Made by a program: the position numbers and the translations under genes. Below the pieces are notes generated by a model. It was not told the origin of the DNA. It did no database searches and worked only from the letters and a program-made list of their open reading frames with translations. This document shows, one piece after another, positions 1 to 64,000 of a stretch of DNA of 64,000 bases (positions are counted from its first letter, which is position 1; each line of letters begins with the position of its first letter). Origin of the DNA: Selenomonas sp. AB3002 (lineage in GTDB: Bacteria > Bacillota > Negativicutes > Selenomonadales > Selenomonadaceae); assembly GCF_000702545.1 (NCBI RefSeq), contig NZ_JNIO01000008.1, positions 372,001 to 436,000 on the forward strand. The letters are read 5' to 3'.

Positions 1-575
1 ATACGCTCGAAGCAGTTCATCCCACTGTTCCCGCAGGTGGATGGTTCGTATCTCTCCATGGTACAGAGAGTGTTTCGCCAGATCCGCAAGGTGGATAAAG
101 GAGCAGATATCACTGTCGCAACCTCCAAGTCCCAGGTTTCCACCCTGAAGAATCAGCTGGGGAATAGAAAGACCTGGGCACCTGGAATACCCTGACGGAA
201 ATCATGCAGGAGCCGTCTATCGGCAATGTCATCTTGGATGACAGCTGCCGGGATACCCATGTGGTGAATGAGATGGACATGCCTGTGCTGGTGATGGGAG
301 GAAAGAGCCTGGTGGTAGCCGCCAGCCCGGAGGGGATACTGGTGTCCGACAAGGAGTCCTCCAGCCACATCAAGCCTTATGTGGAGAATCTCACCCAGCA
401 GATTATGTTTGCAGAAAAATCCTGGGGTAGCTTCCAGATTATCGACGTGGAGGATGAGAGCCTTACTATCAAAGTCACTCTTAATGCGGGGCATGGCATG
501 AATTACCACAGCCACGCGCATAGGCATGAGGTATGGACTGTTGTCAGTGGGGAAGGTACGGTCTTGCGGGATGGC
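1..575 (+). pseudogene. manC: Decayed mannose-1-phosphate guanylyltransferase (manC) remnant, 5' end outside the window
   Basis: Frame 1 from base 1 reads the N-terminal part of a GDP-mannose pyrophosphorylase (RSKQFIPLFPQ, then MVQRVFRQIRKVDKGAD and NQLG near 160) and stops at 191-193. The next frame resumes with KDLGTWNTLTE from 168 and runs through the C-terminal half (ILVSDKE, KPYVENL) into the cupin part (HSHAHRHEVWTVVSGEG). In the family about 190 residues normally separate NQLG from KDLGTWNT, so an internal deletion with a frameshift at about 160-170 has removed most of the catalytic domain. The product cannot be an active guanylyltransferase. An ATG at 204 could still express the C-terminal half. 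The family call comes from remembered family sequences and is strong. Confidence 0.82.
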
Positions 576-818
576 GGGGAGAGAAACTTCAAAGTGGAAG
601 AAGGCCATTCTGCTCTGAAGAGGGTAGAGGAGGCTTATATCAACAAGGGAGAAATCTCGAATCTTGATGGCCTGTCTGTAGACATGGGAAGCTGGCGCTT
701 CAACCTGCGTGCTTCCAATACAGAGCCGCTTCTGAGGCTGAATGTGGAGAGCCGTGGAAACAGGAAGCTATGCATGGACAAGGCAGAAGAAATCCTCAGA
801 ATTGTAAAGGATGATTAG
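576..818 (+). pseudogene. manB: Decayed phosphomannomutase (manB) C-terminus, fused in frame to the manC remnant
   Basis: From about 576 the frame that began as manC changes without a break into the C-terminus of a phosphomannomutase/phosphoglucomutase: GGERNFKVEEG, then LDGLSVDMGSWRFN and the phosphate-binding loop RASNTEPLLRLNVES. It ends at TGA-type stop 816-818. About 370 residues normally in front of this, with the catalytic Ser and the metal site, are missing. A second deletion has therefore joined two neighbouring genes of the GDP-mannose pathway. The open frame 204-818 is a chimera (cupin plus mutase domain IV). I infer no mutase activity, though some function for the chimera cannot be excluded. 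Confidence 0.78.
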
Positions 819-849
819 CTGTAATTTATTTATAGGAGTGGAGGTAGCT

Positions 850-1314
850 ATGCAGGAATACAAAAGCAGAGCAGGAAGGCATAAAATCGCCTATAGTTAC
901 ACCGGTGAATTCGATGCCTGGGTACCTGCCACCATGCAGTTCCTCGGCACTCTGATGCCGCCTACCCTCTCCAAGCGGGCGGCTGCTATGCTGCTACTGG
1001 TGGCGGGCATGGGCAATGAGGAGATAGTTTCCTTGACTGGGATGTGCATTCGCAGTGTCCGTGCCCTGCGAAAGACCATGGAAGAACAGGAGCCAACCTC
1101 TGAGCTTTTCGCCATCAAGCGTGGCAGCGGGAGGAAGAGAAAGACCGAGGGCATAGAGGAGCAGGTTTGTGGGGAGTTGGATACCGGTAACTATCGTACC
1201 AATAAGGCCGTGGCGGATATGCTGAAGGAGAAATTCGGCATCGATGCTTCGGTGAACTTGGCCGCCCGGCTGGTGAAGCGGTGGAAGCAGGCCCGGGAAG
1301 ATACTGCGGAGTAG
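850..1314 (+). CDS. Orphan two-part helix-turn-helix protein, like the DNA-binding half of an IS630-type transposase
   Basis: A 154-residue protein starting at ATG 850, chosen because GGAGTGGAGGT lies just upstream; the frame is open from 811. Residues about 35-70 form one helix-turn-helix (KRAAAMLLLVAGMGNEEIV). A basic linker follows (GSGRKRK), then a second winged-helix-like part (YRTNKAVADMLKEKFGIDA and VKRW). This order matches the N-terminal DNA-binding region of IS630/Tc1-type transposases, but no DDE catalytic domain follows and no terminal repeats were seen. It could be a domesticated transposase fragment or a regulator. It is followed 11 bp later by an XRE regulator, and the two may be cotranscribed. 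Exact function unknown. Confidence 0.55.
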   Translation: MQEYKSRAGRHKIAYSYTGEFDAWVPATMQFLGTLMPPTLSKRAAAMLLLVAGMGNEEIVSLTGMCIRSVRALRKTMEEQEPTSELFAIKRGSGRKRKTEGIEEQVCGELDTGNYRTNKAVADMLKEKFGIDASVNLAARLVKRWKQAREDTAE

Positions 1315-1325
1315 GTAAATGTGCT

Positions 1326-1688
1326 ATGGTTTGGAAGAATAAGTTTCATGAACTGATAAACGAATTGTGGAAACGGGCCAAAGACCAAAACCACAAAATG
1401 ACACAGGTGGAGTATGCCAGACGGCTCGGTGTAACCAGAAATGCTTTCCTGGGATGGCTGCGAGGTTCCGGGCAGCCTGATGTGGACGGTCTGGTCCGCA
1501 TCGCCAGTACAGAGAATGTCAGCCTATCCTGGCTGATGGGAGATGAACGGCCTAAAGCTGAGAACGAATTGCTTCAGGACGAGCAGACTATGCTTACCTT
1601 ATTCCGGGACATAAGTCCGGAGTACAAAGAGCATTTGTTGTGGCTGGCTAAACGATGGAAAGAGGCCGGAGAAAGTGCTGCTAAATAA
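1326..1688 (+). CDS. XRE-family helix-turn-helix regulator
   Basis: A 120-residue protein. ATG 1326 is preferred over the open frame at 1281 because GAGTAGGT at 1309-1316 is well placed and the upstream frame overlaps the previous gene. Residues about 20-70 make a Cro/CI-type HTH (MTQVEYARRLGVTRNAFLGW, then PDVDGLVRIASTENVSLSWL). The C-terminal 50 residues are helical and charged, with no recognised enzyme domain. It sits immediately downstream of the transposase-like HTH gene and is closed by a strong hairpin, so the pair looks like a small accessory operon. Target genes cannot be read from the sequence. Confidence 0.75.
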   Translation: MVWKNKFHELINELWKRAKDQNHKMTQVEYARRLGVTRNAFLGWLRGSGQPDVDGLVRIASTENVSLSWLMGDERPKAENELLQDEQTMLTLFRDISPEYKEHLLWLAKRWKEAGESAAK

Positions 1689-1690
1689 AA

Positions 1691-1732
1691 GAATGCCTGC
1701 ATGTGACGGGACGCCGCATGCAGGCATTCTTT
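1691..1732. terminator. Bidirectional-looking hairpin terminator after the XRE gene
   Basis: A perfect 13-bp stem, GAATGCCTGCATG (1691-1703) with its complement at 1717-1729, with A-residues before (1687-1690) and T-residues after (1730-1732). It separates the accessory HTH pair from cysE. Confidence 0.8.
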
Positions 1733-1807
1733 AAGTTGCCCAGTCTTCAATTTTCAGTCCTTGGAAGAAAGAAATAAGGTAAGGCTTTTTAATGTAGAAG
1801 ACATACC

Positions 1808-1839
1808 TTGACAGCAGTCATTATGGCAGGTAGTATACT
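1808..1839 (+). promoter_or_regulatory. SigmaA-type promoter for cysE
   Basis: TTGACA at 1808-1813, a 17-bp spacer and TAGTAT at 1831-1836. An overlapping TATACT at 1834-1839 would have a 20-bp spacer. Transcription would start near 1845, about 30 bp before the cysE start. No T-box or other leader structure fits in this short space. Confidence 0.65.
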
Positions 1840-1877
1840 GACTATGACATTCTATAGTGCAGAGGTGGCGGGACGGC

Positions 1878-2786
1878 ATGGATGATTTGAGATTTACGGA
1901 GTTCGAGCGGATTACTGAGGAGATTTTAGGGTGCTCCGGGGGGGCCTGCGGCATTGCAGAGCAGATGAAGTTCCTGCAGCTGCCCAATAGGGAAAAGGTG
2001 GAGGACATGGTGGACAAGCTCTTTCAGCTGGTCTATCCTGGCTACTTCCGTGACCGCTCCCTGAAGTTCTATAATATCAGGCACTTCCTTACCACATTGA
2101 TGGAAGATGTGGCTTATCATGTGCAGCAGCAGGTGCAGCTGGCCTTGCGGTACCGTCACGGGGATATGACTGAGGCGGAGAGGCAGGATAAGGCCGTGGA
2201 GATAACCAAGTCCTTTATCAACGCTATCCCCCGCGTGAGAGAGCATCTGCTGCTGGATATAGAGGCCTTTTACGAGGGAGATCCTGCAGCGGAGAATACG
2301 GATGAGATCATTGTGTCCTACCCGGGGCTTCGTGCGGTCACAGTCTACCGCTTTGCCCATGAGCTCTTCATTCTGGGGGTGCCGGTGCTGCCCCGCATCA
2401 TGTCTGAGTATGCCCATGCCCAGACGGGCATAGACATTCACCCTGGGGCGCAGATTGGCAAGTACTTCTTCATCGACCATGGCACGGGCATCGTCATCGG
2501 TGAGACTACGGTGATTGGCGACCATGTGAAGATTTATCAGGGAGTGACCCTGGGGGGGCTTTCCACCCGTGGGGGACAGTCCCTGCGGGGCAAGAAGCGG
2601 CACCCGACTATCGAGGACAATGTGACGATTTACAGCGGTGCTTCCATCCTGGGAGGCGAGACGGTGATTGGCCACGATTCCGTCATTGGCGGCAACGTGT
2701 TTTTGACCAAGTCCGTGGCTCCCTTTACCAGAGTCAGCGTCCAGAACCAGGAGCTGGCCATTACGGAGGCGCGCTTTCACGAATAA
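1878..2786 (+). CDS. cysE: Serine O-acetyltransferase
   Basis: Makes O-acetylserine from serine and acetyl-CoA, the first step of cysteine synthesis, in the cytoplasm. The 302-residue protein has a helical N-terminal domain and, from about residue 180, the left-handed beta-helix of hexapeptide repeats (IHPGAQIGKYFFIDHGTGI). The catalytic His lies in DHGTG, followed by IGDHVKIYQGVTLGG. ATG 1878 is chosen over GTG 1857 because AGAGGTGG ends 9 bp before it. The long N-terminal extension resembles the EpsC/SrpH type. It begins a run with the MATE gene 14 bp downstream. Its location next to an exporter and two cobalamin genes gives no pathway link. Confidence 0.93.
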   Translation: MDDLRFTEFERITEEILGCSGGACGIAEQMKFLQLPNREKVEDMVDKLFQLVYPGYFRDRSLKFYNIRHFLTTLMEDVAYHVQQQVQLALRYRHGDMTEAERQDKAVEITKSFINAIPRVREHLLLDIEAFYEGDPAAENTDEIIVSYPGLRAVTVYRFAHELFILGVPVLPRIMSEYAHAQTGIDIHPGAQIGKYFFIDHGTGIVIGETTVIGDHVKIYQGVTLGGLSTRGGQSLRGKKRHPTIEDNVTIYSGASILGGETVIGHDSVIGGNVFLTKSVAPFTRVSVQNQELAITEARFHE

Positions 2787-2800
2787 CACTAGGAGATTAA

Positions 2801-4153
2801 ATGAAGAGGACTTACAGTAAATGGCAAAAACTACGGCAGCTGAGCATAGTGCTTCTGCCTATTTGCGTGACCCAGCTGGCTATTGTTTCCACAGGTTTTT
2901 TCAATACGGTGATGGCCGGGCAGGTCAGTGAGCAGGATTTGGCAGGTGTGGCGGCAGGTGTGAATCTTTTCTATCCTGTGTTCGTGGCTCTCCTGGGGAT
3001 TGTTTCAGGGCTTACTCCCACCATCTCCCAGCTTTATGGGGCGGACAAGGTGAAGAAGATACCCAACATCGTCAGGCAGGCTTTTTACTGGTCCCTTTTG
3101 CTGTCCCTGCTTCTGATAGGGGCAGGGTATCTTTTCGTCCCTTCCATCATAGAACTGATGGAGCTGGAGCCGAAGGTGGCGCAGGTCATGGAAGGGTATC
3201 TGGTGGCGGTGTCCTTTGGCATCGTGCCCGTGTTCCTGACGGCGGTGCTGAGGAATTTCATCGATGCCCATGGCATGACCCGTCTGACCATGCTCATCAC
3301 ATTAGTCACCGTGCCTTTGAATATTGGGCTGAACTACCTGCTTATGTACGGCGTCTGGGGGCTGCCTGCTTTAGGCGGAGTGGGAGCGGGCGTTGGTTCT
3401 GCCATCACCTGGACGGTGGGATTGCTTCTTACTGTAACTGCGGTATGCAGGATAGGCTCTTTTGACCATTATCACTTGTTCAGACATTTCCCTGCCCCGG
3501 ATTTCCGGGAGTGGAAGATGCAGCTTTCCCTGGGGATTCCCATAGGAGCTACCATCTTCTGCGAGAGCAGTATCTTCGGTCTGGTGGGGCTTTTGATGTC
3601 TGCCTATGGCACCAGCGTCATGGCGGCCCATCAGGCGGCCTTCAACTACAGCAGCGTGGTCTATGTGATTCCCATGAGCATCAGCATGGCCCTGGCTATC
3701 CTGGTGGGCTTTGAGCTGGGGGCCAAACGTCCTCAGGATGCCTGGCAGTACAGCAATCTGGGCCGTCTGGTTTCCCTGCTGGCGGTGGGTGTGATAGTGG
3801 CAGTCCTCTACACTGAGCGGGAGATGGTGGCTTCTCTCTACACCCGTGACGCCGATGTGCATGAGCTGCTGCTGGTGTTCATCGTCTATGCCACCGCCAT
3901 GCAGTATGCCGACTGCATCAATGCGCCTTTGCAGGGTACCCTCAGAGGCTGCAAGGATGTGCGGGCCACCTTCCTGATGGCAGTGGTTTCCTTCTGGGTA
4001 GTGGGGCTGCCCGGAGGCTGGCTGCTGGCTCATCAGGGGGGCATGGGGCCTTACGGCTACTGGCTGGGGCTCATTGCCGGGGTGCTGTTTGGTGCAGTGC
4101 TGCTGATGGTCAGGCTGAGCATGCTGAAAAAGAAATTGGCAAAGGCTGCCTAA
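2801..4153 (+). CDS. MATE-family multidrug/cation antiporter
   Basis: A 450-residue inner-membrane protein with two MatE halves and about 12 hydrophobic segments. The first half starts at LSIVLLPICVTQLAIVSTGF and contains FNTVMAGQVSEQDLAGVA; the second starts near residue 235 with LSLGIPIGATIFCESS. Length and layout fit NorM/DinF-type antiporters that export cationic compounds using an Na+ or H+ gradient. The substrate cannot be told from the sequence. Start ATG 2801 has GGAG 7 bp upstream. It lies between cysE (14-bp gap) and cobD (15-bp gap) and is probably cotranscribed with both. Confidence 0.9.
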   Translation: MKRTYSKWQKLRQLSIVLLPICVTQLAIVSTGFFNTVMAGQVSEQDLAGVAAGVNLFYPVFVALLGIVSGLTPTISQLYGADKVKKIPNIVRQAFYWSLLLSLLLIGAGYLFVPSIIELMELEPKVAQVMEGYLVAVSFGIVPVFLTAVLRNFIDAHGMTRLTMLITLVTVPLNIGLNYLLMYGVWGLPALGGVGAGVGSAITWTVGLLLTVTAVCRIGSFDHYHLFRHFPAPDFREWKMQLSLGIPIGATIFCESSIFGLVGLLMSAYGTSVMAAHQAAFNYSSVVYVIPMSISMALAILVGFELGAKRPQDAWQYSNLGRLVSLLAVGVIVAVLYTEREMVASLYTRDADVHELLLVFIVYATAMQYADCINAPLQGTLRGCKDVRATFLMAVVSFWVVGLPGGWLLAHQGGMGPYGYWLGLIAGVLFGAVLLMVRLSMLKKKLAKAA

Positions 4154-4168
4154 AGTTTTTCTGTTGTC

Positions 4169-5263
4169 TTGCAAGAGGAGGGGATTGCCATAGAAAAATT
4201 CGTACATGGGGGCAATGTTTACGCCCCGTCTCCTTCCGGCGCCTGGCTGGACTTTTCCGCCAATATCAATCCCATGGGGCTGGCACCTGAAGTGCGGAGG
4301 GCCATTGCGGATAATATTGACGGCATAGTGAATTACCCTGACCCGGAGGCCAGGGAGCTGAAAGCTGCCCTGGGGGAGCATTACGGTGTCCCGCTGGAAC
4401 GCCTGGTGCCGGGCAACGGGGCGGCAGAATTGTTCTACCTGTTCTTGCAGACTGTGCGGCCGGCTTCTGTCCTGCTGCCTGTGCCTTCATTCAGCGAGTA
4501 TGAGAGGGCTTCTCTGGCGGCAGGGGCCAAGGTAGAATATTTCCCTTTGGACCTTGCCTCAGGACTGAGGCTGGACATGATGGCTCTGGCAGAGAGCGCT
4601 GTTGAAAAAGGCGTGGAAGTTGTTATAATTGGCAATCCCAATAATCCTACAGGTCAGCTGATAGCTACAGAAGAAATAGAAGTTTTCCTGCAGGTGGTGG
4701 GAAAGCTGAGCAATCCTCCCTGGCTGCTGGTGGATGAATCCTTCCTTGATTTCCGCAGGGATAGCGAGAAGTACAGGGCCAAGGAGCTGCTGAAGGAATA
4801 TGGCAGGCTCTTTATCGTACAGTCGCTGACCAAATTCTATGCCATCCCGGGACTTCGCCTTGGCTTTGGCCTGGGAGACAGGGACCTTATCCAAAGGCTG
4901 GAACTGGGCAAGGATGTCTGGAATGTGAACCTGCTGGCCCAGAAGGCGGGAGCTGCCGCGCTGGGCTTGAGGGACTATGCCAGGCAGACTGTTGAGCTGG
5001 TGGCAGAGGAGAGGAAATTCCTCTGGGAGGAACTGGCGAAAGTAAGGGGCATAAGGCCCTATCACCCCACGGTGAATTTCATGCTCCTGCGGCTGGAGCA
5101 GCTGACAAGCCGTGAATTCACTGCGGCCATGAGAGAGCAGGGAATCCTGGTGCGGGATTGCAGCAACTACCCAGGCCTTGATGAATACCATGTGCGGGTG
5201 GCGGTGAGAAGACGCAGAGAAAACGAGAGATTATTGGCAGCAATAGCAAAGGTGTGCAGTTGA
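4169..5263 (+). CDS. cobD: Threonine-phosphate decarboxylase (CobD-type aminotransferase fold)
   Basis: A PLP enzyme that makes (R)-1-amino-2-propanol phosphate for the cobalamin nucleotide loop. Visible marks are KFVHGGNVY at the N-terminus, FSANINPMG, NPNNPTG, and the Schiff-base Lys in SLTKFYAIPGLRLGFG. The HGGN start and its position before cobC favour CobD over histidinol-phosphate aminotransferase HisC. The start is odd. The only common start codon in frame is TTG 4169, but the ribosome site GGAGG (4177-4181) lies downstream of it and points at ATT 4184 or ATA 4190. The true start may be one of these rare codons. CobC begins 1 bp after the stop. Confidence 0.85.
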   Translation: MQEEGIAIEKFVHGGNVYAPSPSGAWLDFSANINPMGLAPEVRRAIADNIDGIVNYPDPEARELKAALGEHYGVPLERLVPGNGAAELFYLFLQTVRPASVLLPVPSFSEYERASLAAGAKVEYFPLDLASGLRLDMMALAESAVEKGVEVVIIGNPNNPTGQLIATEEIEVFLQVVGKLSNPPWLLVDESFLDFRRDSEKYRAKELLKEYGRLFIVQSLTKFYAIPGLRLGFGLGDRDLIQRLELGKDVWNVNLLAQKAGAAALGLRDYARQTVELVAEERKFLWEELAKVRGIRPYHPTVNFMLLRLEQLTSREFTAAMREQGILVRDCSNYPGLDEYHVRVAVRRRRENERLLAAIAKVCS

Positions 5264-5264
5264 A

Positions 5265-5906
5265 GTGACAAGATTAGTGCTTATCCGTCACGGACAGACG
5301 GCGTGGAATAAGTCCGGCAAGTATCAGGGGCAGTCCGATGTGGCCCTTTCAGAGGAAGGGCTTGAGCAGGCCCGGTGCCTGGCAGAGCATTTTCCGGTGG
5401 AGAAGCTGGATGCCGTTTATGCCAGCGACCTTTCCCGGGCCATGGTGACGGCGGAGACCGTGGCGCAGAAATTTGGCCTGGAAGTCAGGCCGGAGCCTGC
5501 CTTCCGGGAACTCAGCTTTGGAAAATGGGAAGGCCTTACCTACGCGGAGATAGTGGCAGGCTGGCCAGAGGCTATGGCCAACTTCCTTACTCACCCGGAT
5601 ATCATGGAGATTCCCCAGGGGGAATCCTTTCCTCAGGTGCAGCAGCGCGCCATGGCCAGGCTGAAGGAAATCGTGGCAGAACATGAGCCTCACGACCATA
5701 CCGTGGGCATCTTTGCCCACGGGGCGGTGCTGAGAACCATCCTGACGGGCATCATGCAGATGCCCCTAAGCCAGGTCTGGACCCTCAGCCAGTACAATAC
5801 GGCGGTGAATATCGTGCGCTTCGATGAAGGCCGGCCTACGGTGGAACTCCTCAACAGCACGGCACATCTGGCTATGGAAGGGCTTTCTGGCAAGGGAAAG
5901 ATTTGA
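5265..5906 (+). CDS. cobC: Histidine phosphatase, probable alpha-ribazole phosphatase
   Basis: A 213-residue phosphatase of the phosphoglycerate-mutase fold. LVLIRHGQTAWN carries the catalytic His and Arg, DLSRAMVTAE the second Arg, FRELSFGKWEG the acid residue and IFAHGAVLRT the second His. Next to cobD it most likely dephosphorylates alpha-ribazole-5'-phosphate in the nucleotide-loop branch of cobalamin synthesis. Sequence alone cannot exclude a general phosphatase or mutase role. It starts at GTG 5265, immediately after the cobD stop, so translation is probably coupled. No clear terminator follows, but a new promoter begins at 5931. Confidence 0.82.
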   Translation: MTRLVLIRHGQTAWNKSGKYQGQSDVALSEEGLEQARCLAEHFPVEKLDAVYASDLSRAMVTAETVAQKFGLEVRPEPAFRELSFGKWEGLTYAEIVAGWPEAMANFLTHPDIMEIPQGESFPQVQQRAMARLKEIVAEHEPHDHTVGIFAHGAVLRTILTGIMQMPLSQVWTLSQYNTAVNIVRFDEGRPTVELLNSTAHLAMEGLSGKGKI

Positions 5907-5930
5907 GACCTGCCAATTTTTCTGGTTTCA

Positions 5931-5959
5931 TTGAAAATGACATGAAAATGGGTTATCAT
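5931..5959 (+). promoter_or_regulatory. SigmaA-type promoter for the L,D-transpeptidase gene
   Basis: TTGAAA (5931-5936), a 17-bp spacer and TATCAT (5954-5959), 68 bp before the chosen start at 6027. Confidence 0.65.
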
Positions 5960-6026
5960 AGGTAATGATTTTGTTTATGTGCGTCATTTGGGCGTAAATT
6001 TGATAGGGAAAAGAGATAAGGAGTAT

Positions 6027-7235
6027 ATGGGAATGTTTGAGCGGAAGCGTTGGAAGCGGCTCTGTGCCGGTGTTTTGGGAGCCCTGCTGATGGCAGGGGG
6101 GGCTGCTTCTGTGGCTGAGTGTGCCGGCAGTGCTGGTGAGGCGGCTGCTGCTGAGCAGTCTGGTGACGAGCGCAAGATTGTCATCAATCTGGCTGCCCGC
6201 AGCCTGGCTCTTTTTGAGAAGGACAAGAAAATCAGGTTGTATCCCATTGGCCCGGGCAAGGAATCCACACCTACTCCTGTGGGTTACTACAGCATCAGGT
6301 CCAAGGATATCAATCCCACCTGGATTGACCCCTCTGACCCTGAGTTCTCCATTCCCTCCGGGGCAGCCAATCCTTTGGGCTATCGCTGGATGGAGTTCTA
6401 TGGCAATTATGGCATCCATGGCACCAACAAGCCGGAGTCTATCGGTCATTACGTTTCCAATGGCTGCATCCGTATGAATGAGAAGGATGTGGAAGCCCTC
6501 TTTGATCTGGTGGAGATTGGCACTCCTGTGGAGATTACCTACAACAGGATTGTGGTGGAGAAGGATGATACTGGTACGATTGTGTACTATATCTATCCCG
6601 ATGGCTATGACCGCCAGTCCCTGACGGTGGAAGAGGTAAATAACTGGCTGGCAGGCTACGGGGTGGAAAACTTCGAGTCTGATGCTTCTATTGAAAAAAA
6701 GATCAAGGCCTCCGATGGGCAGCCTACTTTCATTGCCAAGGCTTATCCGCTGACGGTGAATGGAGAAAAGGTGAAGGGCAAGGCCATTGTGAAGGATGAT
6801 GTGACCTATCTGCCGGCAGCAGACATTGCCCAGGCGCTGAAAATCTCTTTAGGCTGGAAGCCCTCCGAGGAAATCCTGGTGAGTTCTTTGGGTGAGGCAG
6901 TGGGCATTGAGAAGAAGGAGAAGCTCTATTGCAATGCCGATGATGTGGCAGCTCTCTTCAAGGTAGATGGCGGCATCAACAAGCAGGGCATCTACGCCCT
7001 GAAATCCACCTCCAAGGCCATCGTGCCTCTGGTGAAGGACGGCAATCCTGTGGACCCTGAGGCCAGTGTAGAGGAGCAGACCCGTCAGGTTGAGCTGAAT
7101 GCCCAGCAGGAAGCCGCCAGGGAGCTGGAAAAGGCCGAGGCCAGGGAAGCAGCCAAAAAAGAGGCTGCCAGGCAGACTGCTGACAGCAAGTCCGAAAAGG
7201 TAAGCAAGACTGAGAAAGTCGTTGTCCGCAGATAA
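6027..7235 (+). CDS. Exported L,D-transpeptidase (YkuD domain)
   Basis: Forms 3-3 peptidoglycan cross-links or attaches proteins to peptidoglycan in the cell envelope. ATG 6027 is chosen because AAGGAG lies just upstream; the frame is open from GTG 5979. The N-terminus is a signal peptide (RKRWKRLCAGVLGALLMAGG). The YkuD domain covers about residues 50-175, with GIHGT and the catalytic-Cys motif SNGCIRM. The second half (about 190-350) is copper-amine-oxidase-like, with dispersed aromatic and Asp residues. The C-terminus is a charged Glu/Lys/Ala-rich helix, possibly a coiled coil or wall-spanning tail. It precedes polA by 31 bp and may share its transcript. Confidence 0.88.
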   Translation: MGMFERKRWKRLCAGVLGALLMAGGAASVAECAGSAGEAAAAEQSGDERKIVINLAARSLALFEKDKKIRLYPIGPGKESTPTPVGYYSIRSKDINPTWIDPSDPEFSIPSGAANPLGYRWMEFYGNYGIHGTNKPESIGHYVSNGCIRMNEKDVEALFDLVEIGTPVEITYNRIVVEKDDTGTIVYYIYPDGYDRQSLTVEEVNNWLAGYGVENFESDASIEKKIKASDGQPTFIAKAYPLTVNGEKVKGKAIVKDDVTYLPAADIAQALKISLGWKPSEEILVSSLGEAVGIEKKEKLYCNADDVAALFKVDGGINKQGIYALKSTSKAIVPLVKDGNPVDPEASVEEQTRQVELNAQQEAARELEKAEAREAAKKEAARQTADSKSEKVSKTEKVVVRR

Positions 7236-7266
7236 ATTATTTTTTGAGATTTAGGAGGGTACCCCC

Positions 7267-9867
7267 GTGTCAAAGAAGTTCGTCATCCTGGATGGAAGCA
7301 GCCTTATTTTCAGGGCTTTTTATGCCATGCCTCCTCTGACGGATTCCAAGGGGGAGTCTACGGGAGCCATGGTGGGCTTTGACAATATGCTGACCAAGCT
7401 CCTGGTGGAAGTGAAACCGGATCTGCTGGCTATCGCTTTTGACCGCAGCCGTCACACCTTCCGTACGGAACGCTATGCTGACTATAAAGGAACCCGCAAG
7501 GAAACTCCTGCAGAACTGAAGTCCCAGATTCCCCTGCTGAAAGAATATGCCAGAGTCTATGGCATAGCCTTCCTGGAAAAGGACAACTACGAGGCTGATG
7601 ATATTATCGGCACCTTGTCCACCCAGGCGGCGGCAGAGGGCTTTGATACCATGGTGGTCACCGGGGACAGGGATGCCCTGCAGCTGGTGCGGCCTAATCT
7701 CAGGGTCATGCTCACCAAGAAGGGCATTTCCGAGACCAAACTATATGATGAGGCGGCTTTCAAGGAGGAATACGGCTTCGAGCCCATCAAGCTCATTGAC
7801 CTCAAGGGCCTGATGGGGGATACCTCTGACAATATTCCCGGAGTGCCCGGGGTGGGACCCAGGACAGCTTCCAAACTGCTCCTTGAGTACGGCAGCCTGG
7901 AAGAAGTGCTGGAAAATGCAGACAAGATTTCCGGCAAGAAGCTGAAGGAGAATCTCCTGGCCCATAAGGAGCAGGCAATGCTCTCCAAGGAACTGGCCAC
8001 CATTGAGCTGGCGGTGCCTGATATGACCTTCAAAGCAGAGGATTTTGCCATCGAGCCTGTATTCGAAGAGATGGAGTCTTTTTGCAAGGTGCATGAGCTG
8101 AACAAGGTCTGGCATAATTTCCAGCGGCTGAATGTGCGGGAGACAAGTCTTTTCCCTGAACAGGAGGAGTCTTTGCCTGACCTGGGCTATCAGGTGGGGG
8201 AAAGTGCTGATTCTATGGTAGCCTGCCTGAGGGAGGAGGCTCCTTTGGGACTGGCCGGGGTATTTTCCGGCAGGCACCCCTTTGAAAAGCTGGAGGGGGC
8301 GGCAGCAGCCTGTGGCAGTGCCAGGCTCTTTGTGCCTTTTGGCACGCCTGCCTGGGAAATCCTTCTGCAAGCACTGGCAGATGGCCGTCAGGCGGCAGTA
8401 TTCGATGCCAAGCGCTATTATCAGGCAGGCATGGGCAGTGTGCAGTTCTTCGATGTCCAGCTGGTGGACTATCTTCTGCGCCCAGAGCTTTCGGATTACG
8501 AACTGGCAAGGCTCTCCGGCGATTATTTCCCCCATGAGGCAGTGCCTGAGTCCTTTGCCGATGAGAAGGAAGAGGCTGTCTGGCAGGCAGTCCTGCTGGC
8601 CAGGCTGCAGCAGCCCCTTTGGCAGGAGCTGGAAGAGCGGGGGCAGGAAAAGCTTTATGGCGAGATGGAGCTGCCCCTGGTGGCAGTGCTGGCAGACATG
8701 GAGCAGCAGGGCATTTTCGTGAACCGCCAGCGCCTGCTGGAAAAGGCAGAGGAAGTGGGGCAGAGGATTGCAGCCTTGCAGGCTGACATTTACACCCTGG
8801 CAGGGGGAGAGTTCAAGATAAATTCTCCCAAACAGCTGGGGGAAGTGCTCTTTGACCGTCTGGGGCTGCCGCCAGTGAAGAAGACCAAGACGGGCTATTC
8901 CACCAATGCAGAGGTGCTGGAAACCTTGCGCTATCAGCATCCCATCGTGGAGCTGGTGCTTTCCTTCCGCATGTGGAGCAAGCTGAAGTCCACCTATCTG
9001 GACGGCATAGAGGGGCTTATCGACCCGGAGACGGGGCGGGTGCATACCACCTTCAATCAGACGGTGACGGCTACGGGCAGGCTCTCCAGCTCTGACCCCA
9101 ACCTCCAGAACATTCCCGTGCGCCGGGAGGAGGGCAAGACCATCCGCGCCTTCTTTGAGCCGGGGGAAGGATATGATTACATCTTGTCTGCGGATTACTC
9201 TCAGATTGAGCTCAGGATACTGGCTCACATGTCCGGGGACGAGAGTTTCCTGGAGGCCTTCCGTGAGGGGCAGGACATTCACGCCAGGACGGCGGCGGAG
9301 GTCTTTGGCGTGCCTTTGGAAGAGGTTACATCAGATATGCGCCGCAAGGCCAAAGCGGTGAACTTTGGCATTGTCTACGGCATCAGCGATTTCGGCCTTT
9401 CCCGTGACCTGCATATCTCCCGTCAGGAGGCTGCAGGCTATATCGAAAGCTACTTTGACCGCTATCCCGGGGTCAAGGCTTATCTGGACCGCATGGTGCA
9501 GGAGGCCAGGGAAACTGGCAGCGTGAAAACTGTTTTTGGCAGAAGGCGTGAACTGCCTGCTATCAGCAGCAGCAACTTCAATCAGCGTTCCCTGGCGGAG
9601 CGCATGGCCATGAATACTCCTATACAGGGCACTGCGGCGGATATCATCAAGCTGGCCATGATTGCAGCCCACAAGGCGCTGAAGGAAGCCAAAGTCAGGA
9701 GCCGCATCCTTCTGCAGGTACACGATGAGCTGGTGCTGGAAGTGCCAAAAGAGGAAGTGGAGCAGGTGAGCTCCATCCTGCGGGAGGCCATGGAGCAGGT
9801 GGTGAGCCTTTCCGTGCCGTTGAGCATAGACATCAATTATGGCCCCAACTGGGCAGAAGCTAAGTAA
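7267..9867 (+). CDS. polA: DNA polymerase I, proofreading site apparently lost
   Basis: Fills gaps and replaces Okazaki primers during replication and repair. GTG 7267 has TAGGAGGGT upstream. The 5' nuclease domain spans residues about 1-290 (LDGSSLIFRAFYAMPPL, DNYEADDIIGTL, TGDRDALQL). A reduced exonuclease-like domain covers about 310-460, and the polymerase domain about 480-866 has motif A DYSQIELRILAHMSG, motif B with KAVNFGIVYGIS and motif C LQVHDELVLEVP. In place of the usual DTET motif of the 3'-5' exonuclease there is LGLAGVF, so the metal-binding acidic residues are missing, as in Bacillus Pol I. The mutM start follows after 18 bp. Confidence 0.96.
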   Translation: MSKKFVILDGSSLIFRAFYAMPPLTDSKGESTGAMVGFDNMLTKLLVEVKPDLLAIAFDRSRHTFRTERYADYKGTRKETPAELKSQIPLLKEYARVYGIAFLEKDNYEADDIIGTLSTQAAAEGFDTMVVTGDRDALQLVRPNLRVMLTKKGISETKLYDEAAFKEEYGFEPIKLIDLKGLMGDTSDNIPGVPGVGPRTASKLLLEYGSLEEVLENADKISGKKLKENLLAHKEQAMLSKELATIELAVPDMTFKAEDFAIEPVFEEMESFCKVHELNKVWHNFQRLNVRETSLFPEQEESLPDLGYQVGESADSMVACLREEAPLGLAGVFSGRHPFEKLEGAAAACGSARLFVPFGTPAWEILLQALADGRQAAVFDAKRYYQAGMGSVQFFDVQLVDYLLRPELSDYELARLSGDYFPHEAVPESFADEKEEAVWQAVLLARLQQPLWQELEERGQEKLYGEMELPLVAVLADMEQQGIFVNRQRLLEKAEEVGQRIAALQADIYTLAGGEFKINSPKQLGEVLFDRLGLPPVKKTKTGYSTNAEVLETLRYQHPIVELVLSFRMWSKLKSTYLDGIEGLIDPETGRVHTTFNQTVTATGRLSSSDPNLQNIPVRREEGKTIRAFFEPGEGYDYILSADYSQIELRILAHMSGDESFLEAFREGQDIHARTAAEVFGVPLEEVTSDMRRKAKAVNFGIVYGISDFGLSRDLHISRQEAAGYIESYFDRYPGVKAYLDRMVQEARETGSVKTVFGRRRELPAISSSNFNQRSLAERMAMNTPIQGTAADIIKLAMIAAHKALKEAKVRSRILLQVHDELVLEVPKEEVEQVSSILREAMEQVVSLSVPLSIDINYGPNWAEAK

Positions 9868-9885
9868 GAGATAAGGAGCATCCCT

Positions 9886-10725
9886 ATGCCTGAAATGCCG
9901 GAAGTAGAAATCATCCGCCAGCATTTGGACAGCAGACTGGCGGGGAAGAGGATCAAGTCTGTGGAGATCCTGCTGCCCAGGCAGCTGAAATGGCCTGCCA
10001 CTGTGGAGCAGTTCAGCCGTCTTTGCTGCGGGCCTGAGATTGAGGCCATGGAGCGCAGGGGCAAGTACCTGCTGCTGCGGCTGGCAGGGGAAATGCGGAT
10101 CGTTTTCCATCTGCGCATGACCGGCAGCCTGGTTTACGTGGAGGCAGGGCAGGAGTATGAGAACGCCCATCTGCGGGCGGTCTTCTATCTGGAGGATGGT
10201 TCCCGCCTGTGCTTTGCCGACATTCGCACTTTCGGTGTGATCTATGGTCTGAAGCCCGGGGAACTGGACATGGTGAAAGGCCTCAGGGAAATGGGGCCGG
10301 AGCCTTTGTCACCAGAGTTTACAGCAGAGTACCTTGAGGGCATTGCCCGCAAGGGCAAGGCTCCCATCAAGAACCTCCTGCTGGATCAGCGTAAGATTGG
10401 CGGCATAGGCAATATCTATGCAGACGAAGCCCTTTTCCTGGCTCATGTCCACCCCAAAAGACTGGCAGGCAGCCTCAGTCATGAGGAATGCCAAAAACTT
10501 TGGCGGGCGGTCAATCAGGTTATCGAGGCAGGCATCAGGGACGGTGGCACCACCTTCCGGGACTACCGCAACGGCGAGGGGGGCAAGGGCTCCCATCAGG
10601 AACATCTCTATGTTTACCATCGTCAGGGGGAGCCCTGCCGTGAGTGCGGCGTGCTGATCGAATATACGAAGGTGGCAGGCAGGGGCACCCATTACTGCCC
10701 CATGTGCCAGAGGTGGGAGCCATGA
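9886..10725 (+). CDS. mutM: Formamidopyrimidine-DNA glycosylase
   Basis: Removes 8-oxoguanine and ring-opened purines and nicks the strand. The 279-residue protein starts MPEMPEVEIIRQHL; Pro2 is the catalytic nucleophile after Met removal and Glu3 assists. RKIGGIGNIYADEALF is the helix-two-turn-helix DNA-binding part. The C-terminal zinc finger has CRECG and CPMCQR. It is encoded right after polA, which would fill the gap it creates, and overlaps coaE by 4 bases (ATGA), so the genes are probably translated together. Confidence 0.95.
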   Translation: MPEMPEVEIIRQHLDSRLAGKRIKSVEILLPRQLKWPATVEQFSRLCCGPEIEAMERRGKYLLLRLAGEMRIVFHLRMTGSLVYVEAGQEYENAHLRAVFYLEDGSRLCFADIRTFGVIYGLKPGELDMVKGLREMGPEPLSPEFTAEYLEGIARKGKAPIKNLLLDQRKIGGIGNIYADEALFLAHVHPKRLAGSLSHEECQKLWRAVNQVIEAGIRDGGTTFRDYRNGEGGKGSHQEHLYVYHRQGEPCRECGVLIEYTKVAGRGTHYCPMCQRWEP

Positions 10726-11330
10726 CGCGGGTAATAGGCCTGACCGGGGGCATAGCCTCCGGCAAGAGCACCGTGTCCGGCATGCTGAAAAAGCTGGGCG
10801 CCTGCATCATAGATGCAGACGCCATAGCCCATGAGCTGGCTGAGCCGGGCAAGGCCATTTTTGAGGCTTATCTGGCGCATTTTGGCTCCGGGGTGCTGAC
10901 GGCGGAAGGGCGTTTGGACCGCAGGGCGGTGGCAGAGCAGGTCTTTTCCTGTCCGGAAGAAAAGCAGTGGATGGACAGGACGGCTTTTCCCCTGATTCTG
11001 GCAGAAGTCAGGCGGCAGCTGGCAGAGGCAAAGGCTTCCGGGGGGCCGCTGATTGTACTGGATGTGCCGTTGCTCTTTGAAGCTGGCTGGGACAGCCTGG
11101 CAGATGAGAGCTGGCTGGTGTATGTGCCGGAAAGCGAGCAGCTGAGGCGGCTTTGCCTGCGGGACAATTGTACAGCAGAGCAGGCCCTGGGGCGCATAAG
11201 GGCGCAGATGCCTTTGGCGGAGAAGCTCTCCCGGGCAGATGTAGCCATAGACAACAGCGGCACCATAGAAGCGACGAGAAGTATTGTGAAGGATTTATGG
11301 AAGGAAAGGGTACATGAGCAGTTTGCCTGA
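10722..11330 (+). CDS. coaE: Dephospho-CoA kinase
   Basis: Last step of coenzyme A synthesis: phosphorylates the 3' hydroxyl of dephospho-CoA. The start is ATG 10722, overlapping the mutM stop; the longer open frame from 10644 is rejected because it would run through mutM. The 202-residue protein begins with the P-loop GLTGGIASGKST. IDADAIAHEL and VLDVPLLFEAGWD are typical CoaE motifs. The polA-mutM-coaE order is common in Firmicutes. It overlaps the following transglycosylase gene by 17 bases. Confidence 0.95.
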   Translation: MTRVIGLTGGIASGKSTVSGMLKKLGACIIDADAIAHELAEPGKAIFEAYLAHFGSGVLTAEGRLDRRAVAEQVFSCPEEKQWMDRTAFPLILAEVRRQLAEAKASGGPLIVLDVPLLFEAGWDSLADESWLVYVPESEQLRRLCLRDNCTAEQALGRIRAQMPLAEKLSRADVAIDNSGTIEATRSIVKDLWKERVHEQFA

Positions 11331-11928
11331 AAAGGTGGAAAAGGCCCGTGAGGCCAGACGGCGCACAGGCTGCGCTTTCCTGCTGGGACTCCTGGTCTTT
11401 ATATCCTGCTTTACCATCTACTTCCTGTCCCAGAACTCACAGGTGCAGCGAAGTTATCTCTATCCCTTCCCTTACCGCGAGACAGTGGAGCGCTATGCCG
11501 GGCGCTATAAGGTGGACTGCTATCTGGTGGCAGCGGTCATCAAGGTGGAGAGCAAGTTCCAGCATGATGTCCATTCCCATCGGGGAGCGGTGGGGCTCAT
11601 GCAGCTGATGCCGGATACTGCCGGGTGGATAGCCCAGCGTCTGGGGGAGAGGGATTATAAGGACACAGAGCTGCATGATCCGGACAGGAATCTCCGCTAC
11701 GGAATTTGGTATTTGGCTGACCTGGAAGAGGAGTTCCAGGGCAATGATGTGCTGGCTCTGGCGGCCTACAATGCAGGCCGCGGCAATGTGCGGGGCTGGA
11801 TGGAGGAATATGGCTGGAAAGACGATTTTTCCGACGTGCAGGCCATACCGTACAAGGAAACACGGGCCTATGTGAGGCAGGTGCTGTCCCTGCAGGGCAA
11901 ATATCGAAAACTTTATGCCGCTGAATGA
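11314..11928 (+). CDS. Membrane-anchored lytic transglycosylase (SLT domain)
   Basis: Cleaves peptidoglycan glycan strands in the periplasm. The 204-residue protein has an N-terminal membrane anchor (about residues 18-40, FLLGLLVFISCFTIYFL). The goose-lysozyme-like domain has catalytic Glu in KVESKF, then GAVGLMQLMPDTA and AYNAGRGNV. It starts inside coaE (17-base overlap) and ends in a hairpin that overlaps its last codons. Its location after DNA-repair and CoA genes gives no further clue. Confidence in the fold and activity class is high; the cellular role (turnover, or assembly of an envelope machine) is not determined. Confidence 0.9.
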   Translation: MSSLPEKVEKAREARRRTGCAFLLGLLVFISCFTIYFLSQNSQVQRSYLYPFPYRETVERYAGRYKVDCYLVAAVIKVESKFQHDVHSHRGAVGLMQLMPDTAGWIAQRLGERDYKDTELHDPDRNLRYGIWYLADLEEEFQGNDVLALAAYNAGRGNVRGWMEEYGWKDDFSDVQAIPYKETRAYVRQVLSLQGKYRKLYAAE

Positions 11929-11958
11929 ATTCCCTTGGGATTCGTTCAGCGGTTATTT
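11918..11958 (+). terminator. Intrinsic terminator overlapping the transglycosylase stop codon
   Basis: CCGCTGAATGAATTCCC (11918-11934) pairs with GGGATTCGTTCAGCGG (11937-11952), followed by TTATTTTT. The left arm includes the last codons and the stop of the preceding gene. Confidence 0.8.
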
Positions 11959-12010
11959 TTGTATTTTGATGTAAAAACTAAATTCAATTTTACGACTATT
12001 GTCTTTTTTC

Positions 12011-12039
12011 TTGACGGTGGACGTTTACTTTGTTATAAT
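12011..12039 (+). promoter_or_regulatory. Near-consensus promoter of mdh
   Basis: TTGACG (12011-12016), 17-bp spacer and a perfect TATAAT (12034-12039). Transcription would start at about 12046, leaving a leader of about 90 bases. This is one of the strongest promoters in the window, fitting a central-metabolism gene. Confidence 0.8.
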
Positions 12040-12048
12040 CAGAACGTA

Positions 12049-12077
12049 ATGAATCATAAGTGTGATTCATGATTCAT
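12049..12077. promoter_or_regulatory. Operator-like repeats at the mdh transcription start
   Basis: ATGAATCA (12049-12056) and TGATTCAT (12063-12070) form a perfect inverted repeat with a 6-bp spacer, and a third copy GATTCAT follows directly (12071-12077). They begin about 10 bp after the -10 box, where a bound repressor would block elongation or initiation. In RNA the arms would also form a hairpin. A second hairpin, GCCGGG/CCCGGC at 12090-12112, lies just before the ribosome site. Confidence 0.5.
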
Positions 12078-12136
12078 AAAAGCCATTCCGCCGGGAAAAA
12101 TATGTGCCCGGCCATATCTCAAGGAGGCATTTCATT

Positions 12137-13087
12137 ATGAAGGTAACAGTTGTTGGTGCAGGTAACGTTGGTGCAACCGTAGCAAACGTGCTGGCTACGA
12201 AGAACATTTGCAGCGAGGTTGTGCTCATTGATATCAAAGAGGGCGTGTCCGAAGGCAAGGCCATGGACATCATGCAGACGGCCCATCTTCTGAACTTCGA
12301 TACCACTGTGACTGGTGTGACCAATGATTATGCTGCAACTGCTGGTTCCCAGGTTGTGGTTGTCACTTCCGGTATCCCCCGCAAGCCGGGCATGAGCCGT
12401 GAAGACCTCATCGGCACCAATGCCAAGATTGTGAAGAGTGTGGTGGATCAGGCTCTCGAGTATTCTCCCGATGCCATCTTCATCATCATCTCCAACCCCA
12501 TGGATGCAATGACCTACCTTACTTTCAAGGATTCCAAGCTGCCCCGCAACCGCGTCATCGGCCAGGGCGGCATGCTGGACAGCAGCCGTTTCCGTTATTT
12601 CCTGTCCAAGGCTCTGCAGAAGGCTGGCTATCCTGCCACCCCGACTGATGTGGACGGCACCGTTATCGGCGGCCACAGCGACAAGACCATGGTTCCTCTC
12701 GTGAGCCTGGCTACCTATCGCGGCATTCCCGTGAAGGAACTCCTCACCGAGGAGCAGCTCACTGAGGCTGTAGAGGCTACCAAGGTGGGCGGCGCAACTC
12801 TCACCAAGCTCCTGGGCACTTCCGCCTGGTATGCTCCTGGTGCAGCAGCTGCTGCCATGGTTGAGGCTATTGCCCTCGATGCCAAGAAGCTCATGCCTTG
12901 CTGCGTATATCTCGACGGCGAGTATGGCGAGAAGGACCTCTGCATCGGCGTTCCTGTCATCCTTGGCAAGGACGGCATGGAGAAGGTCGTGGAAGTCAAG
13001 CTGGAAGGCGAGGAGAAGGCTAAGTTCGATGAGAGCGTAGCTGCAGCCCGCGACACCAACTCCAAGATTGGCGATGCACTGAAATAA
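12137..13087 (+). CDS. mdh: Malate dehydrogenase (LDH-like type)
   Basis: Interconverts oxaloacetate and malate with NAD(H); in succinate/propionate-forming anaerobes it runs in the reductive direction. ATG 12137 follows AAGGAGG. The 316-residue protein begins VTVVGAGNVGATVA, the NAD-binding loop. IDIKEGVSEGKAMD carries the acidic residue that prefers NAD. Substrate residues are visible in IPRKPGMSREDL and IIISNPMDAMTYL, and VIGGHSDKTMVP carries the catalytic His. It has its own promoter and terminator and is monocistronic. Confidence 0.95.
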   Translation: MKVTVVGAGNVGATVANVLATKNICSEVVLIDIKEGVSEGKAMDIMQTAHLLNFDTTVTGVTNDYAATAGSQVVVVTSGIPRKPGMSREDLIGTNAKIVKSVVDQALEYSPDAIFIIISNPMDAMTYLTFKDSKLPRNRVIGQGGMLDSSRFRYFLSKALQKAGYPATPTDVDGTVIGGHSDKTMVPLVSLATYRGIPVKELLTEEQLTEAVEATKVGGATLTKLLGTSAWYAPGAAAAAMVEAIALDAKKLMPCCVYLDGEYGEKDLCIGVPVILGKDGMEKVVEVKLEGEEKAKFDESVAAARDTNSKIGDALK

Positions 13088-13106
13088 GCTTTGCTGAAAT
13101 CTGCAG

Positions 13107-13142
13107 GCACTGCAGTTCCTTAGGGGGCTGCAGTGCTTTTTT
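13107..13142 (+). terminator. Intrinsic terminator of mdh
   Basis: GCACTGCAG (13107-13115) pairs with CTGCAGTGC (13128-13136), followed by six T residues (13137-13142). Confidence 0.88.
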
Positions 13143-13197
13143 CGTGTCCTGGTTTATCTTTGTTATGTGAACCATTAGCGTATTTTATCTTTTCTGT

Positions 13198-13226
13198 TTG
13201 CATTCTTGTGCTCGGAATGTTAAAAT
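13198..13226 (+). promoter_or_regulatory. Promoter of the RNase J gene
   Basis: TTGCAT (13198-13203), 17-bp spacer and TAAAAT (13221-13226). It lies about 165 bp before the start codon, so the mRNA has a long leader. Confidence 0.55.
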
Positions 13227-13273
13227 GTAAGGGAATGAGTTGAGCGGACAAAACTGAATAGGCTTTTTTCGTT

Positions 13274-13329
13274 TGCAAAAATATCCAAGGAGCTGTGCCT
13301 GCGGATAGGAGGCTTATTGGCTTTTTGCA
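13274..13329 (+). promoter_or_regulatory. Structured 5' leader of the RNase J mRNA
   Basis: TGCAAAAA (13274-13281) pairs with TTTTTGCA (13322-13329), and directly inside it TATCC (13282-13286) pairs with GGATA (13303-13307). The rest of the 13143-13390 gap holds the promoter and the ribosome site GGAGGTG near 13377 and no convincing gene. A structured leader in an RNase gene suggests possible self-control, which is inference. Confidence 0.4.
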
Positions 13330-13390
13330 CAAGAGCGTTGTATTTTTATTGTCATTGATAGCTATATAAACACTTCGGAGGTGTGAGTTT

Positions 13391-15055
13391 TTGTCTAAAG
13401 GAGCACAAAAATTACAAATCATTCCCCTGGGCGGACTTGGGGAAATCGGCAAGAACATGACCGTTATCCGTGTAGATGATGAGATTCTGGTCATCGATTC
13501 CGGCCTTATGTTCCCGGAGGAGGATATGCTGGGCATAGATCTCGTCATCCCGGATATTTCCTACCTTATCGAGAACAGGGATATGATCAAGGCTGTGGTG
13601 CTGACTCACGGCCATGAGGATCATATCGGCGCCCTGCCTTACTTGCTGAAGCAAATCAACGTGCCTGTGTACGGCACCCGCCTGACCCTGGGCATCCTGG
13701 AGGGGCGTCTTCAGGAAAATGGGGTGGATTCCAGCAACCTGCATTCTGTCATGCAGGGGGACATCATCAACGTTGGTTGTTTCAGCGTGGGCTTCATCCG
13801 TGTCAATCATTCCATTCCTGATGCCGTAGGCCTCTCCATCAAGACTCCCGTGGGCATGATTGTCCATACCGGTGACTTCAAGCTGGATTATACGCCTGTA
13901 GATGGCAAGATGACGGACTTCCGCCGCTTCGCAGAGCTGGGCAACAAGGGCGTGCTGGTGATGATGGCAGACAGCACCAACGCTGAGCGCGAGGGTCACA
14001 CCATGAGCGAGAGCACGGTGGGGGCTGCCTTTGACAAGGCTTTCCACGGGGCCAAGGGCCGCATCATCGTGGCCACCTTCTCCTCCAATGTCCATCGCAT
14101 CCAGCAGGTCATCGATACCGCCGTGCGCTACAAGCGCCGGGTGGCCATTCTGGGCCGCAGCATGGTGAACGTGGTGGGCATCTCCATGGAGCTGGGCTAT
14201 ATCCACGCGCCTGAGGGGACCATCATCGACATTGATGAAATCAATCGCTTCCGTTCTGACCAGATTGTCATCTGCACGACTGGCAGCCAGGGCGAGCCTA
14301 TGTCGGCTCTGACCCGCATGTCCATGTCCGACCACCGCAAGGTGACGGTGGTGCCCGGTGATACGGTAATCATTTCCGCTACTCCCATTCCGGGCAATGA
14401 GAAACTGGTGACCAGGACCATCGACAATCTCATGAAGCTGGGGGCTAACGTCATCTATGGCCGCAACCAGGGCATCCACGTGTCCGGTCATGCCAGCCGT
14501 GAGGAATTGAAGCTCATGCACAATCTGGTGCGCCCCAAGTTCTTCATTCCCGTGCATGGCGAGTACCACATGCTGGTGCAGCATGCCCGTCTGGCAAGAG
14601 ATTTGGGCATGCCCAAGGAGAACATCTTCATCGGCGAGAACGGCCAGATCATGGAGTTCACCCGTGACAAGGGCACCCAGGCTGGCAAGGTCACTGCCGG
14701 CATGGTGATGGTGGACGGCCTTGGCGTAGGCGATGTAGGCAACATCGTCCTCAGGGACCGCCGCCAGCTGTCCCAGGACGGCATCCTCATCGTAGTGGTG
14801 ACCATGGACAAGGCCAGCAACCGCGTGGTGGCAGGTCCGGATATCGTGTCCCGCGGCTTCGTGTATGTCCGTGAGTCTGAAGCCCTGATGGACGAGGCCC
14901 GTGCCCGTGTCCAGCAGGCTCTTGACCGCTGCGAGGACGAAGGCGTGAAGGAATGGGCTGCCATCAAGGCCAACGTTCGCGACGCTCTGGGCAGGTATCT
15001 CTTCGACAAGACCCGCCGCAGGCCGATGATCCTGCCAATCATCATGGAAATCTGA
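13391..15055 (+). CDS. rnj: Ribonuclease J
   Basis: 5'-3' exonuclease and endonuclease of the metallo-beta-lactamase/beta-CASP family, central to mRNA turnover and rRNA maturation in Firmicutes. The start is TTG 13391, with GGAGGTG about 8 bp upstream. Visible marks are HGHEDHIGALPYLL (zinc site HxHxDH), HTGDFKLDY, DSTNAEREGHT, the beta-CASP region with IVATFSSNVHRIQQ, and HVSGHAS near residue 365. The C-terminal domain ends RRRPMILPIIMEI. At 554 residues it has the normal length. It is a single-gene unit with its own promoter, leader and terminator. Confidence 0.94.
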   Translation: MSKGAQKLQIIPLGGLGEIGKNMTVIRVDDEILVIDSGLMFPEEDMLGIDLVIPDISYLIENRDMIKAVVLTHGHEDHIGALPYLLKQINVPVYGTRLTLGILEGRLQENGVDSSNLHSVMQGDIINVGCFSVGFIRVNHSIPDAVGLSIKTPVGMIVHTGDFKLDYTPVDGKMTDFRRFAELGNKGVLVMMADSTNAEREGHTMSESTVGAAFDKAFHGAKGRIIVATFSSNVHRIQQVIDTAVRYKRRVAILGRSMVNVVGISMELGYIHAPEGTIIDIDEINRFRSDQIVICTTGSQGEPMSALTRMSMSDHRKVTVVPGDTVIISATPIPGNEKLVTRTIDNLMKLGANVIYGRNQGIHVSGHASREELKLMHNLVRPKFFIPVHGEYHMLVQHARLARDLGMPKENIFIGENGQIMEFTRDKGTQAGKVTAGMVMVDGLGVGDVGNIVLRDRRQLSQDGILIVVVTMDKASNRVVAGPDIVSRGFVYVRESEALMDEARARVQQALDRCEDEGVKEWAAIKANVRDALGRYLFDKTRRRPMILPIIMEI

Positions 15056-15060
15056 TTCAG

Positions 15061-15101
15061 AACCTCCGTTGATCCTTTTTCAGGGATGGCGGAGGTTTTT
15101 T
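15061..15101 (+). terminator. Intrinsic terminator of rnj
   Basis: AACCTCCG (15061-15068) pairs with CGGAGGTT (15090-15097), with an inner GATCC/GGAT pairing, followed by a T run to 15101. Confidence 0.88.
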
Positions 15102-15118
15102 GTCTCTGTGGCAGGTTT

Positions 15119-15148
15119 TTGGAACTTTAAGTCCGAATTCTCCATAAT
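15119..15148 (+). promoter_or_regulatory. Putative promoter of ald
   Basis: TTGGAA (15119-15124), 18-bp spacer and CATAAT (15143-15148), about 75 bp before the ald start. Confidence 0.45.
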
Positions 15149-15225
15149 GAGATTTATTGGTTCAAATGTGTTTGGATAGGAAGGTCTGAACATATTTGAT
15201 TATGATTTTATGAGGAGGCATGGTT

Positions 15226-16353
15226 ATGATTATCGGTGTGTCCAAAGAAATCAAGAACAATGAAAATCGTGTGGGACTGACTCCGGCGGGGGCGGAGGCC
15301 CTGGTGAAGGCAGGGCACAGAGTGTTGGTGGAGACAGGCAGCGGTCTGGGCAGCGGTTTTGACGATGAAAGCTATGCTGCTGTGGGGGCAGAGCTTCTGT
15401 CTGACAAGAAGCAGCTCTTTGACGAGGCGGAGATGATTGTCAAGGTGAAGGAACCTCTGCCTTCGGAGTATGATTTGTTCCACGAGGGGCAGCTGCTCTT
15501 CACCTATCTGCATCTGGCGGCAGAGCCGGAGCTTACGGAAGCTTTGCTGAGACACAAGGTCACGTCTGTAGCTTATGAGACGGTGGTGGGCAGGGATGGC
15601 AGGTCGCTGCCTCTCCTGGCTCCTATGAGTGAGATTGCAGGCCGCATGTCAGTGCAGATTGGCGCCCAGTTCCTGGAGAGCCGCTACGGCGGGGCGGGCA
15701 TCCTCCTGGGAGGCGTCAGTGGTGTGGCACCGGCTCAGGTAGTGATCCTGGGTGGAGGCGTTGTGGGCACCAATGCTGCCAAGATGGCTGTGGGCCTGGG
15801 GGCCAGAGTGACCATCATTGACCTGTCTATGGAGCGGCTGCGCTATCTGGACGATATTTTCGGTGGACGCGTAGCTACGGTGAGTTCAAACAGCTATAAT
15901 ATTGCCCAGTGGGTGCGGGAGGCGGATCTCCTTATTGGGGCTGTGCTGGTGCCGGGAGCCAAAACGCCGCAGCTGGTGACGGAAGAGATGGTAAAGACCA
16001 TGAAGGCAGGATCTGTCATTGTGGATGTGGCCATTGACCAGGGGGGGAGCATTGCCACCTGCGACCATGTGACTACCCATGAGGAACCTACCTTTGTGAA
16101 GCATGGGGTGCTGCATTACTCAGTGGCCAATATCCCCGGGGCTGTAGCCAGAACATCTACCCTGGCTCTCACTAACGCTACTCTTCCTTATGCCCTGAAA
16201 CTGGCAGCAAAGGGCTGGCGTGAGGCTTGTTGCATGGATCCGGGGCTGGCTCAGGGGCTCAATACCATCGAAGGCAGGATCACCAATCTCCCTGTGTCAG
16301 AGGCCCTGGGACTGGAGTATGTGGATAAGGAGGGCTGGCTGAAAAAGAGTTGA
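15226..16353 (+). CDS. ald: Alanine dehydrogenase
   Basis: Reversible NAD-dependent deamination of L-alanine to pyruvate and ammonia. ATG 15226 is chosen over ATG 15220 because AGGAGG (15213-15218) leaves 7 bp to it and the protein then begins [20 protein letters not shown], as usual for the family. [12 protein letters not shown] and the VKVKEP region make the pyruvate site. [19 protein letters not shown] is the NAD-binding loop, and DVAIDQGG lies near the nicotinamide. At 375 residues it has normal length. It is monocistronic between two hairpins. Confidence 0.95.
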
Positions 16354-16414
16354 TTCTCTGGTGAGTTTTGTGTACTATATACTGTAGATATATTTCGTCA
16401 GGCCATACGATTAA

Positions 16415-16476
16415 GCTGGAGAAGTTCTTTCTCCGGCAAGGGCGTGTTGATTAAATGAATTTTAATCGACACGCCC
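16415..16476. repeat. Two hairpins between ald and dnaE, one with a 16-bp stem
   Basis: First hairpin: GCTGGAGAA (16415-16423) with TTCTCCGGC (16429-16437). Second: GGGCGTGTTGATTAAA (16440-16455) with TTTAATCGACACGCCC (16461-16476), all paired with one G-T wobble. Only a short T run (AAAGTTTTTG) follows. They may end the ald transcript or form a structured dnaE leader. The stem is longer than a terminator needs. Confidence 0.6.
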
Positions 16477-16510
16477 TAAAGTTTTTGATTTAACAAGGGA
16501 GATATTAGAT

Positions 16511-19500
16511 ATGCCTTTCACTCACCTCCATGTGCATACGGAATACAGCCTGCTGGACGGGGCCAGCCGTATTGGCGACCTGATTGGGGCTGTCAAGGAC
16601 CTGGGCATGGACTCTGTCGCCATCACCGATCACGGCGTGATGTACGGTGTGCTGGATTTTTATAAAGAAGCAAAGAAGCAAGGGGTAAAGCCCATCATAG
16701 GCTGCGAGGTTTATCTGGCTCCCGGGCCCCGCCAGGGTCGCGAGGAAGTGAACGGTGTCAAGTACTATCACCTGATATTGCTGGCGGAGAATCAGCAGGG
16801 CTACCGCAATCTGGTGCAGCTCGTTTCCCTGGCTCATATCGAAGGCATGTACTACAAGCCGCGGGTGGACAAAGAGTTGCTGAGAAAGTACCATGAGGGC
16901 CTTATCTGCCTCAGCGCCTGCGTGGCGGGCGAGATTCCCAGGGCCCTTATTGCAGGCAACAAGGAAAAGGCAGAGTCTTTGGTGCAGGAGTATATCGATA
17001 TCTTCGGCAAGGATAATTTCTTCTTGGAGATACAGGACCATGGCCTGAAGGAAGAGCGCATAACAAATGCAGGGCTGCTGGAGCTTTCCCAGAAGCACGG
17101 CCTGGGACTGGTGGCTACCAATGACCTGCATTATGTGCGCAGGGAGGACAGTGAGTTTCACGATATCCTCCTTTGCGTGCAGATGAATAAGAACTTTGAT
17201 GATCCTGAGCGCATGCGCTTCAACAGCGATGATTATTACCTGAAGTCTCCTGCGGAGATGGAGGAACTTTTCAAGGCCTATCCGGGAGCATTGGAAAATA
17301 CGGAAAAGATTGCTGCTCGCTGCCAGGTGGAATTTGAGTTTGGCCAGCTGCAGCTGCCCTATTATCCCATTCCCGCCCCCTTTGCCGATGATGAGGCATA
17401 TCTGCACCATCTCTGCGAGGAAAGGCTGCCCAGTCATTATGCAGAAGTAACCAAGGAAGTGCGTGAGCGGCTGGACTATGAGCTGGGTATTATCCACCGC
17501 ATGGGCTATGACAGCTATTTCCTCATTGTCTGGGACTTCATCAACCATTCCCGGGAGCAGGGCATTGCCGTGGGGCCTGGGCGAGGTTCGGCAGCAGGCA
17601 GCATCGTGTCTTATATCCTGGGGATAACCAATCTTGATCCGCTGAAATACGATCTCCTCTTTGAGCGCTTCCTGAACCCTGAGCGTGTCACCATGCCTGA
17701 TATTGACGTGGATTTCTGCTATATCCGCCGCAAGGAAGTCATAGATTACGTCAAGGAGCGCTATGGCTATGACCATGTGGCGCAGATTGCCACCTTTGGC
17801 ACCATGGCGGCCAAGAATGCCATCCGCAACGTGGGGCGGGTGCTGGGCATGTCCTTTGCAGAGGTTTCCGATATCGTCAAGTTCATCCCGGAGGAACTGC
17901 ACATCACGATAGACAAGGCTTTGAAGAATGTGGCTGATCTCAAGGCCATGTACGACACAAGGCCTGAGGTGAAGCGGCTTATTGACCTGGCCCGGAAGCT
18001 TGAGGGCTTGCCCCGCAATTCCTCCACCCATGCGGCAGGGGTGGTGATCGCCCGCCACCCCCTGACGGATTATGTGCCTGTTTCCATATCCGAAGGCACT
18101 CTGGTCACTGAATTTGACAAGGACCACGTGGAGGAACTGGGGCTTCTGAAAATGGACTTTTTGGGCCTCCGCACCTTGACGGTCATAGCGGATACCCTGC
18201 TGAATATCAAGGAGCAGCGCGGGGAGACTGTGGATATAGACCACATACCCCTGAAGGATGAGCTCACAGCCAAAATGCTTTGTGAGGGCCGCACCGGGGC
18301 GGTGTTCCAGATGGAGTCGGCTGGCATGACCAAACTGGTGGTGGATTTGGCTCCGGAGGGATTCGAGGACCTTATCCCCACGGTGGCGCTCTATCGTCCG
18401 GGGCCCCTGGGCAGCGGCATGGTAGAGGATTTCATCAATGGCCGTCATGGCAGGAAGCAGCCTGAGTACATGCATCCCTTGCTGGAGCCAATCCTGAAGG
18501 AGACTTTTGGGGTGGTGCTCTATCAGGAGCAGGTCATGCAGATTGTGCAGGTGCTGGCGGGCTTCACCTTGGGACAGGCAGATCTTTTGCGCCGTGCCAT
18601 GGGCAAGAAGAAGCACGAGATACTGATGGCCCAGAAGGAGAACTTCCTGAAGGGGTGTGCCGCCAACAACATCGAGCCGCAGCTGGCGGAACATATCTTT
18701 GATCTGCTGACCCATTTCGCGGATTACGGCTTCAATAAATCCCACAGCGCTGCCTATGCTTTGGTGGCCTGGCAGACAGCTTATCTCAAGGCGCACTATC
18801 CCCAGGAGTTCATGGCGGCCATGCTTACCAGCATCATGGATGATGCCAAGAAGGTGCCCTTCTATATTGATATGTGCCGCCGCATGAAGCTGAAAATCCT
18901 GCCGCCTGACATAAACGCAAGCCACGGTACGTTCAGCGTGGATGGGGAGGCTATTCGCTTCGGTCTGGCCGCAGTCAAGAATGTGGGTGAGGGTGCCATT
19001 GAGAACGTGGTGGCAGAACGGGACAATCATGGCCCCTTCACCTCTTTGGTGGATTTCTGCACCAGGGTTGATTCCCGCATCCTCAATAAGCGGGTGATGG
19101 AGAGCCTGGTGAAATGCGGGGCTTTTGACAGCCTGGGAGCGAAGCGCAGCCAGTTGCTGGCCATTCTGGACAGGGCTGTCAGTGAGGCCAATACAGCCCA
19201 GAAAGACCGTCTTAGCGGACAGATCGGCCTTTTTGCTGATGACACTCTGGGCGGAGCTATGGATATTCCCCTGCCTGAGATGGAGGAAGTGCCTGAGCTG
19301 GAACGTCTGAATTGGGAAAAGGAGATCACGGGCTTCTACATCACGGGACATCCCCTGAATCGTTTCCAAAAGAAGCTGGCTAACCTGCCTGCCATTCTGG
19401 ACGTGCAGAGCGGTGCAGTCCGCGACAAGCAGGTGGTACGGCTGGGAGGTATCCTGACGGAAACCAAGCGCCATACCACCAAGAAGGGTGACACCATGTG

Positions 19501-19900
19501 CTTTGCAGTGCTGGAGGACTTCTCGGAAAAGATTGAAGTGACAGTGTTCCCCAGAACCTTTTATCAGAATGTCAACCTGTTGCTGCCGGATATGCCGGTG
19601 GTCTTGCAGGGTAAGCTGGACATAGGGGATGAGCGCATCAGCGTCCTGGCGGATAAGTTCTGGTCCCTGGAAGAATATGTTCCGGAATACTACCTCTCCC
19701 TGCCTGCAGGAGAAGCTTATGCGGCAGCGCGGGAGGGACTGAGAAAGATTCTGGCCGAGCGCCCGGGAGAAGATCCTGTCCATGTGCAGATGGGAGGCCG
19801 CTGGCAGACCTTGCCGGAAGGACAGGGCCTTTCAGATGATGAGGAAACCAAGGAAGCTCTCATAGCTTTGCTGGGAGAAGGTGCTGTAAAAAAACGTTGA
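16511..19900 (+). CDS. dnaE: DNA polymerase III alpha subunit (DnaE)
   Basis: Replicative polymerase, C-family. The 1129-residue protein begins with a PHP domain (HLHVHTEYSLLDG, ITDHGVMYG). The catalytic core has GPGRGSAAGS and the Asp pair in MPDIDVDFCY. The fingers and tandem HhH region include LYRPGPLGSGM, YGFNKSHSAAYA and LPPDINASHGTFSV. An OB fold near residue 975 (VVRLGGILTETKRH) and a short C-terminal part follow. Length and order match DnaE1 rather than PolC. No intein or frameshift is present. ATG 16511 has AAGGGAG upstream. Confidence 0.96.
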   Translation: MPFTHLHVHTEYSLLDGASRIGDLIGAVKDLGMDSVAITDHGVMYGVLDFYKEAKKQGVKPIIGCEVYLAPGPRQGREEVNGVKYYHLILLAENQQGYRNLVQLVSLAHIEGMYYKPRVDKELLRKYHEGLICLSACVAGEIPRALIAGNKEKAESLVQEYIDIFGKDNFFLEIQDHGLKEERITNAGLLELSQKHGLGLVATNDLHYVRREDSEFHDILLCVQMNKNFDDPERMRFNSDDYYLKSPAEMEELFKAYPGALENTEKIAARCQVEFEFGQLQLPYYPIPAPFADDEAYLHHLCEERLPSHYAEVTKEVRERLDYELGIIHRMGYDSYFLIVWDFINHSREQGIAVGPGRGSAAGSIVSYILGITNLDPLKYDLLFERFLNPERVTMPDIDVDFCYIRRKEVIDYVKERYGYDHVAQIATFGTMAAKNAIRNVGRVLGMSFAEVSDIVKFIPEELHITIDKALKNVADLKAMYDTRPEVKRLIDLARKLEGLPRNSSTHAAGVVIARHPLTDYVPVSISEGTLVTEFDKDHVEELGLLKMDFLGLRTLTVIADTLLNIKEQRGETVDIDHIPLKDELTAKMLCEGRTGAVFQMESAGMTKLVVDLAPEGFEDLIPTVALYRPGPLGSGMVEDFINGRHGRKQPEYMHPLLEPILKETFGVVLYQEQVMQIVQVLAGFTLGQADLLRRAMGKKKHEILMAQKENFLKGCAANNIEPQLAEHIFDLLTHFADYGFNKSHSAAYALVAWQTAYLKAHYPQEFMAAMLTSIMDDAKKVPFYIDMCRRMKLKILPPDINASHGTFSVDGEAIRFGLAAVKNVGEGAIENVVAERDNHGPFTSLVDFCTRVDSRILNKRVMESLVKCGAFDSLGAKRSQLLAILDRAVSEANTAQKDRLSGQIGLFADDTLGGAMDIPLPEMEEVPELERLNWEKEITGFYITGHPLNRFQKKLANLPAILDVQSGAVRDKQVVRLGGILTETKRHTTKKGDTMCFAVLEDFSEKIEVTVFPRTFYQNVNLLLPDMPVVLQGKLDIGDERISVLADKFWSLEEYVPEYYLSLPAGEAYAAAREGLRKILAERPGEDPVHVQMGGRWQTLPEGQGLSDDEETKEALIALLGEGAVKKR

Positions 19901-19930
19901 TGAACTGGGACTTTTGAGCCGTTGGTCTGC

Positions 19931-19959
19931 TTGCAAGGACAGTTCGGTAATGATAAAAT
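19931..19959 (+). promoter_or_regulatory. Promoter of the dacF operon
   Basis: TTGCAA (19931-19936), 17-bp spacer and TAAAAT (19954-19959), 64 bp before the dacF start. It would drive dacF-rluB-flavoprotein-aroA-cmk-plsC, whose genes are closely spaced or overlapping. Confidence 0.6.
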
Positions 19960-20023
19960 ATTGCCAATGCGGTTTTTCCGCTGGTGAGTAAAGTTTCAAA
20001 TTGTAAGGAGTTGCACATCCATT

Positions 20024-21250
20024 TTGTGGAAAAGAATATATACCAGGCTTGCAGCAGCAGGCCTTTCAGCTTGTATTGTGTTTGTTCCTGCTGCTTCAGC
20101 CCCGGCCGCGCCAGCCAGCCGTTCGCTTTATGATATAACGCCTTTGGAACGGCCTGATATTCCTGGCCTTGTCATCAGCCCTTCGGATAAGCTGCCGAAT
20201 TTGACGGCGAGGTCGGCAGTGGTCATGGATGCTGCTACTGGTACAGTTATTTATTCCCGTGATATGGATACCCGGCGTTATCCTGCCAGCACCACCAAGA
20301 TCATGACCCTGATTTTGGCCCTGGAGCAGGGAAACCTCGATGATATTGTCACTGTCAGCAAGAATGCTGAAGGCATGGAGGGGTCAACCCTGTGGCTGGA
20401 GCAGGGGGATAAGGTGCCTCTGAAGGAACTTCTCTACGGTATGATGATGGCTTCCGGCAATGATGCTACCATTGCCGTGGCTGAGCATATTGCAGGATCT
20501 GTGCCTGCTTTCGCCAGGATGATGAACGAGAAGGCACGGGAGATTGGTGCTTCTGACACGCATTTTGTCAATCCCAATGGCCTGCCCGATGAGAACCACT
20601 ATACCACTGCCCGGGATATGGCGCTGATTGCTGCTTATGGCTACCGTCTGCCTGAGTTCGAGGAGATTGTGGGCACCAGGGAGATAACTTTCCCTTGGGT
20701 CAAAGATGACACCCACCGCCTGCGCAATGAGAATCAGATGCTCTGGCTCTACAAGGGCGGCAACGGCGTCAAGACCGGTTATACGGATGCTGCCGGGCGC
20801 TGCCTGGTGTCCGGGGCCAGGGAGGACGGCTTGCAGCTGGTATCTGTGGTTTTTGACAGCGTTTACATGTGGAATGACTCCATTGCCCTCCTGGATTACG
20901 GTTTTGATCAGGTGGAGCCGGAGAAGATCATCAGCAAGGGGCAGGTAGTTGGTTCCGTGTCCGTGGGGCTTTTCCAGGGTGAGCTGGAAGTGAAGGCTGC
21001 CAAGGATCTGGCCATTGCCAGGCTGAAGGATGGTTCAAGGGTCAAATATGACCAGAAGCTTGAGGTGCCCGACTCACTCACTGCGCCTGTCAAAGAGGGA
21101 GAGCGGGTTGGCAGGCTGGTCCTCATGCAGGAGGGCAGGGAAGTGGGGGCCGTTGAGGTTCTGGCGGCCGCAAGCCTGGAGCCGGAGGAGCAGGGCTTTT
21201 TCTCCCGCCTCATGGCCTGGTTCCAATCTTTATGGAAAGGACTTTTCTGA
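20024..21250 (+). CDS. dacF: D-alanyl-D-alanine carboxypeptidase (penicillin-binding protein 5/6 type)
   Basis: Trims the terminal D-Ala from peptidoglycan stem peptides. The signal peptide covers about residues 1-28 (LAAAGLSACIVFVPAASA). The active-site Ser is in STTK of PASTTKIMT, the second motif is SGN in MMASGNDAT, and the third is KTG in NGVKTGYTDAAG. A C-terminal beta domain (about 270-380) and an amphipathic membrane-binding tail (FFSRLMAWFQSLWKGLF) follow. The start is TTG 20024, 13 bp after AAGGAG. ATT 20021 is also possible, as no ATG or GTG fits. The stop overlaps the rluB start (TGATG). Confidence 0.93.
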   Translation: MWKRIYTRLAAAGLSACIVFVPAASAPAAPASRSLYDITPLERPDIPGLVISPSDKLPNLTARSAVVMDAATGTVIYSRDMDTRRYPASTTKIMTLILALEQGNLDDIVTVSKNAEGMEGSTLWLEQGDKVPLKELLYGMMMASGNDATIAVAEHIAGSVPAFARMMNEKAREIGASDTHFVNPNGLPDENHYTTARDMALIAAYGYRLPEFEEIVGTREITFPWVKDDTHRLRNENQMLWLYKGGNGVKTGYTDAAGRCLVSGAREDGLQLVSVVFDSVYMWNDSIALLDYGFDQVEPEKIISKGQVVGSVSVGLFQGELEVKAAKDLAIARLKDGSRVKYDQKLEVPDSLTAPVKEGERVGRLVLMQEGREVGAVEVLAAASLEPEEQGFFSRLMAWFQSLWKGLF

Positions 21251-21981
21251 TGGAAGCCAGATTGCAGAAGATCATCAGCCAGGCAGGCATTGCTTCACGG
21301 CGGGCAGCCGAGAGCATTATTCTTGAAGGCAGAGTGGAAGTGGACGGTCAGGTGATCCGCGAGCTGGGGGGCAAGTATGACCCGGAACTGGTGGAGATCA
21401 GAGTGGATGGGAAAATCATCAGTGCCCCCGAAGCTCATGTGTACTACCTGCTGAACAAGCCTAAGGGATATGTGTCCACTGCTAGCGATGAGCGGGGCAG
21501 GCGTACGGTGCTTGATCTGCTGCCTGAGATAAAGGAGCGCATCTATCCCATCGGCCGGCTGGATATGAATACTGAAGGCCTGCTGCTGCTCACCAATGAC
21601 GGTGAGTTGATGAACGCCCTCCTGCATCCCCGCTATGAGGTGCAGAAGACTTATGTGGCTAGGATTGCCACGGGGCTTTCTGAAGCGGCACTCAGGGCGC
21701 TGAGGGAAGGTGTGAAGCTGGAGGACGGCCTCACGGCTCCTGCCAGGGTCAGTGTCCTTGAGACTGCACCGGGCCGTACCCGTGTGGAAATCACCATCCA
21801 TGAAGGCCGGAACCGGCAGGTGCGGCGCATGTTCAAGGCTGTGGGGCACGAAGTGCTGGCCTTGAAACGGACAGCTTTTGCAGGGCTTTCCCTGGAGGGC
21901 GTCAGGCGGGGAGAGCATCGTGCCCTTACGGAAGAAGAGATCAGATCATTGTATGAGAAAGCAGGGAGGCAGCAGGGCTGA
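21250..21981 (+). CDS. rluB: 23S rRNA pseudouridine synthase, RluB type
   Basis: Converts a uridine of 23S rRNA (position 2605 in E. coli numbering) to pseudouridine. ATG 21250 overlaps the dacF stop and follows GGAAAGGA; the upstream ATG 21232 lies inside dacF and is less likely. The 243-residue protein has an N-terminal S4 RNA-binding domain (RLQKIISQAGIASRRAAE). The catalytic domain has Asp in IGRLDMNTEGLLLLTNDG, and GRNRQVRRMFKAVGHEV is the RsuA-family motif. An assignment to RluE or RsuA is possible, but RluB is usual in Firmicutes. Confidence 0.88.
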   Translation: MEARLQKIISQAGIASRRAAESIILEGRVEVDGQVIRELGGKYDPELVEIRVDGKIISAPEAHVYYLLNKPKGYVSTASDERGRRTVLDLLPEIKERIYPIGRLDMNTEGLLLLTNDGELMNALLHPRYEVQKTYVARIATGLSEAALRALREGVKLEDGLTAPARVSVLETAPGRTRVEITIHEGRNRQVRRMFKAVGHEVLALKRTAFAGLSLEGVRRGEHRALTEEEIRSLYEKAGRQQG

Positions 21982-23249
21982 TGGAGAGGCGAATCATCAT
22001 CATAGGTGCAGGTCCCGCAGGCATGATGGCCGCCATCAAGGCTGCTGAGACCAATGAGACTATGGGCAGTCCTGCAGAAATCCTGCTGCTGGAGAAGATG
22101 AAGAAGCCCGGGCGCAAGATGATGATCACGGGCAAGGGCCGCTGCAATATCACCAATGCGGCGGATGTGCCGGAAATCATCAAGAATATCCAGGGCAATG
22201 GACGCTTCCTTTTCAGCTCCATGAAGGCCTTCGACAATCGGGCAGTCATAGATTTCTTTGAAGAGCAGGGCGTGGCTACCAAGGTGGAGCGGGGACAGCG
22301 GGTTTTTCCCGTATCCGATAAGGCCCAGGATGTGGTAGATGCCATGGTGAGCCGCCTGCATGAGCTGGAAGTGAAGATTGAAACCGAAGCTGCGGTCAAG
22401 GACATTCTCACGGAAGAAGGGCGGGTCAAAGGCGTGCGCCTTAAATCCGGGGCCATCTATAAGGCGGAGGCTGTGATCCTGGCTGTGGGAGGCGCTTCTT
22501 ATCCCGGGACAGGTTCCTCCGGGGATGGCTATGAGATGGCCGGGAATCTGGGCCATCATATCATTCCCATCAGGCCTTCCCTGGTTCCTCTCACCACAGA
22601 AGAGGACTGGGTGCAGGAGGTGCAGGGGCTTTCTCTCCGCAATGTGCGGGCAGAGCTGCTGGTGGATGGCAAGACTGAGCTTTCCCTCTTTGGGGAGATG
22701 ATGTTCACCCACTATGGGGTGACTGGCCCGGTGATTCTTTCCATGAGCCGGGAGGCTTCCGGGTATCTGACGGAAGGCGGGCACTTTGTAGAGCTTTCCC
22801 TGAACCTGAAACCTGCCCTTTCCGAGGAGAAACTGGAAGCCCGCATTCAGCGGGACTTTGAGAAGTACCAGCGCAAGGAACTGAAGAACGGTATGGCAGA
22901 CCTCCTGCCCCACAAATTGATAGAGCCGGTGCTGGATGCTGCCTATCTGGCGCCTGACAAGCCTGTGCATCAGGTGACGGTGGAAGAGCGCAAGAGGCTG
23001 GTGCATACCTTGCAACACCTGGTGCTGACCGTGAGTGGCACCCGCCCTCTGGCGGAGGCCATCGTGACGGTGGGGGGCGTGTCCGTGAAGGAGATAGACC
23101 CGCGCAGCATGGAGTCCAAGCTAGTAAAGGGACTTTTCCTGGCTGGCGAGGTAGTGGATGTGGATGCCTTCACAGGCGGCTACAACCTGCAGGCAGCCTT
23201 TTCCATGGGAGCAGCTGCAGGCTGCTGGAGCGTCTGGAATCTGGAATAA
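21981..23249 (+). CDS. Flavoprotein of the HI0933/BaiN family
   Basis: A 422-residue FAD-dependent enzyme. The N-terminal dinucleotide fold has IIIGAGPAGMMAAI; PGRKMMITGKGRCNITN is the family signature; the C-terminus closes the FAD site with AGEVVDVDAFTGGYNLQAA. Members include BaiN, implicated in bile acid dehydroxylation, and many of unknown function, so no substrate is claimed. ATG 21981 overlaps the rluB stop (CTGATGG). It is embedded between an RNA modification enzyme and aroA, a placement repeated in other Firmicutes from memory. Confidence 0.85.
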   Translation: MERRIIIIGAGPAGMMAAIKAAETNETMGSPAEILLLEKMKKPGRKMMITGKGRCNITNAADVPEIIKNIQGNGRFLFSSMKAFDNRAVIDFFEEQGVATKVERGQRVFPVSDKAQDVVDAMVSRLHELEVKIETEAAVKDILTEEGRVKGVRLKSGAIYKAEAVILAVGGASYPGTGSSGDGYEMAGNLGHHIIPIRPSLVPLTTEEDWVQEVQGLSLRNVRAELLVDGKTELSLFGEMMFTHYGVTGPVILSMSREASGYLTEGGHFVELSLNLKPALSEEKLEARIQRDFEKYQRKELKNGMADLLPHKLIEPVLDAAYLAPDKPVHQVTVEERKRLVHTLQHLVLTVSGTRPLAEAIVTVGGVSVKEIDPRSMESKLVKGLFLAGEVVDVDAFTGGYNLQAAFSMGAAAGCWSVWNLE

Positions 23250-23312
23250 GCAAAGAAGCAGAAGAAGCAATTAATTATTAGATAAAGCAGGCATTTTGAA
23301 AGGGGATTGGGC

Positions 23313-24626
23313 ATGGCAGAACTTATGACAATCAGCAAGATTTCCGATGGCCTTAGGGGCGAGGTGGCAATTCCTGGAGATAAATCCATTTCTCACCGCA
23401 GCGTGATGTTGTCTGGTCTGGGCAGCACCCCAGTGCGCATCACGAATTTCCTCCATGCCCAAGACTGCCTTTCTACGGTGGCCTGCCTGCGCGCTCTGGG
23501 AGCAAAGATTGAGTTTCAGAGCGAGACGGAGCTGACGGTGACAGGCAATGGCTTCCACGGTCTCAGGGAACCTGGCACCATCATTGATGCGGGCAACTCT
23601 GGCACTACCTTGCGGCTTATGATGGGACTGCTTTCTGCACAGCCTTTCTTCTCTGCCTTTACCGGGGATGCTTCTTTGCATCGTCGGCCCATGGGCCGGG
23701 TGGCGAAACCCCTTTCCCAGATGGGAGCGCAGATTTACGGCAGGGAGGGCAATACCAAGCTGCCGCTGGCTGTTGTGCCTGTTGAAGGCGGCCTCAAGGG
23801 CATTTCCTATCAGAGCCCTGTGGCCAGCGCCCAGGTGAAATCAGCTCTGCTCCTGGCTGGCATGTATGCTGACGGCCCCACTACGGTGACGGAGCCCTTT
23901 GTTTCCCGCGACCATACGGAGCGCATGCTGGCGGCTTTCGGAGTGCCGGTGAAGCGTGAGGGCACGGCAGTGACCATCAACCCTGTGAAAGATGAGGATT
24001 ACAAGGCTCCTGAAGCCATAGAGGTACCGGGGGATATCAGCTCTGCAGCCTACTGGCTGGTAGCAGGGGCAATCCTGCCGGGCAGCAAGCTCCTGCTGCG
24101 CAATGTGGGCATCAACGAGACCCGCACCGGCATCTTGGAAGTGCTACAAAATATGGGGGCGAAGCTTGAGCTTAGGAATGAGCGCGTATCTGGCGGCGAG
24201 GCAGCGGCGGATATCTGCGTGGAAGCAGGACCTCTCCATGGCACGACCTTTGGGGCAGAGATTATGCCCAGGCTCATAGATGAGATTCCCATCATTGCCG
24301 TGGCAGCCCTGCTGGCAGAGGGGGATACTGTCATCACCGGGGCAGGGGAGCTCAGGGTCAAGGAAACGGACAGGCTGGCTGCCATTGAGCAGGAGTTCAA
24401 CAAACTGGCTCCCGGTGCCGTGGAGGCCTCTGAAGATGGTCTGGTGATCCACGGCGGCCGCACCTTGAAGAAAGCGCGCTGCTTCACCTATGATGACCAT
24501 CGCATAGCCATGTCCCTGGCTATCCTGGGGGCAGCAGGAGAAGGAGTGGAACTGGAAAATCCCGGCTGCGTGAATATTTCCTATCCTGCCTTCTATGGTG
24601 AGCTGGAAAGATTGAGGAAGGCTTAA
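23313..24626 (+). CDS. aroA: 3-phosphoshikimate 1-carboxyvinyltransferase (EPSP synthase), class II-like
   Basis: Joins shikimate-3-phosphate and PEP in the pathway to aromatic amino acids. ATG 23313 is 8 bp after AAAGGGGA and is preferred to TTG 23307. The 437-residue protein shows PGDKSISHRSVMLSGL, the PEP-site region AGNSGTTLRLMMGLL, SLHRRPMGR, QVKSALLLAG and DEIPIIAVAA. The NSGTT form in place of NAGTA, and RPMGR, are as in class II enzymes, which are often less glyphosate-sensitive. The gene leads cmk, as in many Firmicutes. Confidence 0.95.
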   Translation: MAELMTISKISDGLRGEVAIPGDKSISHRSVMLSGLGSTPVRITNFLHAQDCLSTVACLRALGAKIEFQSETELTVTGNGFHGLREPGTIIDAGNSGTTLRLMMGLLSAQPFFSAFTGDASLHRRPMGRVAKPLSQMGAQIYGREGNTKLPLAVVPVEGGLKGISYQSPVASAQVKSALLLAGMYADGPTTVTEPFVSRDHTERMLAAFGVPVKREGTAVTINPVKDEDYKAPEAIEVPGDISSAAYWLVAGAILPGSKLLLRNVGINETRTGILEVLQNMGAKLELRNERVSGGEAAADICVEAGPLHGTTFGAEIMPRLIDEIPIIAVAALLAEGDTVITGAGELRVKETDRLAAIEQEFNKLAPGAVEASEDGLVIHGGRTLKKARCFTYDDHRIAMSLAILGAAGEGVELENPGCVNISYPAFYGELERLRKA

Positions 24627-24665
24627 GCCTTCCTGGTAAAAAATAAATTTTACGGGGGGATTCCC

Positions 24666-25334
24666 ATGCAGGATTCGAAGAAAAAACTTGTTGTAGCCAT
24701 TGACGGCCCTGCCGGTGCAGGCAAGAGCACGGTGGCCCAGCTGGCAGCCAAGGCCCTTGGCTATACCTATATCGATACGGGGGCTATGTATCGGGCTGTG
24801 GCCTGGAAGACCTTGCAGCAGAAAAAAGAGGTGACGGATGAGCTTATCGTGTCACTGATGCCGGACATTGACGTGAATCTTCGCTATGTTGACGGCAAGA
24901 CCGTGGTGAAGGTTGACGGCACTGATGTGACCGGCGAAATCCGCACCCCTGAGATCAATGCCATTGTTTCCCAGGTGGCCCGTCTGGGCCCTGTCAGGGA
25001 AAAGATGGTAGACCTGCAGCGCAAGATGGCAGATGAGGGCGGCGTGCTCATGGATGGCCGTGATATCGCCACCAACGTGCTGCCCGGGGCCGATGTGAAG
25101 ATTTTCCTCACAGCTTCCATTGAGGAACGGGCCAAACGCCGTTATCTTGAAATGAAGGAAAAGGGTTATGATGTGAATCTGGAACAGCTCCAGAAGGATA
25201 TTGCTGCCAGAGATAAAGCAGACTCCGAGCGTGAGATTTCTCCCTTGGTTCAGGCTGAGGATGCGCAGCTTTTGGATACCACGGGCCTTTCCATTGAGGA
25301 AGTGGTGCAGCGCATCCTGGGAATGTGCAGGTGA
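24666..25334 (+). CDS. cmk: Cytidylate kinase
   Basis: Phosphorylates CMP and dCMP. The 222-residue protein has the P-loop AIDGPAGAGKSTVAQLAA and YIDTGAMYRAVAWK. MDGRDIATNVLPGADVKIFLTAS is the CMP/lid region, in which DGRDI is typical, and RDKADSEREISPL is the C-terminal signature. Start ATG 24666 is 6 bp after ACGGGGGGA. The aroA-cmk-plsC-ispH-rpsA order is a well-known cluster of Clostridia and Negativicutes, seen here with a promoter break before ispH. Confidence 0.96.
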   Translation: MQDSKKKLVVAIDGPAGAGKSTVAQLAAKALGYTYIDTGAMYRAVAWKTLQQKKEVTDELIVSLMPDIDVNLRYVDGKTVVKVDGTDVTGEIRTPEINAIVSQVARLGPVREKMVDLQRKMADEGGVLMDGRDIATNVLPGADVKIFLTASIEERAKRRYLEMKEKGYDVNLEQLQKDIAARDKADSEREISPLVQAEDAQLLDTTGLSIEEVVQRILGMCR

Positions 25335-25338
25335 TGAA

Positions 25339-25935
25339 ATGCTGTACTCATTGCTGAAAGTCATTTTTTGTTTGTTCTTCAAGATTTTCTTCCGTGCGGA
25401 AATCAAGAATGCGGACAGGTTACCAAAGGAAGGGGCCTTTATTCTGGCCGCCAACCACATGAGCAACTGGGATCCGCCACTCCTGGCCTGCTTTGCCACC
25501 AGGCCGGTGGGCTACATGGCTAAGGAAGAACTTTTCGAGCCTCCCGTCTTCGGTACGGCTATCCGTCACTGCCATGCTTTCCCCGTAAAGCGGGGGGCGG
25601 CAGACCGCGGGGCTATCAAGACTGCGGTGCAGGTGCTGAAGGGCGGGCACTGCCTGGGACTTTTCCCGGAAGGTACTCGCAGCAAGGATGGCAAGCTGCA
25701 CAAGGCCGAAGCGGGGGTGGGACTCATTGCTGCCATGACAGGGGCGCCGGTGGTGCCTGCAGCGCTTATTGGCACTGACAAGATTTTCAAAAGCGGCAGT
25801 TTCTTCCCCAAGCTCAAGGTCATCTACGGTGAGCCCATGAGTTTTACTGGCGACCGCAAGGACAAGGAACAGCTGGCAGAATTCTCCCAGTCCATCATGG
25901 ACAGGATTGGAGAACTGAAGGCTGAGAATGAGTAA
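25339..25935 (+). CDS. plsC: 1-acyl-sn-glycerol-3-phosphate acyltransferase
   Basis: Second acyl transfer in phospholipid synthesis, making phosphatidic acid at the inner membrane. The start is ATG 25339, 4 bp after the cmk stop. The longer open frame from 25201 overlaps cmk and is rejected. The 198-residue protein has an N-terminal hydrophobic segment (LLKVIFCLFFKIFF), the catalytic HX4D box NHMSNWD at about residue 37, and the substrate-binding FPEGTRSKDG. Length is normal. PlsY, which makes its substrate, is encoded 5 kb downstream. Confidence 0.93.
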   Translation: MLYSLLKVIFCLFFKIFFRAEIKNADRLPKEGAFILAANHMSNWDPPLLACFATRPVGYMAKEELFEPPVFGTAIRHCHAFPVKRGAADRGAIKTAVQVLKGGHCLGLFPEGTRSKDGKLHKAEAGVGLIAAMTGAPVVPAALIGTDKIFKSGSFFPKLKVIYGEPMSFTGDRKDKEQLAEFSQSIMDRIGELKAENE

Positions 25936-25989
25936 TTCTCCTTTAGGCAGTCCTATAGACCTAAAGATGGAAAGATAATGTAAAACTTC

Positions 25990-26010
25990 GGGCGGAATAG
26001 TGTTCCGCCC
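25990..26010 (+). terminator. Hairpin after plsC, probable terminator
   Basis: GGGCGGAA (25990-25997) pairs with TTCCGCCC (26003-26010). Only TT and a short pyrimidine stretch follow, so this is less certain than the others. The remaining intergenic bases to 26203 hold the ispH promoter and no gene. Confidence 0.5.
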
Positions 26011-26105
26011 TTCGCCCTTACACAAAATCTAAGCGCATCTGCGCCCTGCGGGCTTGATTTGCTAATATTTTGTAGTAAAAAAATAAAAAACCCGCGAAAA
26101 ACTAT

Positions 26106-26134
26106 TTGCCTAGCCCCCATACTCATGTTATACT
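26106..26134 (+). promoter_or_regulatory. Promoter of ispH-rpsA
   Basis: TTGCCT (26106-26111), 17-bp spacer and TATACT (26129-26134), about 70 bp before ispH. Confidence 0.6.
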
Positions 26135-26203
26135 ATGTCTTAGATTGCATAGAACCTGTGTTTTGAAGGTCATGCATGACTAAAAAGATATGGTGGTAGA
26201 TGT

Positions 26204-27034
26204 ATGGAAGTAATCTTGGCAGATTACCTGGGATTCTGCTATGGCGTGAAACGCGCCATCAAGATAGCCAGGGAAAATGCTTCCGAGGATGGCACCTCCT
26301 GCACATTAGGACCTATTATCCACAATCCCCAGATGGTGGAGCGCCTGAAAGCTGAGGGCGTAGGTACGGTAGACAGGCTGGAGGAATTGCCTGAGGGCAC
26401 CATCATCATCCGTTCTCATGGGGTAGGCCCGGAGGTCTATCAGGAAGCTGAGGAACGAGGGCTCAGGGTGGTTGATGCCACTTGTCCCCACGTGAAGAAA
26501 GCCCAGCTTTCCGCCAAGGAATTGGTTGATGAGGGGTATAATGTAGTCATCATCGGGGAGAAGCAACACCCGGAGGTCAAGAGCATCTTCGAGTGGTCGG
26601 GCCGCAAGGCCAGGGTGCTGGAGACGGAGGCAGAGGCTAAGGAATTGGATTCTTGTGCCAAGCTGGGGATAGTGTGCCAGACTACTTTCTCGGGGGCTAA
26701 GTTCCGGCAGATTGCCATGCATCTATTGGAAAAATCCCGGGATGTGCGAATCCTGCGCACCATCTGCACAGCTACGGACCAAAGACAGGCGGCAGCCATT
26801 GATTTGGCTCAGCAGGTTGACCTGATGCTGGTCATTGGCGGCAAGAACAGTGCCAATACCACGCGCCTTGCCCAGTTGTGCAACGAGTATTGTCTGACTT
26901 ATCACATCGAGACGGCAGCAGAGCTCCGTGACGAGTGGTTTGACAAAATAGAAAAAATTGGTATTACAGCGGGTGCTTCTACACCTGACTGGATTATCAA
27001 GGAGGTATATAAAAAGTGTCAGAACAGAGCATGA
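26204..27034 (+). CDS. ispH: 4-hydroxy-3-methylbut-2-enyl diphosphate reductase
   Basis: Last step of the MEP pathway, giving IPP and DMAPP; a 4Fe-4S enzyme. The 276-residue protein shows the three cluster cysteines in GFCYGVKRAI, VDATCPHVKK and RTICTATDQRQ. The catalytic Glu region is EKQHPEVKSI and the substrate site GGKNSANTTRLAQLC. ATG 26204 has GGTGGTAGA upstream. Its last 19 bases overlap the start of rpsA. The ispH-rpsA pairing, sometimes a true fusion in Firmicutes, is seen here as overlapping separate genes. Confidence 0.95.
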   Translation: MEVILADYLGFCYGVKRAIKIARENASEDGTSCTLGPIIHNPQMVERLKAEGVGTVDRLEELPEGTIIIRSHGVGPEVYQEAEERGLRVVDATCPHVKKAQLSAKELVDEGYNVVIIGEKQHPEVKSIFEWSGRKARVLETEAEAKELDSCAKLGIVCQTTFSGAKFRQIAMHLLEKSRDVRILRTICTATDQRQAAAIDLAQQVDLMLVIGGKNSANTTRLAQLCNEYCLTYHIETAAELRDEWFDKIEKIGITAGASTPDWIIKEVYKKCQNRA

Positions 27035-28134
27035 AGGAATTATTGGAAGAAGCAGAGAACTCTATGCCGGATATCCAGGAGCGTACGGTTGTTACCGGCG
27101 AGGTAATCCAGGTTTCCCGTGATGAGGCTTATATCGATATCGGCTACAAGCAGGAAATCGCTGTGCCGAAGCGTGAGCTCGCTTACCCGACTCCGGAGTC
27201 TGCTGAGGATGTTGTGAAGGTCGGCGACAAGATCGATGTTTACATCGTTTCCCTCGGTGGCGACAACGGCGGCATCCTCTCCAAGGTCAAGGCTGACCGC
27301 ATGGTTGCCTGGAAGGAGATGGAGGCTGTTCAGGAGCGCGGCGAGACTGTCGAGGCTCAGGTGAATCAGGTGGTCAAGGGCGGCCTGGTGGCTTCTGTCA
27401 ACGGTCTCCGTGGCTTTATCCCCGCTTCCCAGATGGAGCTTCACTTCGTGAAGGATCTCTCCGTCTATGTTGGCCAGACTGTTGAGGCTGAGATCATCGA
27501 GATCGATGTCCACAAGCAGCGTCTGGTGCTCTCCCGCCGCAATCTCCTTGAGAAGGAGCGTTCCGAGAAGGAAGGCGAGATTTTCTCCACTCTCGAGGCT
27601 GGCCAGACCGTGCGCGGTACTGTCAAGCGTCTCGTGGACTACGGTGCTTTCATCGATATCGGCGGCGTAGACGGTCTTGCTCATATCTCCGACCTGGCTT
27701 GGCACCGCGTGAAGCATCCTTCCGATGTGCTTGAGGTTGGCCAGGAGCTGGATGTGTTCGTGAAGAGCGTTGATGTTGATGCTAAGCGCATCTCCCTGTC
27801 TGTGAAGGACACCATGCGTGATCCCTGGCTGGACAAGGCTGAGCGTTATGCAGAGGGCGACTTCATCGAAGGCAAGGTCATCAAGCTGACTGACTTCGGT
27901 GCTTTCATGGAAATCGAGCCGGGCTTCGATGGCCTGATTCCCATGGGCGAGCTGGCTGACCGTCGCATTGAGCGCGCCGATGAGGCTGTGCATGTTGGCG
28001 ATGTTGTGAAGGTCAAGGTCCTCCGCATCGACATGAAGCGCAAGCGCATCTCCCTCAGCATCACCAAGGCTAAGAAGGACGCAGACAACGCTGTGTTCAA
28101 GAAGTACGAGGGCGCTGAGGAAGGTCAGGAGTAA
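27016..28134 (+). CDS. rpsA: Ribosomal protein S1 homologue with four S1 domains
   Basis: Binds mRNA at or near the 30S subunit. GTG 27016 is 9 bp after GGAGGT (27001-27006), placing the start inside ispH. The 372-residue protein has four S1 OB folds at about residues 15-90, 105-170, 190-260 and 275-345; the last two are the most typical (GTVKRLVDYGAFIDIGGVDG, GKVIKLTDFGAFMEIEPG). It is shorter than the six-domain E. coli S1 and fits the Firmicute type. Codon use is strongly biased (GAG, AAG, CGC, CTC), as expected for high expression. A terminator follows. Confidence 0.92.
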   Translation: MSEQSMKELLEEAENSMPDIQERTVVTGEVIQVSRDEAYIDIGYKQEIAVPKRELAYPTPESAEDVVKVGDKIDVYIVSLGGDNGGILSKVKADRMVAWKEMEAVQERGETVEAQVNQVVKGGLVASVNGLRGFIPASQMELHFVKDLSVYVGQTVEAEIIEIDVHKQRLVLSRRNLLEKERSEKEGEIFSTLEAGQTVRGTVKRLVDYGAFIDIGGVDGLAHISDLAWHRVKHPSDVLEVGQELDVFVKSVDVDAKRISLSVKDTMRDPWLDKAERYAEGDFIEGKVIKLTDFGAFMEIEPGFDGLIPMGELADRRIERADEAVHVGDVVKVKVLRIDMKRKRISLSITKAKKDADNAVFKKYEGAEEGQE

Positions 28135-28168
28135 TTCCTGCTTCCGCAATTAGATAGGAAATTTACAG

Positions 28169-28200
28169 GGGAGTGATGTTTTCACATCGCTCCCTTGTTC
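28169..28200 (+). terminator. Intrinsic terminator of rpsA
   Basis: GGGAGTGATGT (28169-28179) pairs with ACATCGCTCCC (28184-28194) with one wobble, loop TTTC, followed by TTGTTCTTT. Confidence 0.8.
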
Positions 28201-28229
28201 TTTGGTTTTGGACTGTTGAGAAAGAAAGT

Positions 28230-29642
28230 ATGAGCAAGAAAGATATGAGCAAAGCTGCACACCCCGGTGTTATCCTCAGAGTCTATCCCGGCAGTCTGGC
28301 TGAGGAATTGGAGCTTGTGCCCGGGGACAAGATTGTGGCCATCAATGGGGAAGAAGTAAGGGATATCATTGAACTTTCCTTTGCCATGGCAGACGAGGAG
28401 ATTGAACTGCTGGTAGAGCACGCAGACGGCGAGCAGGAAATCATCGAGTTTGACAAGGACTTTGATGAAGAACTGGGGGTGGAGTTCGAGAGTGCTGTCT
28501 TTGACGGCATCAGGAGCTGCGCCAATCACTGCTATTTCTGCTTCGTGGATATGATTGCTCCCAATATGAGAAGCAGCCTGTCCATCAAGGATGATGACTA
28601 CCGCCTGTCCTTCCTCTATGGCAACTTCGTCACTATGACCAATATGGGGCCGAAGGATTTTGAGCGGGTGGAGAAATACCATCTTTCGCCGCTCTTCGTC
28701 TCAGTCCAGTGCATGAATCCTGAACTGAGGGCCCAGATGCTACGCTGCCCGGGGGCAGCCCGCATTGCTTCCCAGCTGGATAACTTGGAAAAGGCCGGAG
28801 CTGAATACCACACTCAGGTGGTACTGTGCGCAGGGCTCAATGACGGTGAGGAACTGGAGCGCACCATCAGGGAAATAGTGGAGCGGCGTCCTCATGCCCT
28901 CTCTCTGGCCATCGTGCCCGTGGGCATCACTAAGCACCGCACCGACCCTTATCCCCTGCAGCAGTTTGACAGGGAAAGCGCTGCCAGGGTCATCGACCAG
29001 GTGGAGAAGTGGCAGCGGAAAATCCAGCAGGAGGAAGGGCGTACCTTCATTTATCTTGGCGATGAGTTCTACTTCCTGGCTGGTCGTCAGGTGCCTGGCA
29101 CCGAGTTCTACGATGGCTTCCCTCAGCTTGATAACGGCATAGGCCTGACGAGAAACTTCATCAACGAATGGGAAGAGTGCGAGACAGAGGCAGCAGATTA
29201 TGAGGAGCCGGTGTATCTGGATGTGGTTTCCGGTACCTCCGTGGCCCCCATGCTGCAGGAACTGGCGGATAGAGCAGAGAATAAGAATCTCCATGTGCGG
29301 CTGGTGCCGGTGGTCAATGAATACTTTGGTTCCACTGTCAACGTATCCGGGTTGCTGACGGCCAGGGATATAATCAGGGCCTTGAAGGAATTGCCGGGCA
29401 GGCGCACTGGCATCCTGCTGCCGGAATCTGCCCTCAGGGCGGGGGAGGATGTTTTCCTTGATGATGTGCCCCTGACTGATTTCGCCAAGGAATTCCCCGG
29501 CGTGAGAGTGGAGCCGGTGCAGTCAGGCGCGGATTATCGTGAGGCGCTGACCAGCTGGCACGAATATCATAAGAATCGCAGTGGCGAAACTGCCTATATG
29601 TGGCAGAGCAATGCTGCTTATACCAAGACTATATCAGAATGA
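28230..29642 (+). CDS. DUF512-family protein: PDZ domain plus radical-SAM-like cysteines
   Basis: A 470-residue protein. ATG 28230 is chosen because the earlier open frame (from 28173) covers the rpsA terminator. Residues about 8-65 form a PDZ-like domain (VILRVYPGSLAEEL, GDKIVAINGEEV). A Cx3Cx2C cluster motif follows in RSCANHCYFCFVDM. The central part resembles a radical SAM barrel (VVLCAGLNDGEELERTI) and the C-terminus carries DUF512 (LDVVSGTSVAPMLQEL). It is encoded directly before der, a conserved placement in Clostridia and Negativicutes. The biochemical function is unknown, and a link to ribosome or tRNA modification is only a guess from its neighbours. Confidence 0.85.
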   Translation: MSKKDMSKAAHPGVILRVYPGSLAEELELVPGDKIVAINGEEVRDIIELSFAMADEEIELLVEHADGEQEIIEFDKDFDEELGVEFESAVFDGIRSCANHCYFCFVDMIAPNMRSSLSIKDDDYRLSFLYGNFVTMTNMGPKDFERVEKYHLSPLFVSVQCMNPELRAQMLRCPGAARIASQLDNLEKAGAEYHTQVVLCAGLNDGEELERTIREIVERRPHALSLAIVPVGITKHRTDPYPLQQFDRESAARVIDQVEKWQRKIQQEEGRTFIYLGDEFYFLAGRQVPGTEFYDGFPQLDNGIGLTRNFINEWEECETEAADYEEPVYLDVVSGTSVAPMLQELADRAENKNLHVRLVPVVNEYFGSTVNVSGLLTARDIIRALKELPGRRTGILLPESALRAGEDVFLDDVPLTDFAKEFPGVRVEPVQSGADYREALTSWHEYHKNRSGETAYMWQSNAAYTKTISE

Positions 29643-29672
29643 CATTATTAATAAGGAAGAAGGTAATAGCAC

Positions 29673-30995
29673 ATGAAACCCATAGTGGCCATTGTGGGCC
29701 GGCCTAATGTAGGCAAGTCCACACTTTTCAACCAGATTGGCAAGAAGCGTGTTTCCATTGTGGACGATATGCCCGGTGTTACCCGTGACCGCATCTACAT
29801 GGATGCGGAGTGGCTGAATCATGAGTTCACCATGATCGACACCGGCGGCATTGAATTTGACGAAAGCGACCATATCCTGAAGTCCATGCGCCAGCAGGCA
29901 GAGCTGGCTATGGAGGAGGCAGATGTGATTCTCTTTCTGGTGGACGGACGCAGCGGCCTCACCAACTCTGATGAGGAAGTGGCAAAGCTCCTGCGCCATG
30001 CCAAGAAGCCTGTCATCCTGGGTGTGAACAAGATTGACAGCCCTCAGCAGGCTATGAATATTTATGAGTTCTACAACCTGGGGCTGGGCGATCCCATTGC
30101 CCTGTCTGCTTCCAACTCCATGAACATCGGTGACCTGCTGGATGCTGTAGTGGGGGCATTCCCCAAGGAAGCTGAGGAAGACGAGGAGACTGATGAGCTG
30201 GCTATTGCGGTCATCGGGCGGCCCAATGTGGGCAAGTCTTCTCTGGTGAACAAGATGCTGGGGGAGGAGCGGGTTATTGTCAGTGACGTGGCTGGCACCA
30301 CCCGTGATGCCATCGACACTCATTTCATGAAAGACGGCATCAAGTTTATCCTGATTGATACCGCAGGCATGCGCCGCCGGGGCAAGATTGAGGAGGCCGT
30401 GGAGCGCTACAGCGTCATGCGTTCTCTGCGGGCCGTTGACCGCGCTGACGTGGTGCTCATGATGATCAACGCTGAAGAGGGCATCACCGAGCAGGACAAG
30501 AAGATTGCAGGCTATGCCCATGAATCCGGCAAGGGTGTCATCATTGTCGTCAACAAGTGGGATATCTATCCCGACAAGGATGACAAGTCCACCCTGCGCT
30601 TCACTGAAGACCTGCGCGAGCAGCTGGGCTTCCTGCAGTATGCGCCGGTGCTCTATGCCTCTGCTCTTACAGGCCAGAGGGTGGGCCGGGTGACGGAGCT
30701 GGTGAAGTACGTGGCTGAGCAGCAGTCCATGCGCATCAAGACCAGCGTGCTCAACGAGCTCATCCGGGATGCGGTTTCCATCAATCCGCCCCCCATGCAC
30801 AAGGGCCGCCGCCTGAAGATCATGTACATGACCCAGGTGGATATCCAGCCGCCTACCTTCATCATCTTCGTGAATGACCCGGAGCTTATGCATTTCTCCT
30901 ACCTGCGCTTCATCGAGAACAGGCTGCGTGAGAGCTTCGGCTTTGAGGGTACGCCGCTGAAACTGATTGTGCGTTCCAGGGAGGAGGAAGAGTAA
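29673..30995 (+). CDS. der: Ribosome assembly GTPase Der (EngA)
   Basis: Needed for 50S subunit assembly. The 440-residue protein has two tandem GTPase domains: G1 motifs GRPNVGKSTLFNQI (residue about 8) and GRPNVGKSSLVNKM (about 185). Further motifs are DTGGIEFDE and DTAGMRRRG, and NKID and NKWD. The C-terminal KH-like domain (about 350-440) has PPPMHKGRRLKIMYMTQV. ATG 29673 follows AAGGAAGAAGG. The stop TAA overlaps the plsY ATG (TAATG), so the two are coupled. Confidence 0.97.
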   Translation: MKPIVAIVGRPNVGKSTLFNQIGKKRVSIVDDMPGVTRDRIYMDAEWLNHEFTMIDTGGIEFDESDHILKSMRQQAELAMEEADVILFLVDGRSGLTNSDEEVAKLLRHAKKPVILGVNKIDSPQQAMNIYEFYNLGLGDPIALSASNSMNIGDLLDAVVGAFPKEAEEDEETDELAIAVIGRPNVGKSSLVNKMLGEERVIVSDVAGTTRDAIDTHFMKDGIKFILIDTAGMRRRGKIEEAVERYSVMRSLRAVDRADVVLMMINAEEGITEQDKKIAGYAHESGKGVIIVVNKWDIYPDKDDKSTLRFTEDLREQLGFLQYAPVLYASALTGQRVGRVTELVKYVAEQQSMRIKTSVLNELIRDAVSINPPPMHKGRRLKIMYMTQVDIQPPTFIIFVNDPELMHFSYLRFIENRLRESFGFEGTPLKLIVRSREEEE

Positions 30996-31591
30996 TGTCC
31001 ATGACTCTTCTGGCTTGTCTCATAGCCTATGTGCTGGGCTCCATTCCAAATGGCCTCTGGCTGGGAAAAGCTCTCTGGCACACGGACCTCAGGGAACACG
31101 GCAGCCACAATATCGGTGCTACCAATGCCTGGCGTACCCTGGGCAAAGGCCCTGGCTTCCTGATTTTCCTGCTGGACTTCTTGAAGGGCTTTTTGAGCGT
31201 GTACATCGCTTCCGCTTTAGTGGGCACGCCTCTTTCCATGGTGCTGGCGGCCATCTTTGCCATCGTAGGCCATTCTGCCTCCCTGTTCATGGGATTCAAG
31301 GGGGGCAAGGGGGTGGCTACGGGCCTTGGGGTGCTCTCCATGCTGATGCCCCAGGTTACCGGCATCGTCTTTCTCATCTGGCTGGTGATTGTAAAGCTTA
31401 CGGGCTATGTTTCCTTAGGCAGCATGGCAGCAGCGGTCTGCGTGCCGATGCTGGCTTTTGCCTTCCATGCGCCCATGGAGTACATTGTCTTTGGCGTGGC
31501 TGCTGCTGTGCTGATTGTGGTGAGACACAAGGCGAACATTGGCAGGCTGCTCAATGGCACCGAATCCAAGATCAAGGCGGGTCATCGCTGA
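30995..31591 (+). CDS. plsY: Acyl-phosphate:glycerol-3-phosphate acyltransferase
   Basis: First acylation in phospholipid synthesis, using acyl-phosphate from PlsX. The 198-residue integral membrane protein has five hydrophobic segments and the conserved loops AYVLGSIPNGLWLG, HGSHNIGATNAWRTLG and FKGGKGVATGLGV. Length is normal. It starts inside the der stop codon. The next step is carried out by PlsC, also in this window. A clear terminator follows. Confidence 0.95.
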   Translation: MSMTLLACLIAYVLGSIPNGLWLGKALWHTDLREHGSHNIGATNAWRTLGKGPGFLIFLLDFLKGFLSVYIASALVGTPLSMVLAAIFAIVGHSASLFMGFKGGKGVATGLGVLSMLMPQVTGIVFLIWLVIVKLTGYVSLGSMAAAVCVPMLAFAFHAPMEYIVFGVAAAVLIVVRHKANIGRLLNGTESKIKAGHR

Positions 31592-31633
31592 GATTTTCCT
31601 AAAGAACAGCATTTTACACAAATATCGACAATT

Positions 31634-31665
31634 GCCCGAGGAATATGCATTTCCTTGGGCTTTTT
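31634..31665 (+). terminator. Intrinsic terminator of the DUF512-der-plsY unit
   Basis: GCCCGAGGAA (31634-31643) pairs with TTCCTTGGGC (31651-31660) with one wobble, followed by TTTTT. Confidence 0.85.
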
Positions 31666-31686
31666 GTTATATTTTGCCTAAAGCTA

Positions 31687-31716
31687 TTGGCAAGAAAGCG
31701 CTCTGTGTGTTATACT
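31687..31716 (+). promoter_or_regulatory. Promoter of pheB-hom-thrB
   Basis: TTGGCA (31687-31692), 18-bp spacer and TATACT (31711-31716), 55 bp before pheB. The leader is too short for a T-box. Confidence 0.6.
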
Positions 31717-31771
31717 ATCCTTTGTAAAAGGACAATGATATTATTAAAGATAAACATTCGGAGGTGCTGTG

Positions 31772-32218
31772 ATGTCAAAGGAAGAAAATGGTTTTTTCCT
31801 GGTTAAGGAGGAAATCTTGCCGGAAGCAATCAAAAAGACCATCAGAGTCAAGGAAATGCTGAAGCGTGGGGACGCCCGCACCATCAACGAGGCAGTAGAA
31901 AAGATGGAACTTTCCCGTTCTGCTTATTATAAGTACAAGGATTATGTCTTCCCCTTCTATGAGGCCAGCAAGAATAAGATTGTCACTCTGACCTTCCTCC
32001 TTGAGCATAAGAAGGGAGTGCTTTCCAGTGTGCTGAATACCATCTCTTCGGATTCAGGCAGTGTGCTTACCATCAATCAGGGCATTCCCCTCCAGGGAGT
32101 GGCCAACGCTACCATTTCCATCGAGACTATGAATCTGTCTGTGGACTTGGAGGCCCTGCTGGACAAGCTGCGCATGGTTGACGGCGTGAAGCGTCTGGAA
32201 GTTCTGGGGCAGGCTTAA
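31772..32218 (+). CDS. pheB: ACT domain protein PheB
   Basis: A 148-residue protein. ATG 31772 is preferred over the adjoining GTG 31769, with GGAGGTG (31760-31766) upstream. The N-terminal half is HTH-like (RGDARTINEAVEKMELSRSAYYKYKDYV). Residues about 70-145 form an ACT domain (IVTLTFLLEHKKGVLSSVL) that typically binds an amino acid. It is the first gene of an operon with hom and thrB, as in many Firmicutes. I infer a regulatory role in threonine or methionine supply. The old link to phenylalanine synthesis is not supported by context. Confidence 0.88.
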   Translation: MSKEENGFFLVKEEILPEAIKKTIRVKEMLKRGDARTINEAVEKMELSRSAYYKYKDYVFPFYEASKNKIVTLTFLLEHKKGVLSSVLNTISSDSGSVLTINQGIPLQGVANATISIETMNLSVDLEALLDKLRMVDGVKRLEVLGQA

Positions 32219-32248
32219 GTCACTGTTGATAAGGAAGGCAGGTGCGAA

Positions 32249-33550
32249 ATGGGGCAGGAGATAAAAATTGGCCTTTTGGGAGCAGGCACGGTGGGCTCCG
32301 GGGTCATCAAGGTATTGGGCATGAACGCCCATGAGATAGAGCAGCGCACAGGGGTGCCCCTTGTCTTGAAGAAAGTCCTGGTTCGTGACAAGAGCAAGAA
32401 ACGTCCGGATTTTCCCGCCAGTGTGGAGCTGACTGACAATGCTGAGGATATACTGAACGATCCCGAGATTGAGATTGTGGTGGAGCTTATGGGAGGGCTG
32501 CATCCTTCCAGAGAATACATGCTCCGCGCCCTGGAGGCAGGCAAGCATGTGGTCACTGCCAACAAGGATGTGGTGGCCCAGTTTGGCAAGGATATGTTCG
32601 AGGCGGCAGAGAAGCACAAGGTGAACTTCCTCTTTGAGGCCAGCGTGGGGGGCGGCATTCCCATCATCGCTGCCATGAAGCAGAGCCTCACGGCTAACCA
32701 CATCACTGAGGTCATGGGCATTGTCAACGGCACCACCAACTATATGCTCACCAAGATGAGCGAGGATGGCTGCGACTATGACAGCGTGCTGAAGGAAGCT
32801 CAGGAAAAGGGCTATGCCGAGGCCAACCCTTCCGCTGATGTAGACGGCCTGGATGCTGCCCGCAAGGCCGCCATCCTGGCTTCCCTGGCTTTCAACACCC
32901 GGGTGCAGCTGGATAATGTGTCCGTGGAGGGCATCACCAAGATTACGGCAGAGGATATTTCCTATGCCAAAGGTCTGGGCTATGTCATCAAGCTGCTGGC
33001 AGTGGGCAAGGATTCAGAAGAGGACGGCGTGGATGTGAGGGTACATCCCGTGTTCCTGCCCAAATCACATCCCCTGGCCTCTGTGAACGGCGTGTTCAAC
33101 GCCATCTTCGTGCGGGGCAATGCCATTGGGGAGGCCATGTTTTACGGGCAGGGGGCAGGCTCACTGCCCACAGCTTCAGCGGTGACGGCAGATATCATTG
33201 AAGCTGCACGCAGCATCAAGTCCGATGATTCCAGCAGGAATCTTTGCACCTGCTACAGCCAGAAGAAATTCTGCCCGCTGGAGAAGACGGTTTCCTCCTA
33301 TTACGTGCGCCTGCTGGTGGATGACAAGCCTGGCGTGCTTGGCTCTATTGCCACAGCTTTTGGCAACGCAAAGGTGAGCCTGAAGTCCGTTATCCAGACG
33401 CCCCTCAATGTCAAGGACCATGCGGAAATCGTGGCTGTCACTCATCCGGTGGAGCATGCCTGCGTGCAGGAGGCCCTGCGGGTCTTTGAAGGACTGCCGG
33501 TGGTAGATGAGATAAGGAATGTTATCAGAGTAGAAAACGATCGGGGGTAA
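32249..33550 (+). CDS. hom: Homoserine dehydrogenase
   Basis: Reduces aspartate semialdehyde to homoserine, at the branch to threonine and methionine. The 433-residue protein has the NAD(P)-binding loop IGLLGAGTVGSGV, the substrate region with VNGTTNYMLTKM, and the catalytic stretch EANPSADVDGLDAARKAAIL. Residues about 350-430 are an ACT domain (YVRLLVDDKPGVLGSIATAF), usually for feedback inhibition by threonine. ATG 32249 follows GGCAGG. It lies 30 bp after pheB and 4 bp before thrB. Confidence 0.96.
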   Translation: MGQEIKIGLLGAGTVGSGVIKVLGMNAHEIEQRTGVPLVLKKVLVRDKSKKRPDFPASVELTDNAEDILNDPEIEIVVELMGGLHPSREYMLRALEAGKHVVTANKDVVAQFGKDMFEAAEKHKVNFLFEASVGGGIPIIAAMKQSLTANHITEVMGIVNGTTNYMLTKMSEDGCDYDSVLKEAQEKGYAEANPSADVDGLDAARKAAILASLAFNTRVQLDNVSVEGITKITAEDISYAKGLGYVIKLLAVGKDSEEDGVDVRVHPVFLPKSHPLASVNGVFNAIFVRGNAIGEAMFYGQGAGSLPTASAVTADIIEAARSIKSDDSSRNLCTCYSQKKFCPLEKTVSSYYVRLLVDDKPGVLGSIATAFGNAKVSLKSVIQTPLNVKDHAEIVAVTHPVEHACVQEALRVFEGLPVVDEIRNVIRVENDRG

Positions 33551-33554
33551 TGCC

Positions 33555-34481
33555 ATGGGAGAGCGCACGATACGGGTAAGAGTGCCCGGTACAAGTGCGA
33601 ACTGCGGACCAGGCTTTGATTCCCTTGGTTTGGCTTGTGATATATACAATGATTTGGAATTGACCCTCACCACGGAACCTGGGCTGGAAATCAGGATGTC
33701 CGGGGAGGGGGCAGAGAATATTCCCTGTGATGAGAGGAATATCTGCTGGCAGTCTGTGCAGCTCCTGCTGGACAAGGCAGGGGTGACGGAGTTCAAGGGA
33801 GCCCGCCTCCACATGCTGAATCGTGTGCCATTGTCACGTGGTTTGGGTAGCAGCGCTACCGCCATAGTAGCGGGACTAAAAGCTGCCAATGTGATTATCG
33901 GAAACCGCTACAACCGCCACGAGCTGCTGCAATTTGCCAATGAGATAGAAGGCCATCCGGACAACGTGGCTCCGGCCATTTATGGTGGCTTTACCATCAA
34001 TACGGTAACAGAGGGCCATGTGGAGTGCTTCTCCCTGATGCCCAAGCTGCGTCTGGAATTGGTGGTGGCAGTGCCGGATTTTCCGCTTTCTACGCGGAAA
34101 GCCAGGGAGGTGCTGCCGGAAAAGATCACCAGGCAGGAGGCGGTCTACAACATCAGCCGCGCCGCCATGCTGGCTGCGGCTCTGGTGCGGGGCAATGAGC
34201 GCTTCCTCAAGAACGCCTTCGATGATGCTCTGCATCAGCCCTACCGCGCTGCCTTGATTCCCGGCATGTATGAAGTATTCCGTGCCGCCAGGGAAGCAGG
34301 CGCCATCGGTGCCAATCTCAGCGGAGCAGGTCCCTGCCTCATAGCCTATGTGCCGGAGCGCCTGCGCTCGGCAGAAAAGGTGGGGGAGGCCATGTGCGCT
34401 GCCTTCAAGGAACACGGAGTGAATGCCGAGGCCAAGATACTGGCTCTGGACACCCGTGGTGCACATATCATAAATCATTAA
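33555..34481 (+). CDS. thrB: Homoserine kinase
   Basis: Phosphorylates homoserine for threonine synthesis; GHMP kinase family. The 308-residue protein shows PGTSANCGPGFDSLGLA at the N-terminus, the ATP loop PLSRGLGSSATAIVAG at about residue 93, EGHPDNVAPAIYGG, and the C-terminal GANLSGAGPCLIAYV. It follows hom after 4 bp and is closed by a strong terminator. Threonine synthase (thrC) is not in the window. Confidence 0.96.
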   Translation: MGERTIRVRVPGTSANCGPGFDSLGLACDIYNDLELTLTTEPGLEIRMSGEGAENIPCDERNICWQSVQLLLDKAGVTEFKGARLHMLNRVPLSRGLGSSATAIVAGLKAANVIIGNRYNRHELLQFANEIEGHPDNVAPAIYGGFTINTVTEGHVECFSLMPKLRLELVVAVPDFPLSTRKAREVLPEKITRQEAVYNISRAAMLAAALVRGNERFLKNAFDDALHQPYRAALIPGMYEVFRAAREAGAIGANLSGAGPCLIAYVPERLRSAEKVGEAMCAAFKEHGVNAEAKILALDTRGAHIINH

Positions 34482-34494
34482 GTGAAAATTTAAG

Positions 34495-34520
34495 GGGCTC
34501 TGCGAAAGCAGAGCCCTTTT
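34495..34520 (+). terminator. Intrinsic terminator of thrB with GAAA tetraloop
   Basis: GGGCTCTGC (34495-34503), loop GAAA, GCAGAGCCC (34508-34516), then TTTT. A second hairpin follows at once (GCCTTCCC at 34522-34529 with GGGGAAGGC at 34534-34542), just before the cca start. Confidence 0.92.
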
Positions 34521-34562
34521 AGCCTTCCCTTTGAGGGGAAGGCATAAGTGAGGGAACGCCAA

Positions 34563-35798
34563 ATGACAGAAGCTGAATTTGCGGCAAAAATAAAATCCAT
34601 TGGTGCCGAAGCCTATATCGTAGGCGGCTGGGTGCGGGATTACCTGCGGGGGGCAGAGCCCAAAGACAGGGATTATATGTTATGCGGCTGCCGGGAGGAG
34701 GATTTTGCGAATCTCTTTCCAGAAGCTTCGAAGGTGGGCAGGTCATTTCCTGTCTATTTGCTGGAAATAGGCGGGGAGAAATGCGAAGTGGCCTTTGCCC
34801 GCAGGGAAAAGAAGCAGGGGCAGGGTTACCGGGGCTTTGCGGTGGAATTTGGCCCGGAGGTAACCCTGGAGGAAGATCTCTACCGTCGGGACAGCACTAT
34901 GAACAGCATTGCCCTGCGCCTTAGGGATGGGGCAATAATTGACCCTTATGACGGCAGGGCAGATATCGGGGCAGGCCGCATACGGGCCGTGTCTCACCAC
35001 TTCCGGGATGACCCCGTGCGGGCTTTGCGGGCGGCCCGCCAGGCGGCAGAGCTGGGCTTTGACATCACTGAGGAGACCTATGGCTATATGGCTGACTGCG
35101 GCAAGGAGCTGGCAGGAGAACCGCAGGAGCGCCTGCTGGAGGAAATGAAAAAGGCTTTGGCGTCATCAAAACCGTCTGTTTTTTTCAGAGCTTTGCAGAG
35201 GGCGGGACTTCTCGAGACAGTTTTCCCGGAAATAGCCGCACTCATAGGCAAGACTCAGCCAGAGGCTTTCCACCCCGAAGGGGATGCCTTTGAACACACC
35301 ATGTTGATAGTGGACAAGGTGGCAGGGGACACAAAAAGCCTTATTGCCAGATTTGCAGGCCTGGCCCATGATCTTGGCAAGGGCAGGACTCCTGCGGAAA
35401 TGCTGCCACATCACTATGGACACGAACAGCGGGGGCTGGAGGTGCTGGAGGACTGGAACCGCCGTATGACTTTGCCCAGAGAGTGGCTGAAGGCCGCTTC
35501 CTTTGTCATCAGGGAGCACATGCGAGCCCCACGGATCGAGAAGCAGGGAAAGATGGCGAAACTCCTGCTGAGTCTTGCCAGGTCGGGGCTGACTGTGCCA
35601 GAGTTCCAGGCAGTCATCAGGGCTGATCACGGCGGCCTGCCTGTCTATCTTGAGGAGGCAGAGCAGCTTATCAAGGCCATGGGCATGGTTTCCGGCAAGG
35701 AGGCTCCCGAAGGAATAACTGGTCAGGATATTGGCAGCTGGCTTTTCAGCCAGCAGGTGCGGCTTTTCCAGCGGGCTTTGAAGGAGACTATCCATTGA
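34563..35798 (+). CDS. cca: CCA-adding enzyme / poly(A) polymerase family tRNA nucleotidyltransferase with HD domain
   Basis: Adds or repairs the 3' CCA of tRNA. ATG 34563 lies 7 bp after GAGGGAA and is preferred to GTG 34548. The nucleotidyltransferase head has YIVGGWVRDYLRG and DRDYMLCG (catalytic acids), then RRDSTMNSIALRL and DDPVRALRAARQAAELGF. An HD phosphohydrolase domain in the C-terminal half shows AFEHTMLIVDKV and FAGLAHDLGKG. This layout resembles the multifunctional E. coli-type CCA protein. Specificity (CCA, CC or A addition) cannot be settled by eye. It appears to be a single-gene unit. Confidence 0.85.
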   Translation: MTEAEFAAKIKSIGAEAYIVGGWVRDYLRGAEPKDRDYMLCGCREEDFANLFPEASKVGRSFPVYLLEIGGEKCEVAFARREKKQGQGYRGFAVEFGPEVTLEEDLYRRDSTMNSIALRLRDGAIIDPYDGRADIGAGRIRAVSHHFRDDPVRALRAARQAAELGFDITEETYGYMADCGKELAGEPQERLLEEMKKALASSKPSVFFRALQRAGLLETVFPEIAALIGKTQPEAFHPEGDAFEHTMLIVDKVAGDTKSLIARFAGLAHDLGKGRTPAEMLPHHYGHEQRGLEVLEDWNRRMTLPREWLKAASFVIREHMRAPRIEKQGKMAKLLLSLARSGLTVPEFQAVIRADHGGLPVYLEEAEQLIKAMGMVSGKEAPEGITGQDIGSWLFSQQVRLFQRALKETIH

Positions 35799-35806
35799 AA
35801 AATGTT

Positions 35807-35835
35807 GAAAAAGCTGGTCAGCCCGGTTCTTTTTC
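35807..35835 (+). terminator. Probable weak terminator of cca
   Basis: GAAAAAG (35807-35813) pairs with CTTTTTC (35829-35835) with partial GC pairing inside; the T-rich right arm could act as the U tract. Confidence 0.4.
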
Positions 35836-35906
35836 TGGAAATTTCAAGATAGATACGCTATTATATATGGTATTGTGTTACTGAGTTTTAAGAATGGAGA
35901 AAAGCA

Positions 35907-37244
35907 ATGGACAAGGCTCGCGAGACGGCCATGAAGGTCTTGCAGGAAGTGCATGAGAAGGGGGCCTATGCCAATGTGGCACTGGCCCAGGCTTTGCGGC
36001 GGACTGAGCTTACAGACCAGGACCGCCGTTTTGTGACGGAACTGGTTTATGGGGCAGTAAAGGCAGGGGATACCCTTGACTGGATCCTGCGGCGGTATAT
36101 CAATCGCCCTATCAGCAAGATCCCTCCGGTTATCAGGGAAATTCTGCGGCTGGGGCTCTACCAGATATTCTACCTGGACAAGGTGCCGCCTTCGGCGGCC
36201 TGCAACACCTCTGTGGATTTGGCCAAGAAATACGGTCATAAAGGGGTGGCAGGTTTTGTCAATGCGGTGTTGCGCACGGCAGTGCGGGAGCCGGAGAAGG
36301 CTGCTTTCCCACAGGGCAAGGGCCATGCTACGGAAGAACTGGCTTTGAAGAGCCAGCATCCCCTCTGGCTGGTGAAGCATTGGGTGAAGGCTTTTGGCTT
36401 CGAGGAGGCTGAGAGGCTCTGCAACTTTGACAACGAAAGTGCAAAGCTCTGCCTGCGGACCAACACCCTGAAGGGGAACCGTGAGGACCTGTTGAAGGAA
36501 CTGACTGCATGCGGTGCGGAAGCTGAGATCTCTGACTGGACACCGGAAGGCGTGACGGTGAAGTCTCATGGTGCACTTGATGCGCTGGCTCCCTTGCAGG
36601 AGGGCAGGGCACAGGTGCAGGACGAAAGCTCCATGCTGGTGGCCCATGTGGTGGCACCAAAACCCGGAGAGTTTATCCTGGACTGCTGCAGCGCTCCCGG
36701 GGGCAAGACCACGCATATGGCGGCCCTGATGGGGAACAAGGGCCGCATTGTGGCGGGAGACATCTACGAGCACAAGCTTGCCCGCATAGAGGAGAATGCT
36801 GAGCGCCTTGGCATCGGTATCATTGAAACTATGCTGCTTGATGCCCGCGAGGCAGGAGACAAGTTCCCTGGACAGGCTGACCGGGTACTGGTAGATGCTC
36901 CCTGTTCTGGCTTGGGTGTCCTGCGCCGCAAGCCCGATGCCCGCTGGCATAAGAAACAGGAGGAGCTGAAAGAGCTGCCTTCCCTGCAGCTTGAAATCCT
37001 CAAAAGTGCTGCTCAGGCAGTAAAGCCAGGTGGTGTGTTGGTCTATAGCACCTGCACCATTGAAAGGGCCGAAAACCAGGCAGTGGTTGAGGCCTTCCTG
37101 TCTGAGAACAAGGAATTCAAACTGGAAAAGACTGGCAGTTTCCTGCCCTGCCCTGGCAGCCATAGTGAGGATGAAATGGTGCAGCTTTATCCTCAGCAGG
37201 ACGGAACGGATGGCTTTTTCATTGCTCGCATAAAACGACTTTGA
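35907..37244 (+). CDS. rsmB: 16S rRNA cytosine-C5 methyltransferase RsmB
   Basis: Methylates C967 (E. coli numbering) of 16S rRNA. The 445-residue protein has an N-terminal NusB-like RNA-binding domain (about 1-140). The SAM-dependent domain has DCCSAPGGKTTHMAAL, DAPCSGLGVLRRKPDARW (with the PC motif) and YSTCTIERAENQ (catalytic Cys in TCT). Length and layout are normal. ATG 35907 follows GGAGAAAAGC. rlmN starts at its stop, a common Firmicute arrangement that usually continues to a PP2C phosphatase and a PASTA kinase; here those lie 3-9 kb downstream after other genes. Confidence 0.94.
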   Translation: MDKARETAMKVLQEVHEKGAYANVALAQALRRTELTDQDRRFVTELVYGAVKAGDTLDWILRRYINRPISKIPPVIREILRLGLYQIFYLDKVPPSAACNTSVDLAKKYGHKGVAGFVNAVLRTAVREPEKAAFPQGKGHATEELALKSQHPLWLVKHWVKAFGFEEAERLCNFDNESAKLCLRTNTLKGNREDLLKELTACGAEAEISDWTPEGVTVKSHGALDALAPLQEGRAQVQDESSMLVAHVVAPKPGEFILDCCSAPGGKTTHMAALMGNKGRIVAGDIYEHKLARIEENAERLGIGIIETMLLDAREAGDKFPGQADRVLVDAPCSGLGVLRRKPDARWHKKQEELKELPSLQLEILKSAAQAVKPGGVLVYSTCTIERAENQAVVEAFLSENKEFKLEKTGSFLPCPGSHSEDEMVQLYPQQDGTDGFFIARIKRL

Positions 37245-37255
37245 ACGAAAGGGAT

Positions 37256-38305
37256 ATGGTTTTGAAAGATATTTTTGGCATGAGACTGGAAGAGCTTCAG
37301 CAGGTTTTGGCCGAATTCAGGCTGCCGAAGTTCAGGGCAAAACAGGTGGCAGAGTGGCTCTATGTGCGGGGGGCTGCTTCCTTTGAAGATATGACCAACC
37401 TGCCCAAGGGGGCAAGGGCGGAGCTGGCAGCCAGCCTCATCATTGGCCGCCCCCGGCTGAAAACAAGGCTGGACTCCGCTGATGGCCGCACCAGCAAGTT
37501 CCTGCTGGAATTTGCCGATGGCACTGCGGTGGAGACGGTGCTCATGCGCCAGCCCTATGGCAACAGCATTTGCGTGTCCACTCAGGCCGGCTGCAATATG
37601 GGGTGCGCCTTTTGCGCGTCCACTCTCCACGGCATGGCCAGGAACCTGACGGTAGGGGAGATTGCAGGACAGGCTGTGTATATCAATGATATGCTCAAAA
37701 AAGAAGACGGGGGCAAGGTGGATACGGTGGTCATCATGGGTTCCGGGGAGCCTTTGATGAATTACGACAATGTGCTGGGCTTTATCCGCCTGCTGCATGA
37801 GGACTATGTGCTGGGGCTGGGCTATCGCAATTTTACTCTGTCCACCTCAGGTATTGTGCCTCAGATGTACCGCTTGGCAGAGGAGGGGCTGCCCATATCC
37901 CTGTCCCTTTCCCTGCATGCCCCCAATGAGGAGCTGCGCTCCCAAATCATGCCTATCAACCGCAAGTATTCCATGAAAGAAGCTGTGACGGCAGCGGCGA
38001 ATTATGCTGAGGTCACCAAGCGCAGGGTCACTTATGAGTATATCCTCATCGACCAGCTCAACGATAATGAGAAAGAAGCGGAAGAACTGGCAGGGCTGCT
38101 CAAGGGACAGCTGGCCAGTGTGAATCTCATACCCATCAATCCTGTCAAGGAGCGCAATCTCCTGCGTCCCAGCCAGGCCCGTATTGAGGCTTTTGAGAAT
38201 TATCTCAAGGCTAGGCATATCAATGTGACGGTGCGGAAGGAAATGGGCACGGATATCCAGGCTGCCTGTGGGCAGCTGCGGAACAAGCATTTGCAGGATA
38301 AATGA
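37256..38305 (+). CDS. rlmN: Dual-specificity RNA methyltransferase RlmN
   Basis: Radical SAM enzyme that makes 2-methyladenosine at 23S rRNA A2503 and tRNA A37. The cluster cysteines are in AGCNMGCAFCASTLHG (Cx3Cx2C), followed by MGSGEPLMNYDNV and, near the C-terminus, the methyl-carrying Cys region IQAACGQL. The start is ambiguous. TTG 37241 overlaps the rsmB stop, ATG 37256 gives the usual N-terminus (MVLKDIFGMRLEEL), and TTG 37262 is best spaced from AAAGGG. I chose ATG. The protein is about 349 residues, a normal length. Confidence 0.94.
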   Translation: MVLKDIFGMRLEELQQVLAEFRLPKFRAKQVAEWLYVRGAASFEDMTNLPKGARAELAASLIIGRPRLKTRLDSADGRTSKFLLEFADGTAVETVLMRQPYGNSICVSTQAGCNMGCAFCASTLHGMARNLTVGEIAGQAVYINDMLKKEDGGKVDTVVIMGSGEPLMNYDNVLGFIRLLHEDYVLGLGYRNFTLSTSGIVPQMYRLAEEGLPISLSLSLHAPNEELRSQIMPINRKYSMKEAVTAAANYAEVTKRRVTYEYILIDQLNDNEKEAEELAGLLKGQLASVNLIPINPVKERNLLRPSQARIEAFENYLKARHINVTVRKEMGTDIQAACGQLRNKHLQDK

Positions 38306-38398
38306 TTGTTGGCTATTCAGGCAGGAGAATATCCTTTCACGTCGAACTAGTCCTCCAGAGAAGTCTGATATTTGTGTTTCACATCTAGGAGGGTTAGT

Positions 38399-39550
38399 AT
38401 GGATTTAGATTATCACTATGGTACCATGTATGTGCTCTCGCGCTGGGGAAAGTTTGGCAGTGCCAATGCCCAGATCATCGCTACCAGCTGCCAGCTGGTG
38501 GATGACAATTTTGACGAGAATCCCCTTTCTGATGCCAGCGAAGATGAAGAGCTGGCTCGCGGCATCACTGTCCGTTACTCCAGCCAGAATGTGGTGGGCA
38601 ATGTGACTGGCAAAGGCAACAAGGAAATCTGGATGCCCTTCCACTTCCTGCCGGGGCTGGAGGGTGAAACCGATGAGGAGAAGCTGACCTGCAGGAAGAA
38701 CAGCGTACTGGCTCAGAAGCTGGCTGACCGTATCCTGGAGACTACTTTGGATAACTCAGATTTTGGCTTCAGGATTGGCATTGGCCTTCATGCTTATGCT
38801 GATACCTGGGCTTATCAGGGCTTCTCCGGCCTCAAGGATTCCATCAACACTGGTCAGCGTCAGCTGCTGATGAAGGAAGGTGCCCGCATGGGCAAGGCTG
38901 TGGGTGATTTCGTAGAGGGCAATGAGACCCTGAAGAACATCGCCAGCACTGTGTCTGCACAGGCTTCCAATCTGAGCAAAGCCATCGGTGACTTCGTGCA
39001 GGGCAATGAAACCCTGGGGAACCTGGCCGACACCGTCAATGCCCAGAAGGATAAGCTGGGCAAGGCAGTAGGAGAGATGGTAGAGGGCAATGAGACTCTG
39101 AGCAAGGTGGCAGGTACCGTGGGCGAGGCTGCCGCGGGCTTTGATGCCAAGCGTCTTTGGTGGCGGAGCAAGGATGGCACCAAGAACTGGGAAGAGTTCC
39201 TGGAGGCTTCGGACAAGACATATCGCATAATCCAGTCTGTAAGCTGTGAGCCGGTGACGGGCCTTACGGACAGGCAGAAGGAGCTTCTGCTTGACTGCTT
39301 TGAGAGCATCCAGTCTGAAGATGCTGAGGAGCGCTACAACGAATGGCTGAAGCGCATCCATGAGAATTTCTTTGAGATAGAGGATTTTGATGACAACGAT
39401 GCCAGCGTTGAGTACAGGCCTGGTACCATTCTGGGTGATGAAAACTTCCGCGGCCAGTTCTACAAAGAACTCAATGATCACTTTGACTGGGTGAGGAAAG
39501 AGCTGATAGAAGCCGGCCTTGATGTGCTGGAGAGCGAGCCAGTATATTGA
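38399..39550 (+). CDS. DUF6765-like protein with three internal 28-residue repeats
   Basis: A 383-residue cytoplasmic-looking protein with no signal peptide; ATG 38399 follows AGGAGGG. Its N-terminus (DLDYHYGTMYVLSRWGKFG), VDDNFDEN, WMPFHFLPG and IGIGLHAYADTWAYQGFSG match, from memory, the DUF6765 family, whose His/Asp pattern resembles zinc-dependent phospholipase C or P1 nuclease folds. After the HxxxD motif an insertion of three repeats (residues 165-248) occurs, each built on GKAVGDFVEGNETL. The C-terminal part is acidic and resumes the family fold. The activity is unknown. It follows rlmN by 93 bp and ends in a strong terminator. Confidence 0.65.
   Translation: MDLDYHYGTMYVLSRWGKFGSANAQIIATSCQLVDDNFDENPLSDASEDEELARGITVRYSSQNVVGNVTGKGNKEIWMPFHFLPGLEGETDEEKLTCRKNSVLAQKLADRILETTLDNSDFGFRIGIGLHAYADTWAYQGFSGLKDSINTGQRQLLMKEGARMGKAVGDFVEGNETLKNIASTVSAQASNLSKAIGDFVQGNETLGNLADTVNAQKDKLGKAVGEMVEGNETLSKVAGTVGEAAAGFDAKRLWWRSKDGTKNWEEFLEASDKTYRIIQSVSCEPVTGLTDRQKELLLDCFESIQSEDAEERYNEWLKRIHENFFEIEDFDDNDASVEYRPGTILGDENFRGQFYKELNDHFDWVRKELIEAGLDVLESEPVY
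38891..39142 (+). repeat. Three tandem 84-bp coding repeats within the DUF6765-like gene
   Basis: Units begin at 38891, 38975 and 39059, each encoding 28 residues with the shared core GNETL and an amphipathic helix after it. The protein conservation is higher than the DNA conservation, which points to an old duplication kept under selection. The helices suggest a coiled or membrane-leaning stalk. Confidence 0.85.
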
Positions 39551-39571
39551 TCATCATAAACAAGTGAATGC

Positions 39572-39614
39572 AATAGTCCCCGTTTGCCTGTGGCAAAAAC
39601 GGGGACTATTTTGT
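39572..39614 (+). terminator. Intrinsic terminator after the DUF6765-like gene
   Basis: AATAGTCCCCGTTT (39572-39585) pairs perfectly with AAACGGGGACTATT (39597-39610), followed by TTG. The loop sequence GCCTGTGGCAAAA (39586-39598) is repeated exactly at 39661-39673. Confidence 0.88.
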
Positions 39615-39665
39615 TATGGAAAGTCATCCGGATTTGTCATAATGCCAATTAGGATATTTCGCCTG

Positions 39666-39694
39666 TGGCAAAACCTGAACAATTGCGTTATAAT
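39666..39694 (+). promoter_or_regulatory. Putative promoter of the FHA-kinase cluster
   Basis: A perfect TATAAT (39689-39694) lies 30 bp before the first FHA gene; the -35 candidate TGGCAA (39666-39671, 17-bp spacer) is poor and lies in the repeated GCCTGTGGCAAAA segment. Confidence 0.45.
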
Positions 39695-39723
39695 AAAAAG
39701 AATCCTGGAAAGGGGGCTTTGGT

Positions 39724-40449
39724 ATGGGACTGGAGAAAATAGAATCCTTTTTGGGAAGCCATATCGAAGGTTTTTTCAATAAGCGGTTTGCCAGTGATTT
39801 GGAGCTGGTGGAGCTGGCTAACGGAGTGAAGAAGGAAATCAGGCAGGCTTCTTCTGACAGCGAGGATGGCGGTGTGCCCAATGTGGCAGTGTTCACCCTG
39901 AGCCCTGACGACTACAGCAGGCTTTGCGCTAAGCGGGTGCAGTCGGAGCTTTATGCCGAGATAGAGAAGGAAATCATCAGGGCAGAAGCTTTCATGGAAG
40001 GGGAACTGGTGCTGCGGTTCCTGTCCTCGCCTGAGCTTCAGCGGGGGCTTTTTGATTTGAAGCTGGAGCAGGAAGGTGAAAGCGGGGTGCAGGAGAGCAC
40101 CATTGTGCTCAAGAGCCCTGCGCTGCTGGAGAAAGCTGCGCCTTTGCCACGGCAGCATAAGCTGGCTTCCCTGTCTGTAATAGAGGGGCCTGATCAGGAG
40201 GCGTACCTGGAGTTTGGCGAGGAAAAGATTTACATTGGGCGCCAGGATAAGAATGAGTTTATCCTGACGGATGGCAATGCTTCCCGGCTTCATGCCTGGG
40301 TGGCTTACGAGCGCCATCGTCACGTGCTCTATGATGCACGCAGTACCAATGGCACCTTTGTCAATGACAAGTCCATCAAAAGTTGTCAGCTTAGCAACGG
40401 GGACAGGGTGAGGATAGGCTCAACCCTGCTGAAATACGAGGTGATTTGA
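39724..40449 (+). CDS. FhaA-like protein: DUF3662 plus FHA domain
   Basis: A 241-residue protein. Residues 1-115 match the DUF3662 domain that precedes FHA in actinobacterial FhaA (MGLEKIESFLGSHIEGFFN at the N-terminus). After a linker, residues about 150-240 form an FHA phosphothreonine-binding domain (IYIGRQDKNEFILTD, ASRLHAWV, DARSTNGTFVND). It would read phosphorylation by the PASTA kinase encoded at the end of this cluster. Neighbour fhaB follows after 1 bp. Role in wall synthesis control is inferred from context and from actinobacterial examples. Confidence 0.88.
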   Translation: MGLEKIESFLGSHIEGFFNKRFASDLELVELANGVKKEIRQASSDSEDGGVPNVAVFTLSPDDYSRLCAKRVQSELYAEIEKEIIRAEAFMEGELVLRFLSSPELQRGLFDLKLEQEGESGVQESTIVLKSPALLEKAAPLPRQHKLASLSVIEGPDQEAYLEFGEEKIYIGRQDKNEFILTDGNASRLHAWVAYERHRHVLYDARSTNGTFVNDKSIKSCQLSNGDRVRIGSTLLKYEVI

Positions 40450-40450
40450 T

Positions 40451-40909
40451 TTGCCAGATACAGCAATGCTCCTGAAGGGCCTGCGGGTGCTTTTGGAGTA
40501 CGGCATGCTCTTTTGGCTGCTGATGTTCGTAGGCAGGATTTCCAGATGGATTTTCCTGGACATGAAGAAAATGCTGGCGGAGGAGAGACAGCCGGAACTC
40601 AAGCATGATGAAGCGGTGCTGGCTGTGCTGGGCAGCGAAGCCGGTGAAGAAGGCATGGTGAAGCGCCGCTTTGCCTTCAGCGAGCAGATTACGGTGGGAC
40701 GGGGTGAGGATAATGATGTGGTCATTCCCGAAAGTTTTGTGTCCCATCATCATGCCGTGCTCTTCCGGCGTGGCAGCCAGTATGTCATCGAAGACTTAGG
40801 CAGCCGCAACCACACTTATGTGAATGACCAGCTCCTGACGGGCAAGGCGTATATCAAGCCGGGAGATACCATCAGGATTGGTTTGGTAACCATGAGATTT
40901 GAGAGGTGA
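40451..40909 (+). CDS. FhaB-like membrane-anchored FHA protein
   Basis: A 152-residue protein starting at TTG 40451, 1 bp after the previous stop. An N-terminal hydrophobic helix (about residues 14-36, YGMLFWLLMFVGRISRWIF) anchors a C-terminal FHA domain (ITVGRGEDNDVVIPES, VSHHHAVLF, SRNHTYVND) facing the cytoplasm. The same architecture is seen in FhaB/FipA of Actinobacteria. It lies between the other FHA protein and the phosphatase gene. The lack of ATG and the tight spacing suggest translational coupling. Confidence 0.86.
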   Translation: MPDTAMLLKGLRVLLEYGMLFWLLMFVGRISRWIFLDMKKMLAEERQPELKHDEAVLAVLGSEAGEEGMVKRRFAFSEQITVGRGEDNDVVIPESFVSHHHAVLFRRGSQYVIEDLGSRNHTYVNDQLLTGKAYIKPGDTIRIGLVTMRFER

Positions 40910-40913
40910 ACCC

Positions 40914-41636
40914 ATGACACGAGCTTATTGGGCCAGCGACGTTGGCTGCGTACGCGCCCATAATGAGGACAGCTGCCTGTCCCTTCCGGAAAGGCAGCTC
41001 TATGCTGTGGCTGACGGCATGGGAGGCCAGGCAGCAGGAGAGGTGGCAAGCTCTCTGATGACAGAAGTGCTTCGGGATGATCTGTCAGCTTTGGACAGCT
41101 TTGGGGAGGAGGATCTCCGTCGGGCTGTGATGCACGCCAACGAACGCATACTCTGGGAGGCTGAGACAAACCCCGGGAAAAAAGGCATGGGCACTACTGT
41201 TACAGTGCTGAAGATCCATGAGGGCCGCGCCCTCTGGGCTCATGTGGGGGACAGCCGGCTTTATCTTTACCGTGAGGGTAGCCTCGGGCAGGTGACCCAG
41301 GACCATTCTTATGTGGAAAGCCTGGTGAGCCAGGGCAGCCTTACGGAAGAGGAGGCCAGGAACCACCCGCAGAAGAATATGCTTTTGCGGGCTGTTGGTG
41401 TGGAAAAAGACCTGGCAGTTGATACCGGTTCCTTTGTCCTGCAGCCGGAAGATGTGCTGCTGCTGGCCACTGACGGCCTGATGAATATGGTGGAGGACAG
41501 GGATATTGCCACAGCACTGGAAGAGGCCAAAGCCCGGTCCGGGGAGATTGAAGACCCTGCCCGGGAGCTGGTGCAGGAAGCTCTGGCAGCCGGTGGCTCA
41601 GATAACGTGACGGTGATTGTGGTGGTGCATAGCTGA
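40914..41636 (+). CDS. prpC: PP2C-family Ser/Thr protein phosphatase
   Basis: Reverses phosphorylation by the PASTA kinase PrkC. ATG 40914 follows GAGAGGTGAACC and the frame from 40899 is not needed. The 240-residue protein has the PP2C metal motifs DVGCVRAHNEDS, VADGMGGQAAGEVAS, AHVGDSRLYLYR, LLLATDGLMNMV and GGSDNVTVIVV. Its stop overlaps the ftsW-type start (TGATGG). The phosphatase and kinase are usually adjacent; here a SEDS flippase and a PBP gene lie between them, as in the actinobacterial pstP-rodA-pbpA-pknA/B cluster. Confidence 0.94.
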   Translation: MTRAYWASDVGCVRAHNEDSCLSLPERQLYAVADGMGGQAAGEVASSLMTEVLRDDLSALDSFGEEDLRRAVMHANERILWEAETNPGKKGMGTTVTVLKIHEGRALWAHVGDSRLYLYREGSLGQVTQDHSYVESLVSQGSLTEEEARNHPQKNMLLRAVGVEKDLAVDTGSFVLQPEDVLLLATDGLMNMVEDRDIATALEEAKARSGEIEDPARELVQEALAAGGSDNVTVIVVVHS

Positions 41637-42952
41637 TGGAAAGAAGTTCTATTCAGGAGGAACATTCCTTCGGCTTTGGCAGGGCTGGAGGCTTCCTGCT
41701 CATGCCTTTGGGCATCTTGCTGGCAGGGCTTGGTGTGCTGTACCTGAAAAGCTATGCAGCAGGGACGGTGAGCAAGGCTCTGGAGCCTGCGGTCTGGCCA
41801 TACCTGCTTGCCTGCCTGGCTGAGGCCTTTATCCTGCAGTTCCTCCTGTGGAAGAAAAAATATGACTTTATCCTGCTTCCTATAGTGCTGGCCCTTGCCA
41901 GCGTGGGGCTGGTGGAAATAGCCCGGCTGAAGCCGGAACTCCTGGTGCCGCAGCTGCGCTGGCTCTGCGTGGCCCAGGTGGTGCTGATGCTGGTGCTGCG
42001 CTTTTGGAAGCGCAGCAGGGAAATGCTTTCCTATCCCTATCTTTTGGGGCTCACCTGCGTGGTGGTGCTGGGGCTGCCCATGCTCTTTGGCACGGAGATT
42101 GGCGGCAGCCGCAACTGGCTGGTACTGGGGCCTTTTTCAGTGCAGCCTTCGGAGTTTGGGAAAATCCTGATCTTGTTCTTCTTGGCGGCTTATCTTTCTG
42201 ACCATCGCAATATGCTTTCCCTGCCCAGCATGAGGCTGGGACCGCTATGCCTGCCGCCGCTGCGCTTCATCGCGCCCCTGGTGTGCATTTGGGGGGCGGC
42301 AGTGCTGATGTTCGTGGTGGAGCGGGATTTGGGCTCGGCCCTGCTGTTTTTTGGCATGGCGGTGCTCATGACCTACATGGCCACCGGCAGCAAGACGTAT
42401 GTCTTTCTGGCGCTGATGTTTATCAGCCTGGCGGCGGGGGTCAGCTACCTGGCTTTTGGCCATGTGCGGGTGCGCTTTGATATCTGGCTTGACCCCTGGC
42501 AGGACCCTAACGGCATGGCCTATCAGGTGGTGCAGTCCCTCTTTTCCTTTGGGACAGGTGGTGTCTGGGGCACAGGCTTTGGCTTTGGGCATCCTGGCTT
42601 TATCCCGGAGGTGCATACGGATTTCATCTACGCGGCCATAGGAGAGGAATGGGGGCTGATAGGGTCCCTGGCGGTGCTTTTCTGCTATGTACTGCTCTCT
42701 TTCAGGGGCATCAGTCTGGCCCTGCAGTGCGAAGGCGAAAAGGAACTATTGCTGGCTGCAGGCTGCAGTATGCTGCTCCTGCTTCAGGCCTTTGTCATCA
42801 TTGCCGGTGTTACCAAGTTCCTGCCTCTGACGGGTATTACCCTGCCCTTTGTGAGCTACGGCGGCAGTTCCCTGGTGTCCGGCTTCATGGAGCTGGGCAT
42901 TCTCCTGGCCCTTTCCCGGAGCCGGCAGGAAGGGAGGCGGGCCCATGGCTGA
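41636..42952 (+). CDS. SEDS-family peptidoglycan polymerase (FtsW/RodA type)
   Basis: A 438-residue membrane protein with about ten transmembrane segments. Signature stretches are GGSRNWLVLGPFSVQPSEFG, the catalytic-loop region with VVERDLGSALLFF, AAIGEEWGLIG, and LTGITLPFVSYGGSSL near the C-terminus. It polymerises glycan strands from lipid II together with the class B PBP encoded next (overlap of 8 bases). Whether it serves elongation or another stage cannot be told; the position resembles RodA of Actinobacteria. Confidence 0.93.
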   Translation: MERSSIQEEHSFGFGRAGGFLLMPLGILLAGLGVLYLKSYAAGTVSKALEPAVWPYLLACLAEAFILQFLLWKKKYDFILLPIVLALASVGLVEIARLKPELLVPQLRWLCVAQVVLMLVLRFWKRSREMLSYPYLLGLTCVVVLGLPMLFGTEIGGSRNWLVLGPFSVQPSEFGKILILFFLAAYLSDHRNMLSLPSMRLGPLCLPPLRFIAPLVCIWGAAVLMFVVERDLGSALLFFGMAVLMTYMATGSKTYVFLALMFISLAAGVSYLAFGHVRVRFDIWLDPWQDPNGMAYQVVQSLFSFGTGGVWGTGFGFGHPGFIPEVHTDFIYAAIGEEWGLIGSLAVLFCYVLLSFRGISLALQCEGEKELLLAAGCSMLLLLQAFVIIAGVTKFLPLTGITLPFVSYGGSSLVSGFMELGILLALSRSRQEGRRAHG

Positions 42953-44342
42953 CTGGAAGATGAAACGCAATATGCTGCGGGCCATGTCACTGCTGCTCAT
43001 TTTCTGCGGTATATTGGCTCTGCATATTGTCTATATATCTGTTTTCAAGGCAGAGGAAACGGTGGAAAATCCCCTTAATCAGCGCACCGCCGCCCTGCAG
43101 AGGGAGATTGCGCGGGGCAGGATCCTGACCTCTGACGGCAAGGTGCTGGCAGAGACCCGGCCTGATGGCGGGCGCACCTACCCCTGGGGGGAGGCTGCAG
43201 CTGCTGTCACGGGCTATAATGGCGAGAATATTGGCGGCGCGGGGCTGGAAGCCCACCGCAATATGGAGCTCATGGGCATGTCCAGGGATTTTTCCAGCCT
43301 GGGACCTGTTTCCCAGCTTTTGCAGGCTGACCAGGGCAATGACCTTGAAACCACCATTGATTCCCGGGCCCAGGAGGCAGCTTATGAAGCGCTTGCCGGC
43401 AGCCGGGGAGCGGCTGTGGTGCTGGATGCAAAGACAGGAGCGATCCTGGCCATGGTCAGCACGCCGGCTTATGACCCTAATGTGGTGGAGGCCGAATGGC
43501 AAAGCCTGAAAGGGGCAGAAGAAAGCCCCCTGCTGAACAGAGTGGTACAGGGCCTCTATCCCCCTGGTTCCACCATCAAGCCCCTGACTGCGGCTGCGGC
43601 TCTGGGAGAAGGCGTCACGGATGAGCGGGAGGTCTTTGCCTGTACGGGACGTCTGGAACTTGACGATGGTTCCTTCATCGGGGAATATCAGGGGGAGGTC
43701 CACGGCCAGGTGAACCTTGAAGAAGCTCTGGCTGAGTCCTGCAATGTGGCCTTTGGCGCTTTGGGACTGCGCCTGGGAGGCAGGAAACTGGGCAGGTACT
43801 TTGAAGACTTCGGTTTCCCCCAGGAAATAGGGGGAGAAGTCCTCATGACAGGTTCCCATTTGCCCAGGTTTGACACTTTGGGCCAGGGGGATCTGGCCCA
43901 GACTGCCATAGGACAGGCCAGCCTTTTGGTCACTCCCATGCACATGGCTCTTATGGCTTCGGCCCTTGCCAATGGCGGCACAGCCATGAAGCCATATCTG
44001 GTGCAGAAGGTCATCAGTCCCAAGGGGGTTGCACTGGAGAACACCAGGCCGGAGAAATGGCGCACTTGCCTTGATGCGGCTCTGGCAGCCAAAATAGATA
44101 GCTATATGGAGCAGGTGGTGCAGCATGGCACTGGCACGGGGGCTGCTGTAAGAGGCCTTCGCGTGACGGGCAAGACCGGCACGGCGGAAAATGCCAGCGG
44201 GGCAGACCATGCCTGGTTCATCGGCTCGGCTGAGCTTCCTGGCAGGAAGATTGCCTTTGCCATCATTGTGGAAAACGGCGGCAGCGGCGGCAGGGCAGCA
44301 GCCCCCATCGCCCGGCGCATAATAGAAAGCATGAACAGATGA
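42945..44342 (+). CDS. pbpA: Class B penicillin-binding protein (PbpA-like transpeptidase)
   Basis: Cross-links peptidoglycan together with the preceding SEDS protein. The 465-residue protein has one N-terminal membrane helix (about 10-30) and a short non-catalytic domain starting QREIARGRILTSDGKVLAET. The transpeptidase has catalytic Ser in GSTIKPLTAA, SCN in AESCNVAF and KTG in VTGKTGTAEN. Length matches the compact PbpA of actinobacterial kinase clusters rather than the larger PBP2/PBP3. It starts 8 bases inside the SEDS gene. Confidence 0.93.
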   Translation: MADWKMKRNMLRAMSLLLIFCGILALHIVYISVFKAEETVENPLNQRTAALQREIARGRILTSDGKVLAETRPDGGRTYPWGEAAAAVTGYNGENIGGAGLEAHRNMELMGMSRDFSSLGPVSQLLQADQGNDLETTIDSRAQEAAYEALAGSRGAAVVLDAKTGAILAMVSTPAYDPNVVEAEWQSLKGAEESPLLNRVVQGLYPPGSTIKPLTAAAALGEGVTDEREVFACTGRLELDDGSFIGEYQGEVHGQVNLEEALAESCNVAFGALGLRLGGRKLGRYFEDFGFPQEIGGEVLMTGSHLPRFDTLGQGDLAQTAIGQASLLVTPMHMALMASALANGGTAMKPYLVQKVISPKGVALENTRPEKWRTCLDAALAAKIDSYMEQVVQHGTGTGAAVRGLRVTGKTGTAENASGADHAWFIGSAELPGRKIAFAIIVENGGSGGRAAAPIARRIIESMNR

Positions 44343-44394
44343 GATAAAGATTGCAGAACAGGTCTTTTCGGGGCTGGATATAGGAGGAAAGTAT

Positions 44395-46155
44395 ATGGTA
44401 CAGCGGATATTACACCAGCGCTATGAGCTCCAGGAGCTCATAGGAGGGGGCGGCATGGCAGATGTCTACCGGGCCCGGGACAAGCTGCTGGATCGTCCCG
44501 TGGCAGTGAAGATACTCCATGATCAGTTCAAGAGCGACAGTGAATTCATCAATAAGTTCCATCGGGAAGCTCAGGCGGCAGCCCGCCTGTCCCACGCCAA
44601 TATTGTCAATATCTTCGACGTGGGCGTGGAGGGGAATGACCATTATATTGTCATGGAATATGTGCCTGGCAGCACTCTGAAGGACCTTATCAAACAGCAG
44701 GGCCATCTGCCTGTGGCTCAGGCCCTGCGGGTAGCTGAGGATATTGCCAGGGCTCTGGCTCACGCCCATGCCAATAATCTGGTGCACTGTGATATCAAGC
44801 CTCACAATATCCTCATGATGCCGGACGGCAGTGCCAAGGTGGCGGATTTCGGCATTGCCAGGGCTGTCACCGAGTCCACCATGACCTATACGGGGAATAT
44901 CGTGGGTTCTGTTCATTACTTTTCCCCGGAGCAGGCCAAGGGTACCATGATCACTCCCAAGTCAGACGTGTATGCTCTGGGAGTGGTGCTCTATGAAATG
45001 CTTACTGGTGCGCTGCCCTTCACTGGTGAAACACCTGTGAGCATTGCGGTGCAGCACTTGCAGGATGCGCCCCGTCCCGTGAGGGAGCTTGACCCCAGCC
45101 TGCCTCCCGTGGTGGAGGCCATTGTCAGCCGCACCATGAACAAGGCACCCGAGGCCCGTCCCAGCAGTGCTGAGCTGGTGGAGGAGCTGCGTCAGGCAGA
45201 GCACATGGTCTCTGCAGGAGGAGCCATGACGGTTCCTGATCCGTATGCTACTCAGGTCCTGCCCCGTGTGAGCCAGGCTGAGGCAGAGCGAGTGCAGCAG
45301 GAGGAAGAGTACGAGGAGGGTTCCGAGGAGGAAGGCTCCATCTTCAAGTCCAAGAAATTCATCGCAGGTCTTGTCATGGTCCTGATGGTAGGCTTCTTTG
45401 CAGGAGCTTTCATGAGCTTTGGCAAGTTCTGGAGCACAGCTGAGGTGACAGTGCCGGATGTGAAGGGCAAGCCCATGGCTCTGGCCCGGCAGATTCTGGA
45501 GGACCAGAAGCTCAGGGTGAATGTGGCAGAGGTCTATGATGCTGCGGTTCCGGCTGGCACGGTGGTTTCCCAGACACCTGAAGCCGGCACCAAGGTCAAG
45601 GAAGAACGCGTGGTGACCATCAACGTGAGCCGGGGCGGTGAGGAACTGGAAATGCCGGACCTCATGGGGCTTGACCGGTCGGATGCGGAAATCAAGCTGA
45701 AGAAGATGGGCCTGAAGCTGGGCAGTGTCTATGAGAAATTCTCCGATGAGGAGGAAGGCACAGTCATCGGCCAGGAGCCGCGCTCTGGCACGAAAATCAG
45801 CAAGGGCCAGACTGTAGATATCACCATCAGCAAGGGCAAGAAGGTGAAGAAGGTCACCGTGCCCAACGTGAAGGGCGGTACACTGTCTGCTGCTGAGGGC
45901 ACTTTGAAGGGTAAGGGCCTTTCTGTCCATGTGGAGAAGCAGGCCAGCTCCCAGGCTCCCGGTACGGTCATCAGCCAGTCGCCTTCTGCCGACAGTGAAG
46001 TGGAGGCCGGCTCTACAGTGACTTTGGTGGTGGCGGAAGAAGCTGCTGCCAGGAAGGAAACTTCCGAGGACAAGGGCAGCGATAAGAAAACCAGCAAGTC
46101 CGACAGTGACACCACCGCCCCCTCCAAACAGGGGGAGACAGGCAAGCGTCAGTGA
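44395..46155 (+). CDS. prkC: PASTA-domain Ser/Thr protein kinase
   Basis: Membrane kinase that senses muropeptides or lipid II and phosphorylates wall and other proteins. Residues about 10-270 are a Hanks-type kinase: IGGGGMADVYRARD (glycine loop), PVAVKIL (Lys), HCDIKPHNILM (catalytic loop) and ADFGIARAV. An acidic linker follows, then one transmembrane helix (about 322-345) and three extracellular PASTA domains at about 350, 418 and 487. The tail is Lys/Ser/Glu-rich. AGGAGG precedes ATG 44395. It is the last gene of the FHA-phosphatase-SEDS-PBP block, and rsgA follows under its own promoter. Confidence 0.95.
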   Translation: MVQRILHQRYELQELIGGGGMADVYRARDKLLDRPVAVKILHDQFKSDSEFINKFHREAQAAARLSHANIVNIFDVGVEGNDHYIVMEYVPGSTLKDLIKQQGHLPVAQALRVAEDIARALAHAHANNLVHCDIKPHNILMMPDGSAKVADFGIARAVTESTMTYTGNIVGSVHYFSPEQAKGTMITPKSDVYALGVVLYEMLTGALPFTGETPVSIAVQHLQDAPRPVRELDPSLPPVVEAIVSRTMNKAPEARPSSAELVEELRQAEHMVSAGGAMTVPDPYATQVLPRVSQAEAERVQQEEEYEEGSEEEGSIFKSKKFIAGLVMVLMVGFFAGAFMSFGKFWSTAEVTVPDVKGKPMALARQILEDQKLRVNVAEVYDAAVPAGTVVSQTPEAGTKVKEERVVTINVSRGGEELEMPDLMGLDRSDAEIKLKKMGLKLGSVYEKFSDEEEGTVIGQEPRSGTKISKGQTVDITISKGKKVKKVTVPNVKGGTLSAAEGTLKGKGLSVHVEKQASSQAPGTVISQSPSADSEVEAGSTVTLVVAEEAAARKETSEDKGSDKKTSKSDSDTTAPSKQGETGKRQ

Positions 46156-46160
46156 CGGAT

Positions 46161-46188
46161 TTGAGCAATGGCGCTGATGTGGTATAAT
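46161..46188 (+). promoter_or_regulatory. Promoter of rsgA and downstream genes
   Basis: TTGAGC (46161-46166), 16-bp spacer and a perfect TATAAT (46183-46188), 36 bp before rsgA. Confidence 0.6.
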
Positions 46189-46224
46189 AACAAGTACTGG
46201 TAAATATTGTGAGAGGAAAACTTT

Positions 46225-47124
46225 ATGCTGCAAGGCCGTGTTATCAAAGCCTATAACAGTTTCTTTTACGTGCAGACTGACCTGGGGCTTGTCACCTGCA
46301 AGCTCCGGGGCAAGTTCAAAAAGTCCCGGCGGGAGCTGGGCGTGGTGCCCGGGGATTGGGTGAGCCTGGATACCCTGCCTGATGGCACAGGGGTCATTGA
46401 GGAAGTGCTGCCCAGGGCGCAGCTTTTGAAGCGCCCCGCAGTAGCTAACCTCACTCAGGTGGTGCTGACCTTCGCGGCAGCCCAGCCTGATCTGCACCCC
46501 TTGCTCCTCAACAGGTTCCTGGTACTGGCAGAGTGGTCCGGGGTGGAAAAAATCGTCATCTGCGTCAACAAGATGGACTTGTACGAAGGTGATGAGGGGG
46601 CTTTTCTGCAGGCTTACCGCGAGATTGGCTATGAGGTGTTGCTGGTATCTGCCCGGGAGGGCAGGGGGCTGGAGGCTTTGAGGGAAAAGCTCAGCGGTGA
46701 GACCACCGTCTTTGCAGGTCCCTCAGGGGTGGGTAAATCCTCCCTGCTGAACGCCATAGATTCCGGTCTGGCCTTGCAAACGGGCAGCATCAGCGAGAAG
46801 ATCAAGCGGGGCAAACATACCACCAGAGTTGCGGAACTCCTGCCTTACAACGGGGGCGGCTACATAGTGGACACCCCTGGCTTCAGTGCCATGGACCTTT
46901 CCGGGCTGGAGATTGAGGAACTGCCCCGTTATTTCCCTGATTTTGCGCCGCTATTGGGCAAGTGCCGTTTTTCTCCCTGCAGTCACAGCCATGAGCCAGG
47001 CTGCACCGTGAAGGAGGCAGCTGAAGGGGGAGCCATTGCCCGGGAGCGCTATGAAGCCTACCTGGCTATTCGTACGGAAATACAGGAAGCACAGAAGCTT
47101 TCCCAGAAGAAGCTTTACAGATAA
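46225..47124 (+). CDS. rsgA: Small ribosomal subunit biogenesis GTPase RsgA
   Basis: Late-stage 30S maturation factor. The 299-residue protein has an N-terminal OB fold (about 1-65), a circularly permuted GTPase with NKMD before GPSGVGKSSLLNAI and DTPGFSAMDL, and a C-terminal zinc-binding region (CRFSPCSHSHEPGC). ATG 46225 follows GAGAGGAAA. prkC-rsgA-rpe is a conserved Firmicute order; the kinase is known to phosphorylate RsgA in several Firmicutes. Confidence 0.96.
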   Translation: MLQGRVIKAYNSFFYVQTDLGLVTCKLRGKFKKSRRELGVVPGDWVSLDTLPDGTGVIEEVLPRAQLLKRPAVANLTQVVLTFAAAQPDLHPLLLNRFLVLAEWSGVEKIVICVNKMDLYEGDEGAFLQAYREIGYEVLLVSAREGRGLEALREKLSGETTVFAGPSGVGKSSLLNAIDSGLALQTGSISEKIKRGKHTTRVAELLPYNGGGYIVDTPGFSAMDLSGLEIEELPRYFPDFAPLLGKCRFSPCSHSHEPGCTVKEAAEGGAIARERYEAYLAIRTEIQEAQKLSQKKLYR

Positions 47125-47152
47125 TTTAGTTAGAACTAGAAGGAGAACAGAT

Positions 47153-47815
47153 ATGATCAAGATTGCACCCTCCATTCTGTCGGCAGATTTTGCCAACCTG
47201 GCCGCCGAGGTCGAAAAGGCAGCGGCAGCAGGTGCCGAATACATTCACATTGACGTCATGGACGGTCAGTTCGTCCCCAATATCACCCTGGGTTCTCCAG
47301 TGGTGAAGAGCCTTGCCAAGGCCATCAAGCAGCCGGGCAAAGAAGCTCCCGTCTTTGACGTTCATCTCATGGTGGAGCACCCGGAGAACCAGATTCAGGC
47401 CTTTGCTGAGGCCGGTGCTGATATCATCACCTTCCATGTGGAGGTTGCACCTCATGCTCATCGCATTATCCAGCAAATCAAAGCTGCTGGCTGCAAGGCG
47501 GGCATCGCTGTGAATCCTGGTACTTCGCTGGCCCTTATCGAAGAGTTGCTGCCCTATGTGGACATGGTGCTGATCATGACCGTGAATCCCGGTTTTGGCG
47601 GTCAGAAGTTCATTGAGGGCATGCTGGAGAAAATCCACATGCTGCGTCATACCATTCAGGATATGGGCTTTGAGTGCGATATCGAAGTAGATGGCGGCAT
47701 CAATGCCGAAACCAGCGAACTGGTGAGGGAAGCTGGCGCCAACATACTGGTGGCAGGTTCTGCCATCTATTGCGCTCCTGATGCTGCCCAGGCCATCAAG
47801 GATATCCGCGGCTAA
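47153..47815 (+). CDS. rpe: Ribulose-phosphate 3-epimerase
   Basis: Interconverts ribulose-5-phosphate and xylulose-5-phosphate. The start is ATG 47153 after AAGGAGAAC; the longer frame from 47036 overlaps rsgA and is rejected. The 220-residue TIM barrel shows KIAPSILSADFANLAAE, HIDVMDGQFVPNITLG, VHLMVEHPENQI, MTVNPGFGGQKF and the phosphate-binding VDGGINAE. Length is normal. It is followed after 14 bp by queC. Confidence 0.96.
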   Translation: MIKIAPSILSADFANLAAEVEKAAAAGAEYIHIDVMDGQFVPNITLGSPVVKSLAKAIKQPGKEAPVFDVHLMVEHPENQIQAFAEAGADIITFHVEVAPHAHRIIQQIKAAGCKAGIAVNPGTSLALIEELLPYVDMVLIMTVNPGFGGQKFIEGMLEKIHMLRHTIQDMGFECDIEVDGGINAETSELVREAGANILVAGSAIYCAPDAAQAIKDIRG

Positions 47816-47829
47816 GGGGGAAGAGAGCA

Positions 47830-48519
47830 ATGACAAAAGAAAAGGCAGTAATCCTCCTTTCCGGAGGGCTGGACAGCTGCACCTGCATGGCGGTGGCCAA
47901 AGAGGCAGGCTATGAGCTTTATCCTATCAGCTTCAATTACCATCAGCGCCACAGCGTGGAGCTGGAGGGAGCCAAGAAGATTGCCTCCTTCTATGGAGTC
48001 AAGAAGCATCTTATCATTGAAACCAACATGGAAGCTATCGGCGGCTCTGCCCTTACGGATGAAAAGATTGAGGTTCCGGAAGGAGATGTGGAGCGCAAGG
48101 ATGTACCTCCTACCTATGTGCCTGCCCGCAACCTGATTTTCCTTTCTTACGCTATGGGTTATGCTGAAGTGGTAGGGGCCAGTCACGTTTATATCGGCGT
48201 GAACTCCGTGGACTACTCTGGCTACCCCGACTGCCGTCCTGAATTCATTCAAAAGTTCCAGGCTCTTTCTGACTACGCTACCACAGCTACAGCAGTGGAG
48301 GGCAAGAAAATAAAGATTGAGACTCCCCTGCAGGATCTCTCCAAGAGCGATATTGTGAAGCTGGGCTCAAAGCTGGGGGCACCCCTGCAGTTCACTCACA
48401 GCTGCTACAATGGCGGGGAGAAAGCCTGCGGCGTCTGCGACAGTTGCAAGCTGCGCCTGCGGGGCTTTGCCGAAGCGGGCGTGGAAGATCCCATTGAGTA
48501 TGAAACGAGGTCCCTCTGA
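47830..48519 (+). CDS. queC: 7-cyano-7-deazaguanine (preQ0) synthase
   Basis: ATP-dependent conversion of 7-carboxy-7-deazaguanine to preQ0, on the way to queuosine. The 229-residue protein has the PP-loop LLSGGLDSCTCMA, the stretch PARNLIFLSYAMG, and a C-terminal zinc site with cysteines in CYNGGEKACGVCDSC. ATG 47830 follows GGGGGAAGAG. Its TGA overlaps the folE2 ATG. QueD, QueE and QueF are not in the window. No preQ1 riboswitch is visible upstream, where only 14 bp separate it from rpe. Confidence 0.95.
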   Translation: MTKEKAVILLSGGLDSCTCMAVAKEAGYELYPISFNYHQRHSVELEGAKKIASFYGVKKHLIIETNMEAIGGSALTDEKIEVPEGDVERKDVPPTYVPARNLIFLSYAMGYAEVVGASHVYIGVNSVDYSGYPDCRPEFIQKFQALSDYATTATAVEGKKIKIETPLQDLSKSDIVKLGSKLGAPLQFTHSCYNGGEKACGVCDSCKLRLRGFAEAGVEDPIEYETRSL

Positions 48520-49307
48520 TGCAGGACGTACAGAACAGGCAGGATTCCCGGGGCATAGCCATTCAAAAGGTGGGCATCAAGGAAGCCCACTTGCCCTTCC
48601 TCATCAAGACCAAAGAGGGGGGCTATCAGCAGGTATTGGCCCGCATCCGTTTCACTGTTTCCCTGCCCATGGAGTACAAGGGCACTCACATGAGCCGCTT
48701 CCTGGAAATTCTCATGCCCTGGAGCCAGAAGCCCCTGGCAGAGGCAGAGATGGAGGTCATGCTTTCAGAGGCTTTGGAACATCTGGAAGCCCAATCAGCG
48801 GAAGTAGAGCTTTCCTTCAAGTATTTTGTGGATAAGTTCGCGCCAGTGAGCCAGAAGCACTCTGTGCTGGATTTGGACTGCAGTTTCACGGGACGCAAGG
48901 AAAGAGGCAAGCCCATGCAGTTCCGCCTGGGAGTAGAGGTGCCCTTTACTTCCCTCTGCCCTTGCAGCAAGGAAATCTCCGCCTATGGCGCTCATAACCA
49001 GCGTTCTGTGGCACGGGTGCAGGTGGAGTTCCGGCAGGACACGGAATGCATTTTCATCGAGGATTTGGCAGAACTGGTGGAGCAGCAGGGGTCATCTCCC
49101 ATCTACCCCCTGCTTAAGCGGGAGGATGAGAAGGCCGTCACGGAAAAGGCCTATGAGAATCCCAAGTTTGTGGAGGATATCCTGCGGGATACGGTGCTGT
49201 CCCTGCGGGAGATCCCGGGACTGTCCTGGTTTTCCCTGGAATGTGAGAACTACGAATCCATACATAATCACAGTGCCTATGCCAGCCATGAGGAATTTCT
49301 TGACTGA
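48519..49307 (+). CDS. folE2: GTP cyclohydrolase I type B (FolE2)
   Basis: Converts GTP to dihydroneopterin triphosphate, the first step for folate and for 7-deazaguanines. The 262-residue protein shows MEYKGTHMSRFLEIL and SLCPCSKEISAYGAHNQRS, the conserved Cys and His region of the zinc-independent FolE2/MptA family, and ends with the HNHSAYASHEE stretch. It could be mistaken for QueF because both are T-fold proteins beside queC, but the motifs are those of FolE2. Translational overlap with queC suggests that it feeds the queuosine pathway here. FolE2 enzymes use Mn2+ and can work when zinc is low. Confidence 0.92.
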   Translation: MQDVQNRQDSRGIAIQKVGIKEAHLPFLIKTKEGGYQQVLARIRFTVSLPMEYKGTHMSRFLEILMPWSQKPLAEAEMEVMLSEALEHLEAQSAEVELSFKYFVDKFAPVSQKHSVLDLDCSFTGRKERGKPMQFRLGVEVPFTSLCPCSKEISAYGAHNQRSVARVQVEFRQDTECIFIEDLAELVEQQGSSPIYPLLKREDEKAVTEKAYENPKFVEDILRDTVLSLREIPGLSWFSLECENYESIHNHSAYASHEEFLD

Positions 49308-49330
49308 TACAGGCAGGATGGAGATTTTGC

Positions 49331-50320
49331 ATGAATAAATTTTACCGCCGGCTCTTCGCCCTCATTTTGCTGGTTTTGGTAATTTCCGGTGTGGTCATTT
49401 ACACCACCATAGATATAAATACACTGAAGAACCTGGATCAATTTCAGTCCTGGTCCATTGCTTTGGCAGTAGGTGCCGTGGCTTTGGGCATGTTCTTTGA
49501 TGGCAGCAGGCTGATGCATCTGGTGAAGATCTCCCATGAGAAAATAACCCTTTACCAGGCTGTGCAGGTAGTCTTTGGCAACTATTTCCTGGCGCTTCTG
49601 ACCCCCGGGGCCACAGGCGGGGCGGTGGCCCAGCTCATGTTCTTGCGCCATGCGGGAGTGCCCACGGGGAAGGCAGCGGTGCTGGTTATTGTGAGGACCT
49701 TGCTGTCTATCTTCTTTCTGGCGCTTTGCATGCCCTTTATCCTGCTCCACGATGAGGGGATTGTGCCGGGGATTTCCAATGACTGGCTCATGGCCATAAC
49801 CCTGACGGCCTTTGCGGTAATAGTAGCCATGGTGCTTGGAGCCAGAATGGGCAATCTGGACGGCTTCATCATCTGGGCCACCAGGAATGTGAAGAATCAG
49901 CGGCGGCGCAAGATATTTGCCTTTTACCGGGACACCAAATGCGCCATTGGCCTGCTGGCAGAATCTCCCCGCAGCATGCTCCTGGTTTTCCTGGAGTCCG
50001 GGCTGAATCTGCTCTGCATCTACGCTATTGTTCCCTGCTTGTTGTTGGGACTTGGCGTCTTCGATGCTGACTGGTACACGGTCATGGGCCGCATGATTTT
50101 CCTCAATATGCTGCTGTATTTCATGCCTACTCCGGGGGGCTCCGGCATTGCCGAGGGCGGTTTCGTGTTGCTTTTCAGCAGCAGCGTACCTGCGGGCACC
50201 GTGGGCATCATCGCTGTGTGCTGGCGGCTCATTGCAGAGTACATTCCCTTCCTGATAGGCTTTTACTACACACTGACAGTATTCGGCAGGGACTTCCTGA
50301 ACAGGCAGCTTAGCAAGTAG
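49331..50320 (+). CDS. UPF0104 / LPG-synthase-like flippase-domain membrane protein
   Basis: A 329-residue integral membrane protein with about eight hydrophobic segments, of the lysylphosphatidylglycerol synthase transmembrane (UPF0104) family. Conserved loops are LLTPGATGGAVAQLMFL and MPTPGGSGIAEGGFVLL. It lacks the C-terminal aminoacyl transferase domain of MprF, so it may only translocate a lipid. The substrate is unknown. It lies between folE2 and cbiD with 21-23 bp gaps and may belong to the same transcript without functional relation. Confidence 0.85.
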   Translation: MNKFYRRLFALILLVLVISGVVIYTTIDINTLKNLDQFQSWSIALAVGAVALGMFFDGSRLMHLVKISHEKITLYQAVQVVFGNYFLALLTPGATGGAVAQLMFLRHAGVPTGKAAVLVIVRTLLSIFFLALCMPFILLHDEGIVPGISNDWLMAITLTAFAVIVAMVLGARMGNLDGFIIWATRNVKNQRRRKIFAFYRDTKCAIGLLAESPRSMLLVFLESGLNLLCIYAIVPCLLLGLGVFDADWYTVMGRMIFLNMLLYFMPTPGGSGIAEGGFVLLFSSSVPAGTVGIIAVCWRLIAEYIPFLIGFYYTLTVFGRDFLNRQLSK

Positions 50321-50341
50321 GTACAACAAGAAGGAGATACT

Positions 50342-51469
50342 ATGGCAATCCTGACGGAGGACGAGAGCCTGCGCTTTGGCTATACTACAGGCGCCTGTGC
50401 GGCGGCGGGAGTGAAGGCTGTCCTGCTGGCTCAAAGAGGGTTAGAGCATGAACAGGTGAAGCTTGCGGCTTTGGATGGAACTGAACTACTGATTCCTGTC
50501 AAGTCAGTGTCCTTGGGTGAGGATGGCTGTGGGCAGGCAGAGGTAGTGAAATTCTCCGGAGACGACCCGGATATCACCAATGGTGTCTCAGTATTTGCAG
50601 CAATTCGCCCCATCGATAGTCAGGAACTGGTCTTCAAAGCGGGCACCGGGGTGGGGACAGTTACCAAGTCGGGACTCACCGTGCCCATGGGGGAACCTTC
50701 CATCAATCCGGGGCCAAGGAAACTCATTCGGCAGGTTCTGGATGAGATGACAGGCAGCAGCCTGGGCTGGGAGATTACCATCTCGATTCCCGCAGGGGTG
50801 GAGCTGGCCAAAAAGACCCTCAATCCTGTGTTGGGGGTTGAGGGGGGCATCTCTGTCATTGGCACCACCGGTGTGCTTCGCCCCATGTCCGAGGAGGGGT
50901 TCAAGAATTCCCTGGTTCCCCAGATAGATGTGGCCAAAGCTGCGGGCTTTGAGAGCCTGGTTTTCGTACCTGGCAAGATTGGCGAGGAAGCGGCCCTTGC
51001 GTGGGGCCTGCCCCAGGGGGCGCTGGTGCAGACCAGCAATTTCATCGGCTTTATGCTTGAGGCGGCGGCCAAGAGGAAGATAAAAAGCATCCTGCTCTTT
51101 GGCCATATCGGCAAGATGGCCAAGGTAGCGGCGGGAATTTTCTACACTCACAACCGCATAGGTGATGCCAGGCTGGAAACTATGGCCGCCTATGCCGCAG
51201 TAGAAGGTCTGCCCCGGGAAGGGGTGGAAAGACTGCTCTCTGCCAATACCACAGAAGATGCATTGACAGTCCTGGCAGCCCAGGGTCAGGATTTCTGCCG
51301 CCATGTCTGTGATATCATCGCAGCCAGGGCCAGCCTGCGGGCAGAGCGCTATCTTTTCGGCCAGGTGCAGGTGGGCACGGTGATGACTGCCATGGACAGG
51401 TCGTTATTGGGCCTTGATGACAAGGCGCGGGAAATTGGGGAGGCTTACAGATGGAAACTGCCAGTGTGA
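50342..51469 (+). CDS. cbiD: Cobalt-precorrin-5B C1-methyltransferase
   Basis: Methylates C1 of cobalt-precorrin-5B in the anaerobic (early cobalt insertion) route to cobalamin. The 375-residue protein opens with the family signature LRFGYTTGACAAAGVKA and contains GTGVGTVTKSGL, EPSINPGPRKLI, GTTGVLRPMSEE and HIGKMAKVAAGIFYTHN. ATG 50342 follows AAGGAGATA. It is the first of five corrin-ring genes. Its last 19 bases overlap cbiE. No cobalamin riboswitch is visible before it. Confidence 0.95.
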   Translation: MAILTEDESLRFGYTTGACAAAGVKAVLLAQRGLEHEQVKLAALDGTELLIPVKSVSLGEDGCGQAEVVKFSGDDPDITNGVSVFAAIRPIDSQELVFKAGTGVGTVTKSGLTVPMGEPSINPGPRKLIRQVLDEMTGSSLGWEITISIPAGVELAKKTLNPVLGVEGGISVIGTTGVLRPMSEEGFKNSLVPQIDVAKAAGFESLVFVPGKIGEEAALAWGLPQGALVQTSNFIGFMLEAAAKRKIKSILLFGHIGKMAKVAAGIFYTHNRIGDARLETMAAYAAVEGLPREGVERLLSANTTEDALTVLAAQGQDFCRHVCDIIAARASLRAERYLFGQVQVGTVMTAMDRSLLGLDDKAREIGEAYRWKLPV

Positions 51470-52101
51470 AGGAACATAAGATAAGGGTCATAGGCATAGG
51501 CCCTGGCAGTCCAGATTACCTCCTGCCCGCTGCAGCCAAAGCCATTGAGAGCGCCAAAGTTCTGGTAGGAGGCAGGCGGGCCCTGGGACAGTACGCCAGG
51601 CCTGATGTCTCCCAGCATACCTTTCCTATCACCAATGATATCCCGGCTGTCATGGATTTTATCAAGCATGAGCTGGCTGTCAGTGATGTGGGGGTGCTGG
51701 TCTCAGGCGACCCGGGGTATTATTCTCTGCTTGATGCCTTGCGCAGGGAATATCCTGCAGAACAGATTGAGGTGATTCCCGGTCTTAGTTCTATGCAGCT
51801 GGCCTTTGCCCGCCTTGCCTTGCCCTGGCATGGGGCGTGCTTCCTGAGTTTTCACGGCAGAAGACCTGAGCAGGAGGAGTTATGCTACAGGCCTGGCAGA
51901 ATACTGGGCATGCTCACCGATGGCAAATATAATTCCCGAAGCATTGCGGAAATCCTGATGGAGGCAGGTTGGCCAGGGGAAACAAGGCTGTCTGTTCTCC
52001 TGAGGCTTTCTTATCCCGATGAAGAGATCATAACAACTACTTTGAGTGAGGCCAGTAAGATGGCTGAGAAGTCCCATGGCATTTTGATTATCCAAGGTTG
52101 A
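51451..52101 (+). CDS. cbiE: Cobalt-precorrin-7 C5-methyltransferase
   Basis: SAM-dependent methylation at C5 of the corrin ring. The 216-residue protein has the tetrapyrrole methylase fold with VIGIGPGSPDYLLPAA at the N-terminus, VLVSGDPGYYSLL as the second SAM-site loop and VIPGLSSMQLAFARL. It begins 19 bases inside cbiD. It is separate from CbiT here, whereas in the aerobic pathway the two are fused as CobL. Confidence 0.93.
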   Translation: METASVKEHKIRVIGIGPGSPDYLLPAAAKAIESAKVLVGGRRALGQYARPDVSQHTFPITNDIPAVMDFIKHELAVSDVGVLVSGDPGYYSLLDALRREYPAEQIEVIPGLSSMQLAFARLALPWHGACFLSFHGRRPEQEELCYRPGRILGMLTDGKYNSRSIAEILMEAGWPGETRLSVLLRLSYPDEEIITTTLSEASKMAEKSHGILIIQG

Positions 52102-52114
52102 AAGGAGCAGATAC

Positions 52115-52738
52115 ATGGATTATTTAGGCATAGATGATGAAGAATTCATTCGCGGCAAAGTTCCCATGACCAAAAAGGAAATCCGTATCCTTTCCCTGGT
52201 AAATGCCCGGCTGGCCCCGGATTCACTGGTTTACGATATCGGCGCAGGCACGGGGGCTATTTCTGTAGAGGCAGCCCGTCTGGTGCCCGATGGCAGGGTC
52301 TATGCACTGGAGCGGAATCCTGAGGCCATTGCCCTGATTCGGGCCAATGCTGCCAATTTCGCCCTGCGCAATATCACGGTCATCAATGAGGAGGCACCAG
52401 CAGGCATTGCTGCCCTGCCCAAGTGCGATGCGGTCTTTGTGGGAGGCAGCGGCGGCAGGCTGGTGCCTATCCTGGATGCGGTGGCTATGAAGCTGAAGTC
52501 CGGGGGGCGTATCGTGGTGAACTGCATCACGGTGCAGAGCCTGATGCAGGCTATAGAATACTTCCGTAGCCGTGATGCGGAATTCAGCTATGAGACTATC
52601 CAGGTGCAGGTCACCCATCTGCAGCAGATTGGTCCCTATGACATGGCCAAGGCTGTGAACCCGGTTTATATCCTCACTGCCAAAAAGTGGGACAAGGACC
52701 AGAACGGACTGGCTGACATGAACGAAAAGGCTGTTTGA
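52115..52738 (+). CDS. cbiT: Cobalt-precorrin-6B C15-methyltransferase (decarboxylating)
   Basis: Methylates C15 and decarboxylates the C12 acetate side chain. The 207-residue protein is a Rossmann-type methyltransferase with GKVPMTKKEIRILSL at the N-terminus, SAM loop YDIGAGTGAISVEAARL and VFVGGSGGRL. ATG 52115 follows AAGGAG. It sits 13 bp after cbiE and 25 bp before cbiF. The last 17 residues are charged and specific to this protein. Confidence 0.93.
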   Translation: MDYLGIDDEEFIRGKVPMTKKEIRILSLVNARLAPDSLVYDIGAGTGAISVEAARLVPDGRVYALERNPEAIALIRANAANFALRNITVINEEAPAGIAALPKCDAVFVGGSGGRLVPILDAVAMKLKSGGRIVVNCITVQSLMQAIEYFRSRDAEFSYETIQVQVTHLQQIGPYDMAKAVNPVYILTAKKWDKDQNGLADMNEKAV

Positions 52739-52763
52739 AATACTATTATTGGAGGCTGGCAAG

Positions 52764-53534
52764 ATGGTACATATAGTAGGAGCAGGCCCGGGGGACCCGG
52801 AGCTGATCACGGTCAAGGGACAGAAATATCTGCAGGAAGCAGATGTGGTGATATATGCTGGTTCTTTGGTGAACCCGGCGCTTCTTTCCCTTTGCAAGGA
52901 AGAGGCTGAAATCCACAATTCTGCTTCCATGACTCTGGACGAAGTGGTGCAGACCATTGCAAAAGCAGAGGCAGAAGGCAAGATGACCGTGCGTCTCCAT
53001 ACGGGAGATCCCGCCATTTACGGGGCTATACAGGAGCAGATGGATGCTTTCAAGGCAAGGGATATTGATTATGATGTGACTCCCGGTGTCAGTTCTTTCC
53101 TGGCCACGGCAGCGGCCCTGAAGCAGGAATATACTCTCCCCGGCGTGTCCCAGACGGTGATTGTAACCCGCCAGGAAGGCCGCACTCCCGTACCTGACAG
53201 GGAAAAGCTGCGTTCTCTTGCCCAGCATGGCTCCACCATGTGCATTTTCCTGTCCATCACCATGCTGGACAAGGTGGTGGAAGAGCTTATAGCAGGCGGT
53301 TATACAGAGGAAACGCCTATTGCCATCGTGCAGCGCGCTTCCTGGCCCCAGCAGAAAATCGTGAGGGCGACGCTTTCCACCATCTGCGAGGAAATCAAGG
53401 GCAAGGATATCGACCGCACAGCCATGATTGTGGTAAGTCCCTGCCTGGCAGGAAACTATGAGCTGTCCCAGCTCTATGCCCCAACTTTTTCCCATATGTT
53501 CCGGGAAGCTTCTAAAGGAACTGGCAATAAATAA
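52764..53534 (+). CDS. cbiF: Cobalt-precorrin-4 C11-methyltransferase
   Basis: Methylates C11 of the corrin ring. The start is ATG 52764, 8 bp after GGAGG; TTG 52749 overlaps that ribosome site. The 256-residue protein opens VHIVGAGPGDPELITVKG, with RLHTGDPAIYGAI and VTPGVSSFLATAAAL typical of CbiF/CobM. Its last codons lie inside the left arm of a palindromic element (from 53529), so the C-terminal residues may have been rewritten by its insertion. CbiL, often found between cbiT and cbiF, is absent. Confidence 0.94.
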   Translation: MVHIVGAGPGDPELITVKGQKYLQEADVVIYAGSLVNPALLSLCKEEAEIHNSASMTLDEVVQTIAKAEAEGKMTVRLHTGDPAIYGAIQEQMDAFKARDIDYDVTPGVSSFLATAAALKQEYTLPGVSQTVIVTRQEGRTPVPDREKLRSLAQHGSTMCIFLSITMLDKVVEELIAGGYTEETPIAIVQRASWPQQKIVRATLSTICEEIKGKDIDRTAMIVVSPCLAGNYELSQLYAPTFSHMFREASKGTGNK

Positions 53535-53660
53535 ATTTTAAGATAGGATGCAGGATAAATCTTCATAGGCAAGGCGGAGGAAGGAGGCATAGCGGTGCTA
53601 TGTCGACTGACGACAACGATGCATATGGAGATTTAGACAAGTCAAATCTAAAATTTATTT
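53529..53660. mobile_element. 132-bp palindromic MITE/REP-like element between cbiF and cbiG
   Basis: The ends AAATAAATTTTAAGAT (53529-53544) and ATCTAAAATTTATTT (53646-53660) are near-perfect inverted repeats. Inside, AAATCTTCATA (53557-53567) pairs with TATGGAGATTT (53624-53634), and CATAGC (53588-53593) pairs with GCTATG (53597-53602). The whole sequence can fold back on itself. It has no ORF of note and interrupts an otherwise tight operon. The GC-rich core (AAGGCGGAGGAAGGAGG, then CGACTGACGACAACG) looks like a dispersed-repeat core. Copy number cannot be checked from one window. Confidence 0.6.
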
Positions 53661-53690
53661 ATGAACAGTTTCTGAACAAGAGGAGTAGTC

Positions 53691-54770
53691 ATGAGAATCG
53701 CTGTTTTTGCCTTGACAGCCCGGGGGGCTGATCTGGCGCGGCAGGTGCAGAGGCTCCTGCCCGAGATGCCGGATGTCTATGTGCCGGAGAAAATTGAGTC
53801 TGAAGGTTTCGAGCCCAAGCATTTTTTTGCCTTCGCGAAGTTTGGGGAGTCTTTCAAAGAGTGCTTCACTCATTATGATGTGCTGATATGCGTGATGGCT
53901 GCGGGCATTGTAGTGCGCACCATGGCCCCCCTGCTGAAGGATAAATTGACGGACCCGGCGGTGATTGTCTGCGATGAGCAGGGCAGGTTTGCCATCAGCC
54001 TCCTGTCAGGTCATGTGGGAGGGGCTAACTTCCTCACCCGTCAATTGGCAGAGGTTATCGGTGCCCAGCCTGTCATTACCACGGCAACGGATATAGCAGG
54101 CAAGGTGGCCCCCGATGCTTTCGCGGGACAGACGGCTCTGCACCCCTGGCCAAAATCACGGATCAAGGTGCTGAATTCCGCCTTGCTGGATGGGGAAGAA
54201 ATTGAATATGAGGCTAGTCCTGGCCTGCCCCACAGGGATTTTTATCTGGAAAAACTGGCAGAATACAAACTGCTGGGCCAGCAGGAGCAGAAGGCTTCAT
54301 ACAAGGTGATTCTCTGCTCCAGGGAAGAACTGCCAGAGGAAACAGCCGTTCCACCACATACTTTGTATCTGGTGCCAAACCAGCTGATAGCCGGGGTAGG
54401 CTGCCGCAAGGGAGTGGACAAGTCTCTGGTGCAGTCAGCTCTGGAGCAGGCTTGCAAATCCATCGGCAGGGATGTGTCCTTCATAGATGCCATGGCCAGC
54501 GTTTCCATCAAAGCCCACGAGGAAGGCCTGCTGGCTACAGCCCGGGAGCTGAATGTTCCCATCCATTTCTACGAGCCCAAAGTACTGGAGCAGCAGATAG
54601 ATGCCTTCCACCTCATGCAGTCTGAATTCGTGAAGAGCAGGGTGGGAGCAGGCAATGTCTGCGAGGCTGCAGCCCTGCGTGAAGCCATGGGTACCAGCAA
54701 GGGCGTGCGTTTTGCTCTGCTGAAGACCAAGTATGAACAAGTAACGGTGTCATTGTTATGGCATTGGTAA
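53691..54770 (+). CDS. cbiG: Cobalt-precorrin-5A hydrolase
   Basis: Opens the delta-lactone of cobalt-precorrin-5A, releasing acetaldehyde. The 359-residue protein has the N-terminal and core CbiG parts (CVMAAGIVVRTMAP, LLSGHVGGANFLTRQLA, TTATDI) and a C-terminal domain with GVGCRKGVD and EAAALREAMG. ATG 53691 follows AAGAGGAG. It belongs to the cbi operon but is separated from cbiF by the palindromic element. A strong terminator closes the unit, so cbiH, cbiJ, cbiC and the rest must lie elsewhere. Confidence 0.94.
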   Translation: MRIAVFALTARGADLARQVQRLLPEMPDVYVPEKIESEGFEPKHFFAFAKFGESFKECFTHYDVLICVMAAGIVVRTMAPLLKDKLTDPAVIVCDEQGRFAISLLSGHVGGANFLTRQLAEVIGAQPVITTATDIAGKVAPDAFAGQTALHPWPKSRIKVLNSALLDGEEIEYEASPGLPHRDFYLEKLAEYKLLGQQEQKASYKVILCSREELPEETAVPPHTLYLVPNQLIAGVGCRKGVDKSLVQSALEQACKSIGRDVSFIDAMASVSIKAHEEGLLATARELNVPIHFYEPKVLEQQIDAFHLMQSEFVKSRVGAGNVCEAAALREAMGTSKGVRFALLKTKYEQVTVSLLWHW

Positions 54771-54777
54771 ATAGCAA

Positions 54778-54817
54778 AACAGCCGCCAGCCTAATCAAGG
54801 CTGGCGGCTGTTGTCTT
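54778..54817. terminator. Bidirectional terminator between cbiG and hsp20
   Basis: AACAGCCGCCAGCC (54778-54791) pairs perfectly with GGCTGGCGGCTGTT (54799-54812), with an A-rich left flank and GTCTTT on the right. It can end both the + strand cbi operon and the convergent hsp20 transcript. Confidence 0.85.
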
Positions 54818-54864
54818 TAATAACGTGTGGGACTTATCCTGGAAATAAGGGGAATGCGTGATTA

Positions 54865-55308
54865 TCAACTGATGGGAATCTGATGGGAGGTGGGAACCTG
54901 TTCCTGGAGTTTGGGGAGCTGTACTTTCAGCACGCCGTCCTTGAAATCAGCAGTTGCCCTGGCTTTGTCAATGCCGGTGATGTAGAAGGAACGGGACATC
55001 TGGCCGTAGCTGCGCTCACGGCGGATGTAGTTGCCTTCACTGTCCTGCTGATCATTGTTTTCCTCCCTCTTGGCAGAGAGGGTGAGATAGTTGTTTTCGT
55101 AGCCGAGAGAAATATCCTCCTTTTTGAAGCCAGGAAGGTCGGCGGTAAGTTCGTAGGCCGTGCCGTTGTCTTTGACATCGACTTTGAAGCCAGAAGTGCT
55201 CATTGCACTGGTAAAGGGGGAATCAAAGGCATCCAGCAGGCGATTGAACAAACGTCCTTCTTCCTTCATCAGCTCATTACCTGTTGCAAATGGAACCAGA
55301 CCAAACAT
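54865..55308 (-). CDS. hsp20: Small heat-shock protein (Hsp20 family)
   Basis: ATP-independent chaperone. The start is the ATG at 55308-55306, chosen for AAGGAG just upstream and the usual N-terminus (MFGLVPFATGNELM); the longer frame to 55383 is rejected. The 147-residue protein carries the alpha-crystallin domain, with YELTADLPGFKKEDI, YLTLSAKRE, FKDGVLKVQLPK and the C-terminal IPI anchor motif. It is a single gene on the minus strand with a consensus promoter. A GGGAAC/GTTCCC inverted repeat (55360-55379) lies in its leader. No CIRCE element is seen. Confidence 0.94.
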   Translation of the reverse strand: MFGLVPFATGNELMKEEGRLFNRLLDAFDSPFTSAMSTSGFKVDVKDNGTAYELTADLPGFKKEDISLGYENNYLTLSAKREENNDQQDSEGNYIRRERSYGQMSRSFYITGIDKARATADFKDGVLKVQLPKLQEQVPTSHQIPIS

Positions 55309-55398
55309 GGTGCTCAATCTCCTTTCATGGATATAAAAACCAATCTTTCCGGGGCCCTTGGGAACCCTTCTTTGTTCCCTCAACCCCTTGCAATTATT

Positions 55399-55426
55399 AT
55401 TATACCCATAAAAGTCAAAATGTCAA
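55399..55426 (-). promoter_or_regulatory. Consensus promoter of hsp20
   Basis: On the minus strand TTGACA (55426-55421), 16-bp spacer, TATAAT (55404-55399). Both boxes are perfect. The leader of about 85 bases carries the GGGAAC-N8-GTTCCC inverted repeat. Confidence 0.8.
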
Positions 55427-55602
55427 TAGGTCAAAAAGAAAAAGAGGAATATATTTTTTGGCAGTGCATAATTGTGCTTTACCTTTGATATAGGGAGGTA
55501 TTTGGTAGAAATAAGCCAGAAAGGTGTATACCTTGGGGAGGTGTTAGCTCTGCTGAGGTAGAATAAATATATAAGTTAGAAATGATGGGGAGGAAGATAC
55601 TC

Positions 55603-55932
55603 ATGGCAGTAGAAGGAAAAGAAAAGGTATTGGCACTGGCTGCCCACATAAGCTACATGTTTTTCGGGATTGGATATATAGGCATTCCATTGGTTATCTA
55701 TTTGCTCAATGATGGCAAGAATGACTTCGTTGCAGGTCATGCCAAGCAGGCACTTAAGGTTCAGGCTATTCTGGGAGTCCTTGGGGCAGTAACCATGGTG
55801 CTGACATTCCTGGTGGTTGGTGTTTTCTTTTGGCCAATAATTGTGATTCTGGGATTGCTCTGGTTCTGCTGTTCCATCTATGCCTGTTTCAAGGTTATCA
55901 ATGGGGAGGAGTATCATTACCCGTTGCTGTAA
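55603..55932 (+). CDS. Small DUF4870 membrane protein
   Basis: A 109-residue protein with three hydrophobic segments (HISYMFFGIGYIGIPLVIYL, then ILGVLGAVTMVLTFLVVGVF and IIVILGLLWFCCSIYACFKV). The motif DFVAGHAKQALKVQ between the first two is typical of DUF4870/Tic20-like proteins. ATG 55603 is preferred over ATG 55582/55585 because GGGGAGGAAG lies between them at the right distance. The function is unknown. It is followed 83 bp later by the exported nucleosidase-like gene. Confidence 0.8.
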   Translation: MAVEGKEKVLALAAHISYMFFGIGYIGIPLVIYLLNDGKNDFVAGHAKQALKVQAILGVLGAVTMVLTFLVVGVFFWPIIVILGLLWFCCSIYACFKVINGEEYHYPLL

Positions 55933-56015
55933 GAAATCGTATTTAGGGAAGGGGCCTAATGCGGTCCCCTGTTTCGCATATAGCTGAGAATTCCATGAAT
56001 AGCGAGGTGGAGGAC

Positions 56016-56876
56016 ATGCAAAAAGTGTTTAAGAAATATGTTCTGTCATTGTTGATGGTTCTGGCGCTTTTGGTTGTGCCGCTTATGGCGGAAGCTGCTG
56101 CTCCCATAATGGTGGAAGGCGCTATGGAATGTGAAACTGACTTGCTTATCAATGCACTGGAGAATCCCAAGGACCAGCGCATTGGCGGCTGGCGCTTTGT
56201 CAGCGGTGAGTATCAGGGGATACCTGTTGTTGTATCGGTTACGTCAATTGGTATGACTAACGCTGCAGCCGCCACTGTGTTGGGAATTGAGTGCTTCCAT
56301 CCGGCAGCGGTCATCAATCAGGGAACTGCAGGGGGACATGATCCGTCGCTGCACACCTTTGACATTGTTTTAGGTGGAAAGACCATTGATTCCAGTGCCT
56401 GGTTAAGCAAGAGGGAACGGCGGGGGGCAGATGGACGTCATATAGAGATGATGCCCACGTTTTATTATGATGCAGACAGCGGCGAAGAGAAAAAAGTATT
56501 AGAACTGGAGGCTGATTCAGAGTTGCTGGAGATTGCTGCAGCAGAAGGTGCAAATTATCAGGCTGGGCAGGTGGTTATCGGGAAGATTTCCAGCAGCAAT
56601 AACTGGAATCGACAGTTGGATAGAATCCGATTCTTCAACAAGGAGCATGGTTCCTCTTGCGAAGAAATGGAAACGCACTCAGCAGCCTTAGTGTGCCAGA
56701 ATTACAAAGTGCCGTTTTTGGGCATCCGCATTCTCTCAAATACGGAGTGGCATGGTGAGGACTTCAATCAGGCTGCTGGCACAGCATGCCAGCAGTATGT
56801 CCTGGCTGTGATTAAGTCTTACGCCGAACGTAAAGTATTGAAGAGTGGCGTAGCTGAGAAAGGGAAACGAGCTTAA
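56016..56876 (+). CDS. Exported MTA/SAH-nucleosidase-like protein with an altered catalytic motif
   Basis: A 286-residue protein. ATG 56016 follows GGTGGAGG; the frame from 55959 is rejected. Residues 1-31 form a signal peptide (KKYVLSLLMVLALLVVPLMA, then AEAAA), so it acts outside the cytoplasm. The nucleoside phosphorylase/hydrolase fold follows: VEGAMECETDLL, TSIGMTNAAAATV, QGTAGGHDPSL, and SCEEMETHSAALV, which carries the ribose-binding MetGlu. The usual SDxA motif with the catalytic Asp reads LSNTEWHG, an Asp-to-Asn change. Adenine-nucleoside hydrolysis is therefore doubtful; 6-oxopurine specificity or another role is possible. Confidence 0.75.
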   Translation: MQKVFKKYVLSLLMVLALLVVPLMAEAAAPIMVEGAMECETDLLINALENPKDQRIGGWRFVSGEYQGIPVVVSVTSIGMTNAAAATVLGIECFHPAAVINQGTAGGHDPSLHTFDIVLGGKTIDSSAWLSKRERRGADGRHIEMMPTFYYDADSGEEKKVLELEADSELLEIAAAEGANYQAGQVVIGKISSSNNWNRQLDRIRFFNKEHGSSCEEMETHSAALVCQNYKVPFLGIRILSNTEWHGEDFNQAAGTACQQYVLAVIKSYAERKVLKSGVAEKGKRA

Positions 56877-56899
56877 TGGCTGACTGGAATCTTGCAACG

Positions 56900-56926
56900 G
56901 CTCCCGCTGAAGAAGTGGGAGCTTTT
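56900..56926 (+). terminator. Intrinsic terminator of the nucleosidase-like gene
   Basis: GCTCCC (56900-56905) pairs with GGGAGC (56917-56922), extended by GCT/AGT wobble pairing, then TTTTA. Confidence 0.75.
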
Positions 56927-56974
56927 ATGTTTTAGGATTTTTATAATTAACATCTTGAATAGAGAGATACTCGG

Positions 56975-57070
56975 GTGTATCTTGCAGGTGCCTATTTGGG
57001 TGCTGACCAAGAGCGTTATCGTGAGAAAGCCCGTGCCCTTTTGGAAGTGGCAGAAAAGGGGGGCGTATAG
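56975..57070 (+). pseudogene. Short gene remnant, possibly the end of a Sel1-like repeat protein
   Basis: An open frame of 31 codons reads VYLAGAYLGADQERYREKA, continues with RALLEVAEKGG and stops at 57068-57070. The pattern of Ala, Gly and aromatic residues resembles one Sel1-like helical repeat. No ribosome site or longer frame is present, so it is most likely the 3' scrap of a lost gene. Low confidence. Confidence 0.3.
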
Positions 57071-57138
57071 GGGGCCGGACAATGATTGCTGATTCTTTAT
57101 GTGCTTCATGATATACTGTGGATAGATTTCAATATGTA

Positions 57139-57191
57139 AAACCAAAAAGACATTGAGAGCCGAAGTATGGCTTTCAATGTCTTTTTGGTTT
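57139..57191. terminator. Long bidirectional terminator hairpin (23-bp stem)
   Basis: AAACCAAAAAGACATTGAGAGCC (57139-57161, shown as one arm) pairs with 57169-57191 over 23 positions with one G-T wobble; loop GAAGTAT. A-rich and T-rich arm ends make it functional on both strands. It separates the + strand remnant from the minus-strand rubrerythrin operon. Confidence 0.85.
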
Positions 57192-57241
57192 GGAAGGGGA
57201 TGGAAGACATTCTCTATGTTGCTGAAAAAGAAACTAGAATC

Positions 57242-57784
57242 TCAATTGGCAGGTTTGAAGGCTGACTTAGGCTGGCCGCAAAGGGGGCAGACGTAATCTT
57301 CTGGCTCATTGTTGATGTCGCCCACGTGCTCAAAACCACAGACAGGGCAGATGTAAACCTGGCCAGCAGGTGCTTTTTGCTCTGGCTGGTGTTTCTCCAG
57401 GATTTTGGCCAGGACAACGCCGTGATGGCCTTCCTGCTTGGCGAAGACTTCCATTTCATCAGCAGCCTCGGCAAAACCTGCGGCCCTGACTTTTTCAGCC
57501 ATGGCCATGACCTGCGCTTCGCCATTGACTTCAGCCTTCTGCACAGTGCGCAGAAGGCCCCAGAAGTCCTGGGGATACTTGCCGTTCAGCACAGAATAGA
57601 AACCTGCGTGGACTGCTTCCTGGTTGGCAGCCTCAATGAGATCGTCAACTATATCATCGTAACCCTGTTCCTTGGCCAGCCGGGCCAGGGCATAGTACAT
57701 CATGGTGCCATTTGCCTCAGCCGTCATGATGGCCTTGATCATCTGCTCAAGTTCGGTTCCCTTAGTAAGTCCATATATGCTCAT
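57242..57784 (-). CDS. rbr: Rubrerythrin
   Basis: Reduces hydrogen peroxide in the cytoplasm of anaerobes. The 180-residue protein has a four-helix di-iron domain (residues about 1-140) with acidic and His ligands in TAEANGTMMYY, ANQEAVHAGFY, KAEVNGEAQ and AKQEGHHG. A C-terminal rubredoxin-like domain has CPVCGFEH and CPLCGQPK. The start at 57784 has AGGAGG upstream on the minus strand. It lies 84 bp downstream of the PAS-like gene and is probably cotranscribed with it, under the control region shared with the divergent ohrR-type gene. Confidence 0.92.
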   Translation of the reverse strand: MSIYGLTKGTELEQMIKAIMTAEANGTMMYYALARLAKEQGYDDIVDDLIEAANQEAVHAGFYSVLNGKYPQDFWGLLRTVQKAEVNGEAQVMAMAEKVRAAGFAEAADEMEVFAKQEGHHGVVLAKILEKHQPEQKAPAGQVYICPVCGFEHVGDINNEPEDYVCPLCGQPKSAFKPAN

Positions 57785-57868
57785 AATGCATTCCTCCTGA
57801 TTAACGAATAAAATGGGTGGGTGTCCAGGGTTCCTTTTAACACATATTCAAAATTTTATTTGTGATGT

Positions 57869-58201
57869 TCACATAGGATACTCAAAGGTAGACCCTACGC
57901 CGAAGTGGATGATGTATTCCTCGGCACCGGCCACGGGAATCCAGAAGCCGTAAGCCTTGCCGAAGGGTCCTTCGTAAGCTTTGTAAGCGGCCTCCTTGTT
58001 GTCGGCAGCCTGATTGCAGAGACAGCCCTTGTGTTTCTCCGGTGCGCCAATGCTGGAGCACTTGATGCCGGTAGTGAGGCCGAGGGAGGCGGCTTTCTTG
58101 TTCACAGCATATATGTCACGGCTCTTCTTGATGAGCATGACGGGGTCGGGGAAATTGTCCCACATCATGTGAAATGACTCAATTACTTTCTGCTCGTCCA
58201 T
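57869..58201 (-). CDS. Small PAS-like protein with three cysteines
   Basis: A 110-residue cytoplasmic protein. The start is the ATG at 58201-58199 with AGGAGAG upstream; the frame from 58234 is possible but has no good ribosome site. Residues about 12-45 look like the start of a PAS domain (NFPDPVMLIKKSRDIYAVNKKA). Cysteines occur in GIKCSSIG and KGCLCNQA, which could bind metal or a cluster, or be redox-active. It is the first gene of the minus-strand unit with rubrerythrin. No output domain is present, so it may sense oxidants and act through a partner. Function unknown. Confidence 0.6.
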   Translation of the reverse strand: MDEQKVIESFHMMWDNFPDPVMLIKKSRDIYAVNKKAASLGLTTGIKCSSIGAPEKHKGCLCNQAADNKEAAYKAYEGPFGKAYGFWIPVAGAEEYIIHFGVGSTFEYPM

Positions 58202-58303
58202 CGTTATCTCTCCTTTAAGAAAACTTTGCTCCATCGTTGGCGTTAAGGGCGAAAGCGTAAATCATGTCAGCTCCGCTTCCTTTTAGTTCATCTTACAGGG
58301 CTT

Positions 58304-58331
58304 ATTATACGCCTAAATTATATTTTGTCAA
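58304..58331 (-). promoter_or_regulatory. Consensus promoter of the PAS-rubrerythrin unit
   Basis: On the minus strand TTGACA (58331-58326), 16-bp spacer and TATAAT (58309-58304), about 100 bp before the PAS-like start. The -35 box overlaps the palindrome at 58329-58356. Confidence 0.75.
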
Positions 58332-58356
58332 ATATAATTTTATAAATTTATATTTG
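58329..58356. promoter_or_regulatory. Palindromic operator between the OhrR-type gene and the PAS-rubrerythrin unit
   Basis: CAAATATAA (58329-58337) and TTATATTTG (58348-58356) are perfect inverted repeats separated by 10 bp, in AT-rich DNA. It overlaps the -35 box of the minus-strand promoter and lies just upstream of a TATAAT (58369-58374) for the + strand regulator gene. Size and AT-richness fit a MarR/OhrR operator controlling both directions. Confidence 0.6.
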
Positions 58357-58416
58357 ATTTAACAGCTATATAATGATAGAATGAAGAAAAGTTCGCAAGC
58401 AGATAGGAGAAAGAAC

Positions 58417-58869
58417 ATGAAAAAGAAAGCATTTGACCCGTTGTTGCTGGAGAATCAGCTATGCTTCCCCATATATGCCAGTGCCAGGAAAATAGTAGCG
58501 GCCTACAATCCTTACCTGAAGAAGATTGGGCTGACTTATGCCCAGTACATCACCATGATGGTGCTGTGGGAGGAAAAGGCCATCACCATGCATGACCTGG
58601 GGAAAAAGCTCTATCTGGATTCCGGCACATTGACCCCGGTGCTGAAGAAGCTGGAGGCTGCTGGTTATCTGAAACGTTATCGCAAGCCTGAGGATGAGCG
58701 CCTGCTGGTAGTGGCTATCACAGAGGATGGTCTTGCCCTGCGTGAAGAAGCTGAGAAGATTCCAGGAGAGCTGGCTGGCTGCCTTGCTCAAAAGGGTGAA
58801 CTGTTTACCATGGAAGAAGTACAGAAGCTCAAAGATCAGCTTTATGCAATTATCCGTGCCTTGGAATAG
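58417..58869 (+). CDS. OhrR-type MarR-family peroxide-sensing regulator
   Basis: A 150-residue dimeric DNA-binding protein. ATG 58417 is preferred over ATG 58381 because AGGAGAAAG lies just before it. The N-terminus LLLENQLCFPIYASARK puts Cys16 where OhrR has its sensing cysteine. YLDSGTLTPVLKKLEAAGYL is the recognition helix region and RKPEDERLL the wing. In other bacteria OhrR represses ohr and responds to organic hydroperoxides. No ohr gene is nearby; the divergent unit encodes rubrerythrin, so I infer that this is its target. Autoregulation is likely through the palindrome at 58329. Confidence 0.82.
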   Translation: MKKKAFDPLLLENQLCFPIYASARKIVAAYNPYLKKIGLTYAQYITMMVLWEEKAITMHDLGKKLYLDSGTLTPVLKKLEAAGYLKRYRKPEDERLLVVAITEDGLALREEAEKIPGELAGCLAQKGELFTMEEVQKLKDQLYAIIRALE

Positions 58870-58873
58870 GCAG

Positions 58874-58892
58874 GATGTTAATTATTAACATC
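58874..58892. promoter_or_regulatory. Perfect 19-bp palindrome before sfsA
   Basis: GATGTTAAT-T-ATTAACATC (58874-58892) begins 5 bp after the OhrR-type stop codon and ends 14 bp before the sfsA start. It could be an operator, or a hairpin in an OhrR-sfsA transcript. No T run follows, so it is not a terminator. Confidence 0.5.
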
Positions 58893-58906
58893 GCGGAGAA
58901 GAAAGA

Positions 58907-59581
58907 ATGAAGTATAACAAGGTCATTGAGGCGGGATTTCTGGCCCGGCCTAACCGCTTTGAAGCCCAGGTGGAGGTGGCGGGGCAGGTAGAAACCGTCC
59001 ATGTTAAGAACACTGGGAGGTGCAAGGAGCTTTTACTCCCGCATGTACCTGTGATACTGGCAGAAGCAGACAACCCTGCCCGGAAAACCAGGTATGATCT
59101 CATAGCAGTGGAGAAAACTGGTCTGGGACTTATAAACATAGACAGCCAGGCACCCAATAAGGTGATGGGAGAGTGGCTGGCTGGAAGAGGCTATGACGTG
59201 GTGAAGCCGGAGTACAAGTATGGCAGTTCCCGCATAGATTTCTACATGGAGCGGGGAGATCAGAAGTACCTGCTGGAGGTCAAGGGCTGCACTCTGGAGC
59301 AAGATGGCATAGGGTATTTCCCTGATGCACCTACGGAACGGGGCATCAAGCATATCCACGAGTTGATTGAGGCAAAAAGAAATGGCTATTGGTGCGGGCT
59401 GGCCTTTGTGATTCAGATGCCGAAGGTTCGAGAGGTGCGTCCCAACATAGTTACGCATCCTGCTTTTGGAGATGCCTGGCAGGAAGCACTGGAGGCTGGA
59501 GTCAGGATTTGGTTCCTGGGATGCGATGTGAAAAAAGATGCCCTGAGCATAGATGATAGCCGGGTATGTGCGGAAGAATGA
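58907..59581 (+). CDS. sfsA: Sugar fermentation stimulation protein SfsA
   Basis: A 224-residue protein of the SfsA family, which has a nuclease-like PD-(D/E)XK core and an OB fold that binds DNA. The core acidic and Lys residues appear in SSRIDFYME and YLLEVKGCTLE, and the N-terminal part has AGFLARPNRFEAQVEV and NTGRCKELL. The cellular function is still unclear despite the old name. ATG 58907 follows GGAGAAGAAAG. kptA starts 1 bp after its stop. Confidence 0.93.
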   Translation: MKYNKVIEAGFLARPNRFEAQVEVAGQVETVHVKNTGRCKELLLPHVPVILAEADNPARKTRYDLIAVEKTGLGLINIDSQAPNKVMGEWLAGRGYDVVKPEYKYGSSRIDFYMERGDQKYLLEVKGCTLEQDGIGYFPDAPTERGIKHIHELIEAKRNGYWCGLAFVIQMPKVREVRPNIVTHPAFGDAWQEALEAGVRIWFLGCDVKKDALSIDDSRVCAEE

Positions 59582-59582
59582 C

Positions 59583-60122
59583 ATGCAGGATAAACAGTTG
59601 AGCAAATTCCTGTCCTTGATACTTCGCCATAAGCCTGAGACGGTGGGGATAACTCTGGATGAGCACGGCTGGGCTAATGTGGAGGAGCTGCTGAGGGGAA
59701 TCCGCCAATCCGGCAGGTGCATTGACTATTCAACGCTGGAGAGAATCGTGGCGGAGAATGACAAGCAACGTTTTGCACTCACCCCCGATGGCAAGAAGAT
59801 TCGGGCCAATCAGGGGCATTCGGTGAACGTGGATGTGGAACTGAAGCCCATGGAACCGCCAGAAGTGCTCTATCATGGGACGGTGGAGAAGAATAAGGCA
59901 TCAATTGAAGTCCAGGGGCTTATAAAGGGTACCAGGCTATATGTGCATCTATCTGCTGATGTGGATACAGCCATGAAAGTGGCCGGGAGGCGAAAGGGCG
60001 AGAAGCTTATCTATGAAGTGGCAGCAGGAGATATGTCCAGGGATGGCTTCAAGTTCTATCTGTCTGTCAATGGCGTCTGGCTGACAGATAAGGTGCCGTG
60101 CAAATATCTCACGCTGCTATAA
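59583..60122 (+). CDS. kptA: RNA 2'-phosphotransferase (KptA/Tpt1 family)
   Basis: Transfers an internal 2'-phosphate of RNA to NAD+, giving ADP-ribose-1'',2''-cyclic phosphate. The 179-residue protein begins at ATG 59583 after GGAAGA; the frame from 59553 lies in sfsA. LSKFLSLILRHKPETVG and DEHGWANVEELL form the N-terminal domain; RANQGHS and LYHGT with IEVQGL form the NAD-binding part. Eukaryotes use it for tRNA splicing; the bacterial substrate is unknown, since bacteria have no such tRNA introns. It is tightly linked to sfsA and closed by a strong terminator. Confidence 0.92.
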   Translation: MQDKQLSKFLSLILRHKPETVGITLDEHGWANVEELLRGIRQSGRCIDYSTLERIVAENDKQRFALTPDGKKIRANQGHSVNVDVELKPMEPPEVLYHGTVEKNKASIEVQGLIKGTRLYVHLSADVDTAMKVAGRRKGEKLIYEVAAGDMSRDGFKFYLSVNGVWLTDKVPCKYLTLL

Positions 60123-60133
60123 GAACATACGTC

Positions 60134-60172
60134 AACCGGGGCTGTTGCAGATTGCAACAGCCCCGGTTTGTT
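60134..60172 (+). terminator. Intrinsic terminator of sfsA-kptA
   Basis: AACCGGGGCTGTTGCA (60134-60149) pairs perfectly with TGCAACAGCCCCGGTT (60153-60168), loop GAT, followed by TGTTT. Confidence 0.92.
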
Positions 60173-60356
60173 TGCGCAAAGCAAACGATTGGACAAGGTT
60201 TCTTCGATGGTGCTTTGCCTGATAGATACGTTGGAGGGGATATCTTTTCTTGGGAAAATAAAAAAATGTAAATTTATCTGTAATACTTTTTCCACCGCTC
60301 CGTATGTATAGGCAGAAAACAAAAACATAGACAACCACCGAAGGGAGTAGATGAAA

Positions 60357-60719
60357 ATGAAGAACGCAATGACCAACAAGAAGCTGAATGATTTTGAACT
60401 GGATTTAGTAGCCGGTGGGACTCTTACAGAGGTCAATCAGCTGGCAGATGCCTTCGCCAAGAAGGGCGGCATCTTCGGAGAAGTTGTGGCCGAGATCCAC
60501 AGCGCATTGAGCGACAAGAGCGGCGTGGCCGGGCCGGTCAACATCCTGCTACGGGAGGCTGTAGGCAAGGGGCTGAGCCAGCTTGGCATCTCCCATGACT
60601 TGAGCGTCGGCGTCCTTGGTACTGGCTTCATGTCAAAGGACAACAAGTATTCTTACAATGGCAAGAGCATTTCCCATGCTGATGTACTCAAGATGATTGA
60701 TGCAGCGAAAGTTGCCTAA
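60357..60719 (+). CDS. Double-glycine-leader peptide, bacteriocin-like
   Basis: A 120-residue protein. ATG 60357 is 9 bp after AGGGAG; ATG 60351 is also possible. The N-terminus NKKLNDFELDLVAGG has the features of a double-glycine leader (acidic FELD helix, hydrophobic L/V at -4, GG at the end) recognised by peptidase-containing ABC exporters. The predicted product after GG is about 99 residues, glycine- and alanine-rich, with no cysteine (AFAKKGGIFGEVVAEIH, GVLGTGFMSKDNKYSYNG). It could be a bacteriocin, a signal or another exported effector. No exporter, immunity or modification gene is visible nearby. The upstream 180 bp hold no clear promoter. Confidence 0.6.
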   Translation: MKNAMTNKKLNDFELDLVAGGTLTEVNQLADAFAKKGGIFGEVVAEIHSALSDKSGVAGPVNILLREAVGKGLSQLGISHDLSVGVLGTGFMSKDNKYSYNGKSISHADVLKMIDAAKVA

Positions 60720-60776
60720 GATATTCAAAACAGTTACAGCATATCAGGCTTTATCTTGATGCCTTATCAAGAAAAG

Positions 60777-60811
60777 GGGCTGACGCACATGCTTGTGTGT
60801 TGGCCCTCTTA
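60777..60811 (+). terminator. Probable terminator of the double-glycine peptide gene
   Basis: GGGCTGACGCACA (60777-60789) pairs with TGTGTGTTGGCCC (60794-60806) through Watson-Crick and G-U pairs, then TCTTAGTT. A smaller hairpin TCTTGAT/ATCAAGA (60754-60772) precedes it. Confidence 0.65.
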
Positions 60812-60843
60812 GTTGGGAAGCCTGAACATGATAAGCAAGGTAA

Positions 60844-61104
60844 CGAGATATCAAGAGATATAACGAGGAAGAAGAAAGCGATGAGAACGCATGGGGTTAT
60901 CAGGATGAGTTAGGTCCCAATGATGTGCTGCGCCCCGGCGAGTCGATCTTCTTGACCTTCTCGCCCAGGGATGATGTGCGTTACTGGGATATCAAGGTGG
61001 TATATGACAATGGCAAAGAAGATGTTTGGGAGGATCTTGACCTTTACCGCATCTTCAATATCACCATCCGTCCCGGTGGTACGGTGAGCATCGAGAGCAC
61101 CTGA
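60844..61104 (+). pseudogene. 5'-truncated fragment of an exported-protein C-terminal domain
   Basis: An open frame of 86 codons with no ATG, GTG or TTG start, preceded by a stop at 60841-60843. It encodes an acidic linker (YNEEEESDENAWG) and then a beta-rich domain: LGPNDVLRPGESIFLTF, YWDIKVVYDNGKEDVWEDL and ITIRPGGTVSIEST. This WG-x-LG-x-VLxPGES pattern occurs, from memory, at the C-termini of many secreted proteins of uncertain function. The 5' part is missing, so this is probably the tail of a deleted gene. Confidence 0.5.
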
Positions 61105-61114
61105 GATAAAAAAA

Positions 61115-61208
61115 GGCTGTCGCACTAAGCTATTTCACTACGATACCTAGCTTGAGATAATTCTCTTGGCTGATAGATATCGTGGCAAAATGCTTAAATG
61201 CGACAGCC
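61115..61208. repeat. 94-bp imperfect palindrome, bidirectional terminator or small MITE
   Basis: GGCTGTCGCA (61115-61124) pairs with TGCGACAGCC (61199-61208), and inside these TAAGC (61126-61130) pairs with GCTTA (61192-61196). An A run precedes it (61107-61114) and CTTTTT follows. The 61-bp interior holds further short pairings and no gene. The ends are typical of insertion-sequence or MITE tips, while the flanking A/T runs fit a terminator for both strands. Confidence 0.5.
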
Positions 61209-61223
61209 CTTTTTGTGTATGGG

Positions 61224-61466
61224 TCAGAAAACGGAAAGTATGAGGTACAAGAGCAGGGACAGGGCGAAGAAGGCAGCTGTGACATGCTTCCAGAACTTGT
61301 AGTCCTTATCAATGGCTTCCCGCTCCACAGGAGTGGGGTCAGGGGGATTGGCTTGTACCTCCCCTGTGGAACATGTACAATGTGGCGGCCAAAAACGAAA
61401 AATCTGTAATGAGAAACGGTTCTGATGGCCGTCAACTAATGTCCTGAAGGTGTTGTTGTAATGGTT
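61224..61466 (-). pseudogene. Minus-strand frame for a small membrane protein without a start codon
   Basis: A minus-strand frame, open from 61466 to its stop at 61226-61224, ends in HCTCSTGEVQ, PDPTPVEREAIDKDYKFWK and a hydrophobic helix TAAFFALSLLLYLILSVF. The juxtaposed charged stretch and transmembrane helix look like real protein, and a terminator-like hairpin lies directly after it. No ATG, TTG or GTG lies upstream of the charged stretch; the only common start is GTG 61328-61326, 30 bp from the purine-rich GGGGAGG. It is either a decayed gene or one with an unusual start. Confidence 0.35.
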
Positions 61467-61478
61467 TTATGTAATGGT

Positions 61479-61507
61479 TTGGCTGAAATGGGGTTGGGGT
61501 GTAAAAT
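61479..61507 (+). promoter_or_regulatory. Putative promoter of the primase-helicase gene
   Basis: TTGGCT (61479-61484), 17-bp spacer and TAAAAT (61502-61507), leaving a leader of about 140 bases before GTG 61653. The leader holds a ribosome-site-like GGGGAGG (61530-61536) with an 18-codon frame behind it and an AAGCT/AGCTT hairpin near 61615-61635. Confidence 0.45.
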
Positions 61508-61652
61508 AGAGGATAGAAAGCTATTTTGAGGGGAGGCAGGTAGTTGCAGTGGAACAGGTAGACATTAGTACAGCCTTGAAGAGGGCTCATTTTAGAAGAC
61601 ATTGAAGAGCAAGAAGCTAGCTGAAACAGCTTTGTAGAGAACGGGGGATAAG

Positions 61653-64000
61653 GTGGCTCTGAAGGAAATAGAATCATTGCGGCAGGAGAATGAGCGGTTG
61701 GTGGCCGAGGTTGAACGGCTGAGAAGCCTATTGAAAAGTCATGGTATCCCATATGAGCCCAAGCCTGAGCCTCCCAGACATGTTGATTCGGCGGCAGAGG
61801 CGAAACGCCGTGTAAATCTTTTTATGAAGCTTTTTTGCGCCAGAAGAGATTTTTATGCAGAGCGTTGGGAGAGCAAAGGCGGCAGAGCTGGCTATAGTCC
61901 CGTTTGCAGCAATCGCTGGACACCCATGTGCCCAAAGAAGACACGGGGAATCAAATGCCATGAATGCGATAAACAAGCCTGGGTTCCTTTTACTGAGAGT
62001 GTGGCATACAAGCATCTTGTAGGGCAGGATGAGCGTGGAAGGCCCTATGTAATTGGAACGTATGCTCTTTTAGAGGATTCCACCTGCAAATTTCTGGTGT
62101 TCGATTTTGATGACCATGATGGGTCTCATGTGGCATGGCAGGAGGAGGCACGTCTCTTAAGAGAGATATGCCAGAGCTATGGTATTGACACAGCCCTGGA
62201 ACGGTCACGTTCTGGCAAGGGTGCTCATGTCTGGATTTTCTTTGACGAGCCGCTGGAGGCAAAGTTGGCACGGAGATTCGGTGCAGCACTTCTGGCTAAG
62301 GGAGCAGAAAAAGTACATCAGAGGGATTTCAACACTTTTGACCGCATGATGCCTAATCAGGACGAGATGCCCGCCGGTGGTATGGGGAATCTCATTGCAT
62401 TGCCCTTGCAAGGTCTCCCTCGCAAACAGAATAATTCTGTATTTGTCGATGAGAACTGGGAGGTTATACCAGACCAATGGGGATATCTGGAGCAAAAGAA
62501 ATTGCTGTCCAGAGAATTTGTGGGAAACAAGCTCACAGAATGGGGACCGCAGGATTTGCCAGCCCTCCTGGAGGAAAATGAGACTGAGCTGGATTTAAAG
62601 CCTTGGGAGCCTAAGTCTAAAGTGATATTGGAGCGGTCTGACGTAAGGGGCCCCCTGAGGCTTACACTGGCAGACTGCATCTATATTCCCCAGCAGTCTG
62701 TTAAGCCGCGTACTATGAACCTTATTCGCAAGATGGCCACCTTCAGTAACCCACAGTTTTATAAGATGCGGGCTATGCGCTATTCCACCAAGCAGATTCC
62801 TCGCCGAATACAATGCTTCCGTGATACAGAAGATTTTGTCGCCTTGCCTCGCGGGTGCCTGAAAAAGCTGAAGGAGCAGCTGGAGACGGCGGGCATCGCT
62901 TATGAAATAGAGGATTGCCGTACGACAGGCAGGGCTATAGATGTCAATTTTCAAGGGATGTTGCAACCAGAGCAGGAAAAGGCGATAGAAGCTATGTTGG
63001 CCCATGATATTGGTATCCTGGGGGCAGCAACAGGCTTCGGAAAGACGGTGCTGGGGACTTATCTTATTGCCAGTCGCAAGGTCAATACACTGGTATTGGT
63101 GCACAATCGCGAGATTATGCGGGGCTGGCAGGAGGATATAGCAAAGTTCCTGCAAATCAATGAGGAGGTGCCGATAGAGGAAGGGAAACGCAGAAGAAAG
63201 CCAAAGAGCATAGTTGGGACGCTTTATGCCGGGCATGATTCATTGCATGGTATCGTAGACGTGGCTATGATCTCGTCTCTGGGAAGAGATGACGCTGTGG
63301 ATGAGCGTGTGGCAGATTATGGCATGGTTATCATGGATGAGTGCCATCACGCCGGAGCCTACACTTTTGAAAATGTGTTGTGGAAGGTGAAGGCTAAATA
63401 TGTCTATGGACTGACAGCTACTCCTGTGAGGGAGGATGGCCATGAAAAGATTGTCTTTATGCAGTTTGGAGACGTGCGTTATCGCCTGTCCGAGAAAGAC
63501 AGGGCTGCCATGCAGGACTTCAGGCATGAGATTTGCCCGCGATTCACGAGCTTTGCTCCAGTAACCAGAGAGAAACCATCGATAAACGAATTGTATAAGC
63601 TGCTAATTCAGGATAAACTGCGCAATCAGATGCTGGTGGATGATATCGCAGCTGCTGTTGACGATGGACGTACACCGCTGGTGCTTACAAAATTTAAGGA
63701 GCATGCGAAACTCATTCATGAAGCACTGCAGAAAAAGGGCTTTAATTCAGTACTGGCTCTTGGAGGAGGTTCAACAAGCGAGCGCAAGGCTCGGCGTGAT
63801 GTTTTGCAGGCTGCCACTGACGATGAACGGCTAGTGATTGTCGCCACAGGGAAGTATATAGGCGAAGGTTTCAACTTCCCCAGGCTGGATACGCTCTTTT
63901 TGGCAGTGCCGGTGTCCTGGAAGGGCAATATTGCCCAATATGCCGGAAGGTTGCACAGGGACTTTGAGGGCAAGGAAAATGTAATCATATATGATTACGT
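61653..64000 (+). CDS. Primase-helicase of the TOTE conflict-system type, 3' end cut by the window
   Basis: The frame runs from GTG 61653 (after GGGGGATAAG; a stop at 61635 excludes a longer frame) past base 64000, giving 782 codons so far. Residues 2-32 are a leucine-rich coiled coil (EIESLRQENERLVAEVERL). Cysteines 85, 93, 102 and 105 suggest a zinc site. Residues about 150-200 form an archaeo-eukaryotic primase core (FDFDDHDG, SRSGKGAHVWIFF). From about 440 there is a superfamily 2 helicase: Walker A GAATGFGKT (457-465), DECH (562-565), LTATP (587) and QYAGRLHR (about 762). This order matches proteins named TOTE conflict system primases. A defence role is inferred. Neighbouring partners lie beyond the edge. 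Confidence 0.8.
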   Translation, partial: MALKEIESLRQENERLVAEVERLRSLLKSHGIPYEPKPEPPRHVDSAAEAKRRVNLFMKLFCARRDFYAERWESKGGRAGYSPVCSNRWTPMCPKKTRGIKCHECDKQAWVPFTESVAYKHLVGQDERGRPYVIGTYALLEDSTCKFLVFDFDDHDGSHVAWQEEARLLREICQSYGIDTALERSRSGKGAHVWIFFDEPLEAKLARRFGAALLAKGAEKVHQRDFNTFDRMMPNQDEMPAGGMGNLIALPLQGLPRKQNNSVFVDENWEVIPDQWGYLEQKKLLSREFVGNKLTEWGPQDLPALLEENETELDLKPWEPKSKVILERSDVRGPLRLTLADCIYIPQQSVKPRTMNLIRKMATFSNPQFYKMRAMRYSTKQIPRRIQCFRDTEDFVALPRGCLKKLKEQLETAGIAYEIEDCRTTGRAIDVNFQGMLQPEQEKAIEAMLAHDIGILGAATGFGKTVLGTYLIASRKVNTLVLVHNREIMRGWQEDIAKFLQINEEVPIEEGKRRRKPKSIVGTLYAGHDSLHGIVDVAMISSLGRDDAVDERVADYGMVIMDECHHAGAYTFENVLWKVKAKYVYGLTATPVREDGHEKIVFMQFGDVRYRLSEKDRAAMQDFRHEICPRFTSFAPVTREKPSINELYKLLIQDKLRNQMLVDDIAAAVDDGRTPLVLTKFKEHAKLIHEALQKKGFNSVLALGGGSTSERKARRDVLQAATDDERLVIVATGKYIGEGFNFPRLDTLFLAVPVSWKGNIAQYAGRLHRDFEGKENVIIYDY

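What the first reader, a model, noticed from the sequence alone, without database searches (positions are those of the whole stretch)
60357..60719. Cysteine-free double-glycine-leader protein without a local exporter
KLNDFELDLVAGG is a textbook double-glycine leader, but the predicted mature protein of about 99 residues is larger than usual and resembles no bacteriocin known to me. It is surrounded by gene fragments, so the exporter may be lost or elsewhere.
Basis: partly seen in the sequence, partly recalled or inferred. Interest (0 to 1): 0.6.

Follow-up and report, generated by a model that had tools for sequence, protein, structure and literature searches.

The report
Exported double-glycine protein family of Selenomonas
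The gene makes a small, probably folded protein that carries an export tag; it belongs to a large family of such proteins in Selenomonas-type gut bacteria whose genes share promoter elements tied to a peptide exporter and its sigma factor, and what the proteins do outside the cell is still unknown.

Summary
Window 60351 (or 60357)-60719 encodes a precursor whose leader fits the published PCAT consensus, followed by a Cys-free 99-aa part. No exporter lies in the window, but the genome has nine C39-peptidase matches; the C2 exporter passes the NHLP-type models. The genome holds four near-identical copies (dN/dS 0.03-0.12) and three distant paralogues. A family profile matches 86 of 189 Selenomonadaceae genomes, up to 17 places per genome; all matches in class and phylum samples fall in that family. 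AlphaFold gives a confident alpha/beta domain without a PDB match. Two promoter types mark such genes: of 25 class A sites 21 precede leader ORFs and 3 NHLP exporter operons; of 19 class B sites (the window's type) 16 precede leader ORFs. Class B occurs only in sampled genomes with one ECF sigma (SigB), which in five relatives sits directly behind its own HlyD-HlyD2-PCAT-ABC2 genes. In the window's genome SigB and four cargo genes remain but those exporter genes are gone, most simply by deletion, so export would need another NHLP exporter. Export is inferred, not shown. A folded domain, purifying selection and no separate gene travelling with the copies argue against an ordinary bacteriocin; the extracellular role is unknown.

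The parts
60255..60725 (+). Unit shared at about 90% DNA identity with the other three full copies in the same genome (C8:1131395, C7:52952, C7:59136); the blastn search found no further DNA of 58001-64000 shared with them
   Evidence: copies located
60280..60288 (+). GTAATACTT, upstream (-35-like) half of the class B element
   Evidence: promoter role inferred
60301..60311 (+). CGTATGTATAG, downstream (-10-like) half of the class B element
   Evidence: promoter role inferred
60342..60347 (+). AGGGAG, probable ribosome-binding site
   Evidence: read from the sequence
60351..60719 (+). Precursor gene (start 60351 or 60357, stop TAA 60717-60719)
60357..60419 (+). Double-glycine leader: L(-12), E(-8), L(-7), V(-4), G(-2), G(-1)
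   Evidence: sequence; consensus from PMC6959990
60420..60716 (+). Predicted mature protein, 99 aa, topology H-H-H-E-E-E-H
   Evidence: AlphaFold pLDDT 84.7, pTM 0.77; cleavage site inferred
60774..60810 (+). Stem-loop behind the gene, probable terminator
   Evidence: -27.5 kcal/mol for the 66-nt stretch folded, z -4.3

Best explanation
The gene encodes a small exported protein of a family found so far only in Selenomonadaceae. Shown by comparison: the leader fits the PCAT consensus; the gene has a class B promoter element that mostly precedes double-glycine genes; in 14 sampled genomes class B occurs only where the ECF sigma SigB occurs; in five relatives SigB lies directly behind HlyD-HlyD2-PCAT-ABC2 genes; here those four genes are missing and SigB remains. 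Inferred: SigB transcribes the gene; one of the remaining NHLP-type exporters (C2:952989 or C7:7372) binds the leader, cuts after GG and passes the 99-aa domain through HlyD and a TolC-like protein to the outside. There I think it more likely acts as a folded surface, matrix or cell-contact protein (EbfG proteins of Synechococcus act in biofilm development) than as a membrane-active bacteriocin. My odds: export by a C39 exporter 0.85; a non-bacteriocin role 0.6.
For: Leader fit and conservation. Nine PF03412 matches in the genome; the C2 exporter passes TIGR03796 and TIGR03797 cut-offs, with an ECF sigma over cut-off and a TolC-like protein below cut-off. 82 of 86 family-positive genomes have a C39 match against 53 of 103 family-negative ones (relatedness not corrected). 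Family members lie beside, or one gene away from, exporter operons of this type in L043 (a 34%-identical relative of the window protein), L102, L103, L105, L090 and L119. Class A: 25 sites in 7 of 12 chosen genomes, control 0; 21 before leader ORFs, 3 before HlyD of exporter operons, 1 before neither. Class B: 19 sites in 6 of 14 chosen genomes, control 0; 16 before leader ORFs, 1 before a remnant, 2 before other genes. Class B in 6 of 8 genomes with SigB (72% identity or more) and 0 of 6 without, p 0.0097. SigB behind HlyD-HlyD2-PCAT-ABC2 in G002, G003, G004, G020, G046. G003 has 7.65 kb where this genome has 423 nt. Exporter tree: SigB clade 100/100 without own-genome rows; the five own C39 matches not in the tree are also not SigB-type. 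dN/dS 0.03-0.12. Folded model.
Against: Export, cleavage and sigma dependence are not shown. Both patterns were drawn by eye from sites already seen (5 of 25 for A, 9 of 19 for B); unseen sites give, for A, 16 leader ORFs, 3 operons and 1 neither of 20, and for B 7 leader ORFs, 1 remnant and 2 others of 10. The genomes were chosen by me, mostly for having family members, and the 72% limit for SigB was set after seeing the gap between 49 and 72%. SigA against class A is not significant (6 of 9 against 1 of 3, p 0.52); G002 has one class A site without a close SigA; G004 and G020 have SigB but no strict class B site. Four family-positive genomes lack a C39 match (G001, G030, G138, G208); G001 carries three near-identical copies of this gene, but is a MAG in 380 contigs with 8% contamination. 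No match indicates a function for the mature domain.
Confidence: 0.65

Rival explanations
1. A class II microcin-like bacteriocin: exported the same way, but acting on related cells, with immunity intrinsic, encoded elsewhere, or not recognisable.
For: Leader type, PCAT, HlyD and TolC match the class II microcin export set (PMC10233263, passages); arrays of many diverse paralogues would suit antagonism; the exporter models carry bacteriocin names. An antisense ORF with a hydrophobic stretch overlaps promoter and leader in three of the four own copies (66-126 aa) and cannot be excluded as an immunity gene by sequence alone.
Against: Class II microcins typically have an adjacent immunity gene; the four own copies share only the unit 60255-60725, and the antisense ORF is absent at 60 aa or more in the fourth copy. 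In array L090, five leader genes from 6759 to 8433 are at most 33 nt apart, leaving no room for immunity genes between them. Mature part 10.2 kDa, neutral, confidently folded. dN/dS 0.03-0.12.
Confidence: 0.25
2. Decaying orphan: after loss of its exporter genes the protein is made but no longer exported, and the copies are relics.
For: The SigB-type exporter genes are missing; one copy is a fragment (C7:58102) and another class B site leads to a remnant (C8:460491, by eye).
Against: Four intact copies with dN/dS 0.03-0.12 and intact promoter element and RBS; other NHLP-type exporters remain.
Confidence: 0.08
3. A RiPP precursor whose core is chemically modified before export by the NHLP system.
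For: NHLP exporters were first linked to modified NHLP and Nif11 precursors (PMC2887384, passages); two exporters of this genome sit with radical SAM-like proteins (by eye).
Against: No NHLP or Nif11 leader model matches this protein; no Cys; no RiPP modification enzyme recognised by eye beside the copies or in L043, although an NRPS-like ORF of 985 aa follows the C7:52952 copy; the mature part is predicted to be a folded domain.
Confidence: 0.05
4. The leader is a chance resemblance in an ordinary cytoplasmic protein.
For: None found.
Against: Conservation, copies, promoter and exporter linkage.
Confidence: 0.01

Closest known systems
NHLP/Nif11 precursor and export system (TIGR03794, TIGR03796, TIGR03797; PMC2887384, passages read)
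   Same: Same exporter families: the C2 operon and that of L043 pass the cut-offs of TIGR03796 and TIGR03797; GG cleavage motif; large paralogous precursor families in some genomes.
   Different: Here the leader is short (about 21-23 aa) with no NHLP or Nif11 leader match, the cargo is a predicted folded domain of about 90-100 aa without recognised modification enzymes, and an ECF sigma gene lies in the operon. One relative, L023, carries a Nif11-like leader below cut-off.
EbfG1-4 and PteB of Synechococcus elongatus (PMC4997328, passages read)
   Same: Four small GG-motif proteins secreted with the help of a C39 peptidase transporter, implicated in biofilm development rather than killing.
   Different: No sequence comparison with EbfG was run; here the gene is remote from any exporter and has a promoter element tied to a sigma gene; no biofilm role is shown.
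Class II microcins (PMC10233263, passages read)
   Same: GG leader, PCAT, membrane fusion protein and TolC in a two-membrane bacterium.
   Different: No separate gene travels with the copies, the mature part is larger and predicted to be folded, there are many paralogues, and the exporter has a second ABC protein.

Membership tests
Substrates of C39-peptidase (PCAT) exporters | Leader with L(-12)..E(-8)L(-7)....G(-2)G(-1) | tested here: met
   Sequence against the consensus in PMC6959990. The same positions recur in 61 collected leaders, but these were chosen by a pattern that partly forces -12, -8, -7, -4 and GG
Substrates of C39-peptidase (PCAT) exporters | A C39 exporter in the genome | tested here: met
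   Nine PF03412 matches over cut-off
Substrates of C39-peptidase (PCAT) exporters | Cleavage after GG and secretion | not testable with these tools
   Needs mass spectrometry
Class II microcin / class II bacteriocin | Cognate immunity gene next to the precursor gene | tested here: inconclusive
   No separate gene is shared by the four own copies; an antisense ORF with a hydrophobic stretch overlaps three of the four, and immunity genes have no common sequence feature
Class II microcin / class II bacteriocin | Mature size about 5-10 kDa | tested here: inconclusive
   10.2 kDa, just above the range (range)
Class II microcin / class II bacteriocin | Kills or inhibits related bacteria | not testable with these tools
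   Bench test
NHLP or Nif11 precursor (TIGR03793, TIGR03798) | NHase-like or Nif11-like leader | tested here: not met
   NCBIfam scan up to E 1: only NF038167 at 13.6 bits, cut-off 32
Cargo of NHLP-type exporters (TIGR03796/03797) | Gene beside or co-regulated with such an exporter | tested here: inconclusive
   Not for the window gene itself; seen for relatives (L043, L119, L102, L103, L105, L090) and for the class A element
EbfG-type biofilm proteins | Needed for biofilm development | not testable with these tools
   Bench test; no sequence comparison with EbfG was run

The most novel reading that the evidence does not exclude
Selenomonadaceae carry at least two parallel, sigma-factor-wired export systems (ECF sigma, NHLP-type double ABC exporter, and dispersed double-glycine genes recognisable by promoter rather than by gene neighbourhood) that deliver a diversifying folded domain to the cell exterior; in the window's lineage one system has lost its exporter and its four cargo genes have been taken over by the other system's exporter.
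Probability: 0.45. Interest if true: 0.75.

Novelty: new variant of a known kind. Interest (0 to 1): 0.6.

Why it matters
In the passages read of PMC2887384 the NHLP exporters are tied to modified-peptide precursors. A family of folded, short-leader proteins with promoter elements of their own would show that such exporters also serve an unmodified, regulated set of exported proteins in a group of two-membrane Firmicutes of rumen and gut. The promoter elements give a way to find cargo genes that lie far from any exporter, and the lineage that kept sigma and cargo but lost the exporter genes lets exporter exchange be tested directly.

Tried and rejected
Pfam, NCBIfam, PHROGs and PADLOC gave no family for the window protein (Pfam best PF14406 at 14.4 bits, cut-off 25; NCBIfam best NF038167 at 13.6, cut-off 32; PHROGs and PADLOC none). 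PDB chains by sequence with the mature-domain profile: three rows at E 0.28-0.29, chance. PDB by fold: 17 rows, none at E 0.001 or better; VIA-align best Z 4.4 over 72 residues at 6.5 A. These weak results do not show that the fold is new.

Distribution: with the single protein, 20 of 100 relatives matched at E 0.1, among them four genomes outside the family with E 0.018-0.052, in larger unrelated-looking frames (rejected as chance). With the profile, 40 of 300 genomes of the class (E 0.001) and 5 of 398 of the phylum (E 0.0001) match, all in family f1. First-look candidates per genome were capped, so counts per genome can be low.

Dropped: concerted evolution of the copies (the G003 copy and the own C7 copy near metH lie on opposite sides of it). 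Mobility of the unit: only looked at in an alignment that contained two sequences in the wrong orientation, and no search for terminal repeats was completed (one search failed). A link to flagella: flagellin is next to the G002 orthologue (PF00669) and within a few kb of a member in L096 and L106, but this was not counted against a control; the FliB label for a neighbour in G046 and G003 was recalled and not confirmed.

Full report
What is there. The ORF at 60351-60719 is open: probable RBS at 60342-60347, start at 60351 or 60357, stop at 60717-60719, and a strong stem-loop at 60774-60810. Its leader ...KLNDFELDLVAGG has L at -12, E at -8, L at -7 and GG, the consensus given for PCAT substrates in PMC6959990 (passages read). 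It is the only one of 269 ORFs of at least 60 aa in the window with such a leader in its first 45 residues. The mature part is 99 aa, 10.2 kDa, pI 6.75, without Cys or Trp.

Not alone in its genome. The window is C8:372001-436000 of a 3.67-Mb genome in 8 contigs. A protein search gave seven matches: four full copies at 96-100% identity (C8:432357, C8:1131395, C7:52952, C7:59136), one C-terminal fragment (C7:58102) and two weak ones. The profile brings this to three distant paralogues, all on C7. The copies share the unit 60255-60725, about 90% identical in DNA, and no other stretch of 58001-64000. Of six own-genome pairs, dN/dS is 0.027 to 0.123 with dS 0.12-0.41: the protein is held nearly constant while its DNA drifts.

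A family. With an eight-sequence profile, 86 of 189 genomes of the same family match at E 0.01, with up to 17 matches in one genome (the profile includes the leader, so some weak matches may rest largely on it). In drawn samples, 40 of 300 genomes of the class and 5 of 398 of the phylum match, all in the window's own family. Named relatives are Selenomonas sp. (red deer MAG), S. ruminantium MAGs, Selenomonas sp. AE3005 and Selenomonadaceae or Selenomonadales MAGs, several from ruminants, so the host is most likely a Selenomonas. Members occur in tandem arrays (L089, L090, L091, and C7:246-249 kb of the own genome). In an alignment of 12 mature parts (three of them near-identical to each other) only N, Y and G near the C-terminus are invariant. 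Of 61 precursors collected by leader pattern from the window and 27 loci, 38 have Cys in the mature part; median mature length 92.

Fold. AlphaFold on the mature part with 12 sequences gives pLDDT 84.7, pTM 0.77, topology H-H-H-E-E-E-H. A distant member (L119, 32% identical), predicted from 10 of the same sequences, gives pLDDT 79.6, pTM 0.72 and H-H-E-E-E-H, with residues 22-31 under pLDDT 50. The two predictions share their sequences and are not independent. No PDB chain matches convincingly by fold or sequence.

Exporter. Nine matches to the C39 peptidase family occur in the genome, none in the window. The C2 operon is an NHLP-type system: 970 bits to TIGR03796 (cut-off 853), 722 to TIGR03797 (cut-off 709), an ECF sigma (112 bits, cut-off 43) and a TolC-like protein (135 bits, below its cut-off of 225). 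The L043 exporter also passes both models; other operons were called by similarity only. Four full-length own-genome exporters were compared, the other three being 64-84% identical to that on C2. Of the remaining five own matches, three lie on C6, a 20.9-kb contig with rearranged pieces closest to the C2 or C7 exporters, and two (C2:651029, C2:654535) are only 27-31% identical to the four NHLP-type exporters they were held against. Of 86 family-positive genomes 82 have a C39 match, against 53 of 103 family-negative ones (Fisher p 3.8e-12, relatedness not corrected). Members sit beside exporter operons of this type, or one gene away, in L043 (a 34%-identical relative of the window protein), L102, L103, L105, L090 and L119.

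Promoters. Upstream stretches of 20 genes, most of them double-glycine genes, showed two related elements. Class A (AAYACTTT, N11-13, KATRTAWAG, NN, CAGA) was searched in 12 genomes that I chose: 25 sites in 7 genomes, none with the reversed control. 21 are followed within 125 nt by an ORF with this leader type (18 with GG, 3 with GS or GA at that place), 3 by HlyD of an exporter operon (own C2:955958, own C6:5561, G003:C30) and 1 (G213:C17) by neither. Two of the 21 precede the same gene. Class B (GTAATRCT, N12-14, CGTATRTA), the window's type, was searched in 14 chosen genomes: 19 sites in 6 genomes, control none; 16 precede leader ORFs, 1 a remnant (own C8:460491), 2 other genes (a LysM-like and a cyclase-like protein in G046; names by eye). 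Five of the 25 and nine of the 19 sites had been seen before the patterns were made; the unseen ones give 16 leader ORFs, 3 operons and 1 neither of 20, and 7 leader ORFs, 1 remnant and 2 others of 10. Neither element has been tested as a promoter.

Two sigmas. SigB (own C7:13115-13684) has orthologues of 72% identity or more in 8 of 14 genomes (G210 partial, 151 residues); the next best is 49%, and the limit was set after seeing this gap. Class B sites occur in 6 of these 8 and in 0 of the other 6 (p 0.0097). SigA (own C2:946231-946803) has orthologues of 63% or more in 10 of 14; of the 12 genomes searched for class A, sites occur in 6 of 9 with it and 1 of 3 without (p 0.52), so that assignment rests on gene neighbourhood only. 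SigB lies directly behind HlyD-HlyD2-PCAT-ABC2 genes in G002, G003, G004, G020 and G046; in G046 four leader genes and a class B site (found with one mismatch allowed) lie inside the operon, and in G020 two leader genes follow SigB. In G004 and G046 one stop was counted inside the aligned sigma stretch; I did not follow this.

The lost exporter. In the window's genome and in G001, SigB stands alone near ParA-, ParB- and M23-like genes (names by eye). DNA alignment with G003 is collinear on both sides of a gap, with 7.65 kb in G003 (the four exporter genes) against 423 nt here. Deletion is the simplest reading; insertion in the others is not excluded. In a tree of 13 exporters the five SigB-linked ones form a clade (100/100) with none of the four own-genome exporters; own C2 and C7 fall in the SigA-linked clade (100/99). 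The other five own C39 matches are not of the SigB type either. So sigma and four cargo genes stay, the cargo is under purifying selection, and the exporter that belongs to this promoter class is gone. The simplest reading is export in trans by a SigA-clade exporter; G032 supports it, as there a relative of the window protein sits beside a SigA-type operon with two class A sites. Against it: G001 has three copies but no C39 match at all, though it is a fragmented MAG with 8% contamination.

Function. The mature part is predicted to be folded, is neutral and conserved between copies, and no separate gene travels with it. Class II microcins typically carry an immunity gene next to the toxin gene (PMC10233263, passages). 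An antisense ORF with a hydrophobic stretch overlaps promoter and leader in three of the four own copies (126, 82 and 66 aa) but is absent at 60 aa or more in the fourth; I take it for a by-product of the conserved leader, without proof. In array L090 five leader genes are at most 33 nt apart, while other arrays have gaps up to about 220 nt or more. GG proteins with a role in biofilm development are known: EbfG1-4 with the C39 transporter PteB in Synechococcus (PMC4997328, passages). I therefore prefer a surface, matrix or contact role (about 0.6) to a bacteriocin (about 0.25); no computation here decides it.

Literature. Eight searches of the open-access library aimed at this subject listed no paper that, by title or start of abstract, describes this family. 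Searches listed only part of their hits (20 of 26, 20 of 50, 10 of 241, 10 of 14). The one paper holding both 'double-glycine' and 'Selenomonas' (PMC3482391, passages) has no 'double-glycine' in its held main text. Most listed papers were not opened, and subscription journals are mostly missing from the library.

Noticed in passing
61653-63998 (+), runs off the window: TOTE-type primase-helicase: PF22548 at 284 bits plus helicase domains, a candidate conflict-system gene.
   Followed up: no
59553-60122 (+): KptA/Tpt1 RNA 2'-phosphotransferase (PF01885, 161 bits), just after an SfsA-like ORF (name by eye); neither was seen between the MarR-like ORF and the gene in the G001 locus L109.
   Followed up: partly
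61114-61213: Very long hairpin (z -7.3 for 61100-61230); a related stretch occurs in G001 in both orientations, perhaps a small palindromic element.
   Followed up: partly
   Followed up: partly
L052 and L053 (own C8:212-232 kb and 518-538 kb): Two further exporters of this type with radical SAM-like proteins and other GG precursors, long-leader in L052 (by eye).
   Followed up: no
L055 (own contig C6, 20.9 kb): Rearranged, partly broken pieces of exporter genes close to those on C2 and C7; assembly artefact or real rearrangement.
   Followed up: partly
L163 and L146 (G046): Class B elements before a cyclase-like gene and a LysM-like gene, possible non-cargo members of the regulon.
   Followed up: no
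L112, L096, L106: Flagellin genes next to or within a few kb of family members; PF00669 confirmed for L112.
   Followed up: partly
L023 (G025): Related mature part (profile E 9.1e-7) behind a longer Nif11-like leader (TIGR03798 at 21.2 bits, cut-off 32.3), a possible leader exchange.
   Followed up: partly
L033:13698-16655 (own C7): NRPS-like adenylation ORF of 985 aa and a MATE-like transporter ORF (names by eye) follow the C7:52952 copy.
   Followed up: no
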